Source of the DNA: Halorubrum sp. CBA1229
GTDB taxonomy: Archaea; Halobacteriota; Halobacteria; Halobacteriales; Haloferacaceae
Assembly (NCBI RefSeq): GCF_003721435.2
Contig: NZ_CP054585.1
Coordinates: forward strand, 1,116,001-1,180,000
Direction of reading: 5' to 3'
Length of the DNA: 64,000 nt
Below, one piece after another: positions 1-64,000 of the stretch. The stretch's first letter is position 1, and each line of letters starts with the position of its first letter. The translations under genes were made by a program, and so were the position numbers. The notes beneath the pieces are model-generated. The model had not been told where the DNA came from. It worked only from the letters and a program-made list of their open reading frames with translations, and did no database searches.

Positions 1-90
1 TGGTACGAGGTGCCCCCGAGCGCCCGCCGCCACGTGGCGAAGCCGCTCGTCAGGGGCGGGTTCGACGCGCCGGTCCACCCGGAGCGGTGA
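1..90 (+). CDS. C-terminal end of a truncated-by-window gene
   Basis: Frame 1 is open from the first base and ends at a TGA at 88-90, giving 29 residues ending in ...PVHPER. The fragment is too short to assign a family. It is called coding because it is open across the window edge and a conserved-type gene follows in the same direction after a short gap. Confidence 0.55.
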   Translation, partial: WYEVPPSARRHVAKPLVRGGFDAPVHPER

Positions 91-154
91 GTCCCGCCCG
101 GGGCGGTGAGCCCCGCCCGCAGCGGTGAAGTGGTCGGGGCGCGACCCGTCGGGC

Positions 155-541
155 ATGTCCGGGATCGTCTTCTACGGGACGGAGAACCGAGGCGGCGTCG
201 TCGACTTCTACCGCGAGGAGCTGCGCGCCGAGACGTGGCTCGAACAGCCGGACTGCACGATCCTCCGCTACGACAACTTCCTGTTCGGCTTCTGCGACCG
301 CGACGAGACCGAGACGTGCGGGACGCTCACGTTCGTCTACCCCGACCGCGACGCGGTCGACGAGGTCCGCGAGCGCCTCGCCGAGGCGAGCGACCGCCGC
401 GACGCCGCGAGCGCCCCGAGCGCGGTCGAGGACCCGCGCGAGAACGAGCGGTACGACATCTATCAGTGCTTCGCCGAGGACCCCGACGGACGGACCGTCG
501 AGTGTCAGGCGTTCCTCGCCGACGACGTGCCGTCCGTTTAA
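155..541 (+). CDS. VOC (glyoxalase/dioxygenase-fold) family protein
   Basis: 128 residues from the ATG at 155 (MSGIVFYGT...). A GTG at 125 would add ten residues, but the ATG fits the start of the fold better. The chain shows the half-barrel pattern of VOC proteins: an opening beta strand, the helix FYREEL, then LRYDNFLFGFC, TLTFVYPDRDAVDEV and a C-terminal strand around FAEDPDGRTVECQAF. The last segment usually carries the metal-ligand Glu, here in TVECQ. The substrate cannot be read from sequence. It may be a stand-alone small-molecule-binding or resistance-type VOC protein. Confidence 0.7.
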   Translation: MSGIVFYGTENRGGVVDFYREELRAETWLEQPDCTILRYDNFLFGFCDRDETETCGTLTFVYPDRDAVDEVRERLAEASDRRDAASAPSAVEDPRENERYDIYQCFAEDPDGRTVECQAFLADDVPSV

Positions 542-575
542 ATTGAGGGCGGACGGAGCGCGGCGCTTCCCGCGA

Positions 576-806
576 TCACTCCTCGACGGTCCGCTCCTCG
601 CGCCACTCGGCGGCGCGGTCGAGCGCGGCCTCGCGGTCGTCGAAGCGCTCGCGCTCGTAGGCCGACTCGTCGGCGGCCTGTTCCATCACGTCGAGGCGGA
701 CGACGAACCGGCCGTCGGTGCGCTCGCGAACCCGGACCGTCGCGTAGCCGTCGGAGCGCTCCCACTCGGTGATCGTCCCATCCTCGCGTCCAAGTGACCA
801 GCTCAT
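576..806 (-). CDS. small conserved haloarchaeal protein (DUF7543-like)
   Basis: 76 residues beginning MSWSLGREDG, with the body ITEWERSDGYATVRVRERT and a charged helical tail rich in Arg and Glu. The pattern matches a small family present once in many Halobacteria (DUF7543 by recollection). There are no membrane segments or cysteines, so it is probably a soluble cytoplasmic protein. Function unknown. It is convergent with the VOC gene upstream. Confidence 0.6.
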   Translation of the reverse strand: MSWSLGREDGTITEWERSDGYATVRVRERTDGRFVVRLDVMEQAADESAYERERFDDREAALDRAAEWREERTVEE

Positions 807-897
807 ACCTCACGGGGCGGGCGCGGCGGCTAAAACGGCCCGGTTCGACCGCGGAAGCCGGAACGGACTCGACGGGCCACTCCCCGTCGTCGACGAG

Positions 898-1038
898 TCA
901 CTCCTCGTCGACCGGTCTCGTCACGTGCGAGCAGACCGGACAGACCGCGTAGCCGAGGGTGTCGTACGGGACTGACGCCGAGGGGGCGGTCACGTCGCAC
1001 TCCGGGCAGTCGAACGTGGACCCGTTATCGATGCTCAT
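898..1038 (-). CDS. 46-aa zinc-finger microprotein
   Basis: An open frame from the ATG at 1038 to the TGA at 898-900 encodes 46 residues. Two CxxC knuckles, CPEC at residues 11-14 and CPVC at 33-36, flank a short acidic linker, which is the usual arrangement of haloarchaeal one-zinc ribbon microproteins. The Cys spacing and the lack of any larger gene here support it as real. Such proteins often act in regulation or as partners of larger enzymes, but no specific role can be given. Confidence 0.7.
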   Translation of the reverse strand: MSIDNGSTFDCPECDVTAPSASVPYDTLGYAVCPVCSHVTRPVDEE

Positions 1039-1102
1039 GTCTCTCCGTAGCGCGGCGACCCATATGGTTACGCGGCGCTTGCCGCCCCGTCAACGACTCC
1101 TT

Positions 1103-1112
1103 ACTTATAAGC
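1103..1112 (+). promoter_or_regulatory. TATA box of the M24 peptidase gene
   Basis: ACTTATAAGC lies 24-30 bp before the ATG at 1135, the normal TATA distance for a leaderless haloarchaeal transcript. No Shine-Dalgarno sequence precedes the start. Confidence 0.65.
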
Positions 1113-1134
1113 GACCGCCGGGCCGAGGTCGCCT

Positions 1135-2256
1135 ATGGCCGACGACATCCACGCGGACCGACGGCGGCGCGCCGCCGCGCGGCTCCGGGACGCGGGCGCC
1201 GACGGGCTGGTCTGTTTCCCGAGCCGGAACCTCCAGTACCTCACCGGCTTCGACGAGGAGCCCGGCGAGCGGCACTTCCTGCTCGCGGTGCCGGCGGCGG
1301 GCGGCGGAGCGGACCCGGCGACGCTCCTCGTCCCGTCGCTGTACGAGACGCAGGTGCGCGAGGAGACGACCGTCGCCGACGTCCGGACGTGGGCCGACGG
1401 CGAGGACCCGGTCGCGGCCGCTCGCGATCTGCTCGCCGACCTCGGGCTTCGGGACGGACGCCTCCTCGTCGACGACACGATGTGGGCGACGTTCACGCAG
1501 GACCTCCGGGCGGCGGCGCCGGACGCGACGTGGGGGCTCGCGAGCGAGGTCCTCGCCGACATGCGGGTCCGGAAGGACGACGCCGAGCTGGCGGCGCTGC
1601 GCGAGGCGGCCGCCGCCGCGGACGCGACCGTGCGCGACCTCCGCGACCTGGGCGCCGACGCGGTCGGGATGACCGAGCGCGAACTCGCCGACTGGATCGC
1701 CGACCGGCTTGCCGCGCACGGGGGGACCGGCGTCTCGTTCGAGACGATCGTGGCCGCTGGTCCGAACGGCGCGAAGCCGCACCACGGCCACGGGGACCGC
1801 GAGATCCGGGCGGGCGAGCCCGTCGTGCTCGACTTCGGGACGCGCGTCGACGGCTACCCCTCCGACCAGACGCGGACGCTCGTGTTCGACGGCGACCCTC
1901 CGGCGGAGTACGAGCGAGTCCACGAGGCGGTCCGGGAGGCGCAGGCCGCCGCGGTCGACGCCGTGGAGCCGGGCGTCACGGCCGCGGCGGTCGACAGGGC
2001 CGCGCGGGAGGTGATCGAGGCGAAGGGGTACGGCGACGCGTTCGTCCACCGGACCGGCCACGGGGTGGGGCTCGACGTCCACGAGGCGCCGTACGTCGTC
2101 GCCGGGAACGACCGGGAGCTCGAACCGGGGATGGTCTTCTCCGTCGAGCCGGGGGTCTACCTCGACGGGCGGTTCGGCTGTCGGATCGAGGACCTCGTCG
2201 TCGTCACGGCGGACGGCCGCGAGCGGCTGAACGACACCGACCGCGGCTGGCGGTGA
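1135..2256 (+). CDS. M24 family metallopeptidase (Xaa-Pro dipeptidase-like)
   Basis: 373 residues. The N-terminal creatinase-like half (about 1-160) includes GLVCFPSRNLQYLTGF, the C-terminal half is the pita-bread catalytic domain. The five metal ligands can be seen: Asp in VVLDFG (about 232), Asp in SDQTRT (about 243), His in TGHGVGLDVHE (about 307), Glu in SVEPGVY (about 337) and Glu in CRIEDLVVV (about 351). This predicts a dinuclear-metal cytoplasmic peptidase that releases N-terminal residues before proline. A second M24 gene lies at 44742-46070. The stop codon falls in a 16-bp imperfect tandem repeat (2253-2268, 2269-2284). Confidence 0.9.
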   Translation: MADDIHADRRRRAAARLRDAGADGLVCFPSRNLQYLTGFDEEPGERHFLLAVPAAGGGADPATLLVPSLYETQVREETTVADVRTWADGEDPVAAARDLLADLGLRDGRLLVDDTMWATFTQDLRAAAPDATWGLASEVLADMRVRKDDAELAALREAAAAADATVRDLRDLGADAVGMTERELADWIADRLAAHGGTGVSFETIVAAGPNGAKPHHGHGDREIRAGEPVVLDFGTRVDGYPSDQTRTLVFDGDPPAEYERVHEAVREAQAAAVDAVEPGVTAAAVDRAAREVIEAKGYGDAFVHRTGHGVGLDVHEAPYVVAGNDRELEPGMVFSVEPGVYLDGRFGCRIEDLVVVTADGRERLNDTDRGWR

Positions 2257-2672
2257 CCGCGGCTAGCTGTGACCGCGGCCGGCTGCGTCCGCGTTCGTCC
2301 GGACGCGGCGCCGCGACGCGGTCGGCGTTGAAACGAAAGCGTCCGAAGAGGAGACGGAAAGGGGGAACGGGAGGGGGACTCTGACGGGAATCCCCGAAGA
2401 ACCGGCGCGTCGGACGTCCGACGCGAGATGCGGGAGTCGTGTGCCTACTCCGCAATAGAACGTTAGTGTCGAATCGTATAGTTGTAACACCGAATTATTT
2501 CGGTCCTCGGGTCGGCCTCGGCGGCAGGGGGATCCGAACGGTTCGCCGCCGATCGCGGCTGGCGAGCGCGGAAATCGATCGAGCGGTCGGATCCGAGGCG
2601 GGTCACCGCGGAACGCGGCGGCGGCCGGCCCGCATCGAAACCATTAGTGTCACCGGAGCGGAATCGCGGGGC
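2257..2672. other. 416-bp intergenic stretch, no gene seen
   Basis: The first bases hold two tandem 16-bp units (2253-2284, differing by two bases) starting at the peptidase stop codon. The rest is GC-rich, with an AT-richer patch at about 2455-2500 (GTTGTAACACCGAATTATTT) that could hold promoter elements for the gene at 2673. No convincing open frame or RNA gene was found on either strand. Confidence 0.4.
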
Positions 2673-2960
2673 ATGAGCGACAACGAGGAGGCCGAGGAGA
2701 GCGAACCGGCCGTCGAGCTCGGCGAGGGACCGGACGTGGCGGGCGAGCCGATCGCCCGCGTCGCGTCCCGGCTCACGTGGCCCGCGAAGCGCAGCGACGT
2801 GGTGGCACAGGAGGGCGACGCCGCGGTCCGGAGCCCGGACGGCCCCCGCGACCTCGACGACGTGCTCGCGGAGTCCGAGGTGCCGCTGTTCGAGAGCCGC
2901 AGCGAGTTCGTCGCGGAGGTCGAGGAGCTCGTCGGGCGCGGCCCGGTCGCCACCGAGTAG
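2673..2960 (+). CDS. DUF5789-like small acidic protein
   Basis: 95 residues from the ATG at 2673. The pattern of this family is visible: an acidic leader, RVASRLTWPAKRSDVVAQEGD, a short proline loop RSPDGPRDL and a helix ending ...EFVAEVEELVGRGPV. The fold resembles the DUF2795 type of small helical domain that starts with a (F/W)PA.(K/R).D.V motif. Function unknown. A T-run at 2981-2985 (CCTTTTTGC) after the gene may end the transcript. Confidence 0.7.
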   Translation: MSDNEEAEESEPAVELGEGPDVAGEPIARVASRLTWPAKRSDVVAQEGDAAVRSPDGPRDLDDVLAESEVPLFESRSEFVAEVEELVGRGPVATE

Positions 2961-3011
2961 CCGCGTCCCCCCCGTCGCGGCCTTTTTGCCCCGTCAGCGC
3001 GGAGTCGACGT

Positions 3012-3458
3012 ATGGCGATCCCCTTCGATCCGCACGAGCTGGACCCCGAGGAGTACGGCGAGACGCGGACGACGCTGTCGACCGACCACGAGTCGGCCGT
3101 CGAGCGCGTCCGCGAGGTGTGCCTCGACGCCGGCTTCGGTATCCCGGTCGAGTTCTCCCCGTCCGACATGCTCAACGAGAAGGTCGACGCCGACCGCGAC
3201 CCGTACTACGTCCTCGGCGCCTGCAACCCGTCGATGGCGGACCGCGCGCTCGACGCGACCGACAAGCGCATCGGGGGGCTGTTCCCCTGCAACATGATTA
3301 TCTGGGAGGAGTCGCCCGGCGAACAGGTCGTCTACCACGTCTCGATCATGAAGATCGCGCGCCTCCTCGGCATGCCCGTCGACGACGAGGCGATGGACGA
3401 GATCATCGCCGACACCGGCGAGATGGTCGACGCCGTGTTCGAGGAGCTGGCGGAGTAG
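3012..3458 (+). CDS. DUF302 domain protein
   Basis: 148 residues. The DUF302 core is recognisable: the opening amphipathic strand and helix (LSTDHESAVERVREVCLDAGFGI), then YYVLGACNPSMADRALDATDKRIGGLFPCNMIIWEE, where the NPxMA..AL segment and the PCN turn are family hallmarks. The family is thought to bind small hydrophobic or redox ligands, sometimes next to thioredoxin-like genes. No such partner is adjacent here. Soluble, cytoplasmic. Confidence 0.85.
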   Translation: MAIPFDPHELDPEEYGETRTTLSTDHESAVERVREVCLDAGFGIPVEFSPSDMLNEKVDADRDPYYVLGACNPSMADRALDATDKRIGGLFPCNMIIWEESPGEQVVYHVSIMKIARLLGMPVDDEAMDEIIADTGEMVDAVFEELAE

Positions 3459-3483
3459 TCGACGGAGAAGGCGTCTCCGCGAC

Positions 3484-3952
3484 TTTATTTATAAATAGCC
3501 GGCGCGGTGGCGCGCCTCCGAGCGGCCGCCATCGGCGGCCGCGAAGGAGCCCGCGAGGGAGTCAGTCGCCGGAGCGAAGCGGAGGCGACTGACGAGGCTG
3601 GGGAGGCGTGAGGTGCGGTGCCGTGCGGGGTGGGACTCAAAGGGGCAGCCGTGAGCGGGGGGCAGGCGTTCACGAGAGCGGAGCTCTCGTGAGCCAATCA
3701 GAACGCTTTGCGTTCTGATGACGACGTAAGGACCGCAAGGAGGGAGCGGTAGCGACCGACTGAGGACCGCAGCGAGCGTGTCCCCCGCTCACGGTTGGGG
3801 CTTTGGAGGTCGTCGTCGCGGAGGAACGGATCACGTACAGCCGAACGACTGGTATTTTGGAGGTCGTCGTCGCGGAGGAACGGATCACGTACAGCCGAAC
3901 GACTGGTGGTTTGGAGGTCGTTTGCGTTCGTGTGCTCTCGGCTATTTATAAA
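3484..3952 (+). ncRNA. candidate structured RNA element, copy 1
   Basis: The element starts with the TATA-like run at 3484-3496. The conserved block GCCTCCGAGCGG follows at about 3515. Helix P1 pairs 3522-3530 with 3534-3542. P2 pairs 3561-3570 with 3584-3593 around a 13-nt loop. A fixed core (GAGGCTGGGGAGGCGTGAGG, then GTGGGACTCAAAGGGGCAG) leads to P3, pairing 3649-3661 with 3782-3794. Inside P3 lie hairpins 3670-3679/3683-3692 and 3698-3706/3710-3718. P3 is followed by GGGGCTTTGG, two 54-nt modules and TTTATAA at 3945-3951. The copy at 38111-38480 has the same plan with compensatory changes in P1, P2 and P3, which argues for RNA rather than DNA-level or protein function. Confidence 0.7.
3802..3914 (+). 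repeat. 54-bp tandem repeat, two units plus start of a third
   Basis: TTTGG marks the start of each unit at 3802, 3856 and 3910, a period of exactly 54 bp. The first two units are nearly identical; the third diverges after about 12 bases. The period is a multiple of three, so a repetitive open frame appears across it, but composition and context do not support a protein. The second element in this window has one diverged unit of the same length. Confidence 0.85.
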
Positions 3953-4002
3953 GGAGCGACCGGACCGGCAGATGTCCCCGCCGACGGTCCCGAGTCAATC
4001 GA

Positions 4003-5238
4003 TCACAGCCGGTCCGTCCCGCCGCTATCCACGCCGCGATCCAGCCACGAGACGGCGATCGACTCGAACGGCGCGGAGTACTGCATCAGCGTCGTCCCGA
4101 GGATCGCCATCACGAGCACGTAGCCGACCGCGAACGCGTTGATCGTCTGCGCGAGCGCGGGGTCGAACGTCCCCGCCTGGGCCCCGGTCACGGCGACCGT
4201 CGCGATGATCAGCGAGAACTCCCCGCGGGTCGTCATCCCGAGCGCGACGCGGGTCGATCGCTTGGTGTCGAGGTCGAAGGCCCGCCCGGCGAAGAAGCCG
4301 GTGACGAGCTTCGTCGGCGTCGTCACGACCACCGCGAGCGCGATCAGCGCCGCCACGCCGCCGAACAGCAGCGGATCGGTGACGAGCCCGATCCAGAAGA
4401 AGAACACCGCCGCGAACGTGTCGCGGACGGGTTCGAGCAGCGTCTCGATCTCGTGGGCGTACTCGGTCGAGGCGAACGCCATCCCGACGAAGAAGGCGGC
4501 GACCGCCTCGCTGACGCCGAGCGCGAGCGCCGCGCCGGCGACGAGCACCACGGTCGCGATCGACCGGAGCGCGACGAACTCCGGGTTGCTCGTCGCCACC
4601 AGCCGGTCGAACGCGGGCGTGCCGAACTGGACCGCGGCCAGCAGCACGAGGATGAACGCGACCGCGATGCCGACGTCGGTCGCGGCCGCGGCCACGTCGC
4701 CGCCGCCGAGCACGAGCGCCGAGGCCACCGCGAGGTAGACGGCGATGAACAGGTCCTCGTAGACGAGGGTGCCGAGCAGCGGCTCCGCCTCGTCGTTGGC
4801 GATCCAGCCGAGGTCGATGAGCGACTTCGTGATCACCGCCGACGAGGAGATGTAGACGATGCCGGCGAGCAGGAACGCCGGGAGGAGCGCGCCGAAGACG
4901 AACCAGCCGAGGACGAGCCCGGCGCCGAAGTTCGCGAGGTCGATCGTCCCGGCGGTCCCGATCTGGCGCCGTCGGGCGAGCAGGCGGTCGAGGTTGAACT
5001 CCAGCCCGAGGAAAAACAGGAGGAAGACGATCCCGAGCTCCGCGCCGAGCGCGATGAACTCCGTCTCGGGGACGTAGACGGTCCCGACCGTCGGCAGCGC
5101 GAGCCGCCCGAGGACGAACTCCCCGAGCAGCATCCCGGCGACGATGTAGAAGGGGATCACGGACTGGCCGAGGCGGTTCGCGAGCCAGCCGGCGACCGCG
5201 ACCGCGGCGAACATGACGCCGACGTCGAGCAGCGCCAC
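4003..5238 (-). CDS. CPA2-type cation:proton antiporter, membrane subunit
   Basis: 411 residues with about 12 hydrophobic segments. Starts with GTG at 5238, preceded by GGAGGTGACC as ribosome site; the frame is closed by a TGA at 5245-5247, so no longer start exists. CPA2/KefB features: FLLFFLGLEFNLDRL in TM region 3, then LIDLGWIANDEAEPLLGTLVYEDLF, whose Glu-Asp-Leu-Phe follows the family's transport-site pattern, and GMTTRGEFSLIIATVAVTG. It has no C-terminal TrkA-N domain; the regulatory part is encoded separately just upstream. Likely a Na+ or K+/H+ antiporter of the plasma membrane. Confidence 0.88.
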   Translation of the reverse strand: MALLDVGVMFAAVAVAGWLANRLGQSVIPFYIVAGMLLGEFVLGRLALPTVGTVYVPETEFIALGAELGIVFLLFFLGLEFNLDRLLARRRQIGTAGTIDLANFGAGLVLGWFVFGALLPAFLLAGIVYISSSAVITKSLIDLGWIANDEAEPLLGTLVYEDLFIAVYLAVASALVLGGGDVAAAATDVGIAVAFILVLLAAVQFGTPAFDRLVATSNPEFVALRSIATVVLVAGAALALGVSEAVAAFFVGMAFASTEYAHEIETLLEPVRDTFAAVFFFWIGLVTDPLLFGGVAALIALAVVVTTPTKLVTGFFAGRAFDLDTKRSTRVALGMTTRGEFSLIIATVAVTGAQAGTFDPALAQTINAFAVGYVLVMAILGTTLMQYSAPFESIAVSWLDRGVDSGGTDRL

Positions 5239-5299
5239 TACCGGTCACCTCCGAAACGGGCGAGTCGAGAGGCCGCCCCGACCGCGTCTGACCGGCCGC

Positions 5300-5779
5300 T
5301 CATCCGGTGAGAAGCTCCTCGAACGCCGCGCAGTCCTCGGGCGTCCCGACGCCGATGACCGTGTCGCCCTCGCGGAGCGTGGTGTCGGCGCTCGGGCTCT
5401 CGACGACCTCGTCGCCGCGCTGCACCGCGACGACGACGAGCCCGGTCCGGTTGCCGATGTCCGCGCTCTCCAGCGTCTCGCCGATCAGCGGCGAGCCCGG
5501 CTGGAGCTCGTACCACTCCAAGAGGATACCGCCGGGCAGGGTCGTCTCCTGCGTGTCGGGCTCGACCGGCTGGAAGTACGCGCCCTCGACGATCGAGCCG
5601 ATCGTCCGCGCGAGGTCGTCGCTGAACTCGAACACCTTCTCCGAGTCGGCGTCCGGGTCGGGCCGCCGGAACACCTCGCGTTTCCCCGTATTATGGATGA
5701 CGACGACCATCTCGCCGTCGTCGAGGTCGATCTCGAACTTCTTTCCGACCCCCGGGAGGTCGGATTCGCGGATCGTCAT
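5300..5779 (-). CDS. TrkA-C regulatory subunit of the antiporter
   Basis: 159 residues from the ATG at 5779. The N-terminal half (MTIRESDLPGVGKKFEIDLDDGEMVVVIHNTGKREVF) is the domain usually joined to KhtT-type TrkA-C subunits, and the C-terminal half (about 85-157) has the RCK-C pattern: PGSPLIGETLESADI, GLVVVAVQRGDE and LREGDTVIGVGTPED. Its gene lies 61 bp upstream of the antiporter in the same direction, as in KhtTU-like pairs. It probably gates the transporter by binding a nucleotide or ion at the membrane's cytoplasmic face. Confidence 0.85.
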   Translation of the reverse strand: MTIRESDLPGVGKKFEIDLDDGEMVVVIHNTGKREVFRRPDPDADSEKVFEFSDDLARTIGSIVEGAYFQPVEPDTQETTLPGGILLEWYELQPGSPLIGETLESADIGNRTGLVVVAVQRGDEVVESPSADTTLREGDTVIGVGTPEDCAAFEELLTG

Positions 5780-5920
5780 ACCGGGGAGGAGCGGTGCCAG
5801 CGTTATAGGTTTACACGTCGGACCCGCGTCTCGGGCGGCGGCCGGCAGTGACCCGGTCGCCGCCCGAGGCGCGACCGCCGCGCACCAAACGCTAAGTGGG
5901 GTGGGTCCGAGGTAGCGGAT

Positions 5921-6271
5921 ATGTGGCGCTCCCGGAAAAGCCGGGATCGGCGGACGGTAACCTGCATCGCGTGCGGGGACTCGCTGCTGCGCGAGGAGGC
6001 GCGCGAGTACGACAAGGAGGGCGACCGCTGGAACCGGCGCGACAAGGAGTTCGAGTACCTCTGTACCGACTGCGACGACGAGCTCTGCCACCAGCCCCGC
6101 GACGGGCTCGAGTCGCTGATCTGTTCCATCGAGACCGACGGCCTCTCGCGCGAGGAGTTCCTCGGCCGGTACGCCGACGCGGTCGGGACCGACGAGCGCG
6201 ACGGCGCCGACGCGACCGGGTCCCGCGGCCGGTCCGACCGCGACGGGGACCCGTCGGACCGCGACCGGTAG
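5921..6271 (+). CDS. DUF7562-like zinc-ribbon protein
   Basis: 116 residues. CIACGD near residue 15 and CTDCDDELCH near residue 48 form a two-knuckle zinc site around REEAREYDKEGDRWNRRDKEFEYL. The C-terminal 30 residues are disordered, rich in Asp, Arg and Gly. The first 85 residues match a small single-copy haloarchaeal family (DUF7562 by recollection). Function unknown; cytoplasmic. Confidence 0.65.
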   Translation: MWRSRKSRDRRTVTCIACGDSLLREEAREYDKEGDRWNRRDKEFEYLCTDCDDELCHQPRDGLESLICSIETDGLSREEFLGRYADAVGTDERDGADATGSRGRSDRDGDPSDRDR

Positions 6272-6342
6272 CGCGCCGTCGTTTCGGCGGCCTCGGTCCG
6301 CCCCCCGACAGGCCTTTCTAACGGACCCGCGTTGGTCCCGGT

Positions 6343-7644
6343 ATGTCAGACGACGAGCCGAAACCCGGGTCCGCCGAGGACCAAGGTCCCGTGACGATCA
6401 CGGCGGAGCTGGCGGACCGCCTCGCCGAGAAGCGGGCGGACCTGTTCGAGGAGTTCGAGATCCCCGACGAGTTCCCGAACGAGGTCCTCCGCGAGGCCGA
6501 GACCCGGACCGAGGACGTGTACGAGGAGATCGAAGCCGAGATCGACGAGCGCGAGGACCTCCGCGAGCTGACGACGTGGACCACCGACCCGGTCGACGCG
6601 CAGGACTTCGACGACGCGATCTCCATCGAGCGCGAGGAGGGCGCCTACCGGCTGTGGGTCCACATCGCCGACGTCACCCACTACGTCACCCCGGACACCG
6701 CGATGTGGGAGGAGGCCGTGAAGCGGTCGAACACCGTCTACCTGCCCGACTACACGATCCACATGCTCCCGCCGGTGCTCGCCGAGACCGTCTGCTCGCT
6801 CGTCCCCAACGAGGACCGGCTCGCGCACACCGTCGAGATGGAGATCGACGACGAGACGCTCTCGTTCGAGGACATCGACATCTACAAGTCCGTCATCAAC
6901 TCCGACGAGCGGCTCACCTACAAGCAGTGCGAGGAGCGGCTGGAGGACCCCTCTCTCCCGCTCGGCGAGGAGAACGAACTCGCCTTCGAGCTCGCCGACC
7001 GGATGCACGAGCAGCGCAAGGAGGACGGCTCGCTCGTGTTGAACCCGCGCCGCGACCGCGCGCACACCATCATCGAGGAGTCGATGCTGAAGGCGAACAA
7101 GGCGGTGACGCACACCCTGATGTGGGACCGCGGCGTCGAGGCGATGTACCGCGTCCACCCGCAGCCGACGCCCGACCAGTGGAGCGAGGCGCTCAAAGAG
7201 ATCCAGGACCTCGACGGCGTCTCCATCCCCGGCGACGCGTGGGGCGACGACCCCCGCAAGGCGGTCAACGCCGCCTTAGAGGAATCGCCCGGGCGGCAGC
7301 TCAACAAGATCCAGCGCGCCGTGCTGAAGGTGATGCCGCGCGCGAAGTACATGAACGACCCGTTCGGCGGCCACCACGCGCTCAACTTCGACATCTACGG
7401 CCACTTCACCTCGCCTATCCGGCGGCTCTCGGACACGATCAACCACTGGATCGTCCACGAGAACGACGTGCCGGAGAATCTCGTGGAGCTGTGCGACCAC
7501 GCCAGCGACCGACAGAAGGACGGCGAGACTGTCGAGCGACTCTACAAGCAGTTCCTCCAGGAGCAGGGGCTCGACCCCCACGCGGTGAACAACCGCGGGA
7601 TCGAGGTCGTCGACGACGCCGAGGAAGCGAAACACACGGTGTAA
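6343..7644 (+). CDS. RNB-domain exoribonuclease (RNase II/R family)
   Basis: 433 residues. The RNB signature starts at about residue 80 with DPVDAQDFDDAISIE, the cluster of Mg2+-binding Asp residues, followed by YRLWVHIADVTHYV, SNTVYLPDYTIHMLPPVLAETVCSLVPNEDRLA and the closing TSPIRRLSDTINHWIV. The S1 and cold-shock domains of bacterial RNase R are absent, as is usual in the short haloarchaeal form. Predicted 3'-to-5' hydrolytic degradation of RNA in the cytoplasm, important because Halobacteria lack an exosome. Confidence 0.92.
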   Translation: MSDDEPKPGSAEDQGPVTITAELADRLAEKRADLFEEFEIPDEFPNEVLREAETRTEDVYEEIEAEIDEREDLRELTTWTTDPVDAQDFDDAISIEREEGAYRLWVHIADVTHYVTPDTAMWEEAVKRSNTVYLPDYTIHMLPPVLAETVCSLVPNEDRLAHTVEMEIDDETLSFEDIDIYKSVINSDERLTYKQCEERLEDPSLPLGEENELAFELADRMHEQRKEDGSLVLNPRRDRAHTIIEESMLKANKAVTHTLMWDRGVEAMYRVHPQPTPDQWSEALKEIQDLDGVSIPGDAWGDDPRKAVNAALEESPGRQLNKIQRAVLKVMPRAKYMNDPFGGHHALNFDIYGHFTSPIRRLSDTINHWIVHENDVPENLVELCDHASDRQKDGETVERLYKQFLQEQGLDPHAVNNRGIEVVDDAEEAKHTV

Positions 7645-7702
7645 GCGCTCCCTCGCCGCCCTCGGCGAAGCGTATAGACCGCCGGAGCCCCTACCCGCAG
7701 AC

Positions 7703-8107
7703 ATGACTCACCACGACAGCGACGAGAGCCGCGCCGCCGATCGGATCGCCGACCGAGACCGCTCGCGGGCCGAACGGGAGGCGGAGCGGGCCGCCACGGT
7801 CGGCGGCTTCACGGGGGCGGTCCTCGGCGCCCGCGGCGGTCCGATCGGCGCCGGAATCGGCGCCTTCCTCGGGGGATCGACCGGCTACGCCGTGGGCTAC
7901 GCGCTGAGCGAACTGGAGGGGGAGCGCGGCGACCCCCACGAGACCACGCTCGACGACTACGCGACCGGCGACGGGCCGGGCCACGCGTCGGGGGACGACG
8001 GCGGCGACGGTCCCAGAGACGGGGGACCGGTGCGGATCGAGGTCGGCGAAGAGGCCGACGAGGACGGCGAAGGCGGCGAGGGCGACGACCACCAGCCCGA
8101 GGAGTGA
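7703..8107 (+). CDS. glycine-zipper protein
   Basis: 134 residues. A charged N-terminal helix (to about 32) is followed by a Gly/Ala-rich hydrophobic hairpin VGGFTGAVLGARGGPIGAGIGAFLGGSTGYAVGYAL (split here only by description) of the glycine-zipper type, then an acidic disordered tail of about 60 residues. Glycine-zipper segments insert into or associate with membranes. No catalytic residues. It is convergent with the MFS gene. Confidence 0.6.
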   Translation: MTHHDSDESRAADRIADRDRSRAEREAERAATVGGFTGAVLGARGGPIGAGIGAFLGGSTGYAVGYALSELEGERGDPHETTLDDYATGDGPGHASGDDGGDGPRDGGPVRIEVGEEADEDGEGGEGDDHQPEE

Positions 8108-8135
8108 CGCGGGTCGGGGCGCGCGACCCCCGTCG

Positions 8136-9476
8136 TCAGTCCCGCCGAGTCGCGAACCGGGCTATCGCGGCCGCCGAGAGCGCGCCCATGGCCGCGATTC
8201 CCGCGAGCACGAAGAACAGTTCGCGGGGACCGGCGCGGGTGAGAACCCACCCCGCGAGCGCGGCGCCGAGCGAGCCGACGCCGAAGATACCGAGGTACGT
8301 GTAGCCGAACGAGATGCCGCGCGCCTCGCTCGGCGAGTAGGCCGCGACCGTCGCCTGCGAGAGCGGCTGGACCGTGAACAGCGCCACCCCGAGCGCGAGC
8401 GACACCGCGAGGAACGACGCGGTGGTCGCGCCGGCGGGAACGAAAAGCAGCGCGAGTGCCGCCAACACGGCCATGAGGATCATCAGTCCTCGCTCCGGGG
8501 GGATCCGGTCGGCGATCCGTCCACCGAGGTACTGCCCGAGCACGCCGACCATGAGGACGGCGACGTACAGGTACCGCGCGAGGTCGAACTCCTCGGCGTA
8601 CGGGCTGTCGGGGTCGATCAGCCGGACGTCGACCAGCCCGCCGAGCGCGTCCCCGAGCAGGTCCGGCAGGAACGTGAGGAACGTCCGGTAGTAGAGCCCG
8701 CTGAACGTGACGAACGCGAACACGATCAGGAACCCGCCAGCGAGGAGGACCCGGGTGTCGTCGACGATCGTCGACGGCGACACCTCGCCTTTGGCGGCGT
8801 CGGGGGCGCCGCCGTCGTCGCCGTCGACGCCGCCATCGCTGTCGTCGCCGGCGCCGTTGCTGTCGCCGTCGCTGTCGCCGCCCCCGCCCCCATCGCCGCC
8901 GTCGGCGACCGCGGACTCCGGGAGCGCCGCGTCGACGTCGACGGTGGCTCCGTAGGCGGCGACGACGACCGCCGGGACCGTGAGCGCGACCGCGACGATC
9001 CGCCAGTCGAACGCCAAGAGGAGCAGCGCGGTCGCCAGCGGACCGAGCGCGATCCCGAGGTTCCCGCCGATCCCGTGGTAGCCGAGGGCGGTGCCGCGGC
9101 GGTCGACCGACTTGGAGATCAGCGACAGCCCCGCGGGGTGGTAGACGCTCGCGGTGACGCCCCACACGGCGATCGCGAACCCGAGCGCGGGGAGGGTCGG
9201 GGCGACGCTCACGAGGAGGAACGACGCCGCCATCCCCCCGAGACAGGCGAGGATGAGCGCCTTGGAGCCGAAGCGGTCGACAAGGATGCCGCCCGGGAGC
9301 GCGCCGACCCCGAACAGCCCGTAGCCGACCGTGGAGATGAGTCCGAGCGTGGCCGCGGTCGTCGAGAACTCCGCGATCCACACCGTCAGCAGGATCGGGA
9401 TCGAGAGCTCGTAGGTGTGGACGAGCCCGTGCGAGCCGGCGGTGAAGGCCACGATCCGTCGCTCGGCGGCATCCAT
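8136..9476 (-). CDS. MFS transporter
   Basis: 446 residues with about 12 hydrophobic segments in two halves. The MFS loop 2-3 motif appears as GALPGGILVDRFGSK, with an equivalent GQYLGGRIADRIPPERG in the second half. The central cytoplasmic linker (about 190-235) is an unusual Gly/Asp/Ser low-complexity run, typical of halophilic expansion. Substrate unknown. It is a secondary transporter of the cytoplasmic membrane. Confidence 0.85.
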   Translation of the reverse strand: MDAAERRIVAFTAGSHGLVHTYELSIPILLTVWIAEFSTTAATLGLISTVGYGLFGVGALPGGILVDRFGSKALILACLGGMAASFLLVSVAPTLPALGFAIAVWGVTASVYHPAGLSLISKSVDRRGTALGYHGIGGNLGIALGPLATALLLLAFDWRIVAVALTVPAVVVAAYGATVDVDAALPESAVADGGDGGGGGDSDGDSNGAGDDSDGGVDGDDGGAPDAAKGEVSPSTIVDDTRVLLAGGFLIVFAFVTFSGLYYRTFLTFLPDLLGDALGGLVDVRLIDPDSPYAEEFDLARYLYVAVLMVGVLGQYLGGRIADRIPPERGLMILMAVLAALALLFVPAGATTASFLAVSLALGVALFTVQPLSQATVAAYSPSEARGISFGYTYLGIFGVGSLGAALAGWVLTRAGPRELFFVLAGIAAMGALSAAAIARFATRRD

Positions 9477-9561
9477 TACGCCGGCGTTCGCGGTGTCGCG
9501 GCATAGGTTCGGGGGTAGCCGCCGGGGTTGCCGCGAGCCGCGGGCGACGGCGTCGGTCGAT

Positions 9562-10125
9562 TCAGTCCAGGTCCTCGGGCTGGGTCCCGACCCCCTCGGG
9601 CCAGCCCGTCGGCCGCGCCGCGGTGGGCTCGGCGTGCGAGCGCTTCAACACCATGGGGGTGCGCTCTAAGGAGAGCACGAGCTCGTCGTCCTGGTTGTAC
9701 GCGCGCAGCTCGGTGGTGACGATGCCGACGTGGTCGCGGGAGTCGGACTCGCGCTTGTCGAGGACCTCCGACTCGGCGAACAGCGTGTCGCCGTGGAAGA
9801 CGGGGGCGTGGTGGCGGATCTCGTCGTAGCCGAGGTTCGCCGTGGCGTTAGCGCTCACGTCGGCGACGCTCATCCCGACCGCGAGCGCGATGACGAAGGT
9901 GCCGTCGACGAGGCGCTCGCCGAACTCCGTCTCGGCGGCGTACGCCTCGTTGAAGTGCATCGGGTTGACGTTCATCGTGAGGTTGGTGAACCAGACGTTG
10001 TCCGTCTCCGTCACCGTCCGCCCGTAGGGGTGTTTGTAGACGTCGCCGACCGCGAAGTCCTCGTAGTACCGTCCCTCCCAGCCGCCGACGAGCCGGCGGT
10101 CGCGCGTCTCGGTGTCGCGAGTCAT
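9562..10125 (-). CDS. MaoC-like (hot-dog fold) dehydratase
   Basis: 187 residues. EDFAVGDVYKHPYGRTVTETDNVWFTNLTMNVNPMHFNEAYAAET carries the MaoC hydratase pattern, with the Asn-Pro-x-His turn (MNVNPMHF, about residue 55) that places the catalytic Asp/His-type pair, then DGTFVIALAVGMSVAD. Predicted to hydrate an enoyl-CoA or related acyl-CoA. The substrate cannot be decided; methylaspartate-cycle mesaconyl-CoA hydratases are longer. Cytoplasmic. Confidence 0.85.
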   Translation of the reverse strand: MTRDTETRDRRLVGGWEGRYYEDFAVGDVYKHPYGRTVTETDNVWFTNLTMNVNPMHFNEAYAAETEFGERLVDGTFVIALAVGMSVADVSANATANLGYDEIRHHAPVFHGDTLFAESEVLDKRESDSRDHVGIVTTELRAYNQDDELVLSLERTPMVLKRSHAEPTAARPTGWPEGVGTQPEDLD

Positions 10126-10188
10126 ACCGAGTACCGACGACGACGGCCGTGAAAAAGGGGGTGCGTTCGCGGGGGTCGACGCCCGCCG

Positions 10189-10323
10189 CTACGCGAAGTT
10201 GAACGACGTGTACAGCAGCAGCCCGACGGAGACGACGGTGACCAGCACCAGCCAGCCGATCATGATCGCGCCCATCTGGCGATGCGAGAGGTTCTGTCCC
10301 TCGAGGATCTCGGAAACGCCCAT
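10189..10323 (-). CDS. 44-aa single-pass membrane microprotein
   Basis: ATG at 10323 to TAG at 10189-10191. Residues 1-16 are polar (SEILEGQNLSHRQ) and residues 17-42 form one transmembrane helix (MGAIMIGWLVLVTVVSVGLL then LYTSF). The short cytosolic leader and single helix resemble small accessory subunits of membrane complexes, but no partner is identifiable. Supported by uninterrupted frame, hydrophobic pattern and GC-rich third positions. Confidence 0.65.
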   Translation of the reverse strand: MGVSEILEGQNLSHRQMGAIMIGWLVLVTVVSVGLLLYTSFNFA

Positions 10324-10426
10324 GTCCCGACCGATTCGCCGAGAGTATTTAATGGCTTCCAAGAGTGCGACGCCGCCGCGCTCGCGGACTCCCCGTCCGT
10401 CGGCCGATGGCGGCCGCGAGCGCCGG

Positions 10427-11281
10427 CTACCACTCGGCGTACGCGAGGTAGTCGGTCCCCTCGTACGCGAGGAGCCACGTGCCGTAGGAGTCGTGTACGT
10501 CGACCCCGTCGCGGTCCCGGATCCGGTCGATCACCGACCGGAACGCCTCGTCGTCCTCGAAGTACGCGCCCTCGATCGCCTCCTCGACGACGGCGCGCTC
10601 GGCGTCGGAGAGCCCCGAGAGCGCGAACAGGTACCGGTCTCGCACCCGGTCGGCGAACGCCTCGACGTCGGGCGCGACCTCGGTCACCTCGTACCGGTAC
10701 TCGCGCTCCGTCGCGGTGCGCGAGTCGACCTCGACGCGGTACCGCTCCCCGTCGCGAACGACCGCGTCGTACCGCTGGTCCGGGACGAACGCCGAGTCGT
10801 TTCCCACCTCCGCGGCGGTCCCGTAGTCGATCCCGACGGCCGTGTCGGGGTCCGGCGGGTCGTCCCCCGATAGGATCGGGCGGAGCCGCTCGCGGTCGGT
10901 CTCGGGGAGGTCCTCGTAGGCGACCTCGCGGAGCCCGTCGGTCGCGTCGTCGCCGGCCGCCTCGACCGTGACCGTGTAGACGGTCACCTCGCCGCTCCCG
11001 ACTTGCGTCTCGCTCACCTCGTAGACGCGCCCGTCGACCCGGGCCGCGTCGACGTGGTCGAACAGCGCGGACCGGCCGCTTCGCGTGGCCGAGCCGTTGT
11101 CGCGGGCCGACGCGACGACCTCGTACGCCTCGGAGCCGGGTTCCGGCGCCGTCGACACCGAGTCCGCGATCGTCTCCGTCGTCGCCGCCTCGAAGTCGAG
11201 GACGACGGCGGGGTGGCCGCACCCGGCGAGAGAGACGGAGAGGAGGGCGGTTCCGGTCGCGAGGACCTGGCGGCGGTACAT
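10427..11281 (-). CDS. Tat-exported lipoprotein of unknown function
   Basis: 284 residues from the ATG at 11281; an upstream extension in the same frame lacks a plausible start. The N-terminus MYRRQVLATGTALLSVSLAGCG shows a twin Arg, a hydrophobic core and the lipobox LAGC, so Cys-21 or so is probably lipid-anchored after Tat export. The mature part is acidic, rich in beta strands and Tyr/Val, with no catalytic motif. Probably an extracellular solute-facing or envelope protein. Confidence 0.75.
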   Translation of the reverse strand: MYRRQVLATGTALLSVSLAGCGHPAVVLDFEAATTETIADSVSTAPEPGSEAYEVVASARDNGSATRSGRSALFDHVDAARVDGRVYEVSETQVGSGEVTVYTVTVEAAGDDATDGLREVAYEDLPETDRERLRPILSGDDPPDPDTAVGIDYGTAAEVGNDSAFVPDQRYDAVVRDGERYRVEVDSRTATEREYRYEVTEVAPDVEAFADRVRDRYLFALSGLSDAERAVVEEAIEGAYFEDDEAFRSVIDRIRDRDGVDVHDSYGTWLLAYEGTDYLAYAEW

Positions 11282-11446
11282 GTGTGAAAGTGACAACCAC
11301 AGATACCGAAAGCGTTGCGGTTGGAGGGGGTCGGCGAAAAGGTCGGGATCGCCGATGCGTTGATCGACAAGTAGCCACACCGCTGCCTGTCGATCGCTGG
11401 CGGAGCGTTCATCCGATTCCGCCTCGGAGGAAGCTTCAAGAGCGCT

Positions 11447-11463
11447 CGTATACGACGTATACG
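11447..11463. promoter_or_regulatory. perfect 17-bp palindrome at the vapBC start (operator)
   Basis: CGTATACG-A-CGTATACG is a perfect inverted repeat ending two bases before the antitoxin ATG at 11465. Antitoxins of this class normally repress their own promoter, so this is the likely autoregulatory operator. Its position over the transcription start of a leaderless mRNA would block initiation. Confidence 0.65.
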
Positions 11464-11464
11464 T

Positions 11465-11713
11465 ATGGGGACTCGCAACGTCCGGCTCGACGAGGACGTG
11501 TACGAGCGGATCAAAAGCGAGAAGCGGCCGGACGAGACGTTCTCCGAGGCCGTGGAACGGCTGATCGGCGGGTCGTCCCTGCTCGAACTGGCCGGAATCT
11601 TAAGCGACGAGGCGGCCGACGAGTTCCGGCGCGCTATCGACGAATCCGACGAGGCGGGCGCGCGGGAGATCGATGAGTTGGTCGACCGGTTCGACGGTGA
11701 CGATGATACTTGA
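11465..11713 (+). CDS. vapB: VapB-type antitoxin (DUF217-like)
   Basis: 82 residues. MGTRNVRLDEDVYERIKSEK opens a ribbon-helix-like DNA-binding segment, and ETFSEAVERLIGG plus an acidic C-terminal half form the toxin-neutralising part. This is the archaeal VapB (DUF217) layout. Its stop overlaps the toxin gene by 11 bp, which is normal for coupled synthesis of the pair. The palindrome just upstream probably serves autoregulation. Confidence 0.8.
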   Translation: MGTRNVRLDEDVYERIKSEKRPDETFSEAVERLIGGSSLLELAGILSDEAADEFRRAIDESDEAGAREIDELVDRFDGDDDT

Positions 11714-12095
11714 TTCGTCGTTTCTCATCGATCTGATGAACGGCGACGACGCGGCGGTGGAAGCCGCACGCGAGATCGAGGCGAGCAGCGTTCCCCAGAA
11801 GGTTCCGGCACAGGTCGTGTACGAGCTATACGTCGGCGTCGGCTACTCTGAGAACGCCGCTCGGGAAGTCGAGAGCATCCGATCGGTGCTGGAGTCGCGC
11901 CCAGTCATCGACTTCACCGAGGACATCGCGAAACGCGCCGGGCGCCTCGATGGGCGGCTCCGACGCGAGGGCAGTCGCATCGGGCAGGGCGACGTCAGGA
12001 TCGCTGCGACTGCGATACGTCACGACGAGCCGGTCATCACCGGGAATCCGAAGGATTTCAATCGAATTCCGGACGTGGACGTTCGCGAGTACTGA
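11703..12095 (+). CDS. vapC: VapC PIN-domain toxin ribonuclease
   Basis: 130 residues from the ATG at 11703. The PIN acidic residues are present: Asp-4 in MILDSSFLIDL, Glu-41 in VVYELYVGV, Asp-97 in GQGDVRIAATA and a final Asp/Asn in TGNPKDF. It should be an Mg2+-dependent RNase, usually acting on tRNA or rRNA when the antitoxin is degraded. All key residues are intact, so the toxin is probably active. Confidence 0.88.
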   Translation: MILDSSFLIDLMNGDDAAVEAAREIEASSVPQKVPAQVVYELYVGVGYSENAAREVESIRSVLESRPVIDFTEDIAKRAGRLDGRLRREGSRIGQGDVRIAATAIRHDEPVITGNPKDFNRIPDVDVREY

Positions 12096-12130
12096 AACGG
12101 CGCCCGCGACGTTGCTCGCGATGCAAAAAC

Positions 12131-12211
12131 GTGGACTCGCGGTACTACCGGATCACGGAATTCGGTCGCGCGTACCTCGCCGGCGGACTCACCGCGGACG
12201 ATCTGGAGTAG
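12131..12211 (+). pseudogene. C-terminal remnant of a winged-helix regulator
   Basis: The frame read from 12131 gives VDSRYYRITEFGRAYL followed by AGGLTADDLE and a TAG at 12209-12211. The pattern (R/K)YYxITExGRAYLxGxLxADDL is the wing and C-terminal helix of phiH1-repressor-like winged-helix proteins common on haloarchaeal elements. No start codon or helix-turn-helix part remains upstream, so only the tail survives. Confidence 0.6.
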
Positions 12212-12988
12212 CTACGCAATACCCAGCTCGCGGACCGCGTCCGCCGAGATCGTCACGTTGCGGTCGCCGAGCGTCACCGACTCGTCGGTCACTGTCGACA
12301 GGAACTCACGGAGTCCTTCGAGATAGTCTCTCGACCGCTTCTCCTGAATCACCATCGTCCGTTTCTCCGGATAGATCCTCGCTCGGTGGTCAATATAGAT
12401 CCGGGCGAACGACCGCTGAACCGACTCGGGGGCATCCCAAACAGTCGACGGGAAGCTATCGAGAGTCACTTTGTCGCCGGCCGGTGCGCCCATCGTGACG
12501 AGGCACCGCCCGAGTACTGAACCGTCGGCCACGGGAATCACCTCGGTGGCGCGGCCGTCGGTGGTCCCGTGTCGAACGGTCGTCTCGACACCGACTCGCT
12601 CGAACGCCGCCTCAATCTCGTCAACTCCCACGCGTTGGCCGGTCGCCACCGCGGGGACAAACGTCTGATTCGTGATGCTACCACCGGCGAGGATGTGGGC
12701 GAGGAGCTCGACGAGCCCCGCGGCGGTGTCGCCGTCGGGATCGGGATCGAGCCATCCGTAGTCGATCGCGGTATGGATCCCGCGGACCGGGTCGGGGATC
12801 CCGTCGTTGAGCCAGCCGCGAACGCGAGACGGCGGTAGATCGAGGGCGTTGCCGACGCGAGTTCGGCCGTGTTTCGGGTGTTCCGCGGCGTACCCCTGAA
12901 CGCGTCGGTAGTCGAGGACCTTCTCCCACGGGTCCGGATACTCTCGATCGCTGTAGGTGCGGGCGAGAGCTTGGGCCGTGGGCTGCAT
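12212..12988 (-). CDS. HTH protein with a degenerate LAGLIDADG-like domain
   Basis: 258 residues. Residues 30-62 look like a helix-turn-helix (RTRVGNALDLPPSRVRGWL). LVELLAHILAGGSI at 92-104 lines up with the first LAGLIDADG helix and GDGS turn of homing endonucleases, and LGRCLVTMGAPAGDK...RSFARIYIDHRA (159-203) resembles the LG.P.G.K...FLRGYFD part. The catalytic Asp of GDG is replaced by Ala-Gly-Gly, so cleavage is unlikely. By analogy with bacterial WhiA, this may be a DNA-binding regulator derived from a homing enzyme. It is divergent from the pilin gene and may control it. Confidence 0.55.
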   Translation of the reverse strand: MQPTAQALARTYSDREYPDPWEKVLDYRRVQGYAAEHPKHGRTRVGNALDLPPSRVRGWLNDGIPDPVRGIHTAIDYGWLDPDPDGDTAAGLVELLAHILAGGSITNQTFVPAVATGQRVGVDEIEAAFERVGVETTVRHGTTDGRATEVIPVADGSVLGRCLVTMGAPAGDKVTLDSFPSTVWDAPESVQRSFARIYIDHRARIYPEKRTMVIQEKRSRDYLEGLREFLSTVTDESVTLGDRNVTISADAVRELGIA

Positions 12989-13149
12989 GGCTATCGTTTA
13001 CACAGCAACGGATTTGACCTTGTGCATCTAATTTTCTCCGTTGATATTTATGGCACTAACTACATAAGCCAGGCCTACCTAGCGAGTAATAACCAGCTAA
13101 CCGATCGGAACGGAGCGACCGTTCATCGGTGGATCGCTGGGTTCAAACT

Positions 13150-13620
13150 ATGAAACCAAGCAACCTGTTCAATTCGGACGACCGTGCCGTGAGTCCCGTT
13201 ATCGGGGTCATTCTCATGGTCGCAATTACCGTGATTCTGGCCGCCGTCATCGGGACGTTCGTGCTCGGGCTCGGCGACTCGCTCGGTGACAGTCAGCCGA
13301 CAGCGCAATTAAATGCAGAGGCTCAAAATGGTGACTTGATTATTGAGCACAACGGTGGCGACGCAATCGGTGCTGAAGATCTGACTATCCAAGTTTCCAC
13401 CGCAGCAAACGGTAGCACGGAAGTCTCTGGGTTGTTCGACAGTGAATTTGGTGTGGGTGACACTGCGAATGCCACCTATGATACTAACGACTCTGGTGCG
13501 ACAGTGTCTGTAGATATTACTATCATTCACAACCCGAGCGATTCGATCCTGCTTGACCGCACAATCGATGCGAATGATGTTGACGGAACCGAGTTCGATG
13601 GACTGACCTGGTCCGTGTAA
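13150..13620 (+). CDS. type IV pilin (PibD-processed)
   Basis: 156 residues. The leader ends DDRA and is followed by [24 protein letters not shown], the haloarchaeal pilin N-domain; prepilin peptidase should cleave between Ala and Val near residue 13. The rest is a small Thr/Asn/Asp-rich beta domain, about 110 residues. ATG at 13150 fits the leader length better than the in-frame ATG at 13129. AT content is higher than in neighbouring core genes, which suggests lateral origin. It would be exported and assembled by a Pil machine encoded elsewhere (a related cluster lies at 50-60 kb). Confidence 0.9.
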
Positions 13621-13632
13621 TTCTAGGTTAGC

Positions 13633-13893
13633 TCATCTCCAATTATTTTTGATTCGGGTTCGGTATTCCAACCCGATCCCCGAAGTATTACACAGTTCTT
13701 GGATAGTTACCGGATCATACTGAGCACGCCCGTCACGAATATTCTCTTCACTGTCCGCGAGATGTGCAAGTGCAGCATCAATCACTACACTCATAAGCGG
13801 ATCATCATCAAGACTGCTCGCCACAATCTCGCTCGCTTTTTCGAACTGTCGCTCGCGTTCGTCGGTGAGCTTGAGACTGGTCCAACCACTCAT
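13633..13893 (-). CDS. ribbon-helix-helix protein (DUF7386-like)
   Basis: 86 residues. MSGWTSLKLTDERERQFEKASEIVAS... gives one beta strand and two helices of a CopG/MetJ fold; the tail DPVTIQELCNTSGIGLEYRT is typical of a family found on haloarchaeal elements. Probable dimeric DNA-binding regulator. Start fixed by GGAGG seven bases before ATG (13893). That ribosome site lies inside a perfect hairpin (13901-13918), so translation may be controlled by structure or by the protein itself. It converges with the pilin gene. Confidence 0.7.
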   Translation of the reverse strand: MSGWTSLKLTDERERQFEKASEIVASSLDDDPLMSVVIDAALAHLADSEENIRDGRAQYDPVTIQELCNTSGIGLEYRTRIKNNWR

Positions 13894-13900
13894 ATATATA

Positions 13901-13944
13901 CCTCCGTATGCACGGAGGGCGCAACCCCGTTGGTCTCGACCAAC
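13901..13944. promoter_or_regulatory. two hairpins covering the RHH gene's ribosome site
   Basis: CCTCCGT (13901-13907) pairs with ACGGAGG (13912-13918) around a 4-nt loop, and GTTGGTC (13929-13935) pairs with GACCAAC (13938-13944). On the minus-strand RNA the first stem buries the GGAGG used by the gene starting at 13893. The pair could also be operator half-sites for the ribbon-helix-helix dimer. Confidence 0.55.
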
Positions 13945-14131
13945 TGACTCAGTCCTGTTCTTATACTCTCGCGATCAACAACAGCGAACTGTGCTGGTTG
14001 CCTCGGGAATCTGTCTGATTTGATCTACCTTCTGCGGCTACAGTCAACGATGAAGTGCATAGATCGCGGATCGTGAATACATCTACTTCGAACCCCACGG
14101 GGTCGCATCGAGAACCCCCTTGCAGCGGGTT

Positions 14132-14338
14132 TCACCGAATCCCCTCCGGAAGATCCGGGATCGTTCCGTCCGCGACCGCCCGAACGACGTAGACCCCACG
14201 GCCGAGTCGCTGGACGTGCATTCGTTGTTTGGCCGGTATCTCTCCGTCGTCGAGCACTCCGTCCATCCCGAGCTCGCCCTTGTCGAGCGTCACGCGGGGC
14301 GTTCCGTCGCAGTCCACGAGCTTGCGTAGTGGCGACAC
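14132..14338 (-). CDS. AbrB/MazE-like small DNA-binding protein (DUF8053-like)
   Basis: 68 residues from a GTG at 14338. RKLVDCDGTPRVTLDKGELGMDGVLDDGEI has the swapped-hairpin beta layout of AbrB-type proteins, ending ...VYVVRAVADGTIPDLPE. The family occurs on haloarchaeal mobile DNA. Probably a regulator or an antitoxin-like partner; no toxin gene is adjacent. Confidence 0.6.
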   Translation of the reverse strand: MSPLRKLVDCDGTPRVTLDKGELGMDGVLDDGEIPAKQRMHVQRLGRGVYVVRAVADGTIPDLPEGIR

Positions 14339-14439
14339 CGACTCTCACAGACACGGTGGGGTACAGAATGCTACCGGCGTATCCACAGCGTACCCACGAT
14401 CCGGGGTTTAATCATGACCACCGTGGCGCGCTCACGGGC

Positions 14440-14944
14440 ATGGCGAAAATGGAAATGGACGCGATCGACGCATCGTTCGTCGTCGGCCTCGCGAGCGTCT
14501 TCATGATCGCCGGTCACACCCGGACGAAGACGGCGAAGTCGATTCGGCGGGTCGCGTCGTCAGCAATCAACAAGCCGAGCCGGTCGGATCCGTGGATTGC
14601 GCGGCTTCTCGAATCTGAGAGCGGCAAAGACGAGTTCGCGGAGGCGGGCGACTACAGGGGGCTCACCGACACGGCCGAGACGTATCCCGAGCACGAGGCG
14701 AGCGAGTTCGCGATCGTGATGGAGGACGACGAGGACGGCGACGACGCAGTCGACGCCGACGATCTGAAGCGACGGGAAGCGACGGGAAGCGATCGACAAC
14801 GCGATCCGCGCGGTCAAGCGCCACGGCATGACCTACGCGGACGCAGACGACCTCGTGGGGTACTCCTCGGCGCGGGTCTCGGACCGGATCGCTGAGTACC
14901 GCGACGGCGACCACGGAGGATCGGTGAATGAGCTCGAAGCGTGA
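14440..14944 (+). pseudogene. membrane-anchored protein broken by a 10-bp tandem duplication
   Basis: ATG at 14440 starts a frame with a hydrophobic segment (FVVGLASVFMIAG) and an acidic stretch, ...DADDLKRREATGSDR. The sequence GACGGGAAGC occurs twice in tandem at 14771-14780 and 14781-14790. Removing one copy restores a single frame that runs on as ...LKRREAIDNAIRAVKRHG and then YADADDLVGYSSARVSDRI to the TGA at 14942-14944 (164 residues). With both copies the gene is frameshifted. Family not recognised. The restored C-terminus has a helix-turn-helix-like look. This may be decay or reversible slippage. Confidence 0.7.
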
Positions 14945-15002
14945 ATCGTTGGACTGCAAGCCAGTTCACTCGTTCATTCACTCGCCCACACCGGCGCATA
15001 CC

Positions 15003-15013
15003 TTATTTTATAC
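15003..15013 (+). promoter_or_regulatory. TATA box before the PD-(D/E)XK-like gene
   Basis: TTATTTTATAC stands out in otherwise GC-rich DNA, about 125 bp before the ATG at 15134. It is the strongest promoter candidate for the rightward genes of this region and implies a leader of about 95 nt. Confidence 0.45.
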
Positions 15014-15133
15014 GCGGACGATCCCGGCGGGGGGCGCGAATCCGCGCGGGGAGTTCGCGGTCGGATTCGATCGATCGACGTTCGACTCGCGTGGAGATCT
15101 CGAGTGCCAACCGCAACCCAAACAGATCGACCG

Positions 15134-15532
15134 ATGAGCTACGATCCCGCGATCGTTGGCTACTACGGGAAGCTCGTCGAGACGTGGGTGGCCGACAACT
15201 ATCCGATCGAACTCGACTATCCCGAGGTTGACGGGCTCAAGTTCGACGCGACCGGCGAGAGCGGTCGGCCGTGGGATGTGAAGGGCTCGATGGTCAACGG
15301 GGTCCGGCCGACGTTCAAGTTCTGGGAGGATCAACATCGGACGCTCGATCGTGAAGACGGTGGATATGTGCTTGTGTGGTATCGAGCAGAAGGTAGGAAG
15401 ATAACCGTTGTGTCGTCGCGGACAGTCCGCGCTCGGGACTTAGAGATCACGAACTGGACGAATCCCGGTGAGACGCACTATCGGAGACATTCTCGGGGAG
15501 CGCAGATATTGGCAGACCGATTATATTTTTGA
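15134..15532 (+). CDS. PD-(D/E)XK-like nuclease of the resolvase/restriction type
   Basis: 132 residues. YYGKLVETWVADNY supplies the early helix with Glu, LKFDATGESGRPWDVKGS carries the Asp followed by D-V-K that fits the D...(D/E)xK site, and YVLVWYRAEGRKITVVSSRTV is the strand after the site. This is the core of small Holliday-resolvase-like or restriction-like nucleases. The C-terminal part (ITNWTNPGETHYRRHSRGAQIL) is rich in His and Arg. It could be a defence nuclease or a repair enzyme of a past element; no partner is obvious. Confidence 0.5.
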   Translation: MSYDPAIVGYYGKLVETWVADNYPIELDYPEVDGLKFDATGESGRPWDVKGSMVNGVRPTFKFWEDQHRTLDREDGGYVLVWYRAEGRKITVVSSRTVRARDLEITNWTNPGETHYRRHSRGAQILADRLYF

Positions 15533-15653
15533 ATTCTATGATATTATACACTTCCAAGAAGATCTCTGAAAACAGTCCAATTTACCAGAGCGAATGGTTA
15601 ACAAAAAATCGGCTGGATTAGATATATATGTTTTAGCATATTGTCACTAATTA

Positions 15654-16235
15654 ATGCTGGAGCAGATCCTCGCCGAACACGGTGGTCGAGTGGTAACAGG
15701 TCTATTTGCAGTGATTTCGGGAATCGTCGGTGTGGTTGGGACGTACGTTTACCAGACAAGGGTAGCTGATAAGAAAATTGAAGCGGGTAACAGACGAGCA
15801 GTAGCAGACTATTTCTTACAAAAAAAAGCAGACGGTCTGGTTAACCTTCTAGGTAGTACGGAGAAAGTCTACGCAAAAACCATAGAACGTGCAAGAATAG
15901 TCTCAGAGGGCAGAAAGCCCTCCGTCGAACAAACAGAAGAAGCAGTTGAAGCGCTATCTGAATTTGAGCGTGCTATCCGGATAAACCGGGTGTTTCTTGA
16001 TCAGGAGGCAAATAAAAATGCGAAGCATATGCTCGATATGTGCCGAAGACATATTTTACATTCATCTTATAATCAGTTACCCAGTTACAGCCAAAACCCA
16101 GACGCTGAGGAATGGGAAGAGGTAAAACAGACATTTATTGATTTCAGAAGTTCCGTGAATTCAATTATTAATGAATCAATTATTGACTTTGATCAAGAAC
16201 AAGAAACTGAGCAGAGCAAAGACACTGGAGGATAG
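15654..16235 (+). CDS. membrane-anchored helical-bundle protein, AT-rich
   Basis: 193 residues. One transmembrane helix near the N-terminus (VVTGLFAVISGIVGVVGTYVY, about 12-32) is followed by a long cytosolic all-helical domain (KKADGLVNLLGSTEKVY..., EALSEFERAIRINRVFLDQEANKN). The layout matches a widespread family of single-TM hypothetical proteins with an FL..K...L...LY core seen in accessory and defence regions. Codon use is strikingly AT-rich against the rest of the window, so the gene was probably acquired recently. The TATA-like TAGATATATATG lies just upstream. Confidence 0.65.
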   Translation: MLEQILAEHGGRVVTGLFAVISGIVGVVGTYVYQTRVADKKIEAGNRRAVADYFLQKKADGLVNLLGSTEKVYAKTIERARIVSEGRKPSVEQTEEAVEALSEFERAIRINRVFLDQEANKNAKHMLDMCRRHILHSSYNQLPSYSQNPDAEEWEEVKQTFIDFRSSVNSIINESIIDFDQEQETEQSKDTGG

Positions 16236-16321
16236 GAGAGAATTTATTACTTGCCTACCATCCTCTTTGGCCATCTCTCCGTCATCTATTTACTCCCACT
16301 GGCGTGTGAACAGTTTATCAC

Positions 16322-16579
16322 ATGAGTCAAGCCACACTCGGCAGTGGCTCATACCGGAACTCGAACCTCTTCTCCGGGTACTACCTTGACGAGCGTGTCG
16401 ACGACCTCGACGACTGGGAGTCCGACGACTTGGGGAACTACCTGGAGACGAAGGAGCGCGCTGAGGAGCTCGACGCGAAGATCGAACAGACGGACGCGCT
16501 GATCGACAAGATCGTGTATGAGCTGTACGGGCTGACCGACGAGGAGATCGAGATCGTCGAAGAGGCGGTCAGGGAGTAG
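16322..16579 (+). pseudogene. C-terminal stub of a type IIG restriction-modification methylase
   Basis: 85 residues. The end of the chain, ELDAKIEQTDALIDKIVYEL then YGLTDEEIEIVEEAV, is the characteristic C-terminus of haloarchaeal Eco57I/PglX-type methylases, where these helices follow the target-recognition domain. Full-length enzymes exceed 900 residues and neither methylase nor nuclease motifs occur nearby. An ATG exists at 16322, so a short product is possible, but it would be a fragment. Confidence 0.6.
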
Positions 16580-17023
16580 GCGGTTTTCCGGGGGTTTCGT
16601 TGATCGACCGCGGAGGCGGTGGGGTATCTTAGAATCTGTGGCCTTAGCCACACCCCTAACCGCCAACCGACCCCCCGGCGTCGGTTCGGCGTCGACGAGG
16701 TGCTCGTCGAGTCCGAATCCGCACTTGTGTTGCGGTCGAGATCGTCACGAGCCCGCCGGTCGGGAGGGTCGATCGCGGCGAAAACCGTCGCAAAAAGAGG
16801 ATCAGCGTAGTGTTGCCACTCACGAGGTGCCGTACTATCGGAGCGTCTGGCCTCTCCCCCACGCGCCCCGCACCGGCCGGATTTTCGGTTCCCACGTCGT
16901 CACAGTAGTGCGTCACCGCTTCCTCAAGCCGCCCCGGGTCGCGACCGGCGTCGCTCATGGCTCGAAATACGGACTCGCGGGGGTCCCGTGAACGGGACCA
17001 CGCGAGGGAACGAACGAAGTGAG
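16580..17023. other. 444-bp stretch without a supported gene; hairpin and att-like copy
   Basis: It holds GGACTCGCGGGG at 16971-16982, a 12-bp copy of the attachment core, then a perfect hairpin with GGTCCCG and CGGGACC arms at about 16982-16999 (TGAA loop). A leftward open frame from ATG 16957 to 16656 exists but has no convincing protein features. Confidence 0.45.
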
Positions 17024-17037
17024 TGGACTCGCGGGGA
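17024..17037. repeat. attL candidate
   Basis: TGGACTCGCGGGGA is identical to the 3' end of tRNA-Ala at 36259-36272 and differs in the bases on both sides. It lies 65 bp from the end of the integrase gene, the usual place for an attachment site in tRNA-targeting haloarchaeal elements. A 12-bp copy lies 53 bp to its left. Confidence 0.75.
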
Positions 17038-17101
17038 AGGTTATGTACGGGTTTGCTGTGTCTTCTCTGTAACTTATCGGCCGTAGTGTCGATGGTAGCG
17101 T

Positions 17102-18109
17102 TCATGACTGACTGGGGATCTCGTCCTTCCGGACGGACATCTTCTCGCGGTTCGTTCGAACGTCGTAGTGGCGATACAGCACCTTCAGCGAGACGTTCAT
17201 GCGCTCGCTGACGGCGTCGGGGTCGGTGCCGAGGCGCAGGTGTTCGGAGATCGCGGACCGGCGCCACGCGTGAGGGCCGCGTTTGACATCGCAGTAGCCG
17301 GGGTGTCGCGTCCCCTGGCACTCCTCGATGTCGCGATCGATCGGACACTCCCCGGTCATCTCGCAGGTCCGCGTGAGCCGGTAGCAGTTGTCCGTAATCG
17401 TCGTCTTGTGAATCCGACCGTTCCGAGTCGTTAGCAGCGGCTCGCGGCCGTGCTCGTCGGTCTTGTCGATCCGGCGGTCCGTGACGTAGTCCGCGACGAT
17501 CTGGTACCACGTCGGACCGAGGTAGACCATCCGCTCGCCGTCGTTCCCGTTCTTGAGCTTCGTGCCCTCGTCCGGCCGGTGCCGGATGTCGATCGCGTCC
17601 TCCTCCGGTCGGAGGTCGCCCACGTCGAGGGAGTGCAGCGACCCGCGCCGCATCCCGGTGCGCCACAGGAGCGCGGCGAGCGCGTGATCGCGGCTCGCGT
17701 AGTCGTGCCGGTCCAGATACGCGAGGATCCGCTTCACGCGGTCCGGCTCGATCACCGTGTCCGAGGCCTCCGCGCCGTCGGGTAGCTCGGGTGCCTGAAG
17801 CTTCTCGGCGAGGCCCTCCCGGACGGCGTCCGTGTTGGCCGCCCACCGGAGGAACACGCGGATCGTCGAGAGCTGCTTTTGCAAGGTGATCGGCGCGATC
17901 TGGTCGCGGCGCCACGCGACGAAGTCCGACAGGTCGCGGCCCGTCAGGTCGTTGAGGTCGTCGATGCCGGCCTCTTCGCACCAATCGAGCCAGACGCCCA
18001 TCCGGTGAACCGCGTTGTCGTAGGTCGCGTCCCGCCACCTCGGCGCCCGGTGTGCGAGGAAGCGGTCGGCGCCGTCCTCCGGCTCCATCGGGATCAGGTC
18101 GTTGTTCAC
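17102..18109 (-). CDS. int: tyrosine recombinase/integrase of the element
   Basis: 335 residues. A SAM-like core-binding domain (20-105) precedes the catalytic domain. Active-site residues visible: Arg-154 in TGMRRGSL, Lys-184/186 in EGTKLKNG, His-280/Arg-283 in HAWRRS, His-314 and the nucleophile Tyr-315 in LYRHYDVRT. Four Cys (249, 255, 264, 273) before HAWRR suggest a zinc-binding insert, common in haloarchaeal integrases. It should catalyse integration and excision at tRNA-Ala. The gene overlaps the upstream microgene by 4 bp, so it belongs to the operon starting at 19061. Confidence 0.93.
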   Translation of the reverse strand: MNNDLIPMEPEDGADRFLAHRAPRWRDATYDNAVHRMGVWLDWCEEAGIDDLNDLTGRDLSDFVAWRRDQIAPITLQKQLSTIRVFLRWAANTDAVREGLAEKLQAPELPDGAEASDTVIEPDRVKRILAYLDRHDYASRDHALAALLWRTGMRRGSLHSLDVGDLRPEEDAIDIRHRPDEGTKLKNGNDGERMVYLGPTWYQIVADYVTDRRIDKTDEHGREPLLTTRNGRIHKTTITDNCYRLTRTCEMTGECPIDRDIEECQGTRHPGYCDVKRGPHAWRRSAISEHLRLGTDPDAVSERMNVSLKVLYRHYDVRTNREKMSVRKDEIPSQS

Positions 18110-18342
18110 GCCTCACCTCCGAGCTGGCTCTGGTCGTCGGCGAGTCGACGGCCGCGTTCGGGCTCGATTTCGCGAAAGTCGTCGGCCCAGTCCTCCATCT
18201 CGGCGCGCAGCTCGGCGACGCGCTGGGTCAGGATCTCCAGCGTCGGCGCCGTCACCTTCGTCGTGATCTTGTCCCGGTCGTTGGTGCCGGTTCCGCGAGT
18301 GATCACGACCTTCGTCTCGAACAGCTCCTCGTCGTCGCTCAC
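18106..18342 (-). CDS. small protein before int (DUF7389-like)
   Basis: 78 residues from a GTG at 18342 (MSDDEELFETKVVITRGTGT). The strand ETKVVITRGTGTNDRDKITTKVTA followed by a long helix (ILTQRVAELRAEMEDWADDF) is typical of a small family found beside haloarchaeal integrases. It overlaps both neighbours by 4 bp. It may act as an excisionase-like accessory or a regulator; that is only inference from position. Confidence 0.6.
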   Translation of the reverse strand: MSDDEELFETKVVITRGTGTNDRDKITTKVTAPTLEILTQRVAELRAEMEDWADDFREIEPERGRRLADDQSQLGGEA

Positions 18343-18479
18343 GGCGTGACCGCCCCCGTTGCGACGGTGTGACCGTCTTCCTTGCGGTCGTGGGCGTCGA
18401 CGGCGCGATCGGCGGCCGCTTCCGAGGGTGCGATCCCCTCGAAGCAGCAATCGCGACAGACGACGTGAACTCGGGTCAT
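18339..18479 (-). CDS. 46-aa zinc-finger microprotein
   Basis: ATG at 18479, TGA overlapping the next GTG. MTRVHVVCRDCCFEG carries CxxC, and two His residues near the end (AHDRKEDGHTV) complete a C2H2-like site. Similar CR.C.FE..(x)n..A..H...H.V proteins are frequent on haloarchaeal elements and probably bind DNA or protein. Confidence 0.6.
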   Translation of the reverse strand: MTRVHVVCRDCCFEGIAPSEAAADRAVDAHDRKEDGHTVATGAVTP

Positions 18480-18637
18480 GCAACCACCTCGCCGGTCTTG
18501 AACTCGGTGCCTGAGATCCCGGCCTGCCGGCGCGCCATGTCGACGAGCGCCGCGTCCGTCGCGGTCACGTCGGCCTCGACGTCCTCGGTGTGCGTCCCGC
18601 GGTCGGACCGCAGTTTGACGGTCGCGGACCGGCTCAT
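18476..18637 (-). CDS. 53-aa microprotein
   Basis: ATG at 18637 to TGA at 18476-18478, overlapping the zinc-finger gene by 4 bp. MSRSATVKLRSDRGTHTEDV and TATDAALVDMARRQAGISG suggest a beta strand followed by two helices. Family not recognised. Coding status rests on its place in an unbroken chain of 4-bp overlaps. Confidence 0.5.
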   Translation of the reverse strand: MSRSATVKLRSDRGTHTEDVEADVTATDAALVDMARRQAGISGTEFKTGEVVA

Positions 18638-18798
18638 CTCCGGCCCTCCACCGCCTGCCTGACAGTCGCGCCGTCGACGCGGCCCGCGAGCACGTCCCGA
18701 GCGTCGAAGTGCGACGCCGCTCTTCTGTCGCCGGATTTTTGACCCGCGCTCTCCTCGTTCTGGCCGGGGCTGCTGGGGATCTCAGTGGAATGGGACAT
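18634..18798 (-). CDS. 54-aa microprotein
   Basis: ATG at 18798 to TGA at 18634-18636. A polar Ser/Gln-rich leader is followed by HFDARDVLAGRVDGATVRQAV, a short helical motif. Its ATG shares one base with the TAA of the upstream ribbon-helix-helix gene, and its stop overlaps the next start. Family not recognised. Confidence 0.5.
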   Translation of the reverse strand: MSHSTEIPSSPGQNEESAGQKSGDRRAASHFDARDVLAGRVDGATVRQAVEGRR

Positions 18799-19061
18799 TA
18801 AGCGGCCCCCTCATCGACTTCGATTTCTACGAACGACTCGCCGCCGATAGCGCCGCGGTTACGCGGATCGCACTCCGAGGGGTCGTTCGCGAACTGTTCG
18901 ACGTAGAGATCGAGCGCTTCCCGAACGACCTCCGAGGGCGTCACCGGATCACCGGGGCGCGACAATTCAAACGCGATCTGGTTAACCTCCATTTTCCGGC
19001 GATCTGAAAGCTGTACGTTTATTCGAGTCCGCTGTTGGCCGCCTTGGTTGGCTTGTGCCAT
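18798..19061 (-). CDS. ribbon-helix-helix regulator heading the int operon
   Basis: 87 residues from the ATG at 19061, which has GGAGGT five bases upstream. RTRINVQLSDRRKMEVNQIAFEL is the strand and first helix, and VTPSEVVREALDLYVEQFA the second helix, of a CopG-type domain; the tail is acidic. It is divergent from a second ribbon-helix-helix gene across a 104-bp AT-rich spacer containing inverted GTAACAC repeats. It is the likely repressor of the int operon, its partner, or both. Confidence 0.75.
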   Translation of the reverse strand: MAQANQGGQQRTRINVQLSDRRKMEVNQIAFELSRPGDPVTPSEVVREALDLYVEQFANDPSECDPRNRGAIGGESFVEIEVDEGAA

Positions 19062-19072
19062 GCAAGACCTCC

Positions 19073-19151
19073 GTAACACTGTATTACAATAAAACTGGTG
19101 TATAGTGATTCAATAACACATATTCATAACACCAATATTACGGTGTTACAG
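19073..19151. promoter_or_regulatory. divergent promoter with inverted GTAACAC operators
   Basis: GTAACACTGTATTAC begins at 19073, and ATTACGGTGTTAC ends at 19149, its near reverse complement. AATAACAC and ATAACACC lie between. The spacer is far more AT-rich than its surroundings and separates two divergent regulator genes, so it probably holds both promoters and the lysis/lysogeny-type switch of the element. Confidence 0.65.
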
Positions 19152-19165
19152 TCTCACCTGAATAC

Positions 19166-19420
19166 ATGGGACAGACAAGCCTCCGGCTTGATGACGAGTT
19201 AGAGGCTCAAATCGAGTCCGAGCTATCCTACGGGGACAGTAAGAGCGAGTGGATCCGGCACGCAATCAAAATGCGCCAACAAGTTGATCCCATCCTAGAC
19301 GAGGCCTACGAGTCTTACCAGCGGGAGGAGCGGCTTGAACTCGTCGAGGCGGCCGTGCGGAAGGAGGTCGATCGGCGAAAGCGCGAAGTCGGCAACGGCA
19401 ACGGAGGGGGCGGTCGGTGA
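19166..19420 (+). CDS. second ribbon-helix-helix regulator
   Basis: 84 residues. MGQTSLRLDDELEAQIESEL and DSKSEWIRHAIKMRQQVD form the strand-helix-helix of a CopG domain, followed by a basic/acidic helix and a Gly/Asn-rich tail. It is one of the few rightward genes in the element, transcribed away from the int operon. Its stop overlaps the next start by 4 bp. Confidence 0.75.
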   Translation: MGQTSLRLDDELEAQIESELSYGDSKSEWIRHAIKMRQQVDPILDEAYESYQREERLELVEAAVRKEVDRRKREVGNGNGGGGR

Positions 19421-19653
19421 CCCTCACCGAAGCCTATCGCGAGGATCTCCGCGAGTTGGTCGACCTCCTCGGCGAGCGCGGCGTCTTCCGCCCCGGTGAG
19501 CGCGAGGCGTGGATGGAGGGAGTCGAGGAGGCAGACCACTACTCGACGCTGAAGTACACGAACGAGTCGCTGCTAGAGGCGATGAGCGAGCGCGACGGCG
19601 TCGACGAAGTGATCACCGAGCATACCAACCCCGAAACGAAGCAGTTTGTGTGA
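19417..19653 (+). CDS. 78-aa protein coupled to the RHH regulator
   Basis: GTG at 19417 overlaps the preceding TGA. The chain [45 protein letters not shown] is helical and acidic. No family recognised. Position suggests a modulator of the ribbon-helix-helix protein, in the manner of a toxin-antitoxin or repressor-antirepressor pair. Confidence 0.55.
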   Translation: MTLTEAYREDLRELVDLLGERGVFRPGEREAWMEGVEEADHYSTLKYTNESLLEAMSERDGVDEVITEHTNPETKQFV

Positions 19654-20087
19654 TATATCTTGACCGAAAGTATCTGGGAAAATTACCATTCTACCCAGAT
19701 TCTCCTTTCATCGAAGAGGAATATTATTTTGTGGTGATGAAGAACTCACGTCTGACCAAATATACGGAGGGCGTTACTGAAGGCTCAAGATACAAACCTA
19801 AATGGTTGTCAGATGTAGTCTACGTCTCGGTTTGGATGTACTTTTTACACCATATTTCACTTATACTTTACTCGACAGAAATTGCTTCATTCACGATTGC
19901 AGTGTGGCTCGCAAATACTGGATCACTCTATTATGCCATTTTTGTGGGTGTAATCGGTGCTATAGTAACATCAAAGATTTCTCAGATACAAACAGTGGTG
20001 AAATCTCTTAGTATCGCCGATTCGAAAGTTCAAGAGCACAAAAGAGAGCGAGAGGACGAAAAAAGACGAAAGAGACGAATGAGGTGA
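19650..20087 (+). CDS. two-TM membrane protein, AT-rich
   Basis: 145 residues if started at the GTG (19650) that overlaps the previous stop; 116 if started at the ATG at 19737. Two hydrophobic helices (VVYVSVWMYFLHHISLILY and ASFTIAVWLANTGSLYYAIF, with a third segment near GVIGAIVTS) precede a strongly basic C-terminal tail rich in Lys and Arg. Base composition is AT-rich compared with neighbours. Could be a superinfection-exclusion or membrane-effector protein, but this is inference from lysogenic position. Confidence 0.6.
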   Translation: MIYLDRKYLGKLPFYPDSPFIEEEYYFVVMKNSRLTKYTEGVTEGSRYKPKWLSDVVYVSVWMYFLHHISLILYSTEIASFTIAVWLANTGSLYYAIFVGVIGAIVTSKISQIQTVVKSLSIADSKVQEHKREREDEKRRKRRMR

Positions 20088-20157
20088 TCTTGCCTCTGAT
20101 TACTCTCTCTGCTATGGTTCTCCAGAACGCCGAGAGCGCCGCGTGAGCGGCGCGCGT

Positions 20158-20358
20158 CTACTCCGAGGGTCTGACTGCATCCGTGAGCGGCGCGACTCGC
20201 GTCGACGCCAGCCACGCCCCCGTCTGCACCTCTCGTAGCTCTTGCCCCTCTCGCCCGCCCGGCCGCTTGTCCATCGTCACCGCGTGGTCGGCGTCGACGG
20301 CCGGCGGGTGGTCGGGCGCGACCTCCCAGCTCGCGAGACAGACGAATGGGTACCGCAT
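20158..20358 (-). CDS. 66-aa protein at the end of the structural block
   Basis: ATG at 20358 overlaps the upstream TGA. The N-terminus (MRYPFVCLASWEVAP) is followed by a polar segment with DADHAVTMDKRPG. No family recognised. It is the last gene of the leftward structural series. Confidence 0.5.
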   Translation of the reverse strand: MRYPFVCLASWEVAPDHPPAVDADHAVTMDKRPGGREGQELREVQTGAWLASTRVAPLTDAVRPSE

Positions 20359-20669
20359 CACTCCCCCCGCTCCTCGATCCGCTTCACGATCGGGTAGACG
20401 AAGCGCGTCCAGAGTTCATCGAGCGGCGTCGGGAGCACGGTCGCATGCTCGATCGCGTCGTCGATGGAGACGAGCCAGCCGAGCCCGCCGAACGCCAACG
20501 ACACGAGCGTCAGCGCCGCGCCGATCGTCGGGTAGTAGGGCCAGATCGAGGCGAACGCGAAGATCGCGCCGCCGCCGGCGACGAGCTGCATCAGCATCCC
20601 GAGGTACATGTGGTGCGGCGCGAACACGGCGCCGTCCGGCTCGTCCTCGGGGTCGAACAGGTCACTCAT
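20358..20669 (-). CDS. two-TM membrane protein, putative virion membrane component
   Basis: 103 residues. After a short acidic start, two helices (MYLGMLMQLVAGGGAIFAFA and TIGAALTLVSLAFGGLGWLV) form a hairpin, then an amphipathic tail. It overlaps the neighbours on both sides. Small hairpin proteins of this kind populate the inner membrane of SH1-like virions, which makes this a plausible role. Confidence 0.6.
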   Translation of the reverse strand: MSDLFDPEDEPDGAVFAPHHMYLGMLMQLVAGGGAIFAFASIWPYYPTIGAALTLVSLAFGGLGWLVSIDDAIEHATVLPTPLDELWTRFVYPIVKRIEERGE

Positions 20670-20895
20670 CGGTCGCGCCCTCCTCGACGCCCTCGCTCGC
20701 CGCTTCGAGCGCCTCGGTCTCCTCCATCCCCGGCGGGGGCTTGTAGGGCAGCTTCGAGGCGACCACGCGGCCGAACCCCTGCAACCGCTCGCCAGCGTAT
20801 CCGCCCGGCGTGAACGTGCCGGCGATGTAGGCGATCAGGACGGCCGCGGCCGCCGGGAGGTTCCCGCCGACCGAGCCGCCGATAGCGTCGATCAC
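20662..20895 (-). CDS. small single-TM protein, putative virion component
   Basis: 77 residues: one helix GNLPAAAAVLIAYIAGTF, then a soluble tail ending in an acidic helix. Overlaps the following gene by 8 bp and the preceding one by 4 bp. Family not recognised. Confidence 0.55.
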   Translation of the reverse strand: MIDAIGGSVGGNLPAAAAVLIAYIAGTFTPGGYAGERLQGFGRVVASKLPYKPPPGMEETEALEAASEGVEEGATDE

Positions 20896-21098
20896 AGCAG
20901 GCCCTCCTCTTCAAGCGCCTCCTCGTGCTTCGAGACCTTCGGCACGAGACCGTTCCACTCGTCGATGTTGTCGGCGCCGTAGAGCGCCCGCTCGTGCCGC
21001 TTCACGGCCCGGTACATCCCGAACGCCGACCCGGCCGTGACGATCGCGGCCGTCGCCGTCACCGTCGCCGCCGCCGGAACGAGGATCCCGCCCGTCAC
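20892..21098 (-). CDS. small single-TM protein
   Basis: 68 residues from a GTG at 21098 that overlaps the upstream TGA by 4 bp. An N-terminal Ala/Thr-rich helix (LVPAAATVTATAAIVTAGSAF) is followed by a charged helix with YRAVKRHERALYG and a glutamate-rich end. Family not recognised; likely membrane anchored. Confidence 0.55.
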   Translation of the reverse strand: MTGGILVPAAATVTATAAIVTAGSAFGMYRAVKRHERALYGADNIDEWNGLVPKVSKHEEALEEEGLL

Positions 21099-21541
21099 GC
21101 CGGGACCACCCCGCCGACCACCGACCAGAGCGGCCGCGTGTAGGTGTAGGCGACCCCGGCGAGCACGACCGAGCCGAGGCCCCACGCCCAGAGCGGCACG
21201 ACCTCCCAGATCCGATCGAGCACCGAGAGGCCCGCGTCGGCCGCTGCGTCGGCGGCGTCGTCGACGTTGTCGGAGTGGGCCTCGGTCCACGTGAGTCCGC
21301 CCACGTCGGGCGTCGCGGTCGGGTCCTCGTCGACGTCGGCGCCGGTCGCGTCGGTCGCGGGCGCCGTGCCGGCGACGTTCCCCGTGTCCACGTCGATCGT
21401 GGAGCCCTCACCGGCGCTCGTGAGTTCCTCGCCGTCGAGGCGGCCGCTGCGGCGCTCGAACTCCTCCGGGAGCCGGGTGAGGCGCTCCCACGCCGTCATC
21501 TCTTCCCACTCCGCATCGGTCCAGGGCTCGCTCTCGCTCAT
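21095..21541 (-). CDS. acidic protein with C-terminal membrane anchor
   Basis: 148 residues from the ATG at 21541. The N-terminal 45 residues are helical and acidic (PWTDAEWEEMTAWERLTRLPEEF), the middle is a disordered Asp/Thr/Ala region, and the C-terminus has one helix (LWAWGLGSVVLAGVAYTYT). Overlaps both neighbours by 4 bp. Family not recognised; likely virion membrane protein. Confidence 0.55.
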   Translation of the reverse strand: MSESEPWTDAEWEEMTAWERLTRLPEEFERRSGRLDGEELTSAGEGSTIDVDTGNVAGTAPATDATGADVDEDPTATPDVGGLTWTEAHSDNVDDAADAAADAGLSVLDRIWEVVPLWAWGLGSVVLAGVAYTYTRPLWSVVGGVVPA

Positions 21542-22401
21542 CCGTTCGACTCCATGTAGTAGAGCGCGCCGCCGCCAGCCGCGAGCAGCGCGACACCCCC
21601 GAGCACCGGCGTCAGCCCACCGCCGTCGGACGACCCGCCGAGCTGGTCGGGGACGGGTAGCGACTCCATCAGCGCGCCCATGTCCTCCTCGAAGGCCGCC
21701 CGCTGCTCGGCGAGCGCGTTGTTGATCTGTTCCTCCACACCGGCGTTCGGGTCCTCCTGAGCCTGCGCCCATTCGTCATCCTCGGGGTCGACGCGCCCGC
21801 CGCCGGTGACGTCGGATGCATCGCCGCTGTCGCTCTCCCAGTTAGTCGGGTCCTGTCGCGGGTCGTTGAGGTAGTCGTCGGCCTCGGACGAATCCTGCAC
21901 GTTATCGCTGCTGTCGTCGTCACCCCACCCGCTACCGCCGCTGTCATCGTCCACGGTCCCGCCGCCGGTCACGTCCTCGGAGTCGCCGCTGTCGCTGTCC
22001 CAATTGTCCGGGTCCTGACGCGGGTCGTTCAGATAGTCGTCCGAATCCGAGGAGTCCGTCACCGTCGACGTGCTCCCGCCGTCGTCGTCACTGCTGTCGT
22101 CGTCTCCCCACCCACTCCCGCCGCTGTCGTCGTCCACGGTCCCGCCGCCGGTCACGTCCTCGGAGTCCCCGCTGTCGCTCTCCCAGTTGTCCGAATCGGT
22201 TCGTGGGTCCGAATACTCGTAATCGCTGCTGTCCGTGACTGTCGAACCGCTCGACGTCCCGCCGCCGTCGTCGTCGTCATCACTCCCCCAGTCCGTGCTC
22301 CCGAAGTCGTCCGGGTCGTCGCTCACGTCGTAACTGCTCCCGCTGTCGTCATCGTCGTCCATCGCATCCGCGAGGTTGACGGTTCCGCCGTCGATCACCA
22401 T
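21538..22401 (-). CDS. repeat-rich acidic protein with C-terminal anchor
   Basis: 287 residues. Three near-identical units begin with DPR at residues 65, 126 and 180 and contain NW(E/D)SDSGD, then DVTGGG at 82, 143 and 197, and WGDDDSS. Outside them lies a helical stretch (EEQINNALAEQRAAFEEDM) and one C-terminal membrane helix (LGGVALLAAGGGALYYM). Such a chain could be an extended stalk projecting from the virion membrane. DNA of the units is also highly similar, so copy number may vary by recombination. Confidence 0.65.
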   Translation of the reverse strand: MVIDGGTVNLADAMDDDDDSGSSYDVSDDPDDFGSTDWGSDDDDDGGGTSSGSTVTDSSDYEYSDPRTDSDNWESDSGDSEDVTGGGTVDDDSGGSGWGDDDSSDDDGGSTSTVTDSSDSDDYLNDPRQDPDNWDSDSGDSEDVTGGGTVDDDSGGSGWGDDDSSDNVQDSSEADDYLNDPRQDPTNWESDSGDASDVTGGGRVDPEDDEWAQAQEDPNAGVEEQINNALAEQRAAFEEDMGALMESLPVPDQLGGSSDGGGLTPVLGGVALLAAGGGALYYMESNG

Positions 22402-22402
22402 C

Positions 22403-22477
22403 TCAGGCCACCCCCGCGCTGCCGCTGTTCAGACCGCCCGGTTCACCGCCGATCGTGGTTGTGTCTTTTTCGTACAT
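22403..22477 (-). CDS. 24-aa micro-ORF
   Basis: ATG at 22477 to TGA at 22403-22405, two bases before the ATG of the repeat-rich protein. Sequence begins MYEKDTTTIGGEPGG. Coding status is uncertain: it is kept because it precisely fills the gap in a gap-free gene series. It might instead serve translational coupling. Confidence 0.35.
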   Translation of the reverse strand: MYEKDTTTIGGEPGGLNSGSAGVA

Positions 22478-22478
22478 C

Positions 22479-22583
22479 TTACTGTGTTACGTCCTCGGCG
22501 GTCAGAACCTCCCAGATCACCGCGAGCGCCGTCTCGGTGTCACCCGAATCATAGGCGTCTCGGTCTGCTCTGTTGTATATCAT
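22479..22583 (-). CDS. 34-aa micro-ORF
   Basis: ATG at 22583 to TAA at 22479-22481. MIYNRADRDAYDSGDTETAL then AVIWEVLTAEDVTQ forms an acidic helix-rich peptide. Placed between the spike-like gene and the repeat-rich gene with only 1-10 bp spacing. Family not recognised. Confidence 0.45.
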   Translation of the reverse strand: MIYNRADRDAYDSGDTETALAVIWEVLTAEDVTQ

Positions 22584-22593
22584 CGTGTCTAAA

Positions 22594-23379
22594 TCAGGCA
22601 CTCAGGTCATAATCGACGTAATCGATCGTGTCGTCCGGACCACCGTCTCCGTTTCCGTTGGTCGATCGGATTATGACCTCGACCACTTCCCCCGCCTCGG
22701 TGTTCATCGAGACGGAACCACTCTTTATCTCAAACGTATCATCGGCGGTGAATATCACACCGTCCTGTGATACGCTGTTGTAGCTTTCCAGCCGTATACC
22801 GGCTCCGGGGTGGTTGTCGGGGTATCCACCGTCAGACCGGCCACGAGCGTCGTAGGTGGCACTTATCTGACTCCCGTCCGAGAGGACGTTAAACGTCTTG
22901 AATGTCTGTGATCCGTCGATGTAATCCCCTCCGGGGACCTGATCGCTGTAATTCTTTTTCGGGCCAAATGCGGCGGCAGCAGCCTCGGAGTCGGTGTACC
23001 GGCTGTGCGTGTCGCTCTCAGGGTTGTAGTCGGTCGCCTCGAACAGCCCGGTAACGTCTCCCGTCCGGCCGTTCACCGACTGAAGCGGCGCGAGGTCGGA
23101 CACGCGGCCGTCGCTCCGGTGGTCGCCCTCGGTCACGTCCGACAGATCCGTGTGCGACCCGCTGCCGGCGACCGCCGCGTGAGTGAAGTGCGTGTCTTCA
23201 CCGACCCCCGAAAGTTGCGAGTGGTCCGTAACGGTCTGCTCTGTCCACTCTGTACCGGTGTAGACGTAAGCGGCATCTTCATCGAGGTGATACAGGCTCT
23301 CCCCCTCCTCCGCGTCGGACGGGTAGAAGGTCTCTACGTAGTCGTATCCGCCGCCACCGCCCGATGAGATGGACGTCAT
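22594..23379 (-). CDS. spike/receptor-binding protein candidate
   Basis: 261 residues. A Gly/Ser-rich N-terminus, Tyr/Thr-rich beta segments (YHLDEDAAYVYTGTEW), a segment HTDLSDVTEGDH and then SVNGRTGDVTGL, a motif widespread in phage tail-fibre and spike proteins, followed by a beta-rich C-terminal domain. This suggests an elongated trimeric host-recognition protein. It sits after the capsid genes in the structural operon. The host receptor is unknown. Confidence 0.65.
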   Translation of the reverse strand: MTSISSGGGGGYDYVETFYPSDAEEGESLYHLDEDAAYVYTGTEWTEQTVTDHSQLSGVGEDTHFTHAAVAGSGSHTDLSDVTEGDHRSDGRVSDLAPLQSVNGRTGDVTGLFEATDYNPESDTHSRYTDSEAAAAAFGPKKNYSDQVPGGDYIDGSQTFKTFNVLSDGSQISATYDARGRSDGGYPDNHPGAGIRLESYNSVSQDGVIFTADDTFEIKSGSVSMNTEAGEVVEVIIRSTNGNGDGGPDDTIDYVDYDLSA

Positions 23380-23768
23380 GGGTCCACCTCGAAGGTGACG
23401 ATCACACCGTCGCCAGCGGTCGGCGTTCGGACGTGGATCAGCGAGGTGTCCGTCACCTCGAACCCACGACCGTCACCGACGCCAGTTAGCGCCGCCTTCT
23501 GCGTGTTCTCGTCCCCGACGTAGGCGTTTCCGCTGTTCGCCTCGCGGTACTCAACGAGCACCGTCACGCCGTGCGGAACGTCGATCGACGGGAGCGGCTC
23601 GGCGGTCGTGCTGTCCGTCGTGTACTCGATCTGCGAGAGGCCGCCGTAGTTCTCGCTCGCCTCGGCGATCCGCTGCTGCTGGTTCTCCGTTGCCGGGGAG
23701 ACCTGTTCGCCCTGCTCGTTCTGCACCTTCCGAATCTGCTGAACCTCCGTGTTCGTGTCTAGTCCCAT
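23376..23768 (-). CDS. beta-rich structural protein candidate
   Basis: 130 residues. A Gln/Glu-rich N-terminal helix (EVQQIRKVQNEQGEQV) precedes a beta domain (GVTVLVEYREANSG, GFEVTDTSLIHVRTPT, GVIVTFEVDP). Overlaps the spike-like gene by 4 bp. It could link spike to capsid. Family not recognised. Confidence 0.55.
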   Translation of the reverse strand: MGLDTNTEVQQIRKVQNEQGEQVSPATENQQQRIAEASENYGGLSQIEYTTDSTTAEPLPSIDVPHGVTVLVEYREANSGNAYVGDENTQKAALTGVGDGRGFEVTDTSLIHVRTPTAGDGVIVTFEVDP

Positions 23769-24139
23769 TATTCACCGCCTCCCGTCTTCTCGAAACCGAT
23801 TGGCTGCACGGTGTACCGGCGCCGCGCGTCGCTCAGGTTCGTTACCTCGCAGGTGAGCGAGCTGCTGAACGAGTAGGCCGGGGCGAACGTGATCGCCTTG
23901 TCGTCGACGTCCGTCGGCGGGACGGCCGACTCGGGATAGATCAGCTCCGAGTCGTCGACGGTCGCCTTGTAGACGCTCTCGGGATGCTTCGAGATCGCGA
24001 GGATCGGCAGCACGAACCCTCCGCCCGTCCGCTGTTTCGCTTCGTAGGTGACCGTCGCTCGGTCACCTGGATCGAGCGTCACGGTCTCGGGCTGGTTGAG
24101 CGGCCGGTCGTCTGCGGCCGGGGCGGGGATGCTATCCAT
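23768..24139 (-). CDS. beta-rich structural protein candidate
   Basis: 123 residues from the ATG at 24139; an in-frame ATG at 24163 is less likely. ETVTLDPGDRATVTYEAKQR, LPILAISKHPESVYKATV, ITFAPAYSFSSSLTCEVTNL and YTVQPIGFE form a regular strand pattern of an eight-stranded sandwich type. It shares a base with the following gene's start. Likely a minor capsid or vertex protein. Confidence 0.5.
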   Translation of the reverse strand: MDSIPAPAADDRPLNQPETVTLDPGDRATVTYEAKQRTGGGFVLPILAISKHPESVYKATVDDSELIYPESAVPPTDVDDKAITFAPAYSFSSSLTCEVTNLSDARRRYTVQPIGFEKTGGGE

Positions 24140-24227
24140 CGCTATCCTCCCCCAGTACCTCACTCCGGAGCCGCTCGATCTCCGTCTCGTCGAGGTTCTC
24201 GACCTCCGTGTTACAGGTCGACCCCAT
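24132..24227 (-). CDS. 31-aa micro-ORF
   Basis: ATG at 24227 overlaps the upstream TGA, and the end overlaps the next gene by 8 bp. MGSTCNTEVENLDETEIERL then RSEVLGEDSDG is a short acidic helix. It lies exactly in the overlapping series, so it may be real. Confidence 0.4.
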   Translation of the reverse strand: MGSTCNTEVENLDETEIERLRSEVLGEDSDG

Positions 24228-24493
24228 CAGGCACTCACCCCGTTGAGTGCGAGGTAGAGGAACCCAAGCGTCCCGATCGCGCCGATGATGTCCGTCAGTA
24301 GTCGCAGATCTTCGCGCGACCACGAGGACTGCTCAAGCCACGCCGCGATCGGCGACTCGATGTTCACCACCTCGGTGCTGGTCTCCAGCGCGGTCGTCTG
24401 GTTCGTCTCGCTCCCCATCGTCGTCACGGGGCCGTCGCTCATCGACGGGCTCTGCCACGGGTCGCCGTTGACTGTCGTCGAAAAATCGGACAT
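24227..24493 (-). CDS. small protein with C-terminal membrane helix
   Basis: 88 residues. The first 45 are polar and Thr/Ser-rich, then an amphipathic helix (IAAWLEQSSWSREDLRLLTD) and a terminal membrane helix (IIGAIGTLGFLYLALNG). Located directly after the larger candidate capsid gene; a plausible membrane-to-capsid connector. Confidence 0.55.
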   Translation of the reverse strand: MSDFSTTVNGDPWQSPSMSDGPVTTMGSETNQTTALETSTEVVNIESPIAAWLEQSSWSREDLRLLTDIIGAIGTLGFLYLALNGVSA

Positions 24494-24505
24494 GGTCGAA
24501 CCCCG

Positions 24506-25231
24506 CTACTGGCCCATGTCGGCGCTCACGGCCGACTTGAGCCCCTTGATCTCGCCGTTGGCCTTCTGAGCGGGAGCCTGAAGGAGCACGTTCGTCGGCT
24601 CCGTCTCGTCCCCGTCCGGGTCGGTCCAACGGACCTGATACGGTGCCCTGATCCGAGCGGTCAGCTCCATGTCGCTGGCGACGAACCGCTCTAGGGGCGA
24701 CTCGTCGAGCGTGAGATACTCCGCCTGCTCGGACTGGTTCGCCTGATGCACGAGTCCGAGGTTCGCCTCGTAGAGCTTCGCGCTCGCCGACTGCTTCGCG
24801 CTCGGCGTCTTCTTCCGGAGCTGGAACGTGGCCGCCTTCCCGCTGATGTAGTAGGCGTGAACGGTGACGGCCGAGCCCGGCCCGGAAACGGTGAACTCGT
24901 TGGCGTCGTGGTCGATCGACTGCGGCGACCCCTGATAAGTGCCGTCGAACCAGACCACCACGTCCTGCGTGTCCGGACACTCGACGAGGTCGTGCGTCAC
25001 GGTGAACGTCTGATCGCTCCCGTCACCGGCCGTGGTGAACGACTCGTAGGCGGGAATCGCGACCCGGAACGGGTTGCTCCGGCCGGTCCGGAGCGCGAGC
25101 GCCGTGTCGGCCACGAGCGCCGCAATCTCCGAAAGTGACCCCTGCGAGTTGGTCGACGTCTCGAACTGCCGAGGCGAGAGCGTCGTGTTCCGACGACTCG
25201 CCTCCCGCAGCCGGTCCATCACGTCGGTCAT
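24506..25231 (-). CDS. candidate major capsid protein, larger (VP4-like)
   Basis: 241 residues. A helical N-terminus (DVMDRLREASRRNTTLSPRQ) is followed by a Ser/Thr-rich beta barrel-like body: NPFRVAIPAYESFTT, QTFTVTHDLVECPDTQDVVVWFDG, NEFTVSGPGSAVTVHAYYIS, and ELTARIRAPYQVRWTDPDGDE. SH1 and SNJ1-type viruses encode two single-barrel capsid proteins side by side; SH1 VP4 has 232 residues. The adjacent 173-aa protein would be its partner. Assigned by size, order and strand pattern only; no alignment was possible here. Confidence 0.6.
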   Translation of the reverse strand: MTDVMDRLREASRRNTTLSPRQFETSTNSQGSLSEIAALVADTALALRTGRSNPFRVAIPAYESFTTAGDGSDQTFTVTHDLVECPDTQDVVVWFDGTYQGSPQSIDHDANEFTVSGPGSAVTVHAYYISGKAATFQLRKKTPSAKQSASAKLYEANLGLVHQANQSEQAEYLTLDESPLERFVASDMELTARIRAPYQVRWTDPDGDETEPTNVLLQAPAQKANGEIKGLKSAVSADMGQ

Positions 25232-25753
25232 CTACCGCGAACCCTCCTTCACCGCGGCGTTGTCGAAGTAGAACTCCGACTGCGACCAATCGACTTCCGC
25301 GGCCGATTCGATCGAGACGTAGAACGCGTCGATGTCCCGCACGTCGTGGAACGGCGCCGCGCCGTCGTTGGAGGCCGCTTCGGGGTACTCCAGCACGACC
25401 TTCGCGTTGTCGATGTTGTCCACGTCGCGCTGGGTGGTGAGGTCGTTCTGGTTCCAGAACGAGATCTGTTCGATCTGCTCGCTCACCTTGTGCGTGTCGT
25501 CGTCGCCGGCCCGGCGGATCTCGAACTTCATTCGCGTGTTCGTCGGGAGCGGGTCTCCGTTCGAGTCGACGAGCTTCATGTAGATCGGGATCCCGATCTC
25601 GGTGCCGCGATCGACCTGATTCAGGAGCCGGATGAAGGTGCCGCGGTCCGGGTCGATTTCGAGGATCGGCGTCGCCCGCTCGATGCCGGACGCGTTGGTG
25701 TGCTGCACGACCTCGTCGGCGGAGTCACCGTTCGACAGGTAGACGTCCACCAT
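25232..25753 (-). CDS. candidate major capsid protein, smaller (VP7-like)
   Basis: 173 residues, directly followed by the 241-aa gene with no gap. Beta-rich: ATPILEIDPDRGTFIRLLNQV, GIPIYMKLVDSNGDPLP, TRMKFEIRRAGDDD, NAKVVLEYPEAASN, DIDAFYVSIESAAEVDWSQSEF. Size matches SH1 VP7 (185 residues). In that virus group VP7 and VP4 build the capsid as single vertical beta barrels on a T=28-type lattice. Same caveats as for its partner. Confidence 0.6.
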   Translation of the reverse strand: MVDVYLSNGDSADEVVQHTNASGIERATPILEIDPDRGTFIRLLNQVDRGTEIGIPIYMKLVDSNGDPLPTNTRMKFEIRRAGDDDTHKVSEQIEQISFWNQNDLTTQRDVDNIDNAKVVLEYPEAASNDGAAPFHDVRDIDAFYVSIESAAEVDWSQSEFYFDNAAVKEGSR

Positions 25754-26061
25754 CAGGCGAACACCTCCGTGAGGGAGTCACGAACACCGAAGCGCTCCAT
25801 CAGCGCGAGCAGGATCGCGACCCCGCCGCCGACCTGCATGTGTCGCTTGGTCCGCCCGTCGATCATCGGGGCATACTCGGCCCCGGCGATGACGGCGACC
25901 CCACCGAGTTCGGCGGGGGTGTTGAAGCCGCCGACCGTGTGGCCGTCGGCGAGGTACCCGAGCGATTCTCCCGCGAGGACGCCACCGCCGACCGCACCGG
26001 CGTCCATCGCGAACTGCGTATCAGCCAGCTTGTCGAAGCCGGCCGTTACATCAAGTGCCAT
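25753..26061 (-). CDS. hydrophobic virion membrane protein candidate
   Basis: 102 residues with three hydrophobic stretches (AGAVGGGVLAGESLGYLADG, ELGGVAVIAGAEYAPMI, QVGGGVAILLALMERFG). It precedes the smaller capsid gene and overlaps it by one base. SH1-like viruses keep a small membrane protein gene between ATPase and capsid genes, in this order. Confidence 0.6.
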   Translation of the reverse strand: MALDVTAGFDKLADTQFAMDAGAVGGGVLAGESLGYLADGHTVGGFNTPAELGGVAVIAGAEYAPMIDGRTKRHMQVGGGVAILLALMERFGVRDSLTEVFA

Positions 26062-26161
26062 TGCGACCCGACCGAAACGGGGTCCGTTTGTGAGGGGCCA
26101 CCCCGCTGAGGCCGCCGTAGTCGGCGGTGGATCGACTTTGTTCGTAGAAGACGGGAGAAGG

Positions 26162-26341
26162 TCAGCGTTCCCGCGGGTCGTCGTAGGGGAGGCCGTGCTG
26201 TCGGTACAGCAGCATCAGGTCCTCGACGACTCTCGTCTGGGCCACTTCATGCCCCCGCACCTCCTCGATCTCCTCCTGCACCTCGCGGAAGCGGTCGGCG
26301 GTCTCTCCGTACATCGCGACCTCCGCGGACGGTCGGGTCAT
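26162..26341 (-). CDS. 59-aa helical microprotein after the ATPase
   Basis: ATG at 26341 overlaps the ATPase TGA by 4 bp; ends at TGA 26162-26164. AEVAMYGETADRFREVQEEI and VAQTRVVEDLMLLYRQHG predict a helical hairpin or coiled coil. A 100-bp gap to the next gene follows, the longest within the structural block. Confidence 0.55.
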   Translation of the reverse strand: MTRPSAEVAMYGETADRFREVQEEIEEVRGHEVAQTRVVEDLMLLYRQHGLPYDDPRER

Positions 26342-27162
26342 AGCCCCACCTCGATCCGTTTGCCCTCAGCGCCGACGTGCTCACACTCCGGCTCGTAGTG
26401 GTTCGACTCGACGCGCTCGATCTTTCCGGAGTCGTCGGAGTAGATCCACTCCGAGTTGACCGTCTGCGGCTCGCCGTCCGGCCCCTCCTCGACCCACTTC
26501 CGGACGGAGATCGCGCCCTCGTCGGGAGCGTGCAGCTCCGCCGGGAGATTGGGGACCGACTGCCCGCCCGTGTTGTGCGCCTCCTTCGGGTACTCCAGCA
26601 CGTCCTTCACGGCGTTGAGGTCGTTGCCGGACTGATACCCGCCGAGGAACCGCGCGGTGCAGTTGCCGACCACCTTTTTGCAGAGCTGCGCGAGCCGCTG
26701 GGTCACCCAGATCGACGACGTGGCCGACCCGCCCTCGGTCCGGCCGTCGGTCGCGAGATCCTGTATGTCGTCGGGGTAGCCCTGTCCCTCCGGCGCGATC
26801 CCGTGCGCCTCGTCGATGACCACCAGCACGTTGTGGTCCGACTGCCGGCACGCGAGGATCACGTCCCGAGCGACCTCCTGCCAGTCGTCTTTCGAGACGT
26901 GGCGGCCGACGACGAGCGCCTCGTTCCGGTCGATCATGTCGCCCCACACGTCCGGCCCGAAGTGATCCCGCTCCCGAGGGCCGGCGAACCAGTGCGCCGC
27001 GAGTCCCGGCCCGGTCTCTTTGCTCACTAGGCCCCGGAACTCGTCGGACGTGTCCAGCACGACCACCCGATCGTAGGTGTCGCCCTTGATGTTCTTCTCG
27101 GCGAGGGCGTGTGCTAGCCAGCCTTTGCCCCATCCCGAAACCGCCGATACCAGCATGTGCAT
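26338..27162 (-). CDS. DNA-packaging ATPase (HerA/FtsK superfamily)
   Basis: 274 residues. The P-loop is at the very N-terminus, SAVSGWGKGWLAHAL (residues 6-20), with GWGKGW in place of the usual GK(S/T). Walker B is NVLVVIDEAHG (111-121). IWVTQRLAQL and RFLGGYQSGNDL follow as sensor and arginine-containing segments. The length and this P-loop style match A32-like genome-packaging ATPases of membrane-containing icosahedral viruses. It should power DNA entry into the capsid. Located upstream of the capsid genes, as in SH1 and SNJ1. Confidence 0.8.
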   Translation of the reverse strand: MHMLVSAVSGWGKGWLAHALAEKNIKGDTYDRVVVLDTSDEFRGLVSKETGPGLAAHWFAGPRERDHFGPDVWGDMIDRNEALVVGRHVSKDDWQEVARDVILACRQSDHNVLVVIDEAHGIAPEGQGYPDDIQDLATDGRTEGGSATSSIWVTQRLAQLCKKVVGNCTARFLGGYQSGNDLNAVKDVLEYPKEAHNTGGQSVPNLPAELHAPDEGAISVRKWVEEGPDGEPQTVNSEWIYSDDSGKIERVESNHYEPECEHVGAEGKRIEVGL

Positions 27163-27165
27163 CGG

Positions 27166-27726
27166 TTACTCCTCCCGTTCTGCGAGGGTGCGAATCGCGT
27201 CGGTGTGCGTCTCGATCGGGCCGGCCACGAGCGACTGCAACAGCCGCGCCGGGTCGCGGTCGACCACCTCCGCCTCGAACTCGTCGAGACCGAGACCGAA
27301 CGTCTCCCGAGTGTGAGTGTCGGCGATCTCTCGATCCGTCTGGTCGGCCACCGCGTCACCGGCACGGTCGCGGTACTTCTCGGCCCACGTCTCGATCTGG
27401 GCGGCCCACTCGTCGGCTTCGACGTCCGCGAACTGCTCGGCACGGTCGGCGTTCGTCAGCTCTTCCGGCGCGACGTGGTCGACGTAGAGTCCCCAGAGGT
27501 CGCCGGTCTGCTGGGCTACGATCGCGTCGACGAGCTGGGAGACGCGCTCCTCGTCTGCCGGCGGCTCGTCGAGCCCGAGCGTATCCGGGTCGGCGTCGGC
27601 CGCCTCGGCCAGCGTCCGCATCGCCTCCCGCTGATCGCGTTCCATCGCCGCCAGCGTCGCGGCGTAGGCGGTGATCTCCTTCTCCATCATCTGCTTGAGG
27701 GCCGCCTCTTGCATCCCACCGAACAT
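27166..27726 (-). CDS. alpha-helical structural-block protein
   Basis: 186 residues, almost entirely helical and charged (ALKQMMEKEITAYAATLAAM, RVSQLVDAIVAQQTGDLWGL, ADEWAAQIETWAEKYRDRAG). Ends three bases before the ATPase start, so it is co-translated with it. No family recognised; could be a scaffold or packaging partner. Confidence 0.55.
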   Translation of the reverse strand: MFGGMQEAALKQMMEKEITAYAATLAAMERDQREAMRTLAEAADADPDTLGLDEPPADEERVSQLVDAIVAQQTGDLWGLYVDHVAPEELTNADRAEQFADVEADEWAAQIETWAEKYRDRAGDAVADQTDREIADTHTRETFGLGLDEFEAEVVDRDPARLLQSLVAGPIETHTDAIRTLAEREE

Positions 27727-28334
27727 CAGGCGCTCACCCCCTCGCGGACCGTCCCGACGAGTTCGCCGGCGACGTCACCCTCCTTCACTAGCACGGTCCC
27801 GCAAACGATCGCGGTCGACAGGAGGAGCGCCTGCTTGTCGCTCATCTCCTCCATCCCGCCCATGTCCGCTACGACCGCGTCGAACTTTGCATCTAGTTCG
27901 ACCGGTGGCTTCGTCGCCAGCTCGGCGACGTCGTCGGAGGTCATCTCCGCGGGCTCGCCGCTCATCTCCTCGGTGATCTCCGGGAGCAGTACGGCGAGGA
28001 TCTCGACATACATCTCGCCCCACGAGTTGCCGTCGGAGGGGGTCGGCGAGGGGGTCTCGCTCCCCTCTTCACCCCCTTCGTTTTGGGTATCGCCGTCCGT
28101 GGTCTCGTCGGGCGATTCGGACCCCTCTTCGGTGGGGGTATCTTCGTCCTCCTCCTCGTTGATCTCCTCGGCGACCGCCGAGAGGTCCACCTCGGCCCGC
28201 TCGTCGTCGTCGATCGCGGGGCGTTCGTCCCCCTCGTCTCCCCCTTCGGCGGGGGTCTCGTCTCCCTCGTCGGGAGTATCGTCGTCGGGCGATTCGTCCG
28301 GGTCGGCGTCGTCGTTGGTGGGGTCGTCAGTCAT
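27726..28334 (-). CDS. acidic Pro/Glu/Thr-rich protein with C-terminal hydrophobic segment
   Basis: 202 residues. The N-terminal half is disordered: Asp, Glu, Pro and Thr repeats such as TPTEEGSESPDET. The C-terminal half is helical, with EMYVEILAVLLPEITEEM and a hydrophobic ALLLSTAIVCGTVLV. Its DNA shares a repeated GGGTATC-type motif with the neighbouring gene. Family not recognised; may be a membrane-linked linker protein. Confidence 0.5.
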   Translation of the reverse strand: MTDDPTNDDADPDESPDDDTPDEGDETPAEGGDEGDERPAIDDDERAEVDLSAVAEEINEEEDEDTPTEEGSESPDETTDGDTQNEGGEEGSETPSPTPSDGNSWGEMYVEILAVLLPEITEEMSGEPAEMTSDDVAELATKPPVELDAKFDAVVADMGGMEEMSDKQALLLSTAIVCGTVLVKEGDVAGELVGTVREGVSA

Positions 28335-29008
28335 GTTTCGGTCGGCGTGAACTCCATGTCATCCGTGTCGGTGCCTTCGAGGGGGTCCGACCCCCCATCC
28401 TGCCCCCATCCCGAGCCCCCATTTCCGCCCTCGTTTTGGGTATCGTCGGGGTTGGCTACGTCGGGCGATTCGGTGGGGTCCGAACCCCGCCCGCGAAGCA
28501 GCACCGCAACTGCGAGGGCGCCGGTACCCAGCACGAGGGCGGTCCCGAGGCCCCCACTACCCCCCTCATCAGAGGGGTCAGAGGGGGTATCTGCGGGGGT
28601 ATCTTCACCTTCTCCGTCGCTACCCCCTTCAGGCGGGGGCGATTCACCCCCATCAGAGGGGGTATCTGCATCCTCCCATTGAGCTTCGTACTCGTCCGCC
28701 TCGTCGGGCGATTCAGACCCCTCTTCGGTGGGGGTATCTTCGCCCTCTCCGTCGGTACCCTCCTCAGAGGGGGCCGGATCGGCGCCTTCGGAGGGGGTCT
28801 CGGTGGGGGTATCGCCCCCCTCATCGCCCCCTTCGTCGTCGGTACCCTCCTCGTCGAGCCCGTAGGCCGCCGGGTACCAGTCGTGATGGCGCCGGTCGGC
28901 CGCTGCGTTGACGTGCTCGTCGTCCTTCCGTCCGTAGAGGTGCGACCGGAGCCCCTGCGGGCTCCCCGAGTAGTCGCACCCGTCGATCTTACAGGCGATT
29001 TCAGGCAT
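28331..29008 (-). CDS. zinc-finger protein with long acidic linker and TM helix
   Basis: 225 residues. Residues 5-35 (CKIDGCDYSGSPQGLRSHLY...DDEH) form a C2H2-like finger. Then about 110 residues of repeated T-P-(S/T)-E and G-(D/E) low complexity, one membrane helix (LGTALVLGTGALAVAVLL) and an acidic tail. Combination of finger and membrane anchor suggests tethering of DNA or of a capsid part to the virion membrane; this is inference. Confidence 0.55.
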   Translation of the reverse strand: MPEIACKIDGCDYSGSPQGLRSHLYGRKDDEHVNAAADRRHHDWYPAAYGLDEEGTDDEGGDEGGDTPTETPSEGADPAPSEEGTDGEGEDTPTEEGSESPDEADEYEAQWEDADTPSDGGESPPPEGGSDGEGEDTPADTPSDPSDEGGSGGLGTALVLGTGALAVAVLLRGRGSDPTESPDVANPDDTQNEGGNGGSGWGQDGGSDPLEGTDTDDMEFTPTET

Positions 29009-30497
29009 CGGTCTCCTCGAAGTTGTCTAGCGTTTCCTCGCCGCCCGTCGCGGCGAACTGGCCGAGGCCCTCTCGGGCGCTGGCGTCGTCGTCGAAGCCG
29101 CGTGAGCCGCTTCGGACGTACCCGCGGTTCTGCGCCCGTCGGTGCTCCTCCGATGGCCTCTCGCGCCCCTCGTCGGCCACCACGCCGAAGCGACTGAGAC
29201 CGTCGGCGCCGTCCGCGTCGTCGACGTGACGATCGTCGACTAGTGCGGTCCCGAAGAAGCCGGCCGGGGCGCCGTCCGGGTGCGCCTCGACCCACTCGAC
29301 AGCCTCCCCGAGCACGCGGTTCCAGTCGCGACCGCGGGCGATCTGCTCGCTTTCGAGGTCGGCGAGGTTGCCGACGTTGACCCGGTAGACGTCCGGATCC
29401 TCATTGGTCGGTCCGGCGATCACCATCTCGGTGCCGCCGTCCATCCGGTCGCGCTCGTTGGTCCACTCGTGCGCCGGCCGCTCTTCTCCGGCGACGGTTG
29501 CGGTCGTCTCCTCGTGCTCCCAGACGCCGACGGAGCGCGGCTCCGCGTCGGTCGCGGTGACTGCGTCGGGTTGCTCGGGGACCGGCGCCTGCTCCGGCGC
29601 ACGGGCTGCGAGGTCGGCGTCCGTCGGGTCGCGACCGCGGCCCGGCTGGCCGTGAAGCCGGTCGTCGTGACTCCCGTAGAGGTCCAGCAGCGTCCGGTGA
29701 TGACCTTCCAGCGCGTTGAACCGCTCCGTGTCGATGTCGCTGATCCCCTCCTCGATCGCGTCGATCGTCGCGGCGGCGCGCTCGGCGTTCCGGAACTCCC
29801 GCTGCACCTCGTCGAGGAGCCCCGCGAGCCGCTTCACGCTCACCTTGTAGCCACTCCACGAGCGCGATAGGGCGCCCTTCGTCTCGCCGTCGAGGCGGTC
29901 GTAGGGGACCGCGTCGGCGAAGTCCAGCAGCGACGAGATCTCGGTCTCGTCGGCGCCGCAGTCTTCCGCGAGGAACTCGCAGGCGTCCGGGTCGCCGTGC
30001 TGGCAGAGGTCGCGAGCGTGGTCGCACCCCTCGCCGTCGACGCGCGCCGCGGCGTCGGCTTCCTTTTGGAGCTGCTCCTGCTCGGTCGGACCGTCACTCA
30101 CGTCGGCGCCGGTCTGTTGCTGGCGCACCTTCTCGATCCGGCCGGTGTTCTCGTCGGCCGTGAGTTCCGGGTCGTAGTGCGCCTCCCAGTCGTCGATCCC
30201 GGCGTCGAGAAACGCGGCCTTGACCGCGGTCGCCTTCCGGTAGTTGTTGTCGCCCGTGAACGGCCCCACTCGGCGTTTCTCGCCGTCCGTCAGTTCGACG
30301 TGGCCGGCGCCGCCTTCGCGGTCGGCGCGGCCGTCGGCGGCGATCCCGCGGATCTCCGCCTCGACGCCGTCCGGGACGTCGTCGACGAGCTCGACTTTCG
30401 CGAACCGGCGATCGAACCGATCCGTGAGGTGGTCGGCGTGCTCGTCGCGGACCGTGTTGGCATCGGCCCGCGTGCCGAACTCCACGATCTCGGTCAC
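29001..30497 (-). CDS. large protein of unknown function, structural block
   Basis: 498 residues from a GTG at 30497 overlapping the upstream stop by 4 bp. Largest protein of the element. The first third has charged helices (ANTVRDEHADHLTDRFDRRF); a Cys cluster GCDHARDLCQHGDPDACEF with a further EDC near residue 180-205 looks zinc-binding; then helices (RLAGLLDEVQREFRNAERAA) and a disordered C-terminus. No polymerase, protease or lysin motifs were seen. By size and position it could be a minor capsid or replication protein. Confidence 0.5.
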   Translation of the reverse strand: MTEIVEFGTRADANTVRDEHADHLTDRFDRRFAKVELVDDVPDGVEAEIRGIAADGRADREGGAGHVELTDGEKRRVGPFTGDNNYRKATAVKAAFLDAGIDDWEAHYDPELTADENTGRIEKVRQQQTGADVSDGPTEQEQLQKEADAAARVDGEGCDHARDLCQHGDPDACEFLAEDCGADETEISSLLDFADAVPYDRLDGETKGALSRSWSGYKVSVKRLAGLLDEVQREFRNAERAAATIDAIEEGISDIDTERFNALEGHHRTLLDLYGSHDDRLHGQPGRGRDPTDADLAARAPEQAPVPEQPDAVTATDAEPRSVGVWEHEETTATVAGEERPAHEWTNERDRMDGGTEMVIAGPTNEDPDVYRVNVGNLADLESEQIARGRDWNRVLGEAVEWVEAHPDGAPAGFFGTALVDDRHVDDADGADGLSRFGVVADEGRERPSEEHRRAQNRGYVRSGSRGFDDDASAREGLGQFAATGGEETLDNFEETDA

Positions 30498-30814
30498 GAG
30501 CGGCCCTCCACTACGTCGACCCCCAGCGGGTCGAACTCCAGACACGGGTGAACACGAACCTCGCCGTCGATACGCGCTCCTTCGGCGGCCTCCCCGTCGG
30601 CCGTGTCGGCGCCCATCCCGTCGCGGAGCACCAGGGCGTCCTCACCGGTCGGGTTGAGGTCGCAGTAACGGCCCGGCTCTTCGTCCCAGTACGGCGCCGG
30701 GAGTCGGTACTGCGTCGCCCGGCGGTAGATGTCGCGGAGCCGCGAGAGCGCCGTCTTCTCGCCCTCGTCCTCCGGCTGGAGCGCGAGGGCGGCGCCGGCT
30801 TCAGAAGCGTGCAT
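30494..30814 (-). CDS. 106-aa protein, structural block
   Basis: Helical start (EDEGEKTALSRLRDIYRRAT), then a polar domain with PYWDEEPGRYCDLNPTGEDA. Overlaps both neighbours (4 and 14 bp). Family not recognised. Confidence 0.5.
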   Translation of the reverse strand: MHASEAGAALALQPEDEGEKTALSRLRDIYRRATQYRLPAPYWDEEPGRYCDLNPTGEDALVLRDGMGADTADGEAAEGARIDGEVRVHPCLEFDPLGVDVVEGRS

Positions 30815-31094
30815 CTCCGATCACCGCCTCGACCAGCGCCCCGGCGCCGATCGCGAGAAGCAGAATCTTCCCGTAGTGCTCGTAGTTGTCCAGCGCGCAC
30901 TTCGTTTCGAAGGCGTCCGAGCTGGCTGATGCGGCCTTCTTCGCGGCAACGTAGCTCATGAACTCGGTGTAGTCGTCGAACTCCTCGATGCGGCTGAACC
31001 CGTAGAAGGCTTTGACGTCTTGATGATTGTCGTTGTCGGCCGCTTCCTGTGCTTTTTCGAACTCTTCCTGCGTCGGTAGGTCAATTGAGACCAT
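30801..31094 (-). CDS. first gene of the structural block, C-terminal anchor
   Basis: 97 residues. A soluble acidic domain (PTQEEFEKAQEAADNDNHQD, FYGFSRIEEFDDYTEFMSYV) is followed by a membrane helix near the end (HYGKILLLAIGAGALVEAVIG). Start ATG at 31094 lies about 25 bp from an AT-rich promoter candidate, so transcription of the block probably begins here. Confidence 0.55.
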   Translation of the reverse strand: MVSIDLPTQEEFEKAQEAADNDNHQDVKAFYGFSRIEEFDDYTEFMSYVAAKKAASASSDAFETKCALDNYEHYGKILLLAIGAGALVEAVIGDARF

Positions 31095-31111
31095 ACCCGC
31101 ACCTTTCGGAT

Positions 31112-31175
31112 GTGCACTAAAAATTATACTTGAGACTATAAGACTATCTGACTATGAGAGCGTAATAAGATAATA
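31112..31175 (-). promoter_or_regulatory. promoter region of the structural block with GACTAT direct repeats
   Basis: On the minus strand, ATAATTTTTAG (about 31117-31127) is placed as a TATA box for the gene at 31094. Just upstream, GACTAT occurs at 31134-31139, 31142-31147 and 31150-31155, an 8-bp period. Direct repeats upstream of a TATA box suggest an activator site switching on late genes. Confidence 0.5.
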
Positions 31176-31196
31176 TCGGAGGGGAGACCGGCCGCG

Positions 31197-31808
31197 TTAG
31201 ACCCGGTCGATGTGGTCGTAGACCCGCTCGGTGGTCTGAATCGTCGCGTGCCGCAGGCGGTTCCGCACGTCGTAGAAGGAGTGACCCTCCTCGACGTTGA
31301 GCATCCGATAGGCGACGCTGTGCCGGAGCGTGTGCGGCGTCACCTGCTCCGGGTCACCTCGGCCGTGCAGCGTCATCGGTTCCACGTCGGCGGCGACTGC
31401 GGCCGCGGTGACGACGTTGCGGACGGACTCGGTCGTCATCCGGTCCGACTGTCGCGACGGCCAGAGCGCCGCGGTGTCCTTCCACCGGCCGGCGAGGTAG
31501 GTGCGGAGCGTCCGCACGGTCTCGTCGGCCAGCTCGATCTCGGTGTAGCTCGGCGTTCGGTCGGTCGGGTAGTCCTTTTGCAGGTCGGCCGGGAGCGCGA
31601 GCACACCGTCGTCGAGGTCGACGTGGTCGGCCTCGTTGAGCGCGACGCACTCGGCGACCCGGAGTCCGGAGTCGTAGAGCGTCGCGATCAGCGCGTCGTT
31701 TCGAGCGGCGAGGTACGGCGCGCTCGCTTCGACGGTCGCGGAGCGCATTCGGTCGACCTGTTCGGGCTTCAGCCAGACGGTCGCTTTCTCTTGAGTTTGG
31801 GTTTCCAT
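31197..31808 (-). CDS. single-domain tyrosine recombinase
   Basis: 203 residues, catalytic domain only. Arg-50 (DSGLRVAE), Lys-78 (LQKDY), His-159/Arg-162 (HTLRHS), His-187 (LRHAT) and Tyr-197 (ERVYDHI) are all present, so it should be active. It lacks the core-binding domain of the integrase at 17102. A leaderless promoter (TTTATAAAC at 31834-31842) serves it alone. Such short recombinases can invert or resolve internal segments or resolve genome multimers. Short repeats of its own 5' end lie just upstream. Confidence 0.88.
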   Translation of the reverse strand: METQTQEKATVWLKPEQVDRMRSATVEASAPYLAARNDALIATLYDSGLRVAECVALNEADHVDLDDGVLALPADLQKDYPTDRTPSYTEIELADETVRTLRTYLAGRWKDTAALWPSRQSDRMTTESVRNVVTAAAVAADVEPMTLHGRGDPEQVTPHTLRHSVAYRMLNVEEGHSFYDVRNRLRHATIQTTERVYDHIDRV

Positions 31809-31897
31809 TATTCGGGGTGTTTCGAGGTGGGTTGTTTATAAACGGTTCAGCGCGGGGGACGGGCGAGTTTGGGTTTCTGTATAGAGAATCCCAAACT
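31793..31897. repeat. direct and inverted repeats at the recombinase 5' end
   Basis: GAGTTTGGGTTT occurs at 31793-31804 (inside the recombinase codons 2-6) and again at 31865-31876. The reverse complement of its core, CCCAAACT, is at 31890-31897. These could be recombination cores or regulator-binding sites. Confidence 0.5.
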
Positions 31898-31930
31898 GGC
31901 CTGAAGCGTTACCACCCCTGCCATCTAATA

Positions 31931-31943
31931 GGGAATATATCCC
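31931..31943 (+). promoter_or_regulatory. promoter of the rightward microgene
   Basis: GGGAATATATCCC, a nearly symmetric site with a TATA core, lies 12-24 bp before the ATG at 31955. It is the only clear rightward promoter in the 20-36 kb part of the element. Confidence 0.5.
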
Positions 31944-31954
31944 ATAGTGTGAAC

Positions 31955-32041
31955 ATGAACGTCGGTGTTGCCGTCTTAGCTGGAATGTTCGCCTTTCTCG
32001 TATTCGCGATTGTGTACTTAGTTGTCCGCGAGTACATCTGA
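31955..32041 (+). CDS. 28-aa single-TM microprotein, opposite strand
   Basis: ATG at 31955 to TGA at 32039-32041. The entire peptide is one helix (MNVGVAVLAGMFAFLVFAIV, then YLVVREYI), the size of a small regulatory, holin-like or exclusion peptide. It is transcribed against the otherwise leftward gene series, from its own TATA site, between the two operon blocks. Confidence 0.55.
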   Translation: MNVGVAVLAGMFAFLVFAIVYLVVREYI

Positions 32042-32062
32042 GAACCTTCCTCAGTTAACTCA

Positions 32063-32977
32063 TCACTCGCCACGAGGCTCACCCCCGTCGGTCGCGACCT
32101 CGGCGGCCGCGATCTCGTCGCTCATCCATCCGATCTGTTCGAACATCCCGCCCTGGGCCTGCTCGACCTCTTGGAACGGGAACGAGACCGTCAACTCGCC
32201 CGGCGTGCGGAGCGCGTCGAAGACGCCGCGCTTCTCTAGCGGCTCGCGGTACTGCTGTCCGAGCAGTACCTCCAGCTCCACGTCGCGCGGATCCACGTCG
32301 TCGGTGGCCTCCGCGATCCACGCTGCGAGTCCCTCGTGGACGTTGAGCGCCCACAGATCGAGGCGCGTGTCGACCGGCTCACCAGACGGCAGCCGCGCGT
32401 CCGAGTCGACCGGAACGCCACGCCAGTCGTCGGGCGTCCGTTCGTAGTACTCGATCGGCTTCTCCGGGTGTAGCACGTCGTGCTCAGCGGAGAGGACCCG
32501 CCAGTCGTCTCGGAGTTCGCCGTAGCCGCCTTTGTTCGACCAGTAGGCGCCCTTGTACCGCTCCATCGCCGGCATCAGCCCGTCGTCTTCGTACTTCGAG
32601 CCGGAGCAACCGACCGCAGCGAGTCGGAGCGGGTCGCGGTCGCGGTGCGCTTCGATCGCTTCCGCAGCGTTGAGCGTGATCGACATCCCGTAGCTTCGAT
32701 CGCCGATCTCGGCGACGCCGCGCTCGATGTCCCGAAGGCCCCGCATCGCCGCCGGCAGCGTGTCGAAGGCGGTGGCGACGTTCGCCGCGAAGGTGCCGCG
32801 GACGCGCTCACCGGCCTCGGCGAGGATGTGGACGAGCAGCTTGTAGAGGTCGCGGTCGACGGGGTCGACCGTCACCGCGTGGCGGACCTCTCGGCAGAAC
32901 TCCTTGGCGACCACGAGGCCGCCGTTCGGCAGCTCGTGCTCGCGAGGAAGTTCGTCTCCAGATTGATCGCGGTTCAT
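32063..32977 (-). CDS. DUF6884-like protein
   Basis: 304 residues. The N-terminal helical half (VDPVDRDLYKLLVHILAEAG) precedes LRLAAVGCSGSKYEDDGLMP then RYKGAYWSNKGGYGELRDDWRVLSAEHDVLHPEKPIEYYE, the recognisable DUF6884 core with its C-S-x-S-K motif and LSA.H..L segment. This domain is frequent in phages and plasmids and is related to proteins around 7-deazaguanine/nucleotide chemistry, but its reaction is not established to my knowledge. Overlaps the following gene by 4 bp. Confidence 0.65.
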   Translation of the reverse strand: MNRDQSGDELPREHELPNGGLVVAKEFCREVRHAVTVDPVDRDLYKLLVHILAEAGERVRGTFAANVATAFDTLPAAMRGLRDIERGVAEIGDRSYGMSITLNAAEAIEAHRDRDPLRLAAVGCSGSKYEDDGLMPAMERYKGAYWSNKGGYGELRDDWRVLSAEHDVLHPEKPIEYYERTPDDWRGVPVDSDARLPSGEPVDTRLDLWALNVHEGLAAWIAEATDDVDPRDVELEVLLGQQYREPLEKRGVFDALRTPGELTVSFPFQEVEQAQGGMFEQIGWMSDEIAAAEVATDGGEPRGE

Positions 32978-33300
32978 GATCCGAGATGCTCACCTCGTTC
33001 GTAGCCGCATCCCGGGCACCTCCACCAAACGTGATCCTCGTCACCAACGTCGTTCATGCCGCCACCGCATCCCTGACACGGCCGATCAGTTCCTCCGTCA
33101 TCATGATCGACACCGCCGTCAGTGATCAGGACGCTATTTCTGGTTGGTGAAACTATTTGTTTGAAGCGTGAGGAATCCTGATTAGGGAGAAAATCCCTGG
33201 TTGTCAGAGGCAGAGCTGAATCCCGAGCTCCCTCTCCTCCCCATTCGGGATCAGTTTCATCGGCGGATCGATTGTCGCCGTCGCGGTTACGGTCGGTCAT
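32974..33300 (-). CDS. zinc-ribbon protein
   Basis: 108 residues from the ATG at 33300. A long disordered N-terminal part precedes CQGCGGGMNDVGDEDHVWWRCPGCGYERG, a CxxC...CxxC zinc ribbon at residues 75-104. Coupled to both neighbours by ATGA overlaps. Confidence 0.6.
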   Translation of the reverse strand: MTDRNRDGDNRSADETDPEWGGEGARDSALPLTTRDFLPNQDSSRFKQIVSPTRNSVLITDGGVDHDDGGTDRPCQGCGGGMNDVGDEDHVWWRCPGCGYERGEHLGS

Positions 33301-33437
33301 GCGGTCAACACCTTCCGGAACTCGTGGTGACAGACCTCGCACTCGTAGAACTCCACGCGGGTCTCGGGGTACTCGGCGCCGTTGTCGTCGACCAGCTCCA
33401 CCTCGGGAGCGCCGCAGTCGGGACAGGTGAGGCTCAC
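33297..33437 (-). CDS. 46-aa zinc-ribbon microprotein
   Basis: GTG at 33437 to TGA overlapping the next ATG. CPDCGAPEVELVDDNG and YECEVCHHEF supply two CxxC knuckles. A typical small zinc ribbon of haloarchaeal viruses and elements. Confidence 0.6.
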   Translation of the reverse strand: MSLTCPDCGAPEVELVDDNGAEYPETRVEFYECEVCHHEFRKVLTA

Positions 33438-33541
33438 CGGTCCAACACCTCCCGAAGCCGGTCGTTGAACACGGGATCGGTGAGCAGCAGCGTCGAGATG
33501 CTGTTCTCGGCGCCGTGACAGTCGTAGCCGGCGGAACTCAT
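33434..33541 (-). CDS. 35-aa microprotein
   Basis: ATG at 33541; stop overlaps the downstream GTG. MSSAGYDCHGAENSISTLLL then TDPVFNDRLREVLDR. Family not recognised; kept because of 4-bp overlaps on both sides. Confidence 0.45.
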   Translation of the reverse strand: MSSAGYDCHGAENSISTLLLTDPVFNDRLREVLDR

Positions 33542-33765
33542 CGGCCCACCTCGTGGTACTCGACGACGTGCGCCGCGTTCTGCCGGTCGTGGTCGACGAA
33601 CCGATCCTCGCCCGGTTCGACGTGGATCCGCTCCTCGTGGTCGCACGACAGGCACGTCACCTCGTAGATCCGGTGTCGCCACCGGTCCGCGCTGTCCTCG
33701 ACGTCCCGCTTTCCGCGGAGATCGACGTTCGGCGCCGCGCCGACGACGGTCGCGCCGTTACGCAT
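33538..33765 (-). CDS. 75-aa zinc-binding protein
   Basis: ATG at 33765. RHRIYEVTCLSCDHEERIHV holds one CxxC and FVDHDRQNAAHVVEYHEV supplies several His, suggesting a C2H2 site. The layout (CxxC, then H...H) matches the small elements' zinc-finger family seen also at 18339. Confidence 0.55.
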   Translation of the reverse strand: MRNGATVVGAAPNVDLRGKRDVEDSADRWRHRIYEVTCLSCDHEERIHVEPGEDRFVDHDRQNAAHVVEYHEVGR

Positions 33766-34225
33766 CGGTCTCACCCCGGTTGTAGGGGAGGAGGAATCCG
33801 AGGAACCAGACCATGATCGCGACCCACGCAGCGAGCAGCGGGTCGAACTCCGGGAACAGCCACACAACTGCGAGGATCGCGGGAATCGCGGGCCACGCGA
33901 TCACCAGCAGGGCGAAAGAGATCTCCGCACTCGTCTCCCTGCTCGGTAGCCAGTCGATCAGGTCGTTTCGGTATCGGCGCCAGCCGGAGATCCACCGTTC
34001 GACGGGGTCGGCGCCGCTCAGTCGCACCTTCGCGAGGAGCCGGTCGCGGTAGGTGACCTCGAAAGACGGCTTCTCGACGTCGTCCCACCGGAGCGGCCGG
34101 CGGGGACGATCGTGGCCGTCGGTCACGCACTCGTCGAGCTGGTAGCCGACCCACGCCGTGCACTTCGGGCAGTACCACGGCGATTTCGAGCGGTCGCGGT
34201 CCTCTCGCGTCTCGCCGTCGGTCAT
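33758..34225 (-). CDS. zinc-ribbon membrane protein
   Basis: 155 residues from the ATG at 34225. WYCPKCTAWVGYQLDEC is a partial zinc ribbon near residue 18, followed by a soluble region and two membrane helices (FALLVIAWPAIPAILAVVWL and LLAAWVAIMVWFLGFLL). Overlaps both neighbours. May sense or modify the host membrane; function unknown. Confidence 0.6.
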   Translation of the reverse strand: MTDGETREDRDRSKSPWYCPKCTAWVGYQLDECVTDGHDRPRRPLRWDDVEKPSFEVTYRDRLLAKVRLSGADPVERWISGWRRYRNDLIDWLPSRETSAEISFALLVIAWPAIPAILAVVWLFPEFDPLLAAWVAIMVWFLGFLLPYNRGETDA

Positions 34226-34395
34226 GCGGAATCGCCCCCGCTGAACCGGTCTGCCATCCACTTCGCGCAGTCCATACAGTAGCCCCGGAGCGTCCAGTAG
34301 ACCGCCTCGCTCGGGTCCTGTCGAACGTCGCCAGCGTTGGTGTAGTGGCGAGCGGACCGCCAGCGGCACCGGTGGCAGGACATCTCGGTTCTCAT
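34222..34395 (-). CDS. 57-aa zinc microprotein
   Basis: ATG at 34395. CHRC at 7-10 and CMDC at 40-43 flank RWRSARHYTNAGDVRQDPSE. One-zinc ribbon type; function unknown. ATGA overlaps on both sides. Confidence 0.55.
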   Translation of the reverse strand: MRTEMSCHRCRWRSARHYTNAGDVRQDPSEAVYWTLRGYCMDCAKWMADRFSGGDSA

Positions 34396-34838
34396 CGGCT
34401 CACCTCGTCGTCGAGGGCGGCCGTCGGCGGATGCACGGTCACGAACACCGCTCGGATGTGCGGCGTCACCGCGATCAGTCCGGCCTTCTTCAGCGGCGAG
34501 AGCACCATCGACCGCACAGAGTCGCTCGGTACGTTGGTCTCGCTCGCGACCATCGCTTTCGCGGCGCCGACTTCGACCATCTGATCGTCGCCGGTCGCCT
34601 CTCGCAGCGTCTTGTACCCGCTCTGTGCGGTCGGCGGGAGCCCGGCCAGCGCCGCGGACATCACCTCGTCGCTGTCGCGGTCGGAGTCGCTCTCGTCGCC
34701 GATGAACGCCGTTCGCAGCGCGTGCCGCATCGCTTCCGACTTCGATCCGTGCTCTTCCACCGCGTCGTCGAGCGCGTCGAGCAGGTCGTCGTCTCTCACT
34801 CGTGCAGCCACTCGCGTCCCGCTCGGCTCGGTGCTCAT
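34392..34838 (-). CDS. transcription regulator (RHH plus winged helix-like)
   Basis: 148 residues from the ATG at 34838. RVAARVRDDDLLDALDDAVE and GSKSEAMRHALRTAF form a ribbon-helix-helix segment; the C-terminal half (AAKAMVASETNVPSDSVRSM then LSPLKKAGLIAVTP) resembles a winged helix. Probably an early regulator of the element, acting on the repeat region just upstream. Confidence 0.6.
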   Translation of the reverse strand: MSTEPSGTRVAARVRDDDLLDALDDAVEEHGSKSEAMRHALRTAFIGDESDSDRDSDEVMSAALAGLPPTAQSGYKTLREATGDDQMVEVGAAKAMVASETNVPSDSVRSMVLSPLKKAGLIAVTPHIRAVFVTVHPPTAALDDEVSR

Positions 34839-35077
34839 CGACTCACCTCGCTTCCGGTGACGACACTCGGCCGAGCAACCGCGCGCAGCGGCGCGCGCGC
34901 CGCCTCCAAGTACGCACGCACACCGCACACACGCAGGGGTAGAGACCGATTTTGACAGGCACCCCCGTGTGTTTGACAAAACCCGATTCCGGCAGTAGAC
35001 CCATCTTTACCCCCGGTTATCTCGGAATCGGCGTGTTTGACAGAGTCCGCGTTTGTCAAACAAACTGCGGCGGTCAT
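34835..35077 (-). CDS. 80-aa ORF overlapping TGTCAAA repeats (uncertain)
   Basis: ATG at 35077 overlaps the upstream TGA and the end overlaps the downstream ATG, like real genes in this operon. However its codons cover four TGTCAAA-type repeats and a biased GC run, and the sequence (CLTNADSVKHADSE, CQTHGGACQN) mirrors those repeats. It may be a gene with embedded operators, or regulatory DNA that stays open by chance. Confidence 0.35.
   Translation of the reverse strand: MTAAVCLTNADSVKHADSEITGGKDGSTAGIGFCQTHGGACQNRSLPLRVCGVRAYLEAARAPLRAVARPSVVTGSEVSR
34951..35061. repeat. TTTGACA repeats (iteron/operator-like)
   Basis: TTTGACA occurs at 34951, 34972 and 35036, and as the inverse TGTCAAA at 35054. 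The last lies within GTTTGTCAAAC (35051-35061), a perfect 11-bp palindrome. Clustered direct and inverted copies within 110 bp resemble operator or replication-initiator sites. Confidence 0.6.
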
Positions 35078-35709
35078 CGGTCCACCCCCTCACCGAGTAG
35101 GCGACGATCGTCGGTGACCCCGTCGCGACGGGCGTCGGTGCCACCGTCGGCGCGGAGCTGCTCCTCGTGCTCGGCGACCTTCTCGCGAGCGACCCGGAGC
35201 CGGTTCGAGACCGTGCCGGGCGACGAGTAGCCCTGTTCGCGCTGGAACTCCCGGACGCCCTTGTCGCCGAGTTCGCACGCCAGATACGCCTCTCGCTGCT
35301 TCTCTGTGAGGTACGGGTAGCGACGTTCCGCGGGGTCGGCGGCGTCGAGGTCGCAGATCCGGACCACTCGCCCGTTGATGTCGCGCTCCGGCGTCACGCC
35401 CTTCCACGCGGCCTTACGGACGGCGCAGAGGTGGACACACGGCCCCTCGTTGTACTCCCAGCCCTTGCAGTCGCAGAGACCGACGTGATGGTCTCCCTCG
35501 CGGGCCAGAACGACGTGGTGCCACTCCTCGCCCTCGGGGCTCTTCACCTTGAACGCGAGCCGGGACACGGTCTTGATGTCCGACTCGTAGGGGACCGCCT
35601 TCTTCCAGCTCGTATCGTCCGTGCCGGCGAGCCGCTCGAAGTTGATCGACTCGCCGATCTGCGTGTCGACGCGACCGGCCGCCTCGAACGCGCTGTGTGT
35701 CTGGCTCAT
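35074..35709 (-). CDS. SWIM zinc-finger and helix-turn-helix protein
   Basis: 211 residues. CDCKGWEYNEGPCVHLCAVR (about residues 79-98) is a SWIM finger (CxC...CxH). After it, LTEKQREAYLACELGDKGVR and SSPGTVSNRLRVAREKVAEH resemble a sigma-region-4-like helix-turn-helix. SWIM proteins bind DNA or protein, and in haloarchaeal viruses sit in early regulatory blocks. Its stop overlaps the next start by 4 bp. Confidence 0.75.
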   Translation of the reverse strand: MSQTHSAFEAAGRVDTQIGESINFERLAGTDDTSWKKAVPYESDIKTVSRLAFKVKSPEGEEWHHVVLAREGDHHVGLCDCKGWEYNEGPCVHLCAVRKAAWKGVTPERDINGRVVRICDLDAADPAERRYPYLTEKQREAYLACELGDKGVREFQREQGYSSPGTVSNRLRVAREKVAEHEEQLRADGGTDARRDGVTDDRRLLGEGVDR

Positions 35710-36092
35710 CGCTGCCCCCCGTCGGCGGCGTAGTAGTCCATCACCGGCTCCGGCGGATCCGGCCGGTCACCGGGGCACCGAGCGCCGCGGATGAACGTGC
35801 CGACCGAACCGGCGCCGGGGTCCTCGACGTGGTCCCGGATCGACTCGACGACGTCCGACTCCGGCACCTCGTGTTTGCTGTCGATCGTGCCGTCCGCCAT
35901 CACGCTGACGCGGTAGTAGGCGCCGTCTTCGCGGAGGTAGCCGGACCATCCGGAGTTGTCCTTCCAGAACGGCAGCTCGCCGTCCTCGTCGAACAGCTCC
36001 GAAAACGTGCGCCGCTCGGTTTGGACGACCTCGATCGTCTCGTCGTCGAGGTCGACGTTCGTCTCAGTCGTCCGCTCACCGTCTCTTCTCAC
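35706..36092 (-). CDS. first leftward gene inside attR
   Basis: 128 residues from a GTG at 36092. Acidic, with IEVVQTERRTFSELFDEDGE and SGYLREDGAYYRVSVMADGT; no cysteines, no membrane helix. Overlaps the SWIM gene by 4 bp and heads the 36.1-32.1 kb block. Family not recognised. Confidence 0.55.
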   Translation of the reverse strand: MRRDGERTTETNVDLDDETIEVVQTERRTFSELFDEDGELPFWKDNSGWSGYLREDGAYYRVSVMADGTIDSKHEVPESDVVESIRDHVEDPGAGSVGTFIRGARCPGDRPDPPEPVMDYYAADGGQR

Positions 36093-36258
36093 GCCTCACC
36101 ACCTCGCATTTCCTTCGCGGGACGGCGAGGGGATGATGCGGCCGCCTCTTTCACTCGGATCGCGGATCTTCTTCTTTCCGCTCTTCTCCGATCTGAAATC
36201 GGACGGATAGCTCTTCTACTTCCCGTCTGAGTACCTTCGCAGAAACGAGAGACTGCTA

Positions 36259-36272
36259 TGGACTCGCGGGGA
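36259..36272. repeat. attR candidate within tRNA-Ala
   Basis: TGGACTCGCGGGGA covers the discriminator base, the 3' acceptor strand and part of the T stem, and is identical to 17024-17037. The integrated element therefore lies downstream of the tRNA's 3' end. Confidence 0.75.
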
Positions 36273-36330
36273 TTTGAACCCCGGGCCTCTTCCTTGCGAA
36301 GGAAGCGATCTGCCGCTGATCTACGAGCCC
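36259..36330 (-). tRNA. tRNA-Ala (CGC anticodon)
   Basis: 72 nt from G1 at 36330 to the discriminator A at 36259. Acceptor GGGCTCG pairs with CGAGTCC and includes the G3:U70 pair that identifies tRNA-Ala. The anticodon stem CTTCC/GGAAG closes the loop TTCGCAA, giving CGC. The T arm is CGGGG-TTCAAAT-CCCCG. No intron and no encoded CCA. Its 3' end is the attachment site of the provirus, which leaves the tRNA intact. Confidence 0.95.
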
Positions 36331-36490
36331 GCACCCGAAACCAATCGCCGTTCGTATTTGTACCTTACCTTTCGACGACCCGCACGCGGGTGGTTCGCAG
36401 GCGACGACGGCCCCGAGCTCGCGACGACGGGCGCCGGTACCGACGGGATTAGGTGGCCTCCCCTGCGACGTTCACTCGAAGCAGGCGGCG

Positions 36491-36518
36491 TATTTAATAG
36501 TCTTAACGTGTTTAACGT
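36491..36518 (+). promoter_or_regulatory. promoter and possible RbkR operator
   Basis: TATTTAATA at 36491-36499 is the TATA box. Directly after it, TTAACGT occurs at 36503-36509 and 36512-36518, a 9-bp direct repeat covering the transcription start. RbkR is known to repress riboflavin genes in archaea, so an autoregulatory site is expected here; the assignment of this repeat is inference. Confidence 0.45.
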
Positions 36519-36576
36519 TTTTGAGACGCATCCCATATTCGTTACACTTTTGCGTGCGCGCGACTCAGATCCGGAC

Positions 36577-37356
36577 ATGGCAGAAGCGACGGCGACGACG
36601 GACCCCGACCCGGCCGCGATCGCGGCCCTGAAACACGTCGGGCTCGTCGGCGGCCTGACCGAGACGAAGGTGTCGTGCGCGGCCCTGGGCGACCGGCTCG
36701 ACGCCTCGACACAGACCGCCTCGCGGCGGCTGCAGACCCTCGAATCCGCGGGCTACATCGAGCGCGACGTGGTCGGCGACGGCCAGTGGGTGCGCGTCAC
36801 CGACGCGGGCGAGGCGGCCCTCCGCGCCGAGTACGCCGACTACCGCCGCCTGTTCGAGAGCGACGTCGAGCTCGTCCTCCGCGGCGCCGTCACCGGCGGG
36901 ATGGGCGAGGGACGCCACTACATCACCCTGCCCGGCTACGCCGAGCAGTTCCGGTCGCGGCTCGGCTACGAGCCGTTCCCGGGCACGCTCAACGTCGACC
37001 TGACCGAGGAGAGCGTCCGGCGCCGCGGTGAGATGGCCGGCATCGACGCGGTCCCCATCGACGCGTGGGAGGACGAGGACCGGACCTACGGCGCGGCCTC
37101 GTGTTACGGCGTCACCCTCGTCGCCGGCGACGAGCGCTACGAGGAGGTCCACGCGATCGTCCCCGACCGGACCCACCACGACGACGACCAGCTGGAGCTG
37201 ATCGCGCCCGACCGCCTCCGCGACGAGCTCGCGCTCGACGACGGCGACGAGGTCGAGGTCCGCGTGGCCGCGACGAGCCGGGCGGACCGGCCCGGCGAGG
37301 ACGACACGGAGGGGGACGCGAGCGACCGCGACGCCCCCGGGACGGAGGTGGCCTGA
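36577..37356 (+). CDS. rbkR: CTP-dependent riboflavin kinase with HTH regulator domain
   Basis: 259 residues from the ATG at 36577. Residues 1-95 form a winged helix-turn-helix ([29 protein letters not shown]). Residues 105-235 are the archaeal riboflavin kinase: [30 protein letters not shown] and later [19 protein letters not shown]. It makes FMN from riboflavin using CTP and, through the HTH, regulates riboflavin genes. Its TGA overlaps the ribB ATG, so the two are one operon. Confidence 0.92.
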
Positions 37357-38120
37357 TGCGGACCGACATCGACGCGGACGGCGACGCGGAGGTCGCCCCC
37401 GACGCCGAGGCCGGCGCGGCCGCCGACGCGGGATCCGACCGAGAGACGACCGACGCGGCCGAGTCGGTGGCGCGCGCGCTCGACGCCTTCCGCGCCGGCG
37501 ACCCGGTCTGCGTCCACGACTTCGCCGACCGCGAGGGCGAGACGGACATCGTCTACCCGGCCGGCGCCGTCGACGAGTCGGCCGTCGCGCACATGCGGAA
37601 CGACGCCGGCGGGCTGATCTGCGTCGCGGTCGGGGACCCCGTCGCGGACGCGTTCGGGCTCCCGTTCCTCGCGGACGCGCTCGACCACCCCGCGGTCGAC
37701 GACGACCCCGACTACGACGACCGCTCCTCGTTCTCGCTCCCCGTGAACCACCGCGAGACGTTCACCGGGATCACCGACGAGGACCGCGCCCGCACGATCG
37801 TCGAGCTCGCGGGCGCGGCCGCCGCAGTCGACGCCGACCCCGCGGGGTACGGCCCCGAGGACTTCGCGGCGGAGTTCCGCGCGCCCGGCCACGTCCACGT
37901 GCTGCGCGGCGACCGCGACGGGCTGGGCGGCCGGACCGGCCACACGGAGCTCGGGCTGGCGATGGCCGAGGCCGTCGACGCCGCCCCCGCCGCCGTGGTC
38001 TGCGAGATGCTCGACGACGAGACGGGCGCGGCGCTGACGCCCGCGGACGCCGAGGCGTACGCCCGCCGCCGCGGGATCCCGTACGTCGAGGGCGCCGCGC
38101 TCGTCGAGGCGCTTAAATAA
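37356..38120 (+). CDS. ribB: 3,4-dihydroxy-2-butanone 4-phosphate synthase
   Basis: 254 residues. A halophilic Asp/Ala-rich leader of about 45 residues precedes the enzyme: VHDFADREGETDIVYPAGAV (acidic active-site loop), HMRNDAGGLICVAVGD, then FRAPGHVHVLRGDRDGLGGR and GHTELGLAMAEAV with the catalytic His region. It converts ribulose 5-phosphate to the four-carbon precursor of riboflavin. Coupled to rbkR. The TAA stop lies in the TATA-like start of structured element copy 2. Confidence 0.92.
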   Translation: MRTDIDADGDAEVAPDAEAGAAADAGSDRETTDAAESVARALDAFRAGDPVCVHDFADREGETDIVYPAGAVDESAVAHMRNDAGGLICVAVGDPVADAFGLPFLADALDHPAVDDDPDYDDRSSFSLPVNHRETFTGITDEDRARTIVELAGAAAAVDADPAGYGPEDFAAEFRAPGHVHVLRGDRDGLGGRTGHTELGLAMAEAVDAAPAAVVCEMLDDETGAALTPADAEAYARRRGIPYVEGAALVEALK

Positions 38121-38480
38121 GCGAACGCAGTGCCGTCGGCGCGTGCCTCCGAGCGGTCGCCATCGGCGACCGCGAGGAGCGCGTGCGAGGGAGTCGGTGG
38201 TCCGGAGCGAAGCGAAGGACCACCGACGAGGCTGGGGAGGCGTGAGGTGCTGTGCGGTTGCGGTCGGGTGGGACTCAAAGGGGCAGTCGCGAGGACGAAG
38301 GCGCGCGACGCAAGGACCGCAGGAACGAGTGAAACGAGTGACGAGGACCGCAGCGAGCGCACCGAGTCCTCGCGACTGGGGCTTTGGTGTTCACCGTCGA
38401 CCCGTCAGTAACTGCGTATCACCGAGCGGTTGGGGATTTGGAGTGGATCACCGCCGATCCAGTATCAACCGTTTATAACT
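38111..38480 (+). ncRNA. candidate structured RNA element, copy 2
   Basis: TATA-like CTTAAATAA at 38112-38120 is followed by GCCTCCGAGCGG at 38145. P1: 38153-38161 with 38165-38173. P2: 38193-38203 with 38217-38227 around the same 13-nt loop as copy 1 (one base different). The fixed core is identical in sequence to copy 1 at GAGGCTGGGGAGGCGTGAGG and GTGGGACTCAAAGGGGCAG. P3: 38285-38296 with 38366-38377. Then GGGGCTTTGG, one 54-nt module (TTTGG at 38383 and 38437) and TTTATAA at 38472, 35 nt on. Helix sequences differ from copy 1 but pairing is kept. Confidence 0.7.
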
Positions 38481-38571
38481 GATCGACCGTGCCGTTGCCA
38501 GCGGTGCCTCCGTATTCGACCGACTTCTCCGCATGTCGCAGATTTAAGACCGACGGCCGCAACCTCCGACC

Positions 38572-39501
38572 ATGGGATTCGACGAGATGGACGTCGACAC
38601 GATCTGGAAGAACGGGGAGTTCCTCGACTGGGAGGACGCGACGACCCACGTTCTGACCCACGCGCTCCACTACGGGAGCGGCGTGTTCGAAGGCGTCCGC
38701 TGTTACGACACGGAACAGGGCCCGGCGGTGTTCCGGTGGGAGGAGCACCTCGACCGGCTGTTCGACTCCGCGAAGATGTACGACATGGACATCGAGCACT
38801 CCCGCGAGGAGATCACCGAGGCCACCCTCGAACTCCTCGACCGGCAGGACCTCGACTCCGCGTACATCCGCCCGATCGCCTACTACGGCTACGACTCGCT
38901 CGGCGTCTCGCCGAAGGACTGCCCGACCGACCTCGTGCTCGCGGCGTGGCCGTGGGGCGCGTACCTCGGCGAGGAGGCCCTCGAAGAGGGCGTCGACGTG
39001 ATGGTCTCCTCGTGGCGGAAGCACGCCTCCTCGCAGGTGCCGACGAACGTCAAGACCACCGGCCTCTACGTCAACTCCATGCTCGCGGGCGAGGAGGCCC
39101 GCCGGAACGGCTACGTCGAGGCCATCGTCCTCAACAAGGAAGGGAACGTCGCCGAGGGGCCGGGCGAGAACGTCTTCATGGTGAACGACGGCGAGATCTA
39201 CACCACCGGGCCGGCCCAGTCGATCCTCGAGGGGATCACCCGCGACACCGTCATCGAACTGGCGGAGGAGCGCGGCTACGAGGTCCACGACGAGGCCGTC
39301 ATCTCGCGCGGGCAGCTGTACACCGCCGACGAGCTGTTCTTCACCGGCTCCGCGGCCGAGGTCACCCCGATCCGCTCCGTCGACGACACCGAGATCGGCG
39401 CCGGCACCCGCGGCCCGGTCACCGAGGAGCTGCAGAGCGCCTTCTTCGACCTGGTCGAGCGCCGGACGGACGACCACGACGAGTGGTTCACGTACCTGTA
39501 G
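38572..39501 (+). CDS. ilvE: branched-chain amino-acid transaminase
   Basis: 309 residues, fold type IV PLP enzyme. HALHYGSGVFEGVRCYDTEQ near the N-terminus, SAYIRPIAYYGYDSLG, the PLP-Lys region PTNVKTTGLYVNSMLAGEEA, then GYVEAIVLNKEGNVAEGPGE and the cofactor-phosphate loop GITRDTVIELA. It moves the amino group between glutamate and the 2-oxo acids of Leu, Ile and Val in the cytoplasm. The element at 38111-38480 ends about 90 bp upstream. Confidence 0.95.
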   Translation: MGFDEMDVDTIWKNGEFLDWEDATTHVLTHALHYGSGVFEGVRCYDTEQGPAVFRWEEHLDRLFDSAKMYDMDIEHSREEITEATLELLDRQDLDSAYIRPIAYYGYDSLGVSPKDCPTDLVLAAWPWGAYLGEEALEEGVDVMVSSWRKHASSQVPTNVKTTGLYVNSMLAGEEARRNGYVEAIVLNKEGNVAEGPGENVFMVNDGEIYTTGPAQSILEGITRDTVIELAEERGYEVHDEAVISRGQLYTADELFFTGSAAEVTPIRSVDDTEIGAGTRGPVTEELQSAFFDLVERRTDDHDEWFTYL

Positions 39502-39539
39502 CGAGCCCGCCGCGCCCCCGATCGACGAAGCTCGCCGGC

Positions 39540-39548
39540 GTCTTTTTT
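39540..39548 (+). terminator. T-rich terminator after ilvE
   Basis: GTCTTTTTTA about 40 bp after the stop codon is the kind of oligo-T stretch that ends archaeal transcripts. It lies in the convergent gap before the DUF502 gene. Confidence 0.5.
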
Positions 39549-39618
39549 AAATAGACTCTCGCAGCACTCCGAGCGAGGTCCTCGCGGCGCCCCGAGAGCG
39601 GCCCGCTCGCGCACCGCG

Positions 39619-40323
39619 TCAGTCGTTGCCGCCGTCCGCCGAGGGACGGTCCGTCTCTCCGGGCGTGCCGTCGGTGCGGACGCCGCCGACGCCGCCCGGC
39701 TCTCCCGCGGTCCCCTCGGGCGGGCGCTCCTCCTGCACGGGGACCTGGTGGGCCGACTCGGCGAAGCCGGCCGAGAGGACGCGGGTCATCCCCTCCTCGA
39801 CCGTCTCGCCGGTCTCCTCGATGCGCTCCGGCTCGACCTCGATGACGAAGCCGGTGGTGATGTTCGGCGCCGTCGGCATGAACAGGACGACCTTCCCGTC
39901 GCGGGTCTTCTTGCCGGTCCGGAACGCCGTCATGCGGATCCCCGGCCACGTCTCGATGTAGACGGGGCTCTGGAGCTCGTCCGTCCCGGAGACGGCCGTC
40001 TCGATCGCGAGCTTGGAGGCGTTGTACACCACGCGCAGCGCCGGGATCCGGTTGATCGCGCCGTCGACGGCGGACTCCGCCAGCCGGCCGAACGTCGTCC
40101 GCATGAAGTAGCCGACAGCGAGGACGACGGTGGCGAACACCGCGAGCGCGATGATCACGCGGGAGATCGGCTCCAGCGGGGCCGGGATGATCGCCGGCTG
40201 GAGCCCTTCGATGAGCGGGATCGAGGCGATGTACTGGTAGATCCACTGGAGGACTAAGAGGAGGACTAGGAGGGGCGCCAACACGATGAGCCCGCTGGCG
40301 AAGTCGCGTTTCCACGTGGACAT
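39619..40323 (-). CDS. DUF502 family membrane protein
   Basis: 234 residues. Two N-terminal membrane helices (GLIVLAPLLVLLLVLQWIYQ and VIIALAVFATVVLAVGYFM) are followed by the DUF502 domain: RIPALRVVYNASKLAIETAV, YIETWPGIRMTAFRTGKK, LFMPTAPNITTGFVIEVEPE. The C-terminal 55 residues are a disordered Pro/Gly/Glu tail. Function unknown; inner-membrane protein conserved in bacteria and Halobacteria. Confidence 0.88.
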   Translation of the reverse strand: MSTWKRDFASGLIVLAPLLVLLLVLQWIYQYIASIPLIEGLQPAIIPAPLEPISRVIIALAVFATVVLAVGYFMRTTFGRLAESAVDGAINRIPALRVVYNASKLAIETAVSGTDELQSPVYIETWPGIRMTAFRTGKKTRDGKVVLFMPTAPNITTGFVIEVEPERIEETGETVEEGMTRVLSAGFAESAHQVPVQEERPPEGTAGEPGGVGGVRTDGTPGETDRPSADGGND

Positions 40324-40451
40324 CTATCGAGTTGGTATGTGGCGGCGATCGTTAAGAGGGCTTCTACGCGTCGGGCGACCTCGGTGGCCCGTCGCCGGCG
40401 CGTGGGGGGTCGTCACCGGTCCGGACCGCGCGTCGCCACCGACGACCCCGG

Positions 40452-41291
40452 TCACCGGCCCGCGACCGCCCGGAGGGCGAACGTCAGGTTCTGTCTGCGC
40501 TCGCGGACGCGCCGGTAGAAGTACGAGAGCCACCGGTCGCCGTACGGCGCGTACTGGACCACGTCGACGCCCTGCGCGGCGAGGTCGCGCTGGGCGTCCT
40601 CCCGCACGCCCATCAGCATCTGGACCTCGTAGTCGGCGCCGCGGTCGGTCGCCAGCCGGTTCGCCAGCGAGATCATCGCCGGGTCGTGGCTGCCGACGGC
40701 GACCCCCCGGTCCCGGCGATCGAAGAGGAACCGGAGGTCCTCGCGGTACGCCTCGTCGACGCGCGACCGCTCCTGATACGCGATCGAGGCCGGCTCGTCG
40801 TACGCCCCCTTCACGAGCCGGATCTTCCCGGGGACGTCGACGAGGCGCTCGAGGTCGTCGCGGGTGCGCTTGAGGTTCGACTGGACGCACTGCCCGACGC
40901 TCCACGGGTACTCCGCGGCGATCGACTCGAACGCGTCGAGGGTGGCGTCGGTGGTGTCGGCGTCTTCCATGTCACACCAGACGAAGGCGTCGAGCTCGTG
41001 GGCGCGGGCGACGATCTCGCGGTAGTGCTCCTCGAACAGCTCCGGCGACACGTCGAGGCCGATCTGGGAGGGTTTCACCGAGACGCAGGCGTCGAGGCCG
41101 CTGTCGGCGATGTCGTCCAGCAGCCCGAGGTACGCGTCGACGTCGGCGCGGGCGTCGGCGGGGTCGTCGTAGTGCTCGCCGAGCAGGTTGACGGCGACGG
41201 CGATCCCGTCCTCGTTGGACGCTCGGACGTGGTCGAGGGCCACCGGGACGCTCTCGCCGGCGACGAACCGTCGCGCGATCGGAGGGATCAT
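40452..41291 (-). CDS. proline dehydrogenase
   Basis: 279 residues from the ATG at 41291. The FAD-barrel signature is visible: [91 protein letters not shown], and [20 protein letters not shown], whose Arg residues bind proline. It oxidises proline to pyrroline-5-carboxylate, feeding electrons to the membrane. A single-function PutA-like enzyme; no P5C dehydrogenase gene is adjacent. Confidence 0.9.
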
Positions 41292-41400
41292 ACCGGCGAT
41301 GAGGGTGGCAGAGACTTCACTGTTGTCGAAGCGGGCGGTCTCGGGGGTCGCCGGCGGGGCCGACCGCCGGGCGAGCCGGACAGCGAGCGAAACGGATCGT

Positions 41401-41410
41401 GGTTTATATC
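41401..41410 (+). promoter_or_regulatory. TATA box of carS
   Basis: GGTTTATATC lies 24-33 bp before the ATG at 41434, typical for a leaderless transcript. Confidence 0.65.
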
Positions 41411-41433
41411 CCCCCGACGGGAGTGGACCGCGT

Positions 41434-41976
41434 ATGATCGGTTCGCTCGTCGCGACGGCGTTCTGGGCGATGGTGCCCGCGTACGTGCCCAACAACGCCG
41501 CGGTGCTCGCCGGGGGCGGCCGCCCCATCGACGGCGGGCGCGAGTGGCGCGGAGCGCGGCTGCTCGGCGACGGGAAGACGTGGCGCGGCACGGCGGTCGG
41601 CACCCTCGTGGGCGTCGTCCTCGCGCTCGCGCTCAACGCGGTCAACGACCCCGCGAGCGCCGCCCTCGGCGTCGAGCTCCCGACGTTCGCGCTCCCCGCG
41701 GCGGTCGCGCTCGCGTTCGGCGCGATGTGCGGCGACATCGGCGCCTCCTTCCTCAAGCGCCGCTCCGGCCGCGAGCGCGGCGCCGCGTTCCCGGGGCTCG
41801 ACCAGCTCGACTTCGTCGTCGGCGCCCTGTTGGCCGTCTTCGTCGTCGACACCGACTGGGCGCTGGCGACGTTCACGCCGTCGGTCCTCGTCGTCGTCCT
41901 CGCGATGACGCCCGTCCTCCACGTGGTCACGAACGCCGGCGCCTACGCCCTCGGACTGAAGAACGAGCCGTGGTAG
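41434..41976 (+). CDS. carS: CDP-2,3-bis-(O-geranylgeranyl)-sn-glycerol synthase
   Basis: 180 residues, five or so membrane helices. [38 protein letters not shown] and [35 protein letters not shown] are the conserved DUF46/CarS motifs; the DQLDF segment is the CDP-alcohol transferase-like site. It activates unsaturated archaeol-type lipid precursors with CTP in the membrane. GGGP synthase at 48191 acts two steps earlier in the same pathway. Confidence 0.92.
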
Positions 41977-42363
41977 GCGCGGGAACCGATACGATCGACG
42001 TCAGAACTACTCCGTGGTGACCGCGGGAGCCGGTTCGGTCACCGCCGGAACCGCCCCGCGGTGGCCGTGAGAAACGGTCGATCGCTGCGGGGACCGCCCC
42101 GCGGTGACCGGCCGACCGACGGTTGGTGTCGACGACAACTCGGCTGTCGCCTCCTGCCTCCTGTCGCCCGAGGTCTGATTCGACTGCTCGCCGCGTTATT
42201 TTGCGCCGTATCGTGTGACTCGGCCACAACCCACTCACGAATGCCGCAGGAGTGTGAGTTTCGTGACCTTTCAGACAGAACAACCGATCGTCCGTAGGTG
42301 AGATCGCTATTCGACGGGAACGGTGGGAAGATATTTATACTCGCGTGCCATTCATTAGCATGC
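41977..42363. other. 387-bp intergenic region
   Basis: It holds an inverted pair GGTGACCG/CGGTCACC (about 42013-42040), then two similar blocks ACCGCCCCGCGGTG (about 42048 and 42095), and finally the TATA box ATATTTATAC at 42331-42340 for the gene at 42364. No open frame with protein character was found. Confidence 0.4.
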
Positions 42364-42546
42364 ATGTCTAGTAGTGCACCCAGCTCGGACGACGATGTGC
42401 TCGACGAGTTCCTGTCCGATCGCGGCCACGAGACCGAGATCGTACGCTGGGAGCGGTCCTATAACAAGCTTCAGTGTCCAGAGTGTGGTGCACTCCACCC
42501 CGAGGGAACGGCGCGGTGTGACGTCTGCGACTGGCGCCCGACCTGA
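42364..42546 (+). CDS. HVO_0416-like zinc-finger protein
   Basis: 60 residues. VLDEFLSDRGHETEIVRWER and CPECGALHPEGTARCDVC form a helix and a one-zinc CxxC...CxxC ribbon. The pattern agrees with the conserved haloarchaeal HVO_0416 family of small zinc-finger proteins. A TATA box (ATATTTATAC, 42331-42340) supports a leaderless start at this ATG. Confidence 0.75.
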   Translation: MSSSAPSSDDDVLDEFLSDRGHETEIVRWERSYNKLQCPECGALHPEGTARCDVCDWRPT

Positions 42547-42634
42547 CGCCGACGACGGCGCACGGGCGGTTAGCTGTTTTCTTTCGATTACGTTTGGCGG
42601 CAGTATTATGTGTGATCAATCGATACAGTCGACT

Positions 42635-42793
42635 ATGCCGACCTGCCAGAACTGCGGCTCGTTCGTCACGACTGATTACGTTCGGGTGTTCACCCCGAAC
42701 GAGGTCGACCGTCCTCGCGTCTGCCCCGCCTGCGAGGACCTCGTCCGCGACGGCGCCGACGTCCGGGAAGCGCGCGCGACGCGCAGCAACTGA
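42635..42793 (+). CDS. DUF7563-like zinc-ribbon microprotein
   Basis: 52 residues from the ATG at 42635: CQNCGSFVTTDYVRVFTPNE and CPACEDLVRDGADVREARAT. An upstream in-frame ATG at 42608 coincides with the TATA-like TATTAT, so the second ATG is preferred. The family (DUF7563 by recollection) is single-zinc and widespread in Halobacteria; role unknown. Confidence 0.7.
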   Translation: MPTCQNCGSFVTTDYVRVFTPNEVDRPRVCPACEDLVRDGADVREARATRSN

Positions 42794-42900
42794 TCGGCCG
42801 AGGCATCGATCGAAGCGGGACCGCCGACCCGATCGGAGCGTTCCCTCCAGAGCGGCCCCGAGTCACCGCGTTTAAGGAGAACCGGGACCAGGGATAAATA

Positions 42901-44745
42901 ATGACCGAGCCCACGGTGACGCGACTGTTCGGCGGTCCGGGCAGCGGGAAGACCACGGCGCTACTCGACCGCGTCGAAGGGATCCTCGAAGACGACGACG
43001 CCGACGTCCGCGACGTGCTCGTCGTCTCGTACACGCGCGCGGCCGCCGCCGAGATCCGCGAGCGCCTCGCGGAGCGGCTCGACGTCTCCCCCCGCAGCCT
43101 CCAGGGGAACGTCAGCACCATGCACGCGAAGGCGTACGAGCTGCTCGACCTCTCCCGAGGCGACGTCGTGGGCGACGACGACAAGGAGGCGTTCTGCGAG
43201 GAGTACGGCATCGAGTTCGAGGACCAGCACGGCGGCGCCGGCCGCCGGACCGCCCGGTCGACGACGATCGGCAACAAGATCATCGCCACCTCACAGTGGC
43301 TCCAGCGCACCGAGCGCGACGTCGCCGACTGGTACGACGTCCCCTTCCAGTGGAACGTCGAGGAGGTCCGGCTGCCCCCCGAGGAGGACCCCAACGCCCA
43401 GCAGGGGAACAAGTACACCCCGACGTGGCCCTCCGACGACGACCGGATCGACATCCCGGAGACGATCCGCGCGTGGCGCGGCTACAAGGGCGACAACGAC
43501 CTCGTCGGCTTCGCCGACATGCTCGAACGGGTCGCGCAGCGCTCGCTCGTCCCCAACGTCGACTACCTGATCATCGACGAGTTCCAGGACATCACGACGC
43601 TGCAGTACAACGTCTTCGAGGAGTGGCGCCCGCACATGGAGAAGGTGCTCATCGCCGGCGACGACGACCAGGTCGTCTACGCGTGGCAGGGCGCCGACCC
43701 CGACCTCCTCCTCGATACCGACGTCGACGAGGACGTGGTGCTCCCGAACTCCTACCGGCTCCCCTCCGAGATCCTCAACGTCGTCAACGCGGAGATCCGC
43801 CACATCGACAAGCGCCAGGAGAAGGACCTCCACCCGCGCAAGGAGGGCGGCACCGTCGAGGCGATCCAGTCGCCGTCGATGATCGAGCTCGTCCGGAACG
43901 TCCGGTACACCGTCGAGGACGACGAGGGCGACATCATGTGCCTGTTCCGCGCCCGCTACCAGATGTTCGACTTCATCGACGAGTTCATCGACCACGGGAT
44001 CCCGTTCACGATGCTGACCGACGGCCGGATGTGGACCGACCGCGTGCAGGACTACGTCAGCGCCATCGAGAAGGCGGAGGCCGGCGACCCGGTGAACGGG
44101 CTGGAGGCCCGGCGCCTCGCCGACATGCTCCAGGACTCGGCGTTCGGGACCCACGACCGCGACGAGTTCTACGACTTCCTCGACGACCGCGAGGAGGCGG
44201 CCGACGCCGACGACGTCTCCCTGATCGAGGTGACGGCCGACGAGCTCGACGAGCACATTCCCTTTATGCCGGACACCGCGAGCGCCGACGACATGGTCCG
44301 GAAAGTGACGAGCTTCCAGCGGAAGTCGATGGGCGCGTACTTCGACGGCGACTACGAGGGGATGGACCCGACCCGCGTCCGCGTCGGCACCATCCACTCC
44401 GCGAAGGGCCGCGAGGCCGACCACGTGTTCGTCGCGACCGACCTCACCGAGAAGGTCGTCGAGCAGATGGCGGCCTCCATCGAGGACCCGACCGACGTCG
44501 ACGGCGTCGAGGAGTTCACGAAGGCGACGAGCCCCGTCCCCGTCCTCACCGACAACGAGCGCCGGGTGTTCTACGTCGGGATGTCCCGCGCCCGCGAGCG
44601 GCTCGTGATCATGGAGAGCCTGATAAGCGGCGCGCCGACGCTCCCGATCAGCGTCCTGCTGTTCAACGAGCTCCGCGACGAGACCCCCGAGGAGCTCGTC
44701 GAGGAGGCCCAGGCCGAGCTGGCGGTCCCCGAACCAGAGCCGTGA
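42901..44745 (+). CDS. UvrD/Rep-type superfamily I DNA helicase
   Basis: 614 residues. Motif I FGGPGSGKTTALLDRV (10-25), Ia VLVVSYTRAAAAEIRERL, II YLIIDEFQDITTLQY (about 222), III AGDDDQVVYAWQGADPDLLL, IV region LPNSYRLPSEI, V TIHSAKGREADHVFVATDLT, VI RRVFYVGMSRARERLVIM. All core helicase motifs are intact; the accessory 2B domain is reduced. Predicted 3'-to-5' DNA unwinding in repair or replication restart. Its stop overlaps the start of the M24 gene. Confidence 0.93.
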   Translation: MTEPTVTRLFGGPGSGKTTALLDRVEGILEDDDADVRDVLVVSYTRAAAAEIRERLAERLDVSPRSLQGNVSTMHAKAYELLDLSRGDVVGDDDKEAFCEEYGIEFEDQHGGAGRRTARSTTIGNKIIATSQWLQRTERDVADWYDVPFQWNVEEVRLPPEEDPNAQQGNKYTPTWPSDDDRIDIPETIRAWRGYKGDNDLVGFADMLERVAQRSLVPNVDYLIIDEFQDITTLQYNVFEEWRPHMEKVLIAGDDDQVVYAWQGADPDLLLDTDVDEDVVLPNSYRLPSEILNVVNAEIRHIDKRQEKDLHPRKEGGTVEAIQSPSMIELVRNVRYTVEDDEGDIMCLFRARYQMFDFIDEFIDHGIPFTMLTDGRMWTDRVQDYVSAIEKAEAGDPVNGLEARRLADMLQDSAFGTHDRDEFYDFLDDREEAADADDVSLIEVTADELDEHIPFMPDTASADDMVRKVTSFQRKSMGAYFDGDYEGMDPTRVRVGTIHSAKGREADHVFVATDLTEKVVEQMAASIEDPTDVDGVEEFTKATSPVPVLTDNERRVFYVGMSRARERLVIMESLISGAPTLPISVLLFNELRDETPEELVEEAQAELAVPEPEP

Positions 44746-46070
44746 GCGACGGGAGCGGCGACGGCGGGCTCGACGGGAGCGCCCCCTCCCTGCGCCACCT
44801 CCGGACCGATCTCACCCCGGTCGTCGAAGCGGTCGAGGCCGCCGACGCCGACGCGTTCGTCGCGGTCGGCGACCGCTTCGACGACGACCTGCGGTACCTC
44901 ACGCGCTTCGCCGGCCCCGACCGGGCGTACGCGCTGGTCGTGGTCCCGGCCAGCGACGGCGACGACGCGACCGGCCGCGCCGTCTGCTGTGCCCCCGCGC
45001 TGTTTGCCGAACAGGCCGAGCGAGAGTTCGTCGCGGGCGCACATGTCCGAAGCGGGGGTGAGAAGCACGCCGGCAGCGACCGCGACCGCGAATTCCACGA
45101 CGGCGTCGCCCGCGAGGTACGGACCGAGAACGTCGGCGACCACGCCGGGGAGCGCGCGGCCGCGACGGTCGCGGCGCTGCTCGGTGAGTCCGACAGCCAC
45201 GCCGACCCCGTGCTCCTCGTCCCGCCGTCGATCCCCCACGACGCCGCCGTCTACCTCGAGCGCGACGGCAACGAGCTCGCGTCGACGGACGCGGTGACGA
45301 CGGCGCGGGCCCGGAAGGCCGACGCCGAGCTCGACCGCCTCCGCCGCGTGCAACGCGCGACGGCGGCGGGGATGGCCCGCGCGGAGACCGTGCTGGCGGC
45401 GAGCGGGGTCGGCGAGGACGGGGCGGGGCGCCCGATCGTCCGCTGGGAGGGCGCACCCCTGACGACCGAGCGGCTCCGCCGCGAGGTGAACGCGGCCCTC
45501 GCCGCCCGAGGCGTCCGCGACGCCGGCGACACCGTGATCGGCGTCGGCCCGTCGGCCGCGGACCTCCACTTCGTCGGCGACGACCCGATCCGGCCGGGCG
45601 AGACGGTACTGCTGGACGTCTCGCCGCGCGGCCCGGACGGCTACCGCGGCGACATGACCCGGACGTTCGTCGTCGACGGCGACGGCGGGTGGGCGCGCCG
45701 GGCGTACGTCGCGGTCGAGGCCGCCCGCGAGGCCGCGCTCGCGGAGGTCGAACCGGGCGTGCCCGCCAAGACCGTCCACGGCGAGGCGGCCGCGGAGCTG
45801 GCCGCCTACGGGTTCGATCCGAACGCCGGCGAGGGAGAGACGGGATTCACGCACGGCGCTGGCCACGGCGTGGGCGTGAGCCTCCACGAGCCGCCGTCGC
45901 TGACGGGCGCCGGCGAGCTGCGGCCGGGCCACGTCGTGACGGTCGAACCCGGCGTCTACGACCCGGACGTCGGCGGCGTCCGCCTGGAGGACCTCGTCGT
46001 CGTCACCGACGACGGGTACGAGCTACTGGCGGAGTACCCGTTCGGGATCGTTCCCGAAGAGCGCGGGTGA
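44742..46070 (+). CDS. second M24 family metallopeptidase-like protein
   Basis: 442 residues from a GTG at 44742 overlapping the helicase TGA by 4 bp. The C-terminal pita-bread domain has metal-site residues in VLLDVSPRGPDGYRGDMTRT, THGAGHGVGVSLHEPPSL, VVTVEPGVYDP and GGVRLEDLVVV. The N-terminal half is longer and more diverged than in the M24 protein at 1135, with a disordered insert (GGEKHAGSDRDREFH). Probably an Xaa-Pro peptidase. Translational coupling to a helicase is unexpected and may simply reflect genome compaction. Confidence 0.85.
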   Translation: MSDGSGDGGLDGSAPSLRHLRTDLTPVVEAVEAADADAFVAVGDRFDDDLRYLTRFAGPDRAYALVVVPASDGDDATGRAVCCAPALFAEQAEREFVAGAHVRSGGEKHAGSDRDREFHDGVAREVRTENVGDHAGERAAATVAALLGESDSHADPVLLVPPSIPHDAAVYLERDGNELASTDAVTTARARKADAELDRLRRVQRATAAGMARAETVLAASGVGEDGAGRPIVRWEGAPLTTERLRREVNAALAARGVRDAGDTVIGVGPSAADLHFVGDDPIRPGETVLLDVSPRGPDGYRGDMTRTFVVDGDGGWARRAYVAVEAAREAALAEVEPGVPAKTVHGEAAAELAAYGFDPNAGEGETGFTHGAGHGVGVSLHEPPSLTGAGELRPGHVVTVEPGVYDPDVGGVRLEDLVVVTDDGYELLAEYPFGIVPEERG

Positions 46071-46142
46071 CCGGGAGATAGCTACGACCGCTGTTTGAGC
46101 TATCGGCGTCTCTTTTTGAGTACCGGTCGAAGGTCGACCCGC

Positions 46143-47132
46143 ATGCGATCCGAGCCCTCCACCGCAGTCGACGACAGCGACGAGCGCGAACCGATCGGAC
46201 GTATCGTGACGAAGGGAGTTCCGGCGGCCGCGGCACTCCTCGCGGCCGCGGTCGCGGTCGTCGGCGTCTCGCTCGCCGGAGCCGGCACCGTCGCCGCCGA
46301 CGGGACCGCCGATCTCGACGCGGACGTCGTCACCGTGAGCGAGGACGGAACCGCCAAGATTCCCGTCGAAACCGACGGTGCCGACGCGTTCGAGATCGCC
46401 GTCGGCGGTGAAGAGGAGGTCGGGTACGAGCTCCGCGCCACCGTGACGCCGGACGACGACGGCGTCACGACCCTCGTCTTCGACCACGCCGAGACGGGCG
46501 GGGACGGCGCCCCGCTGACGGCCGAGGGCGGCGCCGAAGTCGAGACCGACTACGAGACCTCCCTCAGCGGGGAGATCGCTCCCGGTAGCTACGACGCGGA
46601 GGTGCTCGTCGGCGGCGACACCGTCGACGTCGGTACCCTCGTCGTCGAAGACGCAACGGGCGGGGAGAGCGGAAGCGACGGAGACGACGCAGACGGAAGC
46701 GACGGGGGGTCGGCCGAGCCAGCCACCGTCACCGAGGCTGACGTCGAGGAGGCCGACCTCGTCGTCGAGCCGGCGGAGACCGAGGTGAGCGTTCCGGTGG
46801 AAGCCGACGACGGCGAGACCGTGAGCCTCCGGATCCGCTCGGACGGAGACGCGAGCCCGGCCTTCCTCATGACGGAGGAGACGACCGTCGAGAACGGGAC
46901 GGCGAGCGCGACGTTCGACCTGAGCCGGGCGGCCCACGGGGACCGCGCGACACTGACCGTCCGCGGGAACGAAGCCGTCAACGAGTCGGACTCCCGCGAG
47001 GTACTCGTCGTCGACGAGGAGATCGGCGTCGAGGGAAGCGGCGGCCTCGACGTCGAGACCCCCGGGTTCGGAGTCGTCGCCGGCGGACTCGCGGTTCTCG
47101 TCGTCGCGCTCGCCGCCCGGCGGCGGGAGTGA
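46143..47132 (+). CDS. secreted surface protein with PGF-CTERM anchor
   Basis: 329 residues from the ATG at 46143. A signal-like segment (AAAALLAAAVAVVGVSLAGAG), then two Val/Thr/Asp-rich beta domains of the BGTF-like surface type joined by a Gly/Ser/Asp linker. The C-terminus DVETPGFGVVAGGLAVLVVALAARRRE carries the PGF motif, a membrane helix and an Arg cluster. Archaeosortase ArtA should process it and attach lipid, placing it on the cell surface. Confidence 0.85.
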   Translation: MRSEPSTAVDDSDEREPIGRIVTKGVPAAAALLAAAVAVVGVSLAGAGTVAADGTADLDADVVTVSEDGTAKIPVETDGADAFEIAVGGEEEVGYELRATVTPDDDGVTTLVFDHAETGGDGAPLTAEGGAEVETDYETSLSGEIAPGSYDAEVLVGGDTVDVGTLVVEDATGGESGSDGDDADGSDGGSAEPATVTEADVEEADLVVEPAETEVSVPVEADDGETVSLRIRSDGDASPAFLMTEETTVENGTASATFDLSRAAHGDRATLTVRGNEAVNESDSREVLVVDEEIGVEGSGGLDVETPGFGVVAGGLAVLVVALAARRRE

Positions 47133-47147
47133 GGAGGCCGGACCGGG

Positions 47148-47420
47148 CTACTTCTCGATCGACTCCCCTTCGGAGCCGGCGGCGGCGTCGTCCTCTCGCC
47201 GGAGCTGTCGCGGGAGCAGCCCCGAGACCAGCCCGCGGAGGATCCGACCCGGATCGAGGAAGTACTGCGGGAGCACGACCATCGCGGCGGCGACGACGAG
47301 CAGCCCGGCGCCGAGCGCGACCTCGCCGGCGAACAGCCGGATGACGGCGTAGTTCGCGAGCGGCAGCGCGAACACGAGCGACGCCGCCAACCCGATCATG
47401 TCCATCAGCCCGAGATTCAT
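47148..47420 (-). CDS. DUF7533-like two-TM protein
   Basis: 90 residues. Two helices (MIGLAASLVFALPLANYAVI and LGAGLLVVAAAMVVLPQYFL) and a charged tail (GRILRGLVSGLLPRQLRRED). Small conserved haloarchaeal membrane protein (DUF7533 by recollection); function unknown. Confidence 0.65.
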   Translation of the reverse strand: MNLGLMDMIGLAASLVFALPLANYAVIRLFAGEVALGAGLLVVAAAMVVLPQYFLDPGRILRGLVSGLLPRQLRREDDAAAGSEGESIEK

Positions 47421-47547
47421 TAGGAGCGGATTGGCGCCCGGCGTTCAAAAGGGACGCGGCGGCGACCAACGGATACGGCGGCGACACTCGACCGAGGCTC
47501 CCGCCCGAACACCGAACCGATATGTGTCGCGCGCGCGCAGATCCGGT

Positions 47548-48165
47548 ATGTTCACCGGCATCGTCGAGGGTACCGGCGCGGTCCGCGAGCGGACCGAGAC
47601 CGCGGACGGGCTCCGGCTTCGGATCGGCGTCGAGGGGTTCGACGACCTCCACCACGGCCAGTCGATAAGCGTCAGCGGCGTCTGTCTGACCGTCGAGGAG
47701 TACGCGGCCGACGACGGGGAGGCCGCCGACGGCGGCTGGTTCGAGGTGTTCCTCGCGAGCGAGACGGTCGCGAAGACGTACCTCGGCGACGTCGCCGAGG
47801 GGGACCCGGTCAACGTCGAGCGCGCGATGCCGGCCGACGGCCGGTTCGACGGCCACGTCGTACAGGGGCACGTCGACACCGTCGCCGAGGTGACGGGGAT
47901 CGAGCGCGTCGGCGAGGACTGGCGGTTCGCGTTCGCGATCCCCGAGGGCCACGCCGACTACCTCGTCGACAAGGGGTCGGTGACGCTCGACGGGATCTCC
48001 CTGACGGTCGCCGAGAAGCGCGACGGAGAGTTCGACGTGGCGGTCATCCCGACGACCTACGAGCTCACGACGCTCTCGGAGAAGTCGGTCGGCGACCCGG
48101 TCCACCTGGAGGTCGACGTGATCGCGAAGTACGTCGAGAACATGGTGGACGGTTACGGGGAGTAG
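47548..48165 (+). CDS. ribC: riboflavin synthase
   Basis: 205 residues. MFTGIVEGTGAVRER is the classical N-terminus of the lumazine-binding family, and the second internal repeat begins near FDGHVVQGHVDTVAEV. SVSGVCLTVEEY and GISLTVAEKRDGEFDVAVIP complete the two barrels. It converts two 6,7-dimethyl-8-ribityllumazines to riboflavin. Together with rbkR and ribB this window covers three steps of the pathway in separate loci. Confidence 0.93.
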   Translation: MFTGIVEGTGAVRERTETADGLRLRIGVEGFDDLHHGQSISVSGVCLTVEEYAADDGEAADGGWFEVFLASETVAKTYLGDVAEGDPVNVERAMPADGRFDGHVVQGHVDTVAEVTGIERVGEDWRFAFAIPEGHADYLVDKGSVTLDGISLTVAEKRDGEFDVAVIPTTYELTTLSEKSVGDPVHLEVDVIAKYVENMVDGYGE

Positions 48166-48190
48166 TCCGTTTCCCGGGTTTCCGACCGTC

Positions 48191-48889
48191 TCAGGCGTCC
48201 TTCGCGCCCTTCACTGTCTCTCGCACCGCGTCGACCCCCTCGTCGTGGAGCAGGTCGCCGACGACGATCACGTCGCTGTGGGCGGCCATCTCGTTCGCGG
48301 ACTCGTAGTCTGAGATTCCGCCGCCGTAGAAGAGGGTGGCGTCGTCGAGCGCGTCGTGGGCGGCCGCGACCTTTTCCGTGTCGCCGAAGGTACCCGAGTA
48401 CTCGATGTAGACGATCTCTTGGCCGAACATCCGCTCGGCGACCTTCGCGTAGGCCCCGACGTCGTCGGCCGCCAGATCGCAGTTCGCGTCCGTCAGCTGC
48501 GCGACCGCGGCGTCGGGGTTGAGGACGATGTACGCCTCCGTGTGGGTCCGCTCCCAGTCGAGGTCGTCGATGCGGACCCACTCCTTGTGCGCGCCCGTGA
48601 TCCAGAACGGCCCGCCGGCGTTGAACACCGTCGGGATAAGGTAGCCGTCGAGCGCGGGCGAGTCGATGACGACGCCCGGGTTGGACGGTTCCTGGTACAG
48701 CGGGACGTCGTACTCGGCCGCGGCGTCGACGACGCGCGTCATCTTCTCCGCGGTGACGTCGAGCGTCCCGCCGATCTCGATCGCGTCGGTTCCGGTGCGG
48801 CAGACGTCCTCGAAGGTCTCGCCGTCCCGCAGTTCCTTGTCGGGATCGACCTTCAGCACGTGGTCCCAGTCGTCCCACGGGTTGCTCAT
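48191..48889 (-). CDS. geranylgeranylglyceryl phosphate synthase
   Basis: 232 residues from the ATG at 48889. TIM-barrel PcrB/GGGPS family: [56 protein letters not shown] and [25 protein letters not shown] with phosphate-binding Gly residues. It joins sn-glycerol-1-phosphate to geranylgeranyl diphosphate, the first committed step of archaeal lipids. Confidence 0.93.
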
Positions 48890-49004
48890 CGGGAACGACT
48901 CCACCGGGCGGCACCAAAAAGGTGCGGAAGCTATCTCGCCGCTCCCCGGACGAGCGGCCCCGCTCGTCGTTCCGGCCAACGCGCCGAGGTGGCCGACGCG
49001 CTGC

Positions 49005-50084
49005 TCAGAGCAGGTCGTCGATCTCGTCGTTCCGGAAGGCCTCGGCGGGGTCCGGCGTCTCCGCCGGCTCGTCGCGGACGGCCTGCCGGGCGCGTTCGAG
49101 GAACGCCTCGATCCGGCGAGAGCGCTCGACGCCGGCGAGCAGCACGAGCGCCGCGATCCGGTCGGAGTCGAGCGGGAAGTCGCCGCCGCGTACCTGCATC
49201 GACCCCGTCTCCTCCTGTACCCACTTGCGCGCCTTCTCCGCGCCCTTCCGCGAGATGCGGTCCGGGTCGCCGGCGACGGCGACGAGGGCGGCGTCGGCGT
49301 CGGTCGCGTTCGGGAGCGACATCCCCGTCATCACCGCGCTCCGGACGGCGCTGGTCACGGTCGTGACGTTCTCCCCGGGGTCCTCCGCAGCCGGCGCCGA
49401 TGCGAACCCGACCGCCGCCATCCCGCCGGCCCGAAGCGTGTTGATCACCTCGCTCGTGTCGACGACCGACTCGGGGACGCCCTCGACCGACTCGCCGGCG
49501 GCCAGGAGGAGGCCGACGCGTCGCGCCATCGACTCGTTGATCGCGGCGAAGCCGCCCTCCACCGACTCCCCCGACGAGCGCCACGCGTCGTTGTCGAGCA
49601 GGACCGTCGCGTCCGCCTCGCGCACCAGCGTCTTCAGCGACCGCCCCGCGTTCACTTGGTACATCGCCCCCTCGTCGCGGCCGGGGAGGATGCCGACCGC
49701 GTACACCGGCACGTCGTACACCCGGCTCAGCTCCCGGACGAGCACCGGCGCGCCGCCCGAGCCGGTGCCGCCGCCGAGCCCGGCGACCACGAACAGCGCC
49801 TCGGCCTCCGCGGTCACCTTCGACGCGAGCGCGTCCAGCACCTCGATCGCGTCCTCGTCCATTACCTCGGCGCCGAGTTCGTTGTCGCCGCCGACGCCGT
49901 GGCCGTTCACCCGCGACTGGCCGACGAGGACCGTGTCGAGCGGGAGCGGGTCGAGGTCCGCCGCCGCCGTGTTGACCGCGAGCGCGTCCAGCACCGCGCC
50001 GTAGCCGGCGTCGGCGTCGAACTGCGCGAGGGCGGTCGCGAGCTTCCCGCCCGCCTGCCCGACGCCGAGGAGGACTGTCTTCAT
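49005..50084 (-). CDS. CetZ-family tubulin-like GTPase
   Basis: 359 residues. [19 protein letters not shown], the tubulin signature [15 protein letters not shown] (104-110 is GGGTGSG) and [16 protein letters not shown] mark CetZ, distinct from FtsZ1/2 (no extended acidic tail). CetZ proteins control cell shape and motility in Halobacteria. GTAATAC at 50107-50113 (minus strand) is a plausible TATA box. Confidence 0.9.
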
Positions 50085-50125
50085 GACTGCAGAGTAACCA
50101 ATCCGGCGTATTACGCTTTCCCCCG

Positions 50126-50135
50126 AGATTTAAAT
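50126..50135 (+). promoter_or_regulatory. TATA box of the coiled-coil gene
   Basis: GATTTAAATG lies 25-34 bp before the ATG at 50160, consistent with a leaderless start for the first gene of the pilus-like cluster. Confidence 0.55.
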
Positions 50136-50159
50136 GCGGAATCGCGGCCAGTCGCGGGC

Positions 50160-50774
50160 ATGTCGAACGCCACCGACGACGGCAGTCGGACGGGAGAGCG
50201 CGGAGAGCGCCGATCCCCGGCCGAGTCCGGCGAAGCGAGCAAGGGAAGCGACGCCGACCGGATCGACGAGCGCCTCCGCGCGGTCGAGCGCGCCCTGACC
50301 GGGTCTGACGCGACCGTCGCGGACCTCGGCGACGACGCGGCGGCCGCGGCGGAACGCGACGCGCTGGCGTCGCGCGTGGCCGACCTCGAATCGCGCGTCG
50401 AGGAACTGGAGGCCGCCACGCAGGCGATCAGGGGATACGTGGGATCGGTCCGGGCCGTTAACCGCGAGGTCGAGCGGCGGGCCGACCTCGCGCTGGCGAG
50501 GGCGAGTCGCGGCGGAGACGCCGTCGGCGACGCCGAATTTCCGAACGAGGCCGCCATCACCGACGAGGGTACCATCACCGACGAGGACCCAGCGGGAGCC
50601 GTCCCCGGCGAGGCGGTACCGAGCGAGGCGGCCCTCGACGCCGCCGTCCCGGCGGACGACGCCCGCCGAGACGACGCGCGAGCGTCGACCGACTGGGACT
50701 CCGCGGCGGGAGACGACGAGGCGGACGGATCGTGGCGAGACGAGGCGCTGGACCGACTCCGTGAGTCCCTGTAG
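50160..50774 (+). CDS. DUF7310-like coiled-coil protein
   Basis: 204 residues. RIDERLRAVERALTGSD, ALASRVADLESRVEELEAAT and RGYVGSVRAVNREVERRADLAL predict a coiled coil (about 40-130) followed by an acidic disordered tail. It opens the cluster of secretion/pilus genes and is conserved at this place in Halobacteria (DUF7310 by recollection). May scaffold the machine; unproven. Confidence 0.65.
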   Translation: MSNATDDGSRTGERGERRSPAESGEASKGSDADRIDERLRAVERALTGSDATVADLGDDAAAAAERDALASRVADLESRVEELEAATQAIRGYVGSVRAVNREVERRADLALARASRGGDAVGDAEFPNEAAITDEGTITDEDPAGAVPGEAVPSEAALDAAVPADDARRDDARASTDWDSAAGDDEADGSWRDEALDRLRESL

Positions 50775-50834
50775 GGCGGACCGTACGGCGGGGTCGCGGA
50801 CCGGGACGCGGACGAGCCGCGAGGCGGCCGACCC

Positions 50835-51317
50835 GTGATCCGCGTCGTCCTCACCGTCGTCGTCGCCGTCGCCCTCCTCGCGACGGCGATGCCGGCCTTG
50901 GAGGACGCCCGGACGGAGACGACCGTCGAACGCCTCGACACCGAGGCGGACCGCGTCGAGCGAGCCGTCGGCGGCCTCGTCTCCGGGTCCGTGAGCGTCG
51001 CGGACCCCGCGCTCGCCGCGCGGACGACGGTGACCGTCGACGTCCCGAGCGGGTTCGCCGCGGCGCCGATCGACCGGGTCGCGCTCGCGGAGACCGACGG
51101 TGGCAGCGAGGCGGACACCACGGAGACGGAGGTCGCGCTCCGCTACCGGATCGGCGGCGGGCCCGAGCGGACCGTCCCGATCGTCCCCGGAGGCGTGGAA
51201 TCCGCCGTCGCCGTCGACGGGGGCGCGGTCGCGCTCCGGCCGGGCGGCGAGAGCCGGCTTTCGCTCCGGTTCGTCGACGACGGCGGCCCGACCGTCCGGA
51301 TCGCCAGAGTCGGGTGA
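50835..51317 (+). CDS. pilus-cluster protein (DUF7311-like)
   Basis: 160 residues from a GTG at 50835. MIRVVLTVVVAVALLATAMP is a membrane anchor; the following helix (ERLDTEADRVERAVGGLV) and beta domain give it a pseudopilin-like layout, lacking a PibD site. Followed after 4 bp by the TATA box of the ATPase gene. Confidence 0.65.
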   Translation: MIRVVLTVVVAVALLATAMPALEDARTETTVERLDTEADRVERAVGGLVSGSVSVADPALAARTTVTVDVPSGFAAAPIDRVALAETDGGSEADTTETEVALRYRIGGGPERTVPIVPGGVESAVAVDGGAVALRPGGESRLSLRFVDDGGPTVRIARVG

Positions 51318-51320
51318 GCG

Positions 51321-51330
51321 TTTATAAATA
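51321..51330 (+). promoter_or_regulatory. TATA box of the secretion ATPase operon
   Basis: TTTATAAATA, 21-30 bp before the GTG at 51351. A strong, leaderless promoter driving the ATPase, the membrane protein and probably later genes. Confidence 0.65.
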
Positions 51331-51350
51331 ATGCCGGGAGCACGCCCGCC

Positions 51351-53276
51351 GTGAACCTCGACATCCCTTCGCTTTCGCGTATCGGCGACGGCGACCCCTC
51401 GCTGCGAGCGCTGCCGTGGACGGACGACGAGCGCGACTGTCGGTGCGAGCCGTCGTTCCGGGAGCCCGTCGGGACCGGCGTCGGCGACCGGGTCGTGCTC
51501 GACGTCGACGCCGAGGAGTGTCCCGGACGCGGCGACCTCGCCGAGAGCCCGGACTGCCTGGCGACCGCGGTCGAGGCGCTGTCCGAGCGTGACGCCGACG
51601 TGATTAGGACCCGCCATCGGGGTCGAGAGCGGGCCTACGCCGGGCGGGCCGCCGCGTGTCTGGTCGCGGCGGGGCGGTTCCGCGAGCGCGTCGGCTTCCA
51701 CGAGACGCGGCTCGCCGATCGCGTGCTGCGCGACCCGGTCGGCGCCGCCCGGGAAGCGACCGGACGCGAGGGACCGCCCGCCCGGATCGCCGCGGAGACG
51801 GGGTTATCGACGGTCGTCGAGGGAGCCGAGGAGGTCGGAGACGTGCTGCGGGCGCACGCCGGGCCGCGGATCGCGGCCGCGCGGGTCGCGACCGCGCCGC
51901 CGCCGGAGGCCGCCCTCGTCGACCGCTGGGAGCTCGACACCGGCGCGATCGTCCGGCTGTACGAGGGGGCTGGACCGCTCCGGACGTACCACCTCACGCC
52001 GCCGGTCCGGGAGCTCGACGACGGGGCGGTCGAGCGGCTCGACGACGCCAAGCGCCGGCTGCTCGACGGGGCGACCGGCGGAGACAGGGCGCCCGGTCGC
52101 GCGGCCCGAGCGACGGCCGAGGACGGCGATCCGGTGTCGACGCTCGCCGAGGTGCTCCGGCGACACACGCGCGGCTACGGCGCGTTCGAGCACGTGTTCG
52201 CGGACGACCGAGTGAGCGACGCGACGCTGTCGGCGCCGGTGACCGAGAACCCGCTGCGCGTCGTCGTCGACGGCGAGCGGTGTCGGACGAACGTCAGGCT
52301 CCCGCCCGAGGGGGCCGCCACGCTCGCCTCCCGGCTCCGACGGACGAGCGGGCGCGGCTTCTCCCGGGCGAGCCCCACGCTCGACGCGACGCTGGAGACG
52401 GACGCCGGGCGCGTCCGCGTCGCCGCGACGACGGACCCCGCCAGCGACGGGCTCTCGTTCGCCTTCCGCCGCGGCGACCCGGACGCGTGGACCCTCGCGC
52501 GGCTCGTCGACGCGGGAACGCTCACGCCGGCGGCCGCCGGTTTCCTCTCCGTCGCCGTCGAGCGGGGCGTGACCGGCCTCGTGGCCGGCGGGCGGGGCGC
52601 GGGGAAGACGACCGCGCTCGGCGCGCTCCTGTGGGAGCTCCCCGCGGAGACCCGGTCAATACTGATAGAGGACACCCCCGAACTTCCGGCGAGCGCCCTG
52701 GCGACCGCCGGGCGAGACGCGCAGCGGCTCCGCGTCGGCGACGGAGCGGAGCCGTCGCCGAGCGACGCGGTCCGGACCGCGCTCCGGCTCGGCGGCGGCG
52801 CGATCGTCGTCGGCGAGGTCCGCGGCGAGGAGGCGCAGGCGCTCTACGAGGCGATGCGCGTCGGCGCGACCGGCGAGACGGTGCTGGGGACGATCCACGG
52901 AGAGGATCCGGCCGCCGTCCGGGAACGGGTCGTCTCCGACCTCGGCGTGTCGCCGTCGTCGTTCGCCGCGACCGACCTGATCGTCCTGCTCGACGACCAC
53001 CGCGTCGACGCGATCGCCGAGGTCACCGCCCGCGGCGACGGCGCCTCGTTCGACCCGCTGTTCGAGCGCACGGCCGAGGGGTTGACCCCGACCGGACGGA
53101 TCGACCGCGGCGAGAGTCGGCTCGTGGAGCGTCTCGCGGAGACCGACGAATCGTACGCCGCGGCAAGGGCGGCCGCGGAGGTACGCGGCGAGCGGATCCG
53201 CGAAGCGGTCGCCGCCGGGCGAACGGGTCCGGAGCGGTACAGCGAGTCCGTCAGCGCGGACGGTGAAGGCGAATGA
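51351..53276 (+). CDS. type II/IV secretion or pilus assembly ATPase (PilB/GspE-like)
   Basis: 641 residues from a GTG at 51351. A Cys pair region near residues 25-60 (CRCEPSF, ECPGRGD, PDCLATA) and an N-terminal domain precede the ATPase: Walker A VAGGRGAGKTTALGALL (about 411), the Asp box RSILIEDTPELP, Walker B GGGAIVVGEVRGEEAQALYE and the His box VLGTIHGED. It should hexamerise and power assembly of a pilus-like or secretion filament at the membrane. ATGA overlap with the next gene. Confidence 0.9.
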   Translation: MNLDIPSLSRIGDGDPSLRALPWTDDERDCRCEPSFREPVGTGVGDRVVLDVDAEECPGRGDLAESPDCLATAVEALSERDADVIRTRHRGRERAYAGRAAACLVAAGRFRERVGFHETRLADRVLRDPVGAAREATGREGPPARIAAETGLSTVVEGAEEVGDVLRAHAGPRIAAARVATAPPPEAALVDRWELDTGAIVRLYEGAGPLRTYHLTPPVRELDDGAVERLDDAKRRLLDGATGGDRAPGRAARATAEDGDPVSTLAEVLRRHTRGYGAFEHVFADDRVSDATLSAPVTENPLRVVVDGERCRTNVRLPPEGAATLASRLRRTSGRGFSRASPTLDATLETDAGRVRVAATTDPASDGLSFAFRRGDPDAWTLARLVDAGTLTPAAAGFLSVAVERGVTGLVAGGRGAGKTTALGALLWELPAETRSILIEDTPELPASALATAGRDAQRLRVGDGAEPSPSDAVRTALRLGGGAIVVGEVRGEEAQALYEAMRVGATGETVLGTIHGEDPAAVRERVVSDLGVSPSSFAATDLIVLLDDHRVDAIAEVTARGDGASFDPLFERTAEGLTPTGRIDRGESRLVERLAETDESYAAARAAAEVRGERIREAVAAGRTGPERYSESVSADGEGE

Positions 53277-55099
53277 CGAGGGCGCTCGCCGACGCGGGCG
53301 ACGGCTCGGCGCGTCGGGAGGCGGACGGCGACAGCGCGACCGGGTCGGCCGAGCTGCGACGGTCGATCGCGTTCCTCGACTGGGAGATCTCGGCCGAACG
53401 GGTCGTCGAACGCGGACACCGGGTCGGGGTCGGTGTCGGTCTCCTCTGTGTCGTCGCGCTCTCCGTCGGCGTCGGTCCCGTTCCGGGAGCGCTCGGCGGG
53501 CTCGCCGGGGGATTGGCGGCGACGCACGCTGTCCATCGGGCGCCGGTGTGGCTCGCCGAACTCCGACGGACGCGGGCGCTCGGTGCCGCGCCCGGGCTCG
53601 TCGGCCGCCTCGTGTTGCGGATGCGGCTGGACCCCTCTGCGGAGCGCGCCGTCCGGTTCGCCGCCCGCACCGGAGACGGACCGCTCGCCGACGGGCTGGC
53701 GCGCCACGAGCGGGGGAGCGCGGACGGACCGACGAGCGGGCTCCGCTCGTTCGCCCGCGAGTGGCGGCCGTGGTTCCCGGCGATCGACCGCGCCGCAGCG
53801 CTGGTCCGAACGGCCGCGTCGGCGCCGGCGGAGCGGCGAGGACGCTGTCTGGACCGCGCGCTCGACGCGACCATCGCCGGGACGACCGACCGGCTCGCGT
53901 CGTTCGTCGGCGAGGTCCGCGGCCCGGTCTCGGCGCTGTACGCCTTCGGAGTGCTCCTCCCGCTGGCCCTGATCGCTCTGCTGCCCGCGGCGGCCGCGTC
54001 CGGCGTTCCGGTCGGGTCGGCCGTCGTCGTCGGACTGTATCTCGGCGTGCTCCCCGCCGGGCTGCTCGCCGCGTCGGCGTGGCTGCTCTCGCGCAGACCG
54101 GTCGCGTTCGCGCCGCCGTCGATCGACGGCGACCACCCCGACGTGCCGGAGCGGGCGCGACACGCCGCCGTGGTCGGCGTGCTCACCGGAGTCGTCGCGG
54201 CCGTGCTCGCCGCGCGGCTGGTCGCCGGGTGGGCCGCGCCCGTGGCCGGCGTCGGCGTCGGAGCGGGGGCCGCGCTCCTCGTCGGCGTGCGACACCGGCG
54301 TGCTGCGCTCTCGGAGATCCGCGACGTCGAACGCGGGCTCCCCGACGCCATGACGGTCATCGGCGGCGACGTGGCCGAGGGGGTCGCCGTCGAGACGGCG
54401 ATCGCGAACGCCGGCGAGCGACTCGACGGCGCGACCGGAGAGCTGTTCGAGCGCTCGGGCCGTCGAAGCGAAACCCTCCGCGTGAGCGTGCGGGAGGCGT
54501 TCCTCGGCCGAGGCGGCCCGGCCGTCCCGGTCCCGTCGCCGCGGGTCCGCGGGGCGGTCGCCCTGCTCGCCGTCGCCGCGCGGGAGGGCCGCCCGGCGGG
54601 CGACGTGCTCCTCGAACTCGCCGATCAGCTGGAGGAGCTCCGGGCGCTGGAGACCGACGCACGACGCCAGCTGGCGACTGTGACGAGCACGCTGACGAAC
54701 ACCGCCGCGGTGTTCGCGCCGCTCGTCGGCGGCGCGACGGTCGCGCTCGCAACGGGGATCGATACCGTCGACGTCGGCGGGCTGGACGCCGGAGCGACCG
54801 CCGGTGCGGACGCCCTCGGACTCGGCGGCGGCACCGCCGGCGTCGAGGGGACCGGTGCGGCCGAAACGGCGGGGAGTTCCGCCGGCGGATCGGGCGGGGC
54901 CGGAACGCTCTCGGTCCCGATGCTCGGTCGGGTCGTCGGGACCTACGTGCTGATCCTCGCGGCGCTGCTCACCGCGCTGGCGACCGGGCTCGAGCGGGGC
55001 TTCGACCGGACGCTGGTGGCCTACCGCGTCGGGATCGCGCTGCCGACCGCGACGGCGACGTACCTCGTCGCGTTCGCCGGGGCGGGGGCGCTGCTGTAG
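53273..55099 (+). CDS. type II secretion F-family membrane platform (TadC/PilC-like)
   Basis: 608 residues with about 8-9 membrane helices in two F-domain halves: SALYAFGVLLPLALIALLPA and VVVGLYLGVLPAGLLAASAW in the first, then DAMTVIGGDVAEGVAVETAI, LLAVAAREGRPAGDVLLELA, ALETDARRQLATVTSTLTNT (F-domain) and closing helices. It is the membrane platform paired with the ATPase just upstream. A Gly/Ala-rich linker (780-900 of the gene's last third) is unusual but common in Halobacteria. Confidence 0.88.
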   Translation: MTRALADAGDGSARREADGDSATGSAELRRSIAFLDWEISAERVVERGHRVGVGVGLLCVVALSVGVGPVPGALGGLAGGLAATHAVHRAPVWLAELRRTRALGAAPGLVGRLVLRMRLDPSAERAVRFAARTGDGPLADGLARHERGSADGPTSGLRSFAREWRPWFPAIDRAAALVRTAASAPAERRGRCLDRALDATIAGTTDRLASFVGEVRGPVSALYAFGVLLPLALIALLPAAAASGVPVGSAVVVGLYLGVLPAGLLAASAWLLSRRPVAFAPPSIDGDHPDVPERARHAAVVGVLTGVVAAVLAARLVAGWAAPVAGVGVGAGAALLVGVRHRRAALSEIRDVERGLPDAMTVIGGDVAEGVAVETAIANAGERLDGATGELFERSGRRSETLRVSVREAFLGRGGPAVPVPSPRVRGAVALLAVAAREGRPAGDVLLELADQLEELRALETDARRQLATVTSTLTNTAAVFAPLVGGATVALATGIDTVDVGGLDAGATAGADALGLGGGTAGVEGTGAAETAGSSAGGSGGAGTLSVPMLGRVVGTYVLILAALLTALATGLERGFDRTLVAYRVGIALPTATATYLVAFAGAGALL

Positions 55100-55124
55100 C
55101 GGCCGACTCGCGTCCACGGGCGAC

Positions 55125-55134
55125 GTTTTAAATA
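55125..55134 (+). promoter_or_regulatory. TATA box of the pseudopilin-like genes
   Basis: GTTTTAAATA lies 23-32 bp before the GTG at 55157 and after the stop of the F-family gene, so a second transcript may start here. Confidence 0.55.
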
Positions 55135-55156
55135 CCAAGCCGCGGCCAGCCGCTCC

Positions 55157-55645
55157 GTGTTCGAGACGAACCTCGACGCGACGTACGCGTGGCTCGGTCT
55201 CGCCGTGGTGAGCGTCGCGACGGCCGGCGTCGCCGCGACGCTTCCGGCGTCACCGCCGCCGGACGCGGCGGGCGTCGCACACACGGTCGAAACGGTCGCG
55301 AACGGAGAGTATCCCGCGACGGCGGAACACGGGGTCGCGGCGGATCGGATCCGGCTCACGCCGCGGTCGGTCTCCCTCGACGGGGACGGCGGGAGCGCTC
55401 GGGCTCCGCTTCACGCCCCGCGGATAACACCGGTTCCGCCGAGCGGACGAGGCGGGACCGGCGACGACCGGCTCCGCCGAGTGCTCGACGGCGTTCCGCC
55501 GGACGCCGCGTTCGACGATCCGAACATCTTGGCGGCGGCGGCGGAGCGCGCGCGGAGGGCCGATCACGAGTGGCGACCGGCGCCGGAGCGGCTCACCGTG
55601 AGACGGGTTCACTACGGAGGAGTGCATGTCACGCTCGTCGGGTGA
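55157..55645 (+). CDS. pilus-cluster anchored protein (DUF7283-like)
   Basis: 162 residues from GTG 55157. An N-terminal helix (YAWLGLAVVSVATAGVAATL) is followed by a soluble domain with GEYPATAEHGVAADRIRL and a beta end LTVRRVHYGGVHVTLVG. Conserved at this place of the cluster. Ends 20 bp inside the next gene. Confidence 0.65.
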   Translation: MFETNLDATYAWLGLAVVSVATAGVAATLPASPPPDAAGVAHTVETVANGEYPATAEHGVAADRIRLTPRSVSLDGDGGSARAPLHAPRITPVPPSGRGGTGDDRLRRVLDGVPPDAAFDDPNILAAAAERARRADHEWRPAPERLTVRRVHYGGVHVTLVG

Positions 55646-56066
55646 ATCGTCCGACGATCGGGACGCGGCCGCGGACCGCGCCGCGGTCGAGCCGCTCGCC
55701 GCGCTCGTTGCGGTGCTGGCCGTCGGCGCGGCGTTGGGGCTGTACACCGTCGCGCTCGACGGCGCGACGGTCGATCGGGAGCGGCCGGCCGCCGAGCCGA
55801 CTCTCGACCGAATCGAGAGAGAGATCACGGTCGGCGGTGTCGTTGAGCCGGACCGGCTTCGCGACGTCGAGGGATTTCGCTCTGCGACGACGGTGACCGT
55901 GATCGCCGACGGGGCAACGTGGCGGATCGAGTCGGGCACCTCGGCGCCCGAGCCCGCCGCAGTCGGAGACGGCAGTGCCGCGGCAGTCGCCGAGCGCGCG
56001 GTCACCGTACGGGTCGCTCCGGGCCGGAACGTCCGCGGGACGCTTCGCGTGGTGATCCGCCGGTGA
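55626..56066 (+). CDS. pilus-cluster anchored protein (DUF7285-like)
   Basis: 146 residues. A basic/acidic leader (DDRDAAADRAAVEP), a membrane helix (LAALVAVLAVGAALGLYTVAL) and a small beta domain. The leader plus helix and the placement resemble a pseudopilin, though the helix lacks a classic PibD motif. GTGA overlap with the next gene. Confidence 0.65.
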   Translation: MSRSSGESSDDRDAAADRAAVEPLAALVAVLAVGAALGLYTVALDGATVDRERPAAEPTLDRIEREITVGGVVEPDRLRDVEGFRSATTVTVIADGATWRIESGTSAPEPAAVGDGSAAAVAERAVTVRVAPGRNVRGTLRVVIRR

Positions 56067-56740
56067 CGAGCACCGTGCTCGACGTGACGGTCCTGCTCTT
56101 GTGTGTGTCGGCGAGCGTCGTCGCGCTCGGTGGCGTCGGCGGCGATGTCGGGGGGCCGGCACCGACCGCCGACGAGACGGCCGACCGACTGGTGACCGAA
56201 ACGCTGACCGTGCGATATCGGACGCCTGAGGCGGCGAACGGGACCCGGACGGTACACGCGACGCGGGCCGAGCTGCTCGCGCTGCTCGTCGCGGGCGCCG
56301 GGGGATCGGATAGCGTCGAGCGTCACGACGGTGCGACTGGGAACGCGTTCGAGTCGCGATCGAGGGAGGTCGTCGCCGCGGGAATCGACGGAAGGACGCG
56401 GATCGACGCGACGGTACCGACGGACGCGAGCGCCGAGGGCGACGCGGAGCGGGCGGCCACCGACCGACGCGCCGCGGACCACCGCGTCGTTCGGCGGTCG
56501 ACCGGCCCGATAGCCGCGGCCGGGACGCCGAACGCGCCGCGAGCCCCTCATCGGATGGGTACCGCTATCGGACCGCGGCAGAACGATGAACGCCGGTCGA
56601 CGACGGAGAGCGTGGGGACGGTCGCCGTCGGTCCCGAGCCGCCGCGGAACGCCGACGTCGCGACGGCGGTCGTGTCGCACCCGGCGCCGAGCGGGGCCGA
56701 GACGGACGAACCGGTCCGGATCGTCGTGCGGAGGTGGTGA
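56063..56740 (+). CDS. pilus-cluster anchored protein (DUF7284-like)
   Basis: 225 residues from a GTG at 56063. N-terminal helix (VLDVTVLLLCVSASVVALGG), then Thr/Arg/Ala-rich soluble domain with TLTVRYRTPEAANGTRTVHA and a disordered centre. Overlaps neighbours by 4 bp. Conserved position within haloarchaeal pilus-like clusters; function unknown. Confidence 0.65.
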   Translation: MTSTVLDVTVLLLCVSASVVALGGVGGDVGGPAPTADETADRLVTETLTVRYRTPEAANGTRTVHATRAELLALLVAGAGGSDSVERHDGATGNAFESRSREVVAAGIDGRTRIDATVPTDASAEGDAERAATDRRAADHRVVRRSTGPIAAAGTPNAPRAPHRMGTAIGPRQNDERRSTTESVGTVAVGPEPPRNADVATAVVSHPAPSGAETDEPVRIVVRRW

Positions 56741-59700
56741 GCGTGCCAGCACGCACCGAGACGTTCGACGGCGAGCGGAACGGACGGCGCTTCACAGTCG
56801 ACGAGCGGGCGCGCGTCCCCTTCGCGCTGATCGGTGTGCTGCTCCTCGTGTCGAGCACGACGTACGCCGCGGGAGTCGCGGACCAGGGGCTCATCGGCGA
56901 GGACCGGAGCGTCGAGCGGGCGGTCGAGCGCGTCGACGCGGACGCCACCGCCGCGCTGCGGGCCGCGGCGCGCGAGGCGGCGCACGACGCGGCGGCCGAG
57001 CCGGTGACGCGGGCGCCGAAGGCCGGCACCGGAACCGCGGCGGTGCGCGACGGGTCCGCTTTCGAGGACGCGTTCCGGATCCGGCTCGCGGTCGCCGGCG
57101 CAGACGCGCTCTCCGCGGTCGACGCCGAGGTCGGAACGGTGACGGCGACGGCGTCACTCCCGGCGGTCGAGGACCGGGGGGACCTCGCCGCGGCCCGCGA
57201 CCGCGTGCGCGTCGAGCCGGCGGCGAACGGGACGGCCACGCGCGTGACCTTCGAGGGGGTCGAAACGACCGCGACCCGAGACGGACGAACGGTCGTGGAC
57301 CGCACCGAGAACAGGACCGTCGTGGTGGCCGTGCCGACGCTCGCCGCCCACGAGCGGACGGAGCGGTTCGAGGAGCGGCTCGACAGGGGTCCGGTCGAAG
57401 GGCCCGGGCTCGGGCGACAGCTCACCGCGAGCCTCTATCCGATGACGTGGGCGCGAGGATACGCGCAGTACGCCGGCGCGCCGGTCGAGAACGTCCTCGC
57501 GAATCGACACGTGGAGCTGTCGACGAACGCGGGGATCGTCCGGACCCAGCGGGCCGTCTTCGGGACGAGCGACCCGGACGCCCGCGGCGGGGTGGCGCGG
57601 GCGACGGCGCGCACCGGCGCGACCGACCTCCTCGCGCCGACCGGGCTCAAGGAGGCCTCGTGGACCGACGCCGTGCTCGGGGCACCGACGCCGACGGGGT
57701 CCGGTACCTCCGCGTCGCGAGGGGATCTCGACACGGTCTCGAACGGGGACGCGAGCGAGGACGCCGCGTTCGAGCCGAAGCGAGACCGGACCGACGAGGA
57801 GACGTCAGTCCCGGTCGGACATGCGGCGGACGTCGGAGCGACCCGCGTCCACGACGATCTCGACGCGGTGATCGAGGGCGCGTACCGCGTCGAGGCCGAC
57901 GTGGAGACCGCGACGGCGCAGGTCGCGGACGGCGGACGGGTCTCACCGCCGGTTCCGGACACGGCGGCCGGGGAGTGGGAGCGCGTCGACGTGTCGCGGT
58001 CGGAACGCCTGACGGGCGTCTCGGGGAGCGACGTGCCGCGGGGAGTTCCCTCGGGAGTCGTCGATCCCGGGGAGACGGTCTCCTTCGGTGACGCGAGCCG
58101 CGACGTGACGGTCGAGCGCGAGGCGACCGCGACGTGGGAACGGGAGGTCATAGAGCGGGGCCCGAACGGGAGCGTCGTCGATCGGACCGTCCACCGGGCG
58201 ACCACGAGCGACGAGGCGACGGACCGCTACCGGGTCCGGGTCTCGGTGACGGGCCGGCACGCGCCGACCGACGGCGCGCCGGACCGGCCCGCCGCGACGT
58301 TCGGAGCCGGGAGCCCGGACGACGTCGCAGACCTGCGCGGAACGCCGGCGGCCGCGCGCTCGGCGCTCGGCGTCAGAACGGCGGTCGGCGTCGACCGGCT
58401 GGCACGCGACGCCGTCCAGAGCGGCGACATCGACGAGTCGACGGTCGTCCACGGGTCGCCGTCTGACGACGAACGAGACCGGATCGCCGCGGACGTCGCC
58501 GCGCTCGCCGCCGAGGTCAGGGAGTTCGAGACCGACGCGTCGATGGAGGCGGCGACGGTCGGCGAGGCTGAGCCGTACGCCGAGCTCGCGGACGTGATCC
58601 GCAACCGTCGGGCGGCGCTCGTCGACGCGCCGGCGACGTACGACGGCGCGACCGACCGGGCGCGGGTCGCCGCCCGCGCGGCGTACGTCGATGCCGTTAT
58701 CGAGGAACTGGAGACGGCCGCAGACGATCGCGAGACTGCGACGGACGGGTTTCTCGATCGGGTGGACGGCGCGTTCGGCGGCCCGTCAGTCGGCGAGGCG
58801 ATCGCCGCACGCGAGGCCGCCAAGGATCCGGGCACGTACACGGTCGCCGGCGACGGGCCCGGCGGCGCGGTGACGTTCTCGCCGCGCGGGTCTCCGGGGT
58901 ACCTCCCGCGGACGACGGTCGAGGGCGAACGGGTGGAGGGCGGGGGCGGCGGATCGACGCGACCGCTCGCCGTCCGCAACGTGAACTACGCCACCGTGCC
59001 GTACGGCGAGCTGTCGAGCGGGATCGTGGACCGCCTCCTCGGAGCCGGTGAGACGGTCCGGATCGGCACCGCCGGACGCGCGCTCCTGCTCGCTGACGAG
59101 GCGCTGGCGGCGGGCGACGACCCGGACCTCCGCGCCGACCGCGAGGCGCTCGCGGAACGGGTGGACGGATCGCTGCGCGCCGTCGATAGCGAGCTCGTAG
59201 GCGTGGTCGGGGACCGAACGTCGCTGTCGCGCGAGCAGCGACGCGACGCGATCGGCGCGGCCGCCGCGTCCTACGATTCCGCGGGCGACCGAGCGGCCGC
59301 GGTCGCGGACGGGGAGTACGCCGAGCGGGTCGCGAGCGAGGTCGCTTCTGCCGGGTCGCTCTCGACCGCGTCGGAGGCGTCGCTGGCCGCGCACCTCCGC
59401 GTCGAGACCCGGCGAGCGGCCGGTCGTGACGAGGCGCGCGTCCGGACGCGCTTCGTGAAGCGGTCGACGGACGGGGCGCGGGCCCTGCTCAGAGACCGTA
59501 TGGAAAGCGCGATCGAGAACGAGGCCAAGCGCGCCGGAGAGGCCGCGACCGGGGCGCTGAGCGAGAGAGCGGCCGAAGAGCTCGGCGAGGAGTGGTCGTT
59601 GGAGCCCGCTCGGAGCGTCGGCGCGGGGGTGCCGGTCGCGCCGGTCCCCGGCTACTGGGTAGCGACGCTGAACGCCTGGCGGGTGCAGGTCCGCGGGGAG

Positions 59701-59988
59701 TACCCGCGATTCGCGCTCCGCGCCGACGTCGGCACGCCGACGGAATCGTTCGAGTACGTTCGACAGGAGGGCGACGTGCGGCTCGAACTCGACGGGGAGG
59801 CGGTTCGCCTCGGGGCGACGGAGCCGGTCCGGTTCGAGACGGAGACCGTCGTCGCGGTGGCGGTGCCCGCCGGCCCGCCGGGCGTCGGCGACGTCGACGG
59901 CACTCGGGACGAGACCTCGGACGGGTGGCCGTGTCCGGGCGTGGCAGAGGCGTCACGCGGAGGCGACGGCGCGTGTACAGCCTCGTGA
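56737..59988 (+). CDS. large anchored protein of the pilus-like cluster (DUF7286-like)
   Basis: 1083 residues from the GTG at 56737, which overlaps the preceding stop; a GTG three bases earlier is also possible. One N-terminal helix (VPFALIGVLLLVSSTTYAAG), then a very long extracellular chain of Ala/Asp/Arg-rich helices and beta repeats (TLAAHERTERFEERLDRGP, DATVVDRTVHRATTS-type segments). A second hydrophobic stretch near the end (WVATLNAWRVQVRG) is weak. Largest gene of the window; likely a surface adhesin or tip-like component of the machine. Family recalled as DUF7286. Confidence 0.7.
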   Translation: MSVPARTETFDGERNGRRFTVDERARVPFALIGVLLLVSSTTYAAGVADQGLIGEDRSVERAVERVDADATAALRAAAREAAHDAAAEPVTRAPKAGTGTAAVRDGSAFEDAFRIRLAVAGADALSAVDAEVGTVTATASLPAVEDRGDLAAARDRVRVEPAANGTATRVTFEGVETTATRDGRTVVDRTENRTVVVAVPTLAAHERTERFEERLDRGPVEGPGLGRQLTASLYPMTWARGYAQYAGAPVENVLANRHVELSTNAGIVRTQRAVFGTSDPDARGGVARATARTGATDLLAPTGLKEASWTDAVLGAPTPTGSGTSASRGDLDTVSNGDASEDAAFEPKRDRTDEETSVPVGHAADVGATRVHDDLDAVIEGAYRVEADVETATAQVADGGRVSPPVPDTAAGEWERVDVSRSERLTGVSGSDVPRGVPSGVVDPGETVSFGDASRDVTVEREATATWEREVIERGPNGSVVDRTVHRATTSDEATDRYRVRVSVTGRHAPTDGAPDRPAATFGAGSPDDVADLRGTPAAARSALGVRTAVGVDRLARDAVQSGDIDESTVVHGSPSDDERDRIAADVAALAAEVREFETDASMEAATVGEAEPYAELADVIRNRRAALVDAPATYDGATDRARVAARAAYVDAVIEELETAADDRETATDGFLDRVDGAFGGPSVGEAIAAREAAKDPGTYTVAGDGPGGAVTFSPRGSPGYLPRTTVEGERVEGGGGGSTRPLAVRNVNYATVPYGELSSGIVDRLLGAGETVRIGTAGRALLLADEALAAGDDPDLRADREALAERVDGSLRAVDSELVGVVGDRTSLSREQRRDAIGAAAASYDSAGDRAAAVADGEYAERVASEVASAGSLSTASEASLAAHLRVETRRAAGRDEARVRTRFVKRSTDGARALLRDRMESAIENEAKRAGEAATGALSERAAEELGEEWSLEPARSVGAGVPVAPVPGYWVATLNAWRVQVRGEYPRFALRADVGTPTESFEYVRQEGDVRLELDGEAVRLGATEPVRFETETVVAVAVPAGPPGVGDVDGTRDETSDGWPCPGVAEASRGGDGACTAS

Positions 59989-60056
59989 ACCGGCCGCGGC
60001 CGTCGCTCCCGTGAGTCGACCGCAGCCGTTTTGAGAGACGCCGACCGAGGGCGACC

Positions 60057-60518
60057 ATGTTTCACGAGGTCGTCGAAGACGGGAGGGTCTCCGGGGCCGG
60101 CGTCGCCGATGCCGACGCGGACGAGGTGACCCCGGCGGCGCTGCGCTCGGCGTTCGAGGCGCTACTGAGCGAGTCGGTGGCCGAGGCCGGCCGGGAGCGC
60201 ATGAGAGACGAAACCGACGTCGATGAGGCGTCGATCGAGGCGGCCGCCGCGGGCGACGTGTCGGGAATCAGCGTCACCGACGCGGCGGCGATCGTCGCCG
60301 TGACGGCCGACCGCGACGCCGACGCGGTCGTCGCGGAGCTGCGCGACCACCTGCTGATGGGGATGGCGACGGCGGTGCTCGACGTCGACACCCTCGCGGC
60401 GGCGATCGACGCGGATCTCACCGGACAGGAGGTTCAACAGGCGCTGGAGGGCCGCGCCGGGATGACGGTGGGACAGCTCGCGGAGGTCATGGCGGTCATC
60501 GAGCGCCGCAAGCGATGA
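60057..60518 (+). CDS. DUF5791-like protein
   Basis: 153 residues. SAFEALLSESVAEAGRERM, EAAAAGDVSGISVTDAAAIV and LDVDTLAAAIDADLTGQEVQ are the helix series of this haloarchaeal family. Soluble, all-alpha, acidic. Function unknown. ATGA overlap with the next gene. Confidence 0.75.
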   Translation: MFHEVVEDGRVSGAGVADADADEVTPAALRSAFEALLSESVAEAGRERMRDETDVDEASIEAAAAGDVSGISVTDAAAIVAVTADRDADAVVAELRDHLLMGMATAVLDVDTLAAAIDADLTGQEVQQALEGRAGMTVGQLAEVMAVIERRKR

Positions 60519-61432
60519 GAGTCGTCGTCGTCGGCTGCGGCTACGTCGGACTCGAACTCGCCGAGCAGCTCGCCGAGCGGGGCCACGCGGTGACGGGCGT
60601 GCGGCGATCGGACGCCGGCCTCGACGCCGTCGAAGCGGTCGGAGAGCGTGTCGACGGCGGCGAGGTTGATGCGGTGCGAGCGGACGCGACCGACCCGGCG
60701 TCGCTCGACGCGCTTCCCGACGCGGACGCCGTCGTCTTCGCGGCCAGCTCCGGGGGACGCGGCGCAGAGGCGGCCCGCGAGGTGTACGTGGACGGGCTCC
60801 GGAACGTGATCGAGGCGTACGCCGCGCGGTCGTCGCCGCCGGACAGGCTCGTCTACACGTCGTCGACGGGCGTGTACGGCGACCACGACGGCGCGTGGGT
60901 CGACGAGGAGACGCCGATCGACCCCACCACCGAGAAGACGCGGGTGCTCGCCGAGGCGGAGCGGATCGCGCTGGAGACGGCCGGAGACGCCGGGATCGAC
61001 GGGACCGTCGCCCGGTTCGCGGGGCTGTACGGACCGGACCGGTACCGGCTGGAGCGGTACGTCGAGGGCCCCGTCACCGCCGGCTACCTCAACATGGTCC
61101 ATCGGGACGACGCCGCGGGGGCGATTCGGTACCTCCTCGAGACCGATCGCGCTCGCGGCGAGCCCGTCGTGGTGGTCGACGGCGAGCCGATCGACAAGCA
61201 CGCGTTCGCCGACTGGCTCGCCGACGAGTGCGGCGTCCCGCGGCCGGAGAAGCGGTCGAAGGCCGAACGGATCGCGGCCGGAGAGCTCTCCGCGGCCGCC
61301 GAACGGCGGATCCGCACGAGCAAGCGCTGCTCGAACGACCGGTTGCGTGCGCTCGGCTACGAGTTCGCGTACCCGACCTTCCGCGAGGGATACCGCGACG
61401 CGGTGCGGTCGTTCGGCGGACCCGAGGAGTGA
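60515..61432 (+). CDS. SDR/NAD-dependent epimerase-like protein
   Basis: 305 residues. Rossmann start MRVVVVGCGYVGLELAEQLA with GxGxxG, then ADAVVFAASSG, the catalytic region LVYTSSTGVYGDHDGAWVDE (Ser; the usual Tyr of YxxxK is displaced: EKTRVLAEAERIALE), and FAGLYGPDRYRLE. Extended SDR of the YeeZ/GDP-epimerase-like type. Substrate unknown. Confidence 0.85.
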   Translation: MRVVVVGCGYVGLELAEQLAERGHAVTGVRRSDAGLDAVEAVGERVDGGEVDAVRADATDPASLDALPDADAVVFAASSGGRGAEAAREVYVDGLRNVIEAYAARSSPPDRLVYTSSTGVYGDHDGAWVDEETPIDPTTEKTRVLAEAERIALETAGDAGIDGTVARFAGLYGPDRYRLERYVEGPVTAGYLNMVHRDDAAGAIRYLLETDRARGEPVVVVDGEPIDKHAFADWLADECGVPRPEKRSKAERIAAGELSAAAERRIRTSKRCSNDRLRALGYEFAYPTFREGYRDAVRSFGGPEE

Positions 61433-61513
61433 GCGCGGCGCCCGGTCCCGTCGTTGTCGACCGGTCGGAACAGTAACGAACCTTCATGTGGGGGGAGGGA
61501 GTCCCGAAGACAT

Positions 61514-62689
61514 ATGTGGAGCCTGAGCGTGGCCGACGAGCGGCTCTCGCAGGCGGAGACGCTCCTTCGGGAAAACCCGGAGCTGACGGCGATTGCCGTC
61601 GTCGTCGCGCTCGTCGCGCTCGCAGGGGGGTACCTCCTGTTCCGGGTTCGCTGGACGACAGGGATCCGGTTCCGACGGCTCCTCGCCGATCAAGAGGAGA
61701 TCGCGGTGCTGATGCACCCGAACCCCGACCCGGACGCGATGTCGGCGGCGCTCGGCGTCGCGTCGCTCGCGTCGCAGGTCGGCGTCGACGCGACGGTGCA
61801 GTACCCCGGACAGATCCGCCATCAGGAGAACCGCGCGTTCCGAACGGTGCTCGATCTGGATCTGGAGCCGATCGAACACGTGAGCGACCTCGCCGCGGAG
61901 TCCGTGGTGTTGGTCGATCACAACGAGCCGCGGGGGTTCGCCGGGGCGGACGGCGTGCTCCCCGTCGCGGTCGTCGACCACCACCCCGGGGACGGCGCCG
62001 GAGAGCAGTTCACGGACGTCCGCACCGACTACGGAGCGACCGCGTCCGTCGTCGCCGAGTACTTCGAGGAGAACGACGCGACTCCGGTTCCGCCGGACAA
62101 GCACGCAAGCGAGACCGACAGCGACCTCACCCTCCCGACGGACACCGCAACCGGGCTCTTGTACGGGATCCTCTCCGACACGAAACACCTCACGGTCGGC
62201 GCGAGCGAGTCGGACTTCGCGGCCGCCGCGTACCTGTACCCCGGCGTCGACCAGGACCGCCTCGACCGCATCGCCAACCCCGCGGTCGACGCCGAGGTGC
62301 TGGAAGTGAAGGCGCGCGCCATCGCCGGGCGCCGCATCGAGGGGTCGTTCGCGGTCGCCGACGTCGGCGGCGTGAACAACGTGGACGCGATCCCGCAGGC
62401 GGCCGACGAGCTGATCCAGCTCGAAGGCGTCAGCGCTGTCGTGGTGATCGGCGAGCGGGACGGGACGGTTCACCTCTCCGGGCGCTCCCGGGACGATCGG
62501 GTCCACATGGGCAACGCGATCGACTCGGTGCTCGCGGACGTCGAGAACGGCGACGGGGGCGGCCACTCGCGGATGGGCGGCGGGACGGTCGCGCCGCGGA
62601 TCGACCCGACGGGCGAGGGGGAGCCGGAGACGGTCGACCGGGACGAGCTCGCCGACGCGCTGTTCCGGGCGATGGCCGGCGACGTGTGA
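61514..62689 (+). CDS. membrane-anchored DHH-family phosphoesterase
   Basis: 391 residues from the ATG at 61514. N-terminal TM helix (LTAIAVVVALVALAGGYLLF), then the DHH domain: AVLMHPNPDPDAMSAALGVA (metal-binding His and Asp), VVLVDHNEPRG, VAVVDHHPGDGAG (DHH). DHHA1 is represented by VVVIGERDGTVHLSGRSRD and GGGHSRMGGGTVAP. It resembles GdpP/nanoRNase types that hydrolyse cyclic di-nucleotides or short oligonucleotides, here at the membrane's inner face. Confidence 0.9.
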   Translation: MWSLSVADERLSQAETLLRENPELTAIAVVVALVALAGGYLLFRVRWTTGIRFRRLLADQEEIAVLMHPNPDPDAMSAALGVASLASQVGVDATVQYPGQIRHQENRAFRTVLDLDLEPIEHVSDLAAESVVLVDHNEPRGFAGADGVLPVAVVDHHPGDGAGEQFTDVRTDYGATASVVAEYFEENDATPVPPDKHASETDSDLTLPTDTATGLLYGILSDTKHLTVGASESDFAAAAYLYPGVDQDRLDRIANPAVDAEVLEVKARAIAGRRIEGSFAVADVGGVNNVDAIPQAADELIQLEGVSAVVVIGERDGTVHLSGRSRDDRVHMGNAIDSVLADVENGDGGGHSRMGGGTVAPRIDPTGEGEPETVDRDELADALFRAMAGDV

Positions 62690-62730
62690 CCGGCGCCGAA
62701 TCGCGGGGAGGGAGGCCGCGGCCGGTGCCA

Positions 62731-62740
62731 GTATTTAATT
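62731..62740 (+). promoter_or_regulatory. TATA box of the small membrane gene
   Basis: GTATTTAATT, 23-32 bp before the ATG at 62763. Confidence 0.6.
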
Positions 62741-62762
62741 ACCAGGCCGCGAAGCTGACGGT

Positions 62763-62894
62763 ATGCCCCTCGATCTCCCGATCGACGACGGCTGGCGCGC
62801 GCTCGCGGGCGTCGGCGTCGGCTACGCGCTCGCGACCGGACTGATTTTCCTCCTGCTGTTCGTGGTGCCGTACCTGATCGTTCGAGGACTGTAA
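62763..62894 (+). CDS. 43-aa single-TM microprotein
   Basis: ATG at 62763 to TAA at 62892-62894. A short polar leader (MPLDLPIDDGWRALAG) and one membrane helix (ATGLIFLLLFVVPYLIV). Its own TATA box and lack of competing frames support it. Function unknown. Confidence 0.65.
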   Translation: MPLDLPIDDGWRALAGVGVGYALATGLIFLLLFVVPYLIVRGL

Positions 62895-62924
62895 CTGCGA
62901 AAAACGGCGGCCGAGCGCGAGGCC

Positions 62925-64000
62925 TCAGGCGAACGCGAGCGAGTCGTCGGCGCCGCCGTCGTCGTCCTGCTGGAGCTTCTCGTGGGCCTCGAGGAAGTCG
63001 CCGAGCGTCACCTCGGTGCGGTCGTCGCGGATGGCGAACATCCCGGCCTCAGTGCAGATGGCCTTGATGTCGGCGCCGGACGCGTCCGGCGTCATCTCGG
63101 CGAGCTCGTCGAAGTCGATGTCGCTCGCGAGGTTCATCTTCCGGGTGTGGATCTGGAAGATGATCTCGCGGCCCTCCGTGTTCGGCTTGGGCACCTCGAT
63201 GAGGCGGTCGAACCGGCCGGGACGGAGGATTGCGGGGTCGAGCATGTCGAAGCGGTTGGTCGCGGCGATGATCCGGACCTCGCCGCGCTCGTCGAAGCCG
63301 TCCATCTCGGAGAGCAGCTGCATCATCGTCCGCTGGACCTCGGCGTCGCCCGAGGTCTTCGAGTCCGTCCGCTTCGAGGCGATCGCGTCGATCTCGTCGA
63401 TGAAGAGGACGGCGGGCTGGTTCTCGCGGGCGACCTCGAACAGGTCGCGGACGAGCTTCGCGCCCTCACCGATGAACTTGTGGACGAGCTCGGAGCCGGC
63501 CATCTTGATGAACGTCGCGTCCGTCTCGTTGGCGACGGCCTTCGCGAGCATCGTCTTCCCCGTCCCCGGCGGACCGTACAGCAGGACGCCGCTCGGCGGC
63601 GTGATGCCGACGTCCTCGAACATGTCCGGGTGTTCCAGCGGCATCTCGACGGTCTCGCGGACCTCCTGCATCTGGTCTTCGAGCCCGCCGATGTCGGCGT
63701 AGGTGACGTCCGGCGAGTGCTCGACCTGCATCACACGAGCCCGCACGTCGGTCTCCTTCTCCAGCTTCTTCACGACGGACAGCGAGTTGTTGACCGCGAC
63801 CCGGTCGTCGGGGTCGAGCTTCTCGCGCATCTCCGCGGTGATCTCCGTGAGCGCCTCCTGGTTGTTTCCGTGCTGTTTGATCACGGCGCCGTCCGGCGTG
63901 ATCTCCTGAACGGTCGCCACGAACAGCGGGGACTGCTTCAGCTTCTTGTTCTCGTGGGTGAGCCGTTCGAGCTTCTGCTGGTACTTGTTGTTCTCCGCGT
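62925..64000 (-). CDS. pan: proteasome-activating nucleotidase (5' end outside window)
   Basis: At least 358 residues; the frame is open to the window edge (ENNKYQQKLERLTHENKKLK...), the coiled coil that threads substrates. Then the OB domain (PLFVATVQEITPDGAVIKQH) and the AAA+ module: Walker A LYGPPGTGKTMLAKA, Walker B AVLFIDEIDAIASKR, arginine fingers LRPGRFDR. It ends ...DDSLAFA, where the HbYX motif that opens the 20S gate has Phe instead of Tyr. It unfolds proteins for the archaeal proteasome. An internal ATG at 63920 is not the true start. Confidence 0.95.
   Translation of the reverse strand, partial: AENNKYQQKLERLTHENKKLKQSPLFVATVQEITPDGAVIKQHGNNQEALTEITAEMREKLDPDDRVAVNNSLSVVKKLEKETDVRARVMQVEHSPDVTYADIGGLEDQMQEVRETVEMPLEHPDMFEDVGITPPSGVLLYGPPGTGKTMLAKAVANETDATFIKMAGSELVHKFIGEGAKLVRDLFEVARENQPAVLFIDEIDAIASKRTDSKTSGDAEVQRTMMQLLSEMDGFDERGEVRIIAATNRFDMLDPAILRPGRFDRLIEVPKPNTEGREIIFQIHTRKMNLASDIDFDELAEMTPDASGADIKAICTEAGMFAIRDDRTEVTLGDFLEAHEKLQQDDDGGADDSLAFA

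What the first reader, a model, noticed from the sequence alone, without database searches (positions are those of the whole stretch)
3484..3952. Structured RNA element with helix covariation between two dispersed copies
Copy 1 (3484-3952) and copy 2 (38111-38480) share identical single-stranded blocks, while the helices differ in sequence yet pair perfectly. P1 changes a C-G pair to T-A. P2 changes from GTCAGTCGCC/GGCGACTGAC to GTCGGTGGTCC/GGACCACCGAC. P3 changes from a 13-bp stem to an unrelated 12-bp stem. Both have a TATA-like sequence about 25-30 bp before the conserved start. This pattern is strong evidence for a transcribed structured RNA family. I do not recognise it as a named class.
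Basis: seen in the sequence. Interest (0 to 1): 0.85.

Follow-up and report, generated by a model that had tools for sequence, protein, structure and literature searches.

The report
Haloarchaeal hundred-copy folded RNA element
Salt-loving archaea of the genus Halorubrum carry roughly a hundred copies per chromosome of an apparently uncatalogued 300-450 base element whose one strand folds into the same elaborate RNA-like shape in every copy even though its stems have completely different sequences; what it does is not yet known.

Summary
A covariance model from the element finds 102 copies in this genome, all on the 3.2-Mb main contig and none on the 364-kb second contig. All 52 Halorubrum genomes searched have it, mostly 50 or more copies each. 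A broadened model finds relatives in 218 of 391 Halobacteria genomes (48 of 86 genera). Covariation is extreme: in the 3' domain 98.4% of cells pair, 22 of 32 pairs show double changes, and slid controls collapse to 27-39%. G-U outnumber A-C oppositions 84 to 11, so the + strand is the folded one. Non-Watson-Crick features (three tandem G-A motifs and a GGG/GGG loop) are held in 55-60 of 61 copies. Single copies stay at the same site between species while their stems are replaced. I found no Rfam match, no paper, no viral copy and no link to the genome's IS200-type transposase or to a reverse transcriptase. Best reading: an ancient, chromosome-borne family of intergenic structured RNA elements, REP/BIME-like in abundance but larger and more elaborate. 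Transcription and function are untested; a cis-acting intergenic RNA is my leading mechanism, an ssDNA-mobile origin the main rival.

The parts
3488..3494 (+). Copy 1: TATA-like box TTTATAA upstream of P1
   Evidence: Sequence; 63/87 copies carry it, control 2/308
3510..3554 (+). Copy 1: P1 (3510-3519 with 3546-3554) enclosing hairpin P2 (about 3522-3543)
   Evidence: Covariation in 33 copies
3561..3593 (+). Copy 1: P3 hairpin, GTCAGTCGCC/GGCGACTGAC
   Evidence: Sequence; 6 of 6 P3 pairs with changes on both sides
3594..3613 (+). Copy 1: conserved single-stranded block GAGGCTGGGGAGGCGTGAGG
   Evidence: Near-invariant in alignment A2; related form in other genera
3632..3648 (+). Copy 1: conserved block GGGACTCAAAGGGGCAG; CAAAG pairs with CTTTG at 3801-3805, GGG faces GGG
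3646..3797 (+). Copy 1: P4, long irregular helix (arms 3646-3661 and 3782-3797) carrying extra inserted hairpins
   Evidence: P4 covariation in 61 copies; arm pairing
3795..3952 (+). Copy 1: 3' tail, three tandem units (54, 54, partial); the last holds TTTATAA at 3945-3951
38111..38120 (+). Copy 2: TATA-like GCTTAAATAA; its last three bases are the stop codon of the upstream gene
38138..38186 (+). Copy 2: P1 (38138-38150 with 38176-38186) enclosing P2 (about 38153-38174)
38193..38227 (+). Copy 2: P3 hairpin, GTCGGTGGTCC/GGACCACCGAC
38228..38247 (+). Copy 2: conserved block GAGGCTGGGGAGGCGTGAGG
38270..38286 (+). Copy 2: conserved block GGGACTCAAAGGGGCAG
38284..38378 (+). Copy 2: P4 (arms 38284-38296 and 38366-38378) with tandem G-A motifs in the apical part
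38376..38486 (+). Copy 2: tail, a 54-bp and a 57-bp unit; the second holds TTTATAA at 38472-38478

Best explanation
This is an ancient, multi-copy, chromosomal element of haloarchaea whose + strand folds as an RNA. A 5' domain (P1, P2, P3 and the block GAGGCUGGGGAGG) is joined to a 3' domain: a long P4 helix closed by CAAAG/CUUUG, with a GGG/GGG internal loop and tandem G-A motifs. Shown here: the family, the fold, the folded strand, its spread and its persistence at single sites. Inferred: the strand is transcribed, from its own 5' box or by read-through; the folded RNA acts in cis, between genes, as a boundary or transcript-end element, with the invariant G-rich and tandem G-A parts bound by a protein (or forming a potassium-stabilised G-quadruplex) while the stems only hold the shape. 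The tail looks like repeated duplications of the 3' strand of P4 that decay with distance from it.
For: 102 copies in the genome; 52/52 Halorubrum genomes; 218/391 Halobacteria genomes, against a best score of 17.2 bits in 348 kb of unrelated DNA. P4: 98.4% of cells paired, 206 cells with double changes against 48 in shuffles, slid controls 27-39% paired. 5' domain: 96.2% paired. G-U 84 against A-C 11, p = 4.5e-15; tandem G-A and GGG/GGG kept in 55-60 of 61. The C-G closing pair of Halorubrum is G-C in 19 of 20 parsed copies from other genera. The same site is kept in most Halorubrum species examined at the 38-kb locus and in 13 of 18 testable places of a sister species, with P3 replaced yet paired. 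Around 100 copies, convergent gene pairs are the commonest context (33), and the intergenic space has a median of 520 bp.
Against: No transcript was seen and the promoter geometry is imperfect. Copies lie in every gene context, including 19% divergent, so a pure terminator role fails. Single copies are lost: 5 of 18 testable places lack an intact copy in the sister species. Folded single-stranded DNA could give the same covariation and a similar G-T bias.
Confidence: 0.45

Rival explanations
1. A non-autonomous mobile DNA family (REP/BIME- or PATE-like) that spread as folded single-stranded DNA under a transposase acting in trans, and is now mostly fossil; the fold is what the enzyme recognised.
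For: Copy number and intergenic location resemble REPs, which are described at >100 copies per genome with palindromes preserved by complementary mutations (PMC2817692). In other genera the 5' domain often occurs as convergent inverted pairs. One G009 site has a copy where G000 has 24 bp.
Against: The only Y1 transposase gene found in the genome is about 4 kb from the nearest copy and shows no clear similarity to the element. No target-site duplication pattern was recognised. Four of the five absences in the sister species are deletion remnants rather than clean empty sites. None in phages and nearly none on plasmids. Copies persist with intact pairing at the same site across species.
Confidence: 0.3
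2. Apparent covariation made by hairpin-templated repair of palindromes and gene conversion between copies, without selection for a fold.
For: Stem cassettes are exchanged en bloc: P3 differs in 7 of 8 ortholog pairs, twice matching another locus of the first genome.
Against: Templated repair would erase the conserved mismatches; three tandem G-A motifs and GGG/GGG are kept in 55-60 of 61 copies, wobble pairs are strand-asymmetric, and junction sequences outside stems are near-invariant.
Confidence: 0.08
3. A double-stranded DNA or cruciform site for chromosome organisation.
For: All 102 copies on the main contig, none on the second contig, against about 10 expected for even density.
Against: Strand-asymmetric G-U use; spacing is not regular.
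Confidence: 0.07
4. The 3' tail encodes a repeated peptide.
For: Unit spacing is a multiple of 3 in 139 of 148 non-identical neighbours.
Against: Every + strand frame has stops in 21-55% of units, and the other strand in 51-64%; no upstream frame is consistently open.
Confidence: 0.03

Closest known systems
Bacterial REP/BIME repeats with RAYT transposases (PMC2817692)
   Same: About 100 intergenic copies per genome, stems preserved by complementary changes, inverted pairs in some genomes.
   Different: Several times larger, two-domain, with conserved non-Watson-Crick motifs; no GTAG-type head and no flanked Y1 transposase gene found.
PATEs of Haloquadratum walsbyi (PMC3119063)
   Same: Haloarchaeal, dispersed, non-coding, palindrome-rich, no target duplication recognised.
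   Different: PATEs are related to IS605-type elements and show strain-specific insertions; neither was demonstrated here.
Large structured bacterial ncRNA classes such as HEARO, GOLLD and ROOL (from memory, a lead only)
   Same: Large, complex, covarying fold.
   Different: Archaeal, about 100 copies per genome, no associated protein gene or phage link found; no Rfam match to any family.

Membership tests
REP/BIME with RAYT | About 100 or more dispersed intergenic copies with stem complementarity kept | tested here: met
   102 copies; pairing kept
REP/BIME with RAYT | Short palindrome headed by a conserved GTAG-like tetranucleotide | tested here: not met
   The element is 300-450 bp with a TTTATAA box and GGCGCG stem at its 5' end
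REP/BIME with RAYT | A Y1 transposase gene flanked by two inverted copies | tested here: not met
   Only one PF01797 hit, about 4 kb from the nearest copy; no clear similarity
PATE (haloarchaeal IS605-related) | Ends related to an IS605-type transposon | tested here: inconclusive
   Only the one Y1-transposase locus was compared, no match; TnpB loci were not examined
PATE (haloarchaeal IS605-related) | Strain-specific insertions with definable ends | tested here: inconclusive
   One site lacks the element in G000; other absences are mostly remnants
MITE | Terminal inverted repeats | tested here: not met
   Copy 1 has inverted TTTATAAATAGCC ends, but copy 2 and most others share no terminal repeat beyond the TATA-like box
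MITE | Target-site duplication | not tested
   Element ends are not sharp enough to score it systematically
Any Rfam 15 family | Match at gathering score | tested here: not met
   Only a tRNA in the window; best weak hits to the elements have E of 3 or more
Retrotransposed SINE-like element | Reverse transcriptase in the genome | tested here: not met
   No PF00078 hit in the genome
Transcribed non-coding RNA | Discrete transcript | not testable with these tools
   No expression data available

The most novel reading that the evidence does not exclude
A new class of large structured RNA, present in about a hundred copies per chromosome and spread through the Halobacteria, that acts between genes through an invariant core of GGG tracts and tandem G-A motifs while its stems are freely swapped; possibly an RNA G-quadruplex element suited to potassium-rich cells.
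Probability: 0.35. Interest if true: 0.92.

Novelty: new variant of a known kind. Interest (0 to 1): 0.8.

Why it matters
At about 100 copies of 300-450 bp, this family makes up roughly 1% of a Halorubrum chromosome, yet it has no Rfam entry and no description that I could find in the open papers searched. It offers hundreds of natural variants of one fold, with stems swapped almost at will, so the fold and its binding partner can be studied directly. If transcribed, it would be a very abundant structured RNA family in archaea; if it moved as folded single-stranded DNA, it would be an unusually elaborate REP-like system.

Tried and rejected
A coding tail was considered because unit lengths are multiples of 3, and rejected because no frame is free of stops. 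A terminator-only role was considered and rejected because copies occur in all gene contexts. A retroelement was considered and rejected for lack of a reverse transcriptase. An IS200 partner was looked for without success. Regular spacing along the chromosome was tested and not found, apart from a lack of close neighbours (2 gaps under 3 kb against 9.2 expected). An exact 15-mer scan of viral contigs gave 25 scattered hits, not examined further; a more specific pattern of 18 fixed bases gave none. Literature searches gave nothing on this element.

Full report
OBSERVATION. Both copies are present as described and fold much better than dinucleotide shuffles (z -9.5 and -7.2). A DNA search of the window's own genome returned about 40 places, the number the tool scored. 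A covariance model of the 5' domain (R1, 33 copies, 162 positions) finds 102 matches in the genome. In the window it gives two hits above 130 bits and nothing else above 17.3 bits.

ANATOMY. From 5' to 3': a TTTATAA box in 63 of 87 parsable copies, peak 19-22 nt before the first paired base, against 2 of 308 control windows; P1 enclosing hairpin P2; the block GAGGGAGTC; hairpin P3; the near-invariant block GAGGCTGGGGAGG..TGAGG; a variable GT-rich stretch; GGGACTCAAAGGGGCAG; the long P4 helix; CTGGGGCTTTGGAGGTGTTCACCG; and a tail of tandem units of 57, 54 or 51 bp, the last usually with another TTTATAA. P4 can carry extra inserted hairpins, as in window copy 1.

EVIDENCE FOR A FOLD. An unguided scan of all column pairs in 60 aligned P4 domains ranked a largely nested set of pairs on top. 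With that structure fixed, 98.4% of cells pair, 22 of 32 pairs have double changes, 206 cells have double changes against 48 in shuffles, and sliding the partner by 1-3 columns drops pairing to 27-39%. The 5' domain gives 96.2% paired and 18 pairs with double changes. Between lineages the closing pair of the CAAAG/CTTTG helix is C-G in 152 of 154 Halorubrum copies and G-C in 19 of 20 copies parsed from other genera. Because the P4 structure was partly chosen from the same alignment, the slid controls favour it; the size of the gap and the agreement with the lineage change make this a minor concern.

STRAND AND NON-CANONICAL PARTS. Inside helices G-U outnumbers A-C 84 to 11 (p = 4.5e-15, treating cells as independent), so the + strand is the folded one. 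Three tandem G-A/A-G motifs and a GGG/GGG internal loop are held in 55-60 of 61 copies. Simple palindrome repair would have removed these mismatches, so selection on a defined single-strand fold is the better explanation. Whether that strand acts as RNA or as single-stranded DNA cannot be decided from sequence.

SPREAD. The genus was inferred from a pattern scan of named genomes, whose haloarchaeal hits were almost all Halorubrum. A broadened model (R2) matches 218 of 391 Halobacteria genomes in 48 of 86 genera, against a best 17.2 bits in 348 kb of unrelated sequence. Loci from ten distant genera show a related 5' domain (GGCGCGC..GCGAGGGATGAGCGA..GAATCGGCTGGGGAGG); only some carry the 3' domain, and some copies form convergent inverted pairs. 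Copy counts per genome are lower bounds because few candidates per genome were scored. No phage record and only four plasmid records matched.

EVOLUTION. In the genome all 102 copies lie on the main contig; about 10 would be expected on the second contig at even density. At the 38-kb locus most of the Halorubrum species examined keep the element at the same site with different stems. In a sister species with flanks about 94% identical, 13 of 18 testable places keep it; four of the five absences are deletion remnants and one leaves no trace. One place is filled in the sister and has 24 bp in the window's genome. P3 is replaced but still paired in 7 of 8 ortholog pairs, twice by a sequence found at another locus of the first genome. 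Tail units are closest to consensus next to P4 (identity 0.91, 0.81, 0.72 for units 1-3), as if the unit beside P4 is duplicated and released copies decay. Together this points to vertical inheritance with loss, not recent mobility, but does not exclude an earlier mobile phase.

CONTEXT AND MECHANISM. Around 100 copies the gene orientation, relative to the element, is convergent 33, both genes opposite 28, both genes in the same direction 20, divergent 19 (gene calls are my own codon-based predictions). There is an excess of convergent spaces but no exclusive context, so a pure terminator is unlikely. My leading mechanism is a cis-acting intergenic RNA whose invariant G-rich and tandem G-A core is read by a protein or forms a potassium-stabilised G-quadruplex. 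Every step after the fold is inference. The TATA box sits too close to P1 for a usual archaeal start at its base (from general knowledge of archaeal promoters), so read-through from neighbouring genes is possible.

KNOWN SYSTEMS. By abundance and placement it works like REP/BIME repeats (PMC2817692), and it shares traits with Haloquadratum PATEs (PMC3119063), but it fails tested defining features of the former and shows no tested link to IS605-type elements. Rfam 15 has no match, and sequence and keyword searches of open papers found no description; subscription papers and preprints were not searched, so prior description cannot be excluded.

UNEXPLAINED. Spacing of tail units is a multiple of 3 in 139 of 148 non-identical neighbours, although no frame is free of stops. 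Common descent of a few unit types may account for much of it.

Noticed in passing
window 11500-36330: A run of short, mostly minus-strand open frames ending at tRNA-Ala(CGC) at 36259-36330 looks like an integrated mobile element; it holds no copy of the family.
   Followed up: no
G000 C1, tails of the copies (L002-L357): Tail unit spacing is a multiple of 3 in 139 of 148 non-identical neighbours although no reading frame is open.
   Followed up: partly
L291 1700-1828: One copy has the apical part of P4 inverted, as if flipped by recombination between the arms.
   Followed up: no
L384, L385, L379, L397: In other genera copies occur as convergent inverted pairs a few hundred bases apart, like BIMEs.
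   Followed up: partly
G000 C1 143037-350563 and 3072121-96420 (across the numbering start): Two stretches of about 207 and 243 kb of the main contig hold no copy, perhaps acquired DNA.
   Followed up: no
window about 3668-3723 and many P4 loops: P4 loops carry recurring inserted hairpin cassettes (such as CACGAGAGC..GCTCTCGTG and CAGAACGC..GCGTTCTG) shared between copies.
   Followed up: no

Follow-up and report, generated by a model that had tools for sequence, protein, structure and literature searches.

Tandem 3'-terminal units in a dispersed, structured and probably RNA-like intergenic element of haloarchaea

Closest described systems and the two copies in the window

Bacterial chromosomes harbor dispersed intergenic structured repeats like REP/BIME, ERIC, RUP and NEMIS, which are present in many intergenic copies, form hairpins, are mostly inherited vertically and undergo concerted evolution. 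The haloarchaeal element presented here resembles these families in its many intergenic copies, its hairpins, its mostly vertical inheritance and its concerted evolution. However, it is archaeal and larger (~300-400 nt), it has an asymmetric multi-hairpin fold with invariant unpaired G-tracts, the conservation of its pairs is strand-specific, and it ends in 57-nt tandem tail units.

A MITE with an internal minisatellite, such as that of Porphyromonas gingivalis (PMC4596501), is likewise a dispersed non-coding element with a variable-number tandem repeat. In the haloarchaeal element, by contrast, the repeat forms the 3' end and includes one of the two strands of a conserved stem, and neither terminal inverted repeats nor target duplications were detected. 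Collections of intergenic sRNAs from Haloferax volcanii describe them, in the passages searched, as individual genes (PMC6490895, PMC3956466), and no comparable high-copy family appears in these passages. The element shares with these sRNAs that it is intergenic, non-coding and haloarchaeal. It can be classed with the dispersed structured repeats or RNA families. Rfam 15 matched only tRNA in the whole window, and with copy 2 as query and E-values up to 5 it returned only a chance match (17.6 of 70 bits, far below the gathering threshold). The open literature, searched by topic and with the conserved motifs as strings, does not describe the element, and a survey of candidate structured RNAs (PMC2864571) contains no word starting with "halo".

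The window, which is the whole stretch of 64,000 nt that was analysed, contains two copies of the element (Table 1). The initial annotation had noted modules in steps of exactly 54 nt. Direct reading confirmed TTTGG at 3802, 3856 and 3910 in copy 1 and at 38383 and 38437 in copy 2 (steps of 54/54 and 54 nt), as well as the exits TTTATAA at 3945 and 38472, 35 nt from the last TTTGG in both copies. The array of copy 1 was also detected independently by Tandem Repeats Finder (3802-3921, period 54, 96% matches, score 226), and the P3 cassette of this copy is also present in the copies at G000 900705 and 1028761. Elsewhere in the window, short ORFs on the minus strand follow one another closely in a long series (~16000-36330) that ends at a tRNA-Ala(CGC) (36259-36330) and holds a 183-bp tandem repeat (21908-22272). 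It resembles an integrated element adjoining a tRNA and has no copy of the element family inside.

Table 1 Parts of the two element copies in the window
Copy	Feature	Position	Strand	Basis
1	TTTATAA box immediately 5' of the element	3488..3494	+	Halorubrum-specific feature
1	5' hairpin domain PA, G(C)GCGYGCC..hairpin..GGAG	3504..3553	+	compensatory pairs, alignment columns 9-61
1	variable second hairpin and conserved CGAGGCTGGGGAGGCGTGAGG	3562..3612	+	invariant alignment columns
1	conserved core GACTCAAAGGGGC	3634..3646	+	pattern matches, covariation
1	CAAAG, 5' strand of the stem that closes P3; GGG of the 3x3 internal loop comes next	3638-3642	+	covariation
1	P3 hairpin with an inserted hairpin cassette that enlarges it (~3668-3723)	3646..3798	+	sequence, alignment fold
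1	CTTTG, 3' strand of the closing stem (contains first TTTGG mark)	3801..3805	+	covariation
1	tail unit 1, 54 nt	3802..3855	+	sequence, Tandem Repeats Finder
1	tail unit 2, 54 nt	3856..3909	+	sequence, Tandem Repeats Finder
1	last tail unit to exit, 35 nt	3910..3944	+	sequence, family spacing counts
1	exit TTTATAA	3945..3951	+	sequence, family spacing counts
2	5' half (PA hairpin, second hairpin, GAGGCTGGGGAGGCGTGAGG)	38131..38260	+	sequence, alignment, fold
2	conserved core GACTCAAAGGGGC	38272..38284	+	pattern match
2	P3 hairpin	38284..38379	+	MFE fold of 38131-38400
2	CTTTG, 3' strand of the closing stem	38382..38386	+	covariation, MFE fold
2	tail unit 1, 54 nt, without AGG after TTTGG	38383..38436	+	sequence, unit comparison
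2	last tail unit to exit, 35 nt	38437..38471	+	sequence, family spacing counts
2	exit TTTATAA	38472..38478	+	sequence, family spacing counts

Structure, strand and distribution of the element family

A genome-wide pattern search for the core GACTCAAAGGGGC with at most one mismatch gave 99 matches in Halorubrum sp. CBA1229 and five for the reversed control. After three chance matches in coding sequence had been discarded, approximately 96 elements were counted. All of them are intergenic (0 inside called genes), and 96 of 96 are located on the 3.2-Mb contig and none on the 0.36-Mb contig (P ~3e-5). Most copies have a TTTATAA box, which is followed by the 5' hairpin domain, the variable second hairpin and CGAGGCTGGGGAGGCGTGAGG, and then by GGGACTCAAAGGGGCAG, hairpin P3, CTGGGGCTTTGGAGGTGTTCACCG and the tail units; some elements contain extra hairpin cassettes. 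In 78 of the 96 copies, a TATA-like box is no more than 50 nt away from the first conserved helix, and TTTATAA is found at both element ends in 47. With respect to the neighboring genes, 33 elements lie in convergent and 16 in divergent gaps. We only use these two counts, since the enrichment of convergent gaps over existing gaps (odds ratio 7) is inflated by the elements themselves, which lengthen the gaps. There is no orientation pattern along the chromosome (permutation p 0.52).

The hairpin cassettes (GAGAGCGAAGCTCTC.., CGTTCACGAGAGC..GCTCTCGTGAGCCAATCAGAACGC.., CCCGCGAGCAACGCGAGCGGGAGCACGGAAGTCGC..) recur inside different elements at a few defined points, for instance at 3668-3723 of the window and in many copies such as those at G000 649212, 882693, 900705 and 2250951, as if hairpins had been inserted into hairpins. 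In copy L098 (G000:C1:2880999, around 2991-3128), the interior of P3 is inverted and reads as the reverse complement of what other copies have there. Both conserved flanks of P3 have the usual orientation, so that the stem is preserved.

The alignment of 47 compact copies with RNAalifold yielded 56 pairs, 31 of them with compensatory changes, which exceed those of the controls, as is characteristic of a structured RNA family. The stem of CAAAG (just before GGGG) and CTTTG, which closes P3, had not been chosen by RNAalifold but was spotted by eye in other genera. According to the covariation, TTTGG is the 3' strand of this stem, which closes P3 across a GGG/GGG internal loop, plus one G. The two strands covary almost perfectly (CAAAG/CTTTG, CGAAG/CTTCG, GAAAG/CTTTC and GGAAG/CTTCC). 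The first units of CAAAG elements contain CTTTG in 245 cases, CTTCG in three and CTTTA in four, those of CGAAG elements contain CTTCG in 10 of 10 cases, and in other genera GAAAG goes with CTTTC (34) and GGAAG with CTTCC (7), with zero exceptions. Across genera, the closing-stem pairs are GC30/CG8 and AU30/GC8 with 100% pairing; in alignment A3, 190 of 190 cells pair, including two doubly compensated pairs, whereas 0 of 500 shuffles match this result and slid controls are far off. The minimum-energy fold of copy 2 (38131-38400; z -4.9) also contains P3, the 3x3 GGG/GGG loop and the closing stem. A G-quadruplex core was considered and rejected: although the G-tracts are conserved, a quadruplex is chosen in only 7 of the 96 minimum-energy folds.

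In the helices of alignment A1, G-U pairs outnumber A-C pairs by 74:4 (21 vs 4 pair positions), and the 5' hairpin domain PA alone gives 39:2; structure prediction somewhat favors G-U, and the helices rest mostly on Watson-Crick pairs. Such an asymmetry indicates selection of the structure in a single strand, for which RNA is the simplest explanation. The ratio is expected of an RNA from the plus strand, or of the plus strand as single-stranded DNA, but not of duplex DNA or of an RNA from the minus strand. Most likely, the element acts as a presumably transcribed RNA that is read from the 5' hairpins through P3 to the tail. It counts against this reading that the upstream TTTATAA is only 14-17 nt away from the first conserved helix, a short distance for a TATA box of archaea if transcription includes the entire helix.

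A search with exact patterns found the element in 43 of 46 genomes of the genus Halorubrum and in none outside of it. The idea of a genus-restricted family was overturned by covariance models, which find elements across the order, and copy numbers based on exact patterns are therefore misleading. With model R1, elements were detected in 51 of 52 Halorubrum genomes and in 27 of 40 genomes from beyond the genus, and the multi-genus model R2 detected the core in 85 of 117 genomes of the order, which represent 36 of 48 genera. The copies per genome range from one to at least 64 with model R1, the high numbers being lower bounds because no more hits can be counted than candidates were scored (64 or 29), and a few genomes have one copy only; exact core matches range from 0 to 146 between genomes. 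In most haloarchaea, the chromosome carries the element, with copy numbers between one and over a hundred. In the genera G259 and G030, the P3 core is present without an evident 5' half. In other genera, two elements may be only a few hundred bases apart, in head-to-head or back-to-back arrangement, e.g. L300 (G074:C1:2364519 and 2364861), L286 (G259) and L319 (G026:C3).

Length, number and conservation of the tail units

The number of tail units per copy in this genome is one (30 copies), two (40), three (19), four (4) or five (3), and copies with seven and eight units occur in an 800-kb stretch of G153. A variation of the unit number between loci, as proposed in the initial annotation, is hence evident within this genome (1-5) and extends to eight units in another species. 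Head-to-tail units whose number differs between loci make the array a variable-number tandem repeat (minisatellite). It is not a CRISPR array, since the units are duplicated whole with their linker and drift together, and no array of identical short repeats was found.

A test for clustered spacings was suggested along with the initial annotation. In the 96 genomic copies, the spacings do cluster, but at 57 and not at 54 nt. The usual period of 57 nt accounts for 79 of 102 spacings and the 54 nt once taken for the unit length are a minority allele (13 of 102); the other 10 have different lengths. In 118 elements from other Halorubrum records, 57 nt was found in 95 spacings. The array is counted in whole units throughout the family, but the exact unit length varies, with a minority of non-57 lengths spread over 43-60 and rarely reaching 66 or 72 nt. 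The fixed exit is a family-wide property: 61 copies have a TATA-like box at the exit, and in 39 of them its distance from TTTGG is exactly 35 nt. This is the fixed place of the TATA/CGTATA position within the unit, and the full unit consists of TTTGG, 30 nt, TTTATAAAC or CGTATAGCC, and GAGCGGCTGGGGC. Judged by their sequences, the two 54-nt periods of the window look like independent 3-nt shortenings of 57, as copy 2 is devoid of AGG after TTTGG and copy 1 is shortened in the linker instead.

Distinct 57-nt units of Halorubrum have 53% of their linker positions in common, yet the length is mostly kept, so that the spacing is indeed preserved while the sequence is not. The same period is found in Halobaculum (G026), where multi-unit copies show spacings of 57, 57, 57, 57, 56 and 72 nt (L291 twice, L318, L314, counted by hand, L308 and L307). 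The linkers of these arrays are unrelated to those of Halorubrum and contain no TATA box, and an upstream TATA-like box was not seen in the Halobaculum copies inspected. Hand counts for single copies elsewhere gave spacings of 51 (G081 L294) and 66 nt (G074 L301). The spacing is neither random nor explained by a tandem duplication confined to one locus, the two outcomes that would have spoken against a repeated unit, since the family is dispersed and its spacing is 57 nt in 79 of 102 cases. Duplication is the likely origin of the extra units, but it is not limited to the locus of copy 1.

When later units were compared within elements, the share of differing sites was 9% for the core CTGGGGCTTTGG, 26% for the 11 nt that follow it and 31% for the linker in a strict set of 20 pairs (19%, 35% and 52% in a relaxed set of 88 pairs). 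In the strict set, the extra units thus keep CTGGGGCTTTGG about three times better than their linkers. This difference is not a search artefact, since the core and the next 11 nt were used equally for recognising units. The lower divergence of the core (0.09 changes per site vs 0.26 and 0.31 for its neighbors) indicates that the extra units are under some constraint, though less than the first units, and on this sequence comparison they are not pure junk. However, changes that break the pairing with CAAAG (CTTCG 25, ATTTG 16) are more common in extra units than the pair-keeping TTTTG (9), and a role as spare 3' strand is therefore not clearly supported. A pairing switch involving the P3 side of the later units was dismissed, because this side tracks the 5' strand only weakly.

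The tail units alone fold no better than shuffles (z ~0), which argues against the proposed tandem small RNAs. A stand-alone binding module, the other function put forward originally, does not agree with TTTGG being mainly the 3' strand of the stem closing P3 and with extra units that look like duplications of the 3' end.

Mobility, alternative explanations and significance

Starting from the family, structure, strand, unit anatomy, variable unit number and constrained extra cores demonstrated above, we consider it probable that each 54-nt module is a tandem copy of the unit at the 3' terminus of an intergenic element that is dispersed, structured and probably an RNA. Hairpin P3, closed by CAAAG/CTTTG across the GGG/GGG loop, forms its core, and TTTGG is followed by a single-stranded tail of fixed length. 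Further units would arise by re-duplication of the G-tract, CTTTGG and the tail, probably by unequal exchange or slippage, and, as comparisons of orthologues and paralogues suggest, may evolve in concert with other copies through gene conversion. Weak selection may maintain the G-tract/CTTTGG motif and the 57-nt register of the extra units, which would either provide P3 with spare 3' strands or offer further docking sites to a putative binder of the core.

At the site of copy 1, the element is flanked by the same two genes in relatives (upstream-flank identity 83-95%). Among 11 relatives with both flanks, nine have the whole element, one has the 5' half only and one has another gene instead; in the latter (L123, G355), ~1.3 kb resembling a zinc-type alcohol dehydrogenase gene replaces the element. 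A 400-kb stretch of G292 contains 16 comparable sites, of which 11 to 13 are filled and one is empty, with no trace of an element; the rest hold deletions or remnants. The orthologue is the best match at only 6 of 11 filled sites, which indicates that copies exchange sequence.

It is possible, although unlikely, that the element is instead the decayed form of a mobile element that was non-autonomous (MITE/PATE-like or retro-element-like). In this case, its hairpins would be former transposition signals and its tail units would be satellite-like debris. Its dispersal in high copy numbers that differ strongly between species (1 to at least 64 model matches, 0-146 exact core matches), the TTTATAA at both ends of 47 of 96 copies and the smaller number of copies in divergent promoter regions (16 vs 33 in convergent ones) agree with such an origin, and transposition as ssDNA would also favor one strand in the pairs. 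However, the terminal inverted repeats and target-site duplications typical of MITEs and classical IS-derived elements were not found: the direct word at an element's own ends measured 7.33, as in the swapped-end control (7.33), and the inverted word length was 5.7 vs 5.8. Moreover, sites are conserved between relatives at the flank identities given above, losses are internal deletions rather than clean excisions, with no clean empty site at three emptied loci, and the second replicon of this genome is free of the element. Plasmids carry one copy each in only four plasmid records, including NZ_CP134951.1, and no copy was found in phage records. We consider it rather improbable that the extra units serve as alternative 3' strands with a function of their own, so that the only 5' strand, CUCAAAGGGGCAG, would pair with one of N repeated CUGGGGCUUUGGAG strands in a register switch or copy-number dosage. 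The 3' strand is repeated in every unit, later units preferentially keep the core, the spacing is maintained despite diverged linkers, and later units contain CTTCG 11 and CTTTG 0 times in CGAAG elements but 184 CTTTG and 25 CTTCG in CAAAG elements. This match can also stem from duplication of the first unit, and the tolerated pair-breaking changes and the weak response of the P3 side to the 5' strand argue against a switch.

The modules are very unlikely to be small-RNA genes in tandem or binding sites on DNA, each with a TATA box of its own. Many Halorubrum units do end in TTTATAA, but the Halobaculum arrays have the same period without TATA, the unit tails are unstructured, and only one of 37 co-directional downstream genes (510130) lies at the distance of a leaderless promoter, so that the module TATA as promoter of the next gene was discarded. 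In that copy, L037 (G000:C1:510130), the exit TATA is located 30 nt upstream of an ATG, the distance of leaderless haloarchaeal promoters, and this element end was possibly co-opted as a promoter. Translation of the tail array into a repeated peptide of ~19 residues would explain unit lengths that are multiples of three but is also very unlikely. Among 63 distinct non-57 units, the length is a multiple of three in 45 and not in 18 (22 vs 15 of 37 linker clusters), with 45, 48, 51, 54, 60, 63, 66 and 72 nt among those seen. Two frames are stop-poor, and the lean to multiples of three is not predicted by duplication alone and counts against the tandem-copy reading preferred here. Nevertheless, codon periodicity is absent from the differences between neighboring units, which number 544/454/511 by offset mod 3. 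In every frame, the synonymous changes stay close to the expected number (largest z 2.4-2.5, frame CTG GGG CTT), and no frame is fixed across P3. A coding array was rejected, although the lengths had looked persuasive.

The boldest form of these ideas, an order-wide high-copy haloarchaeal RNA that carries its 3' strand in a variable number of 57-nt repeats, from which one 5' strand chooses its partners in a register or dosage switch set by tandem copy number, appears quite improbable. Of the 48 haloarchaeal genera sampled, 36 have the core, which often reaches dozens of copies in a genome, has no Rfam match and is not mentioned as a sequence in the 5.4 million open papers searched. The family would therefore rank among the most abundant unannotated RNA-like features of haloarchaea, organisms that are harmless and tractable; for Halorubrum lacusprofundi, PMC5052560 describes a genetic system. 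The tail array of the element provides a natural series of 1-8 units at known sites, in which the effects of unit number and of the 57-nt spacing are testable.
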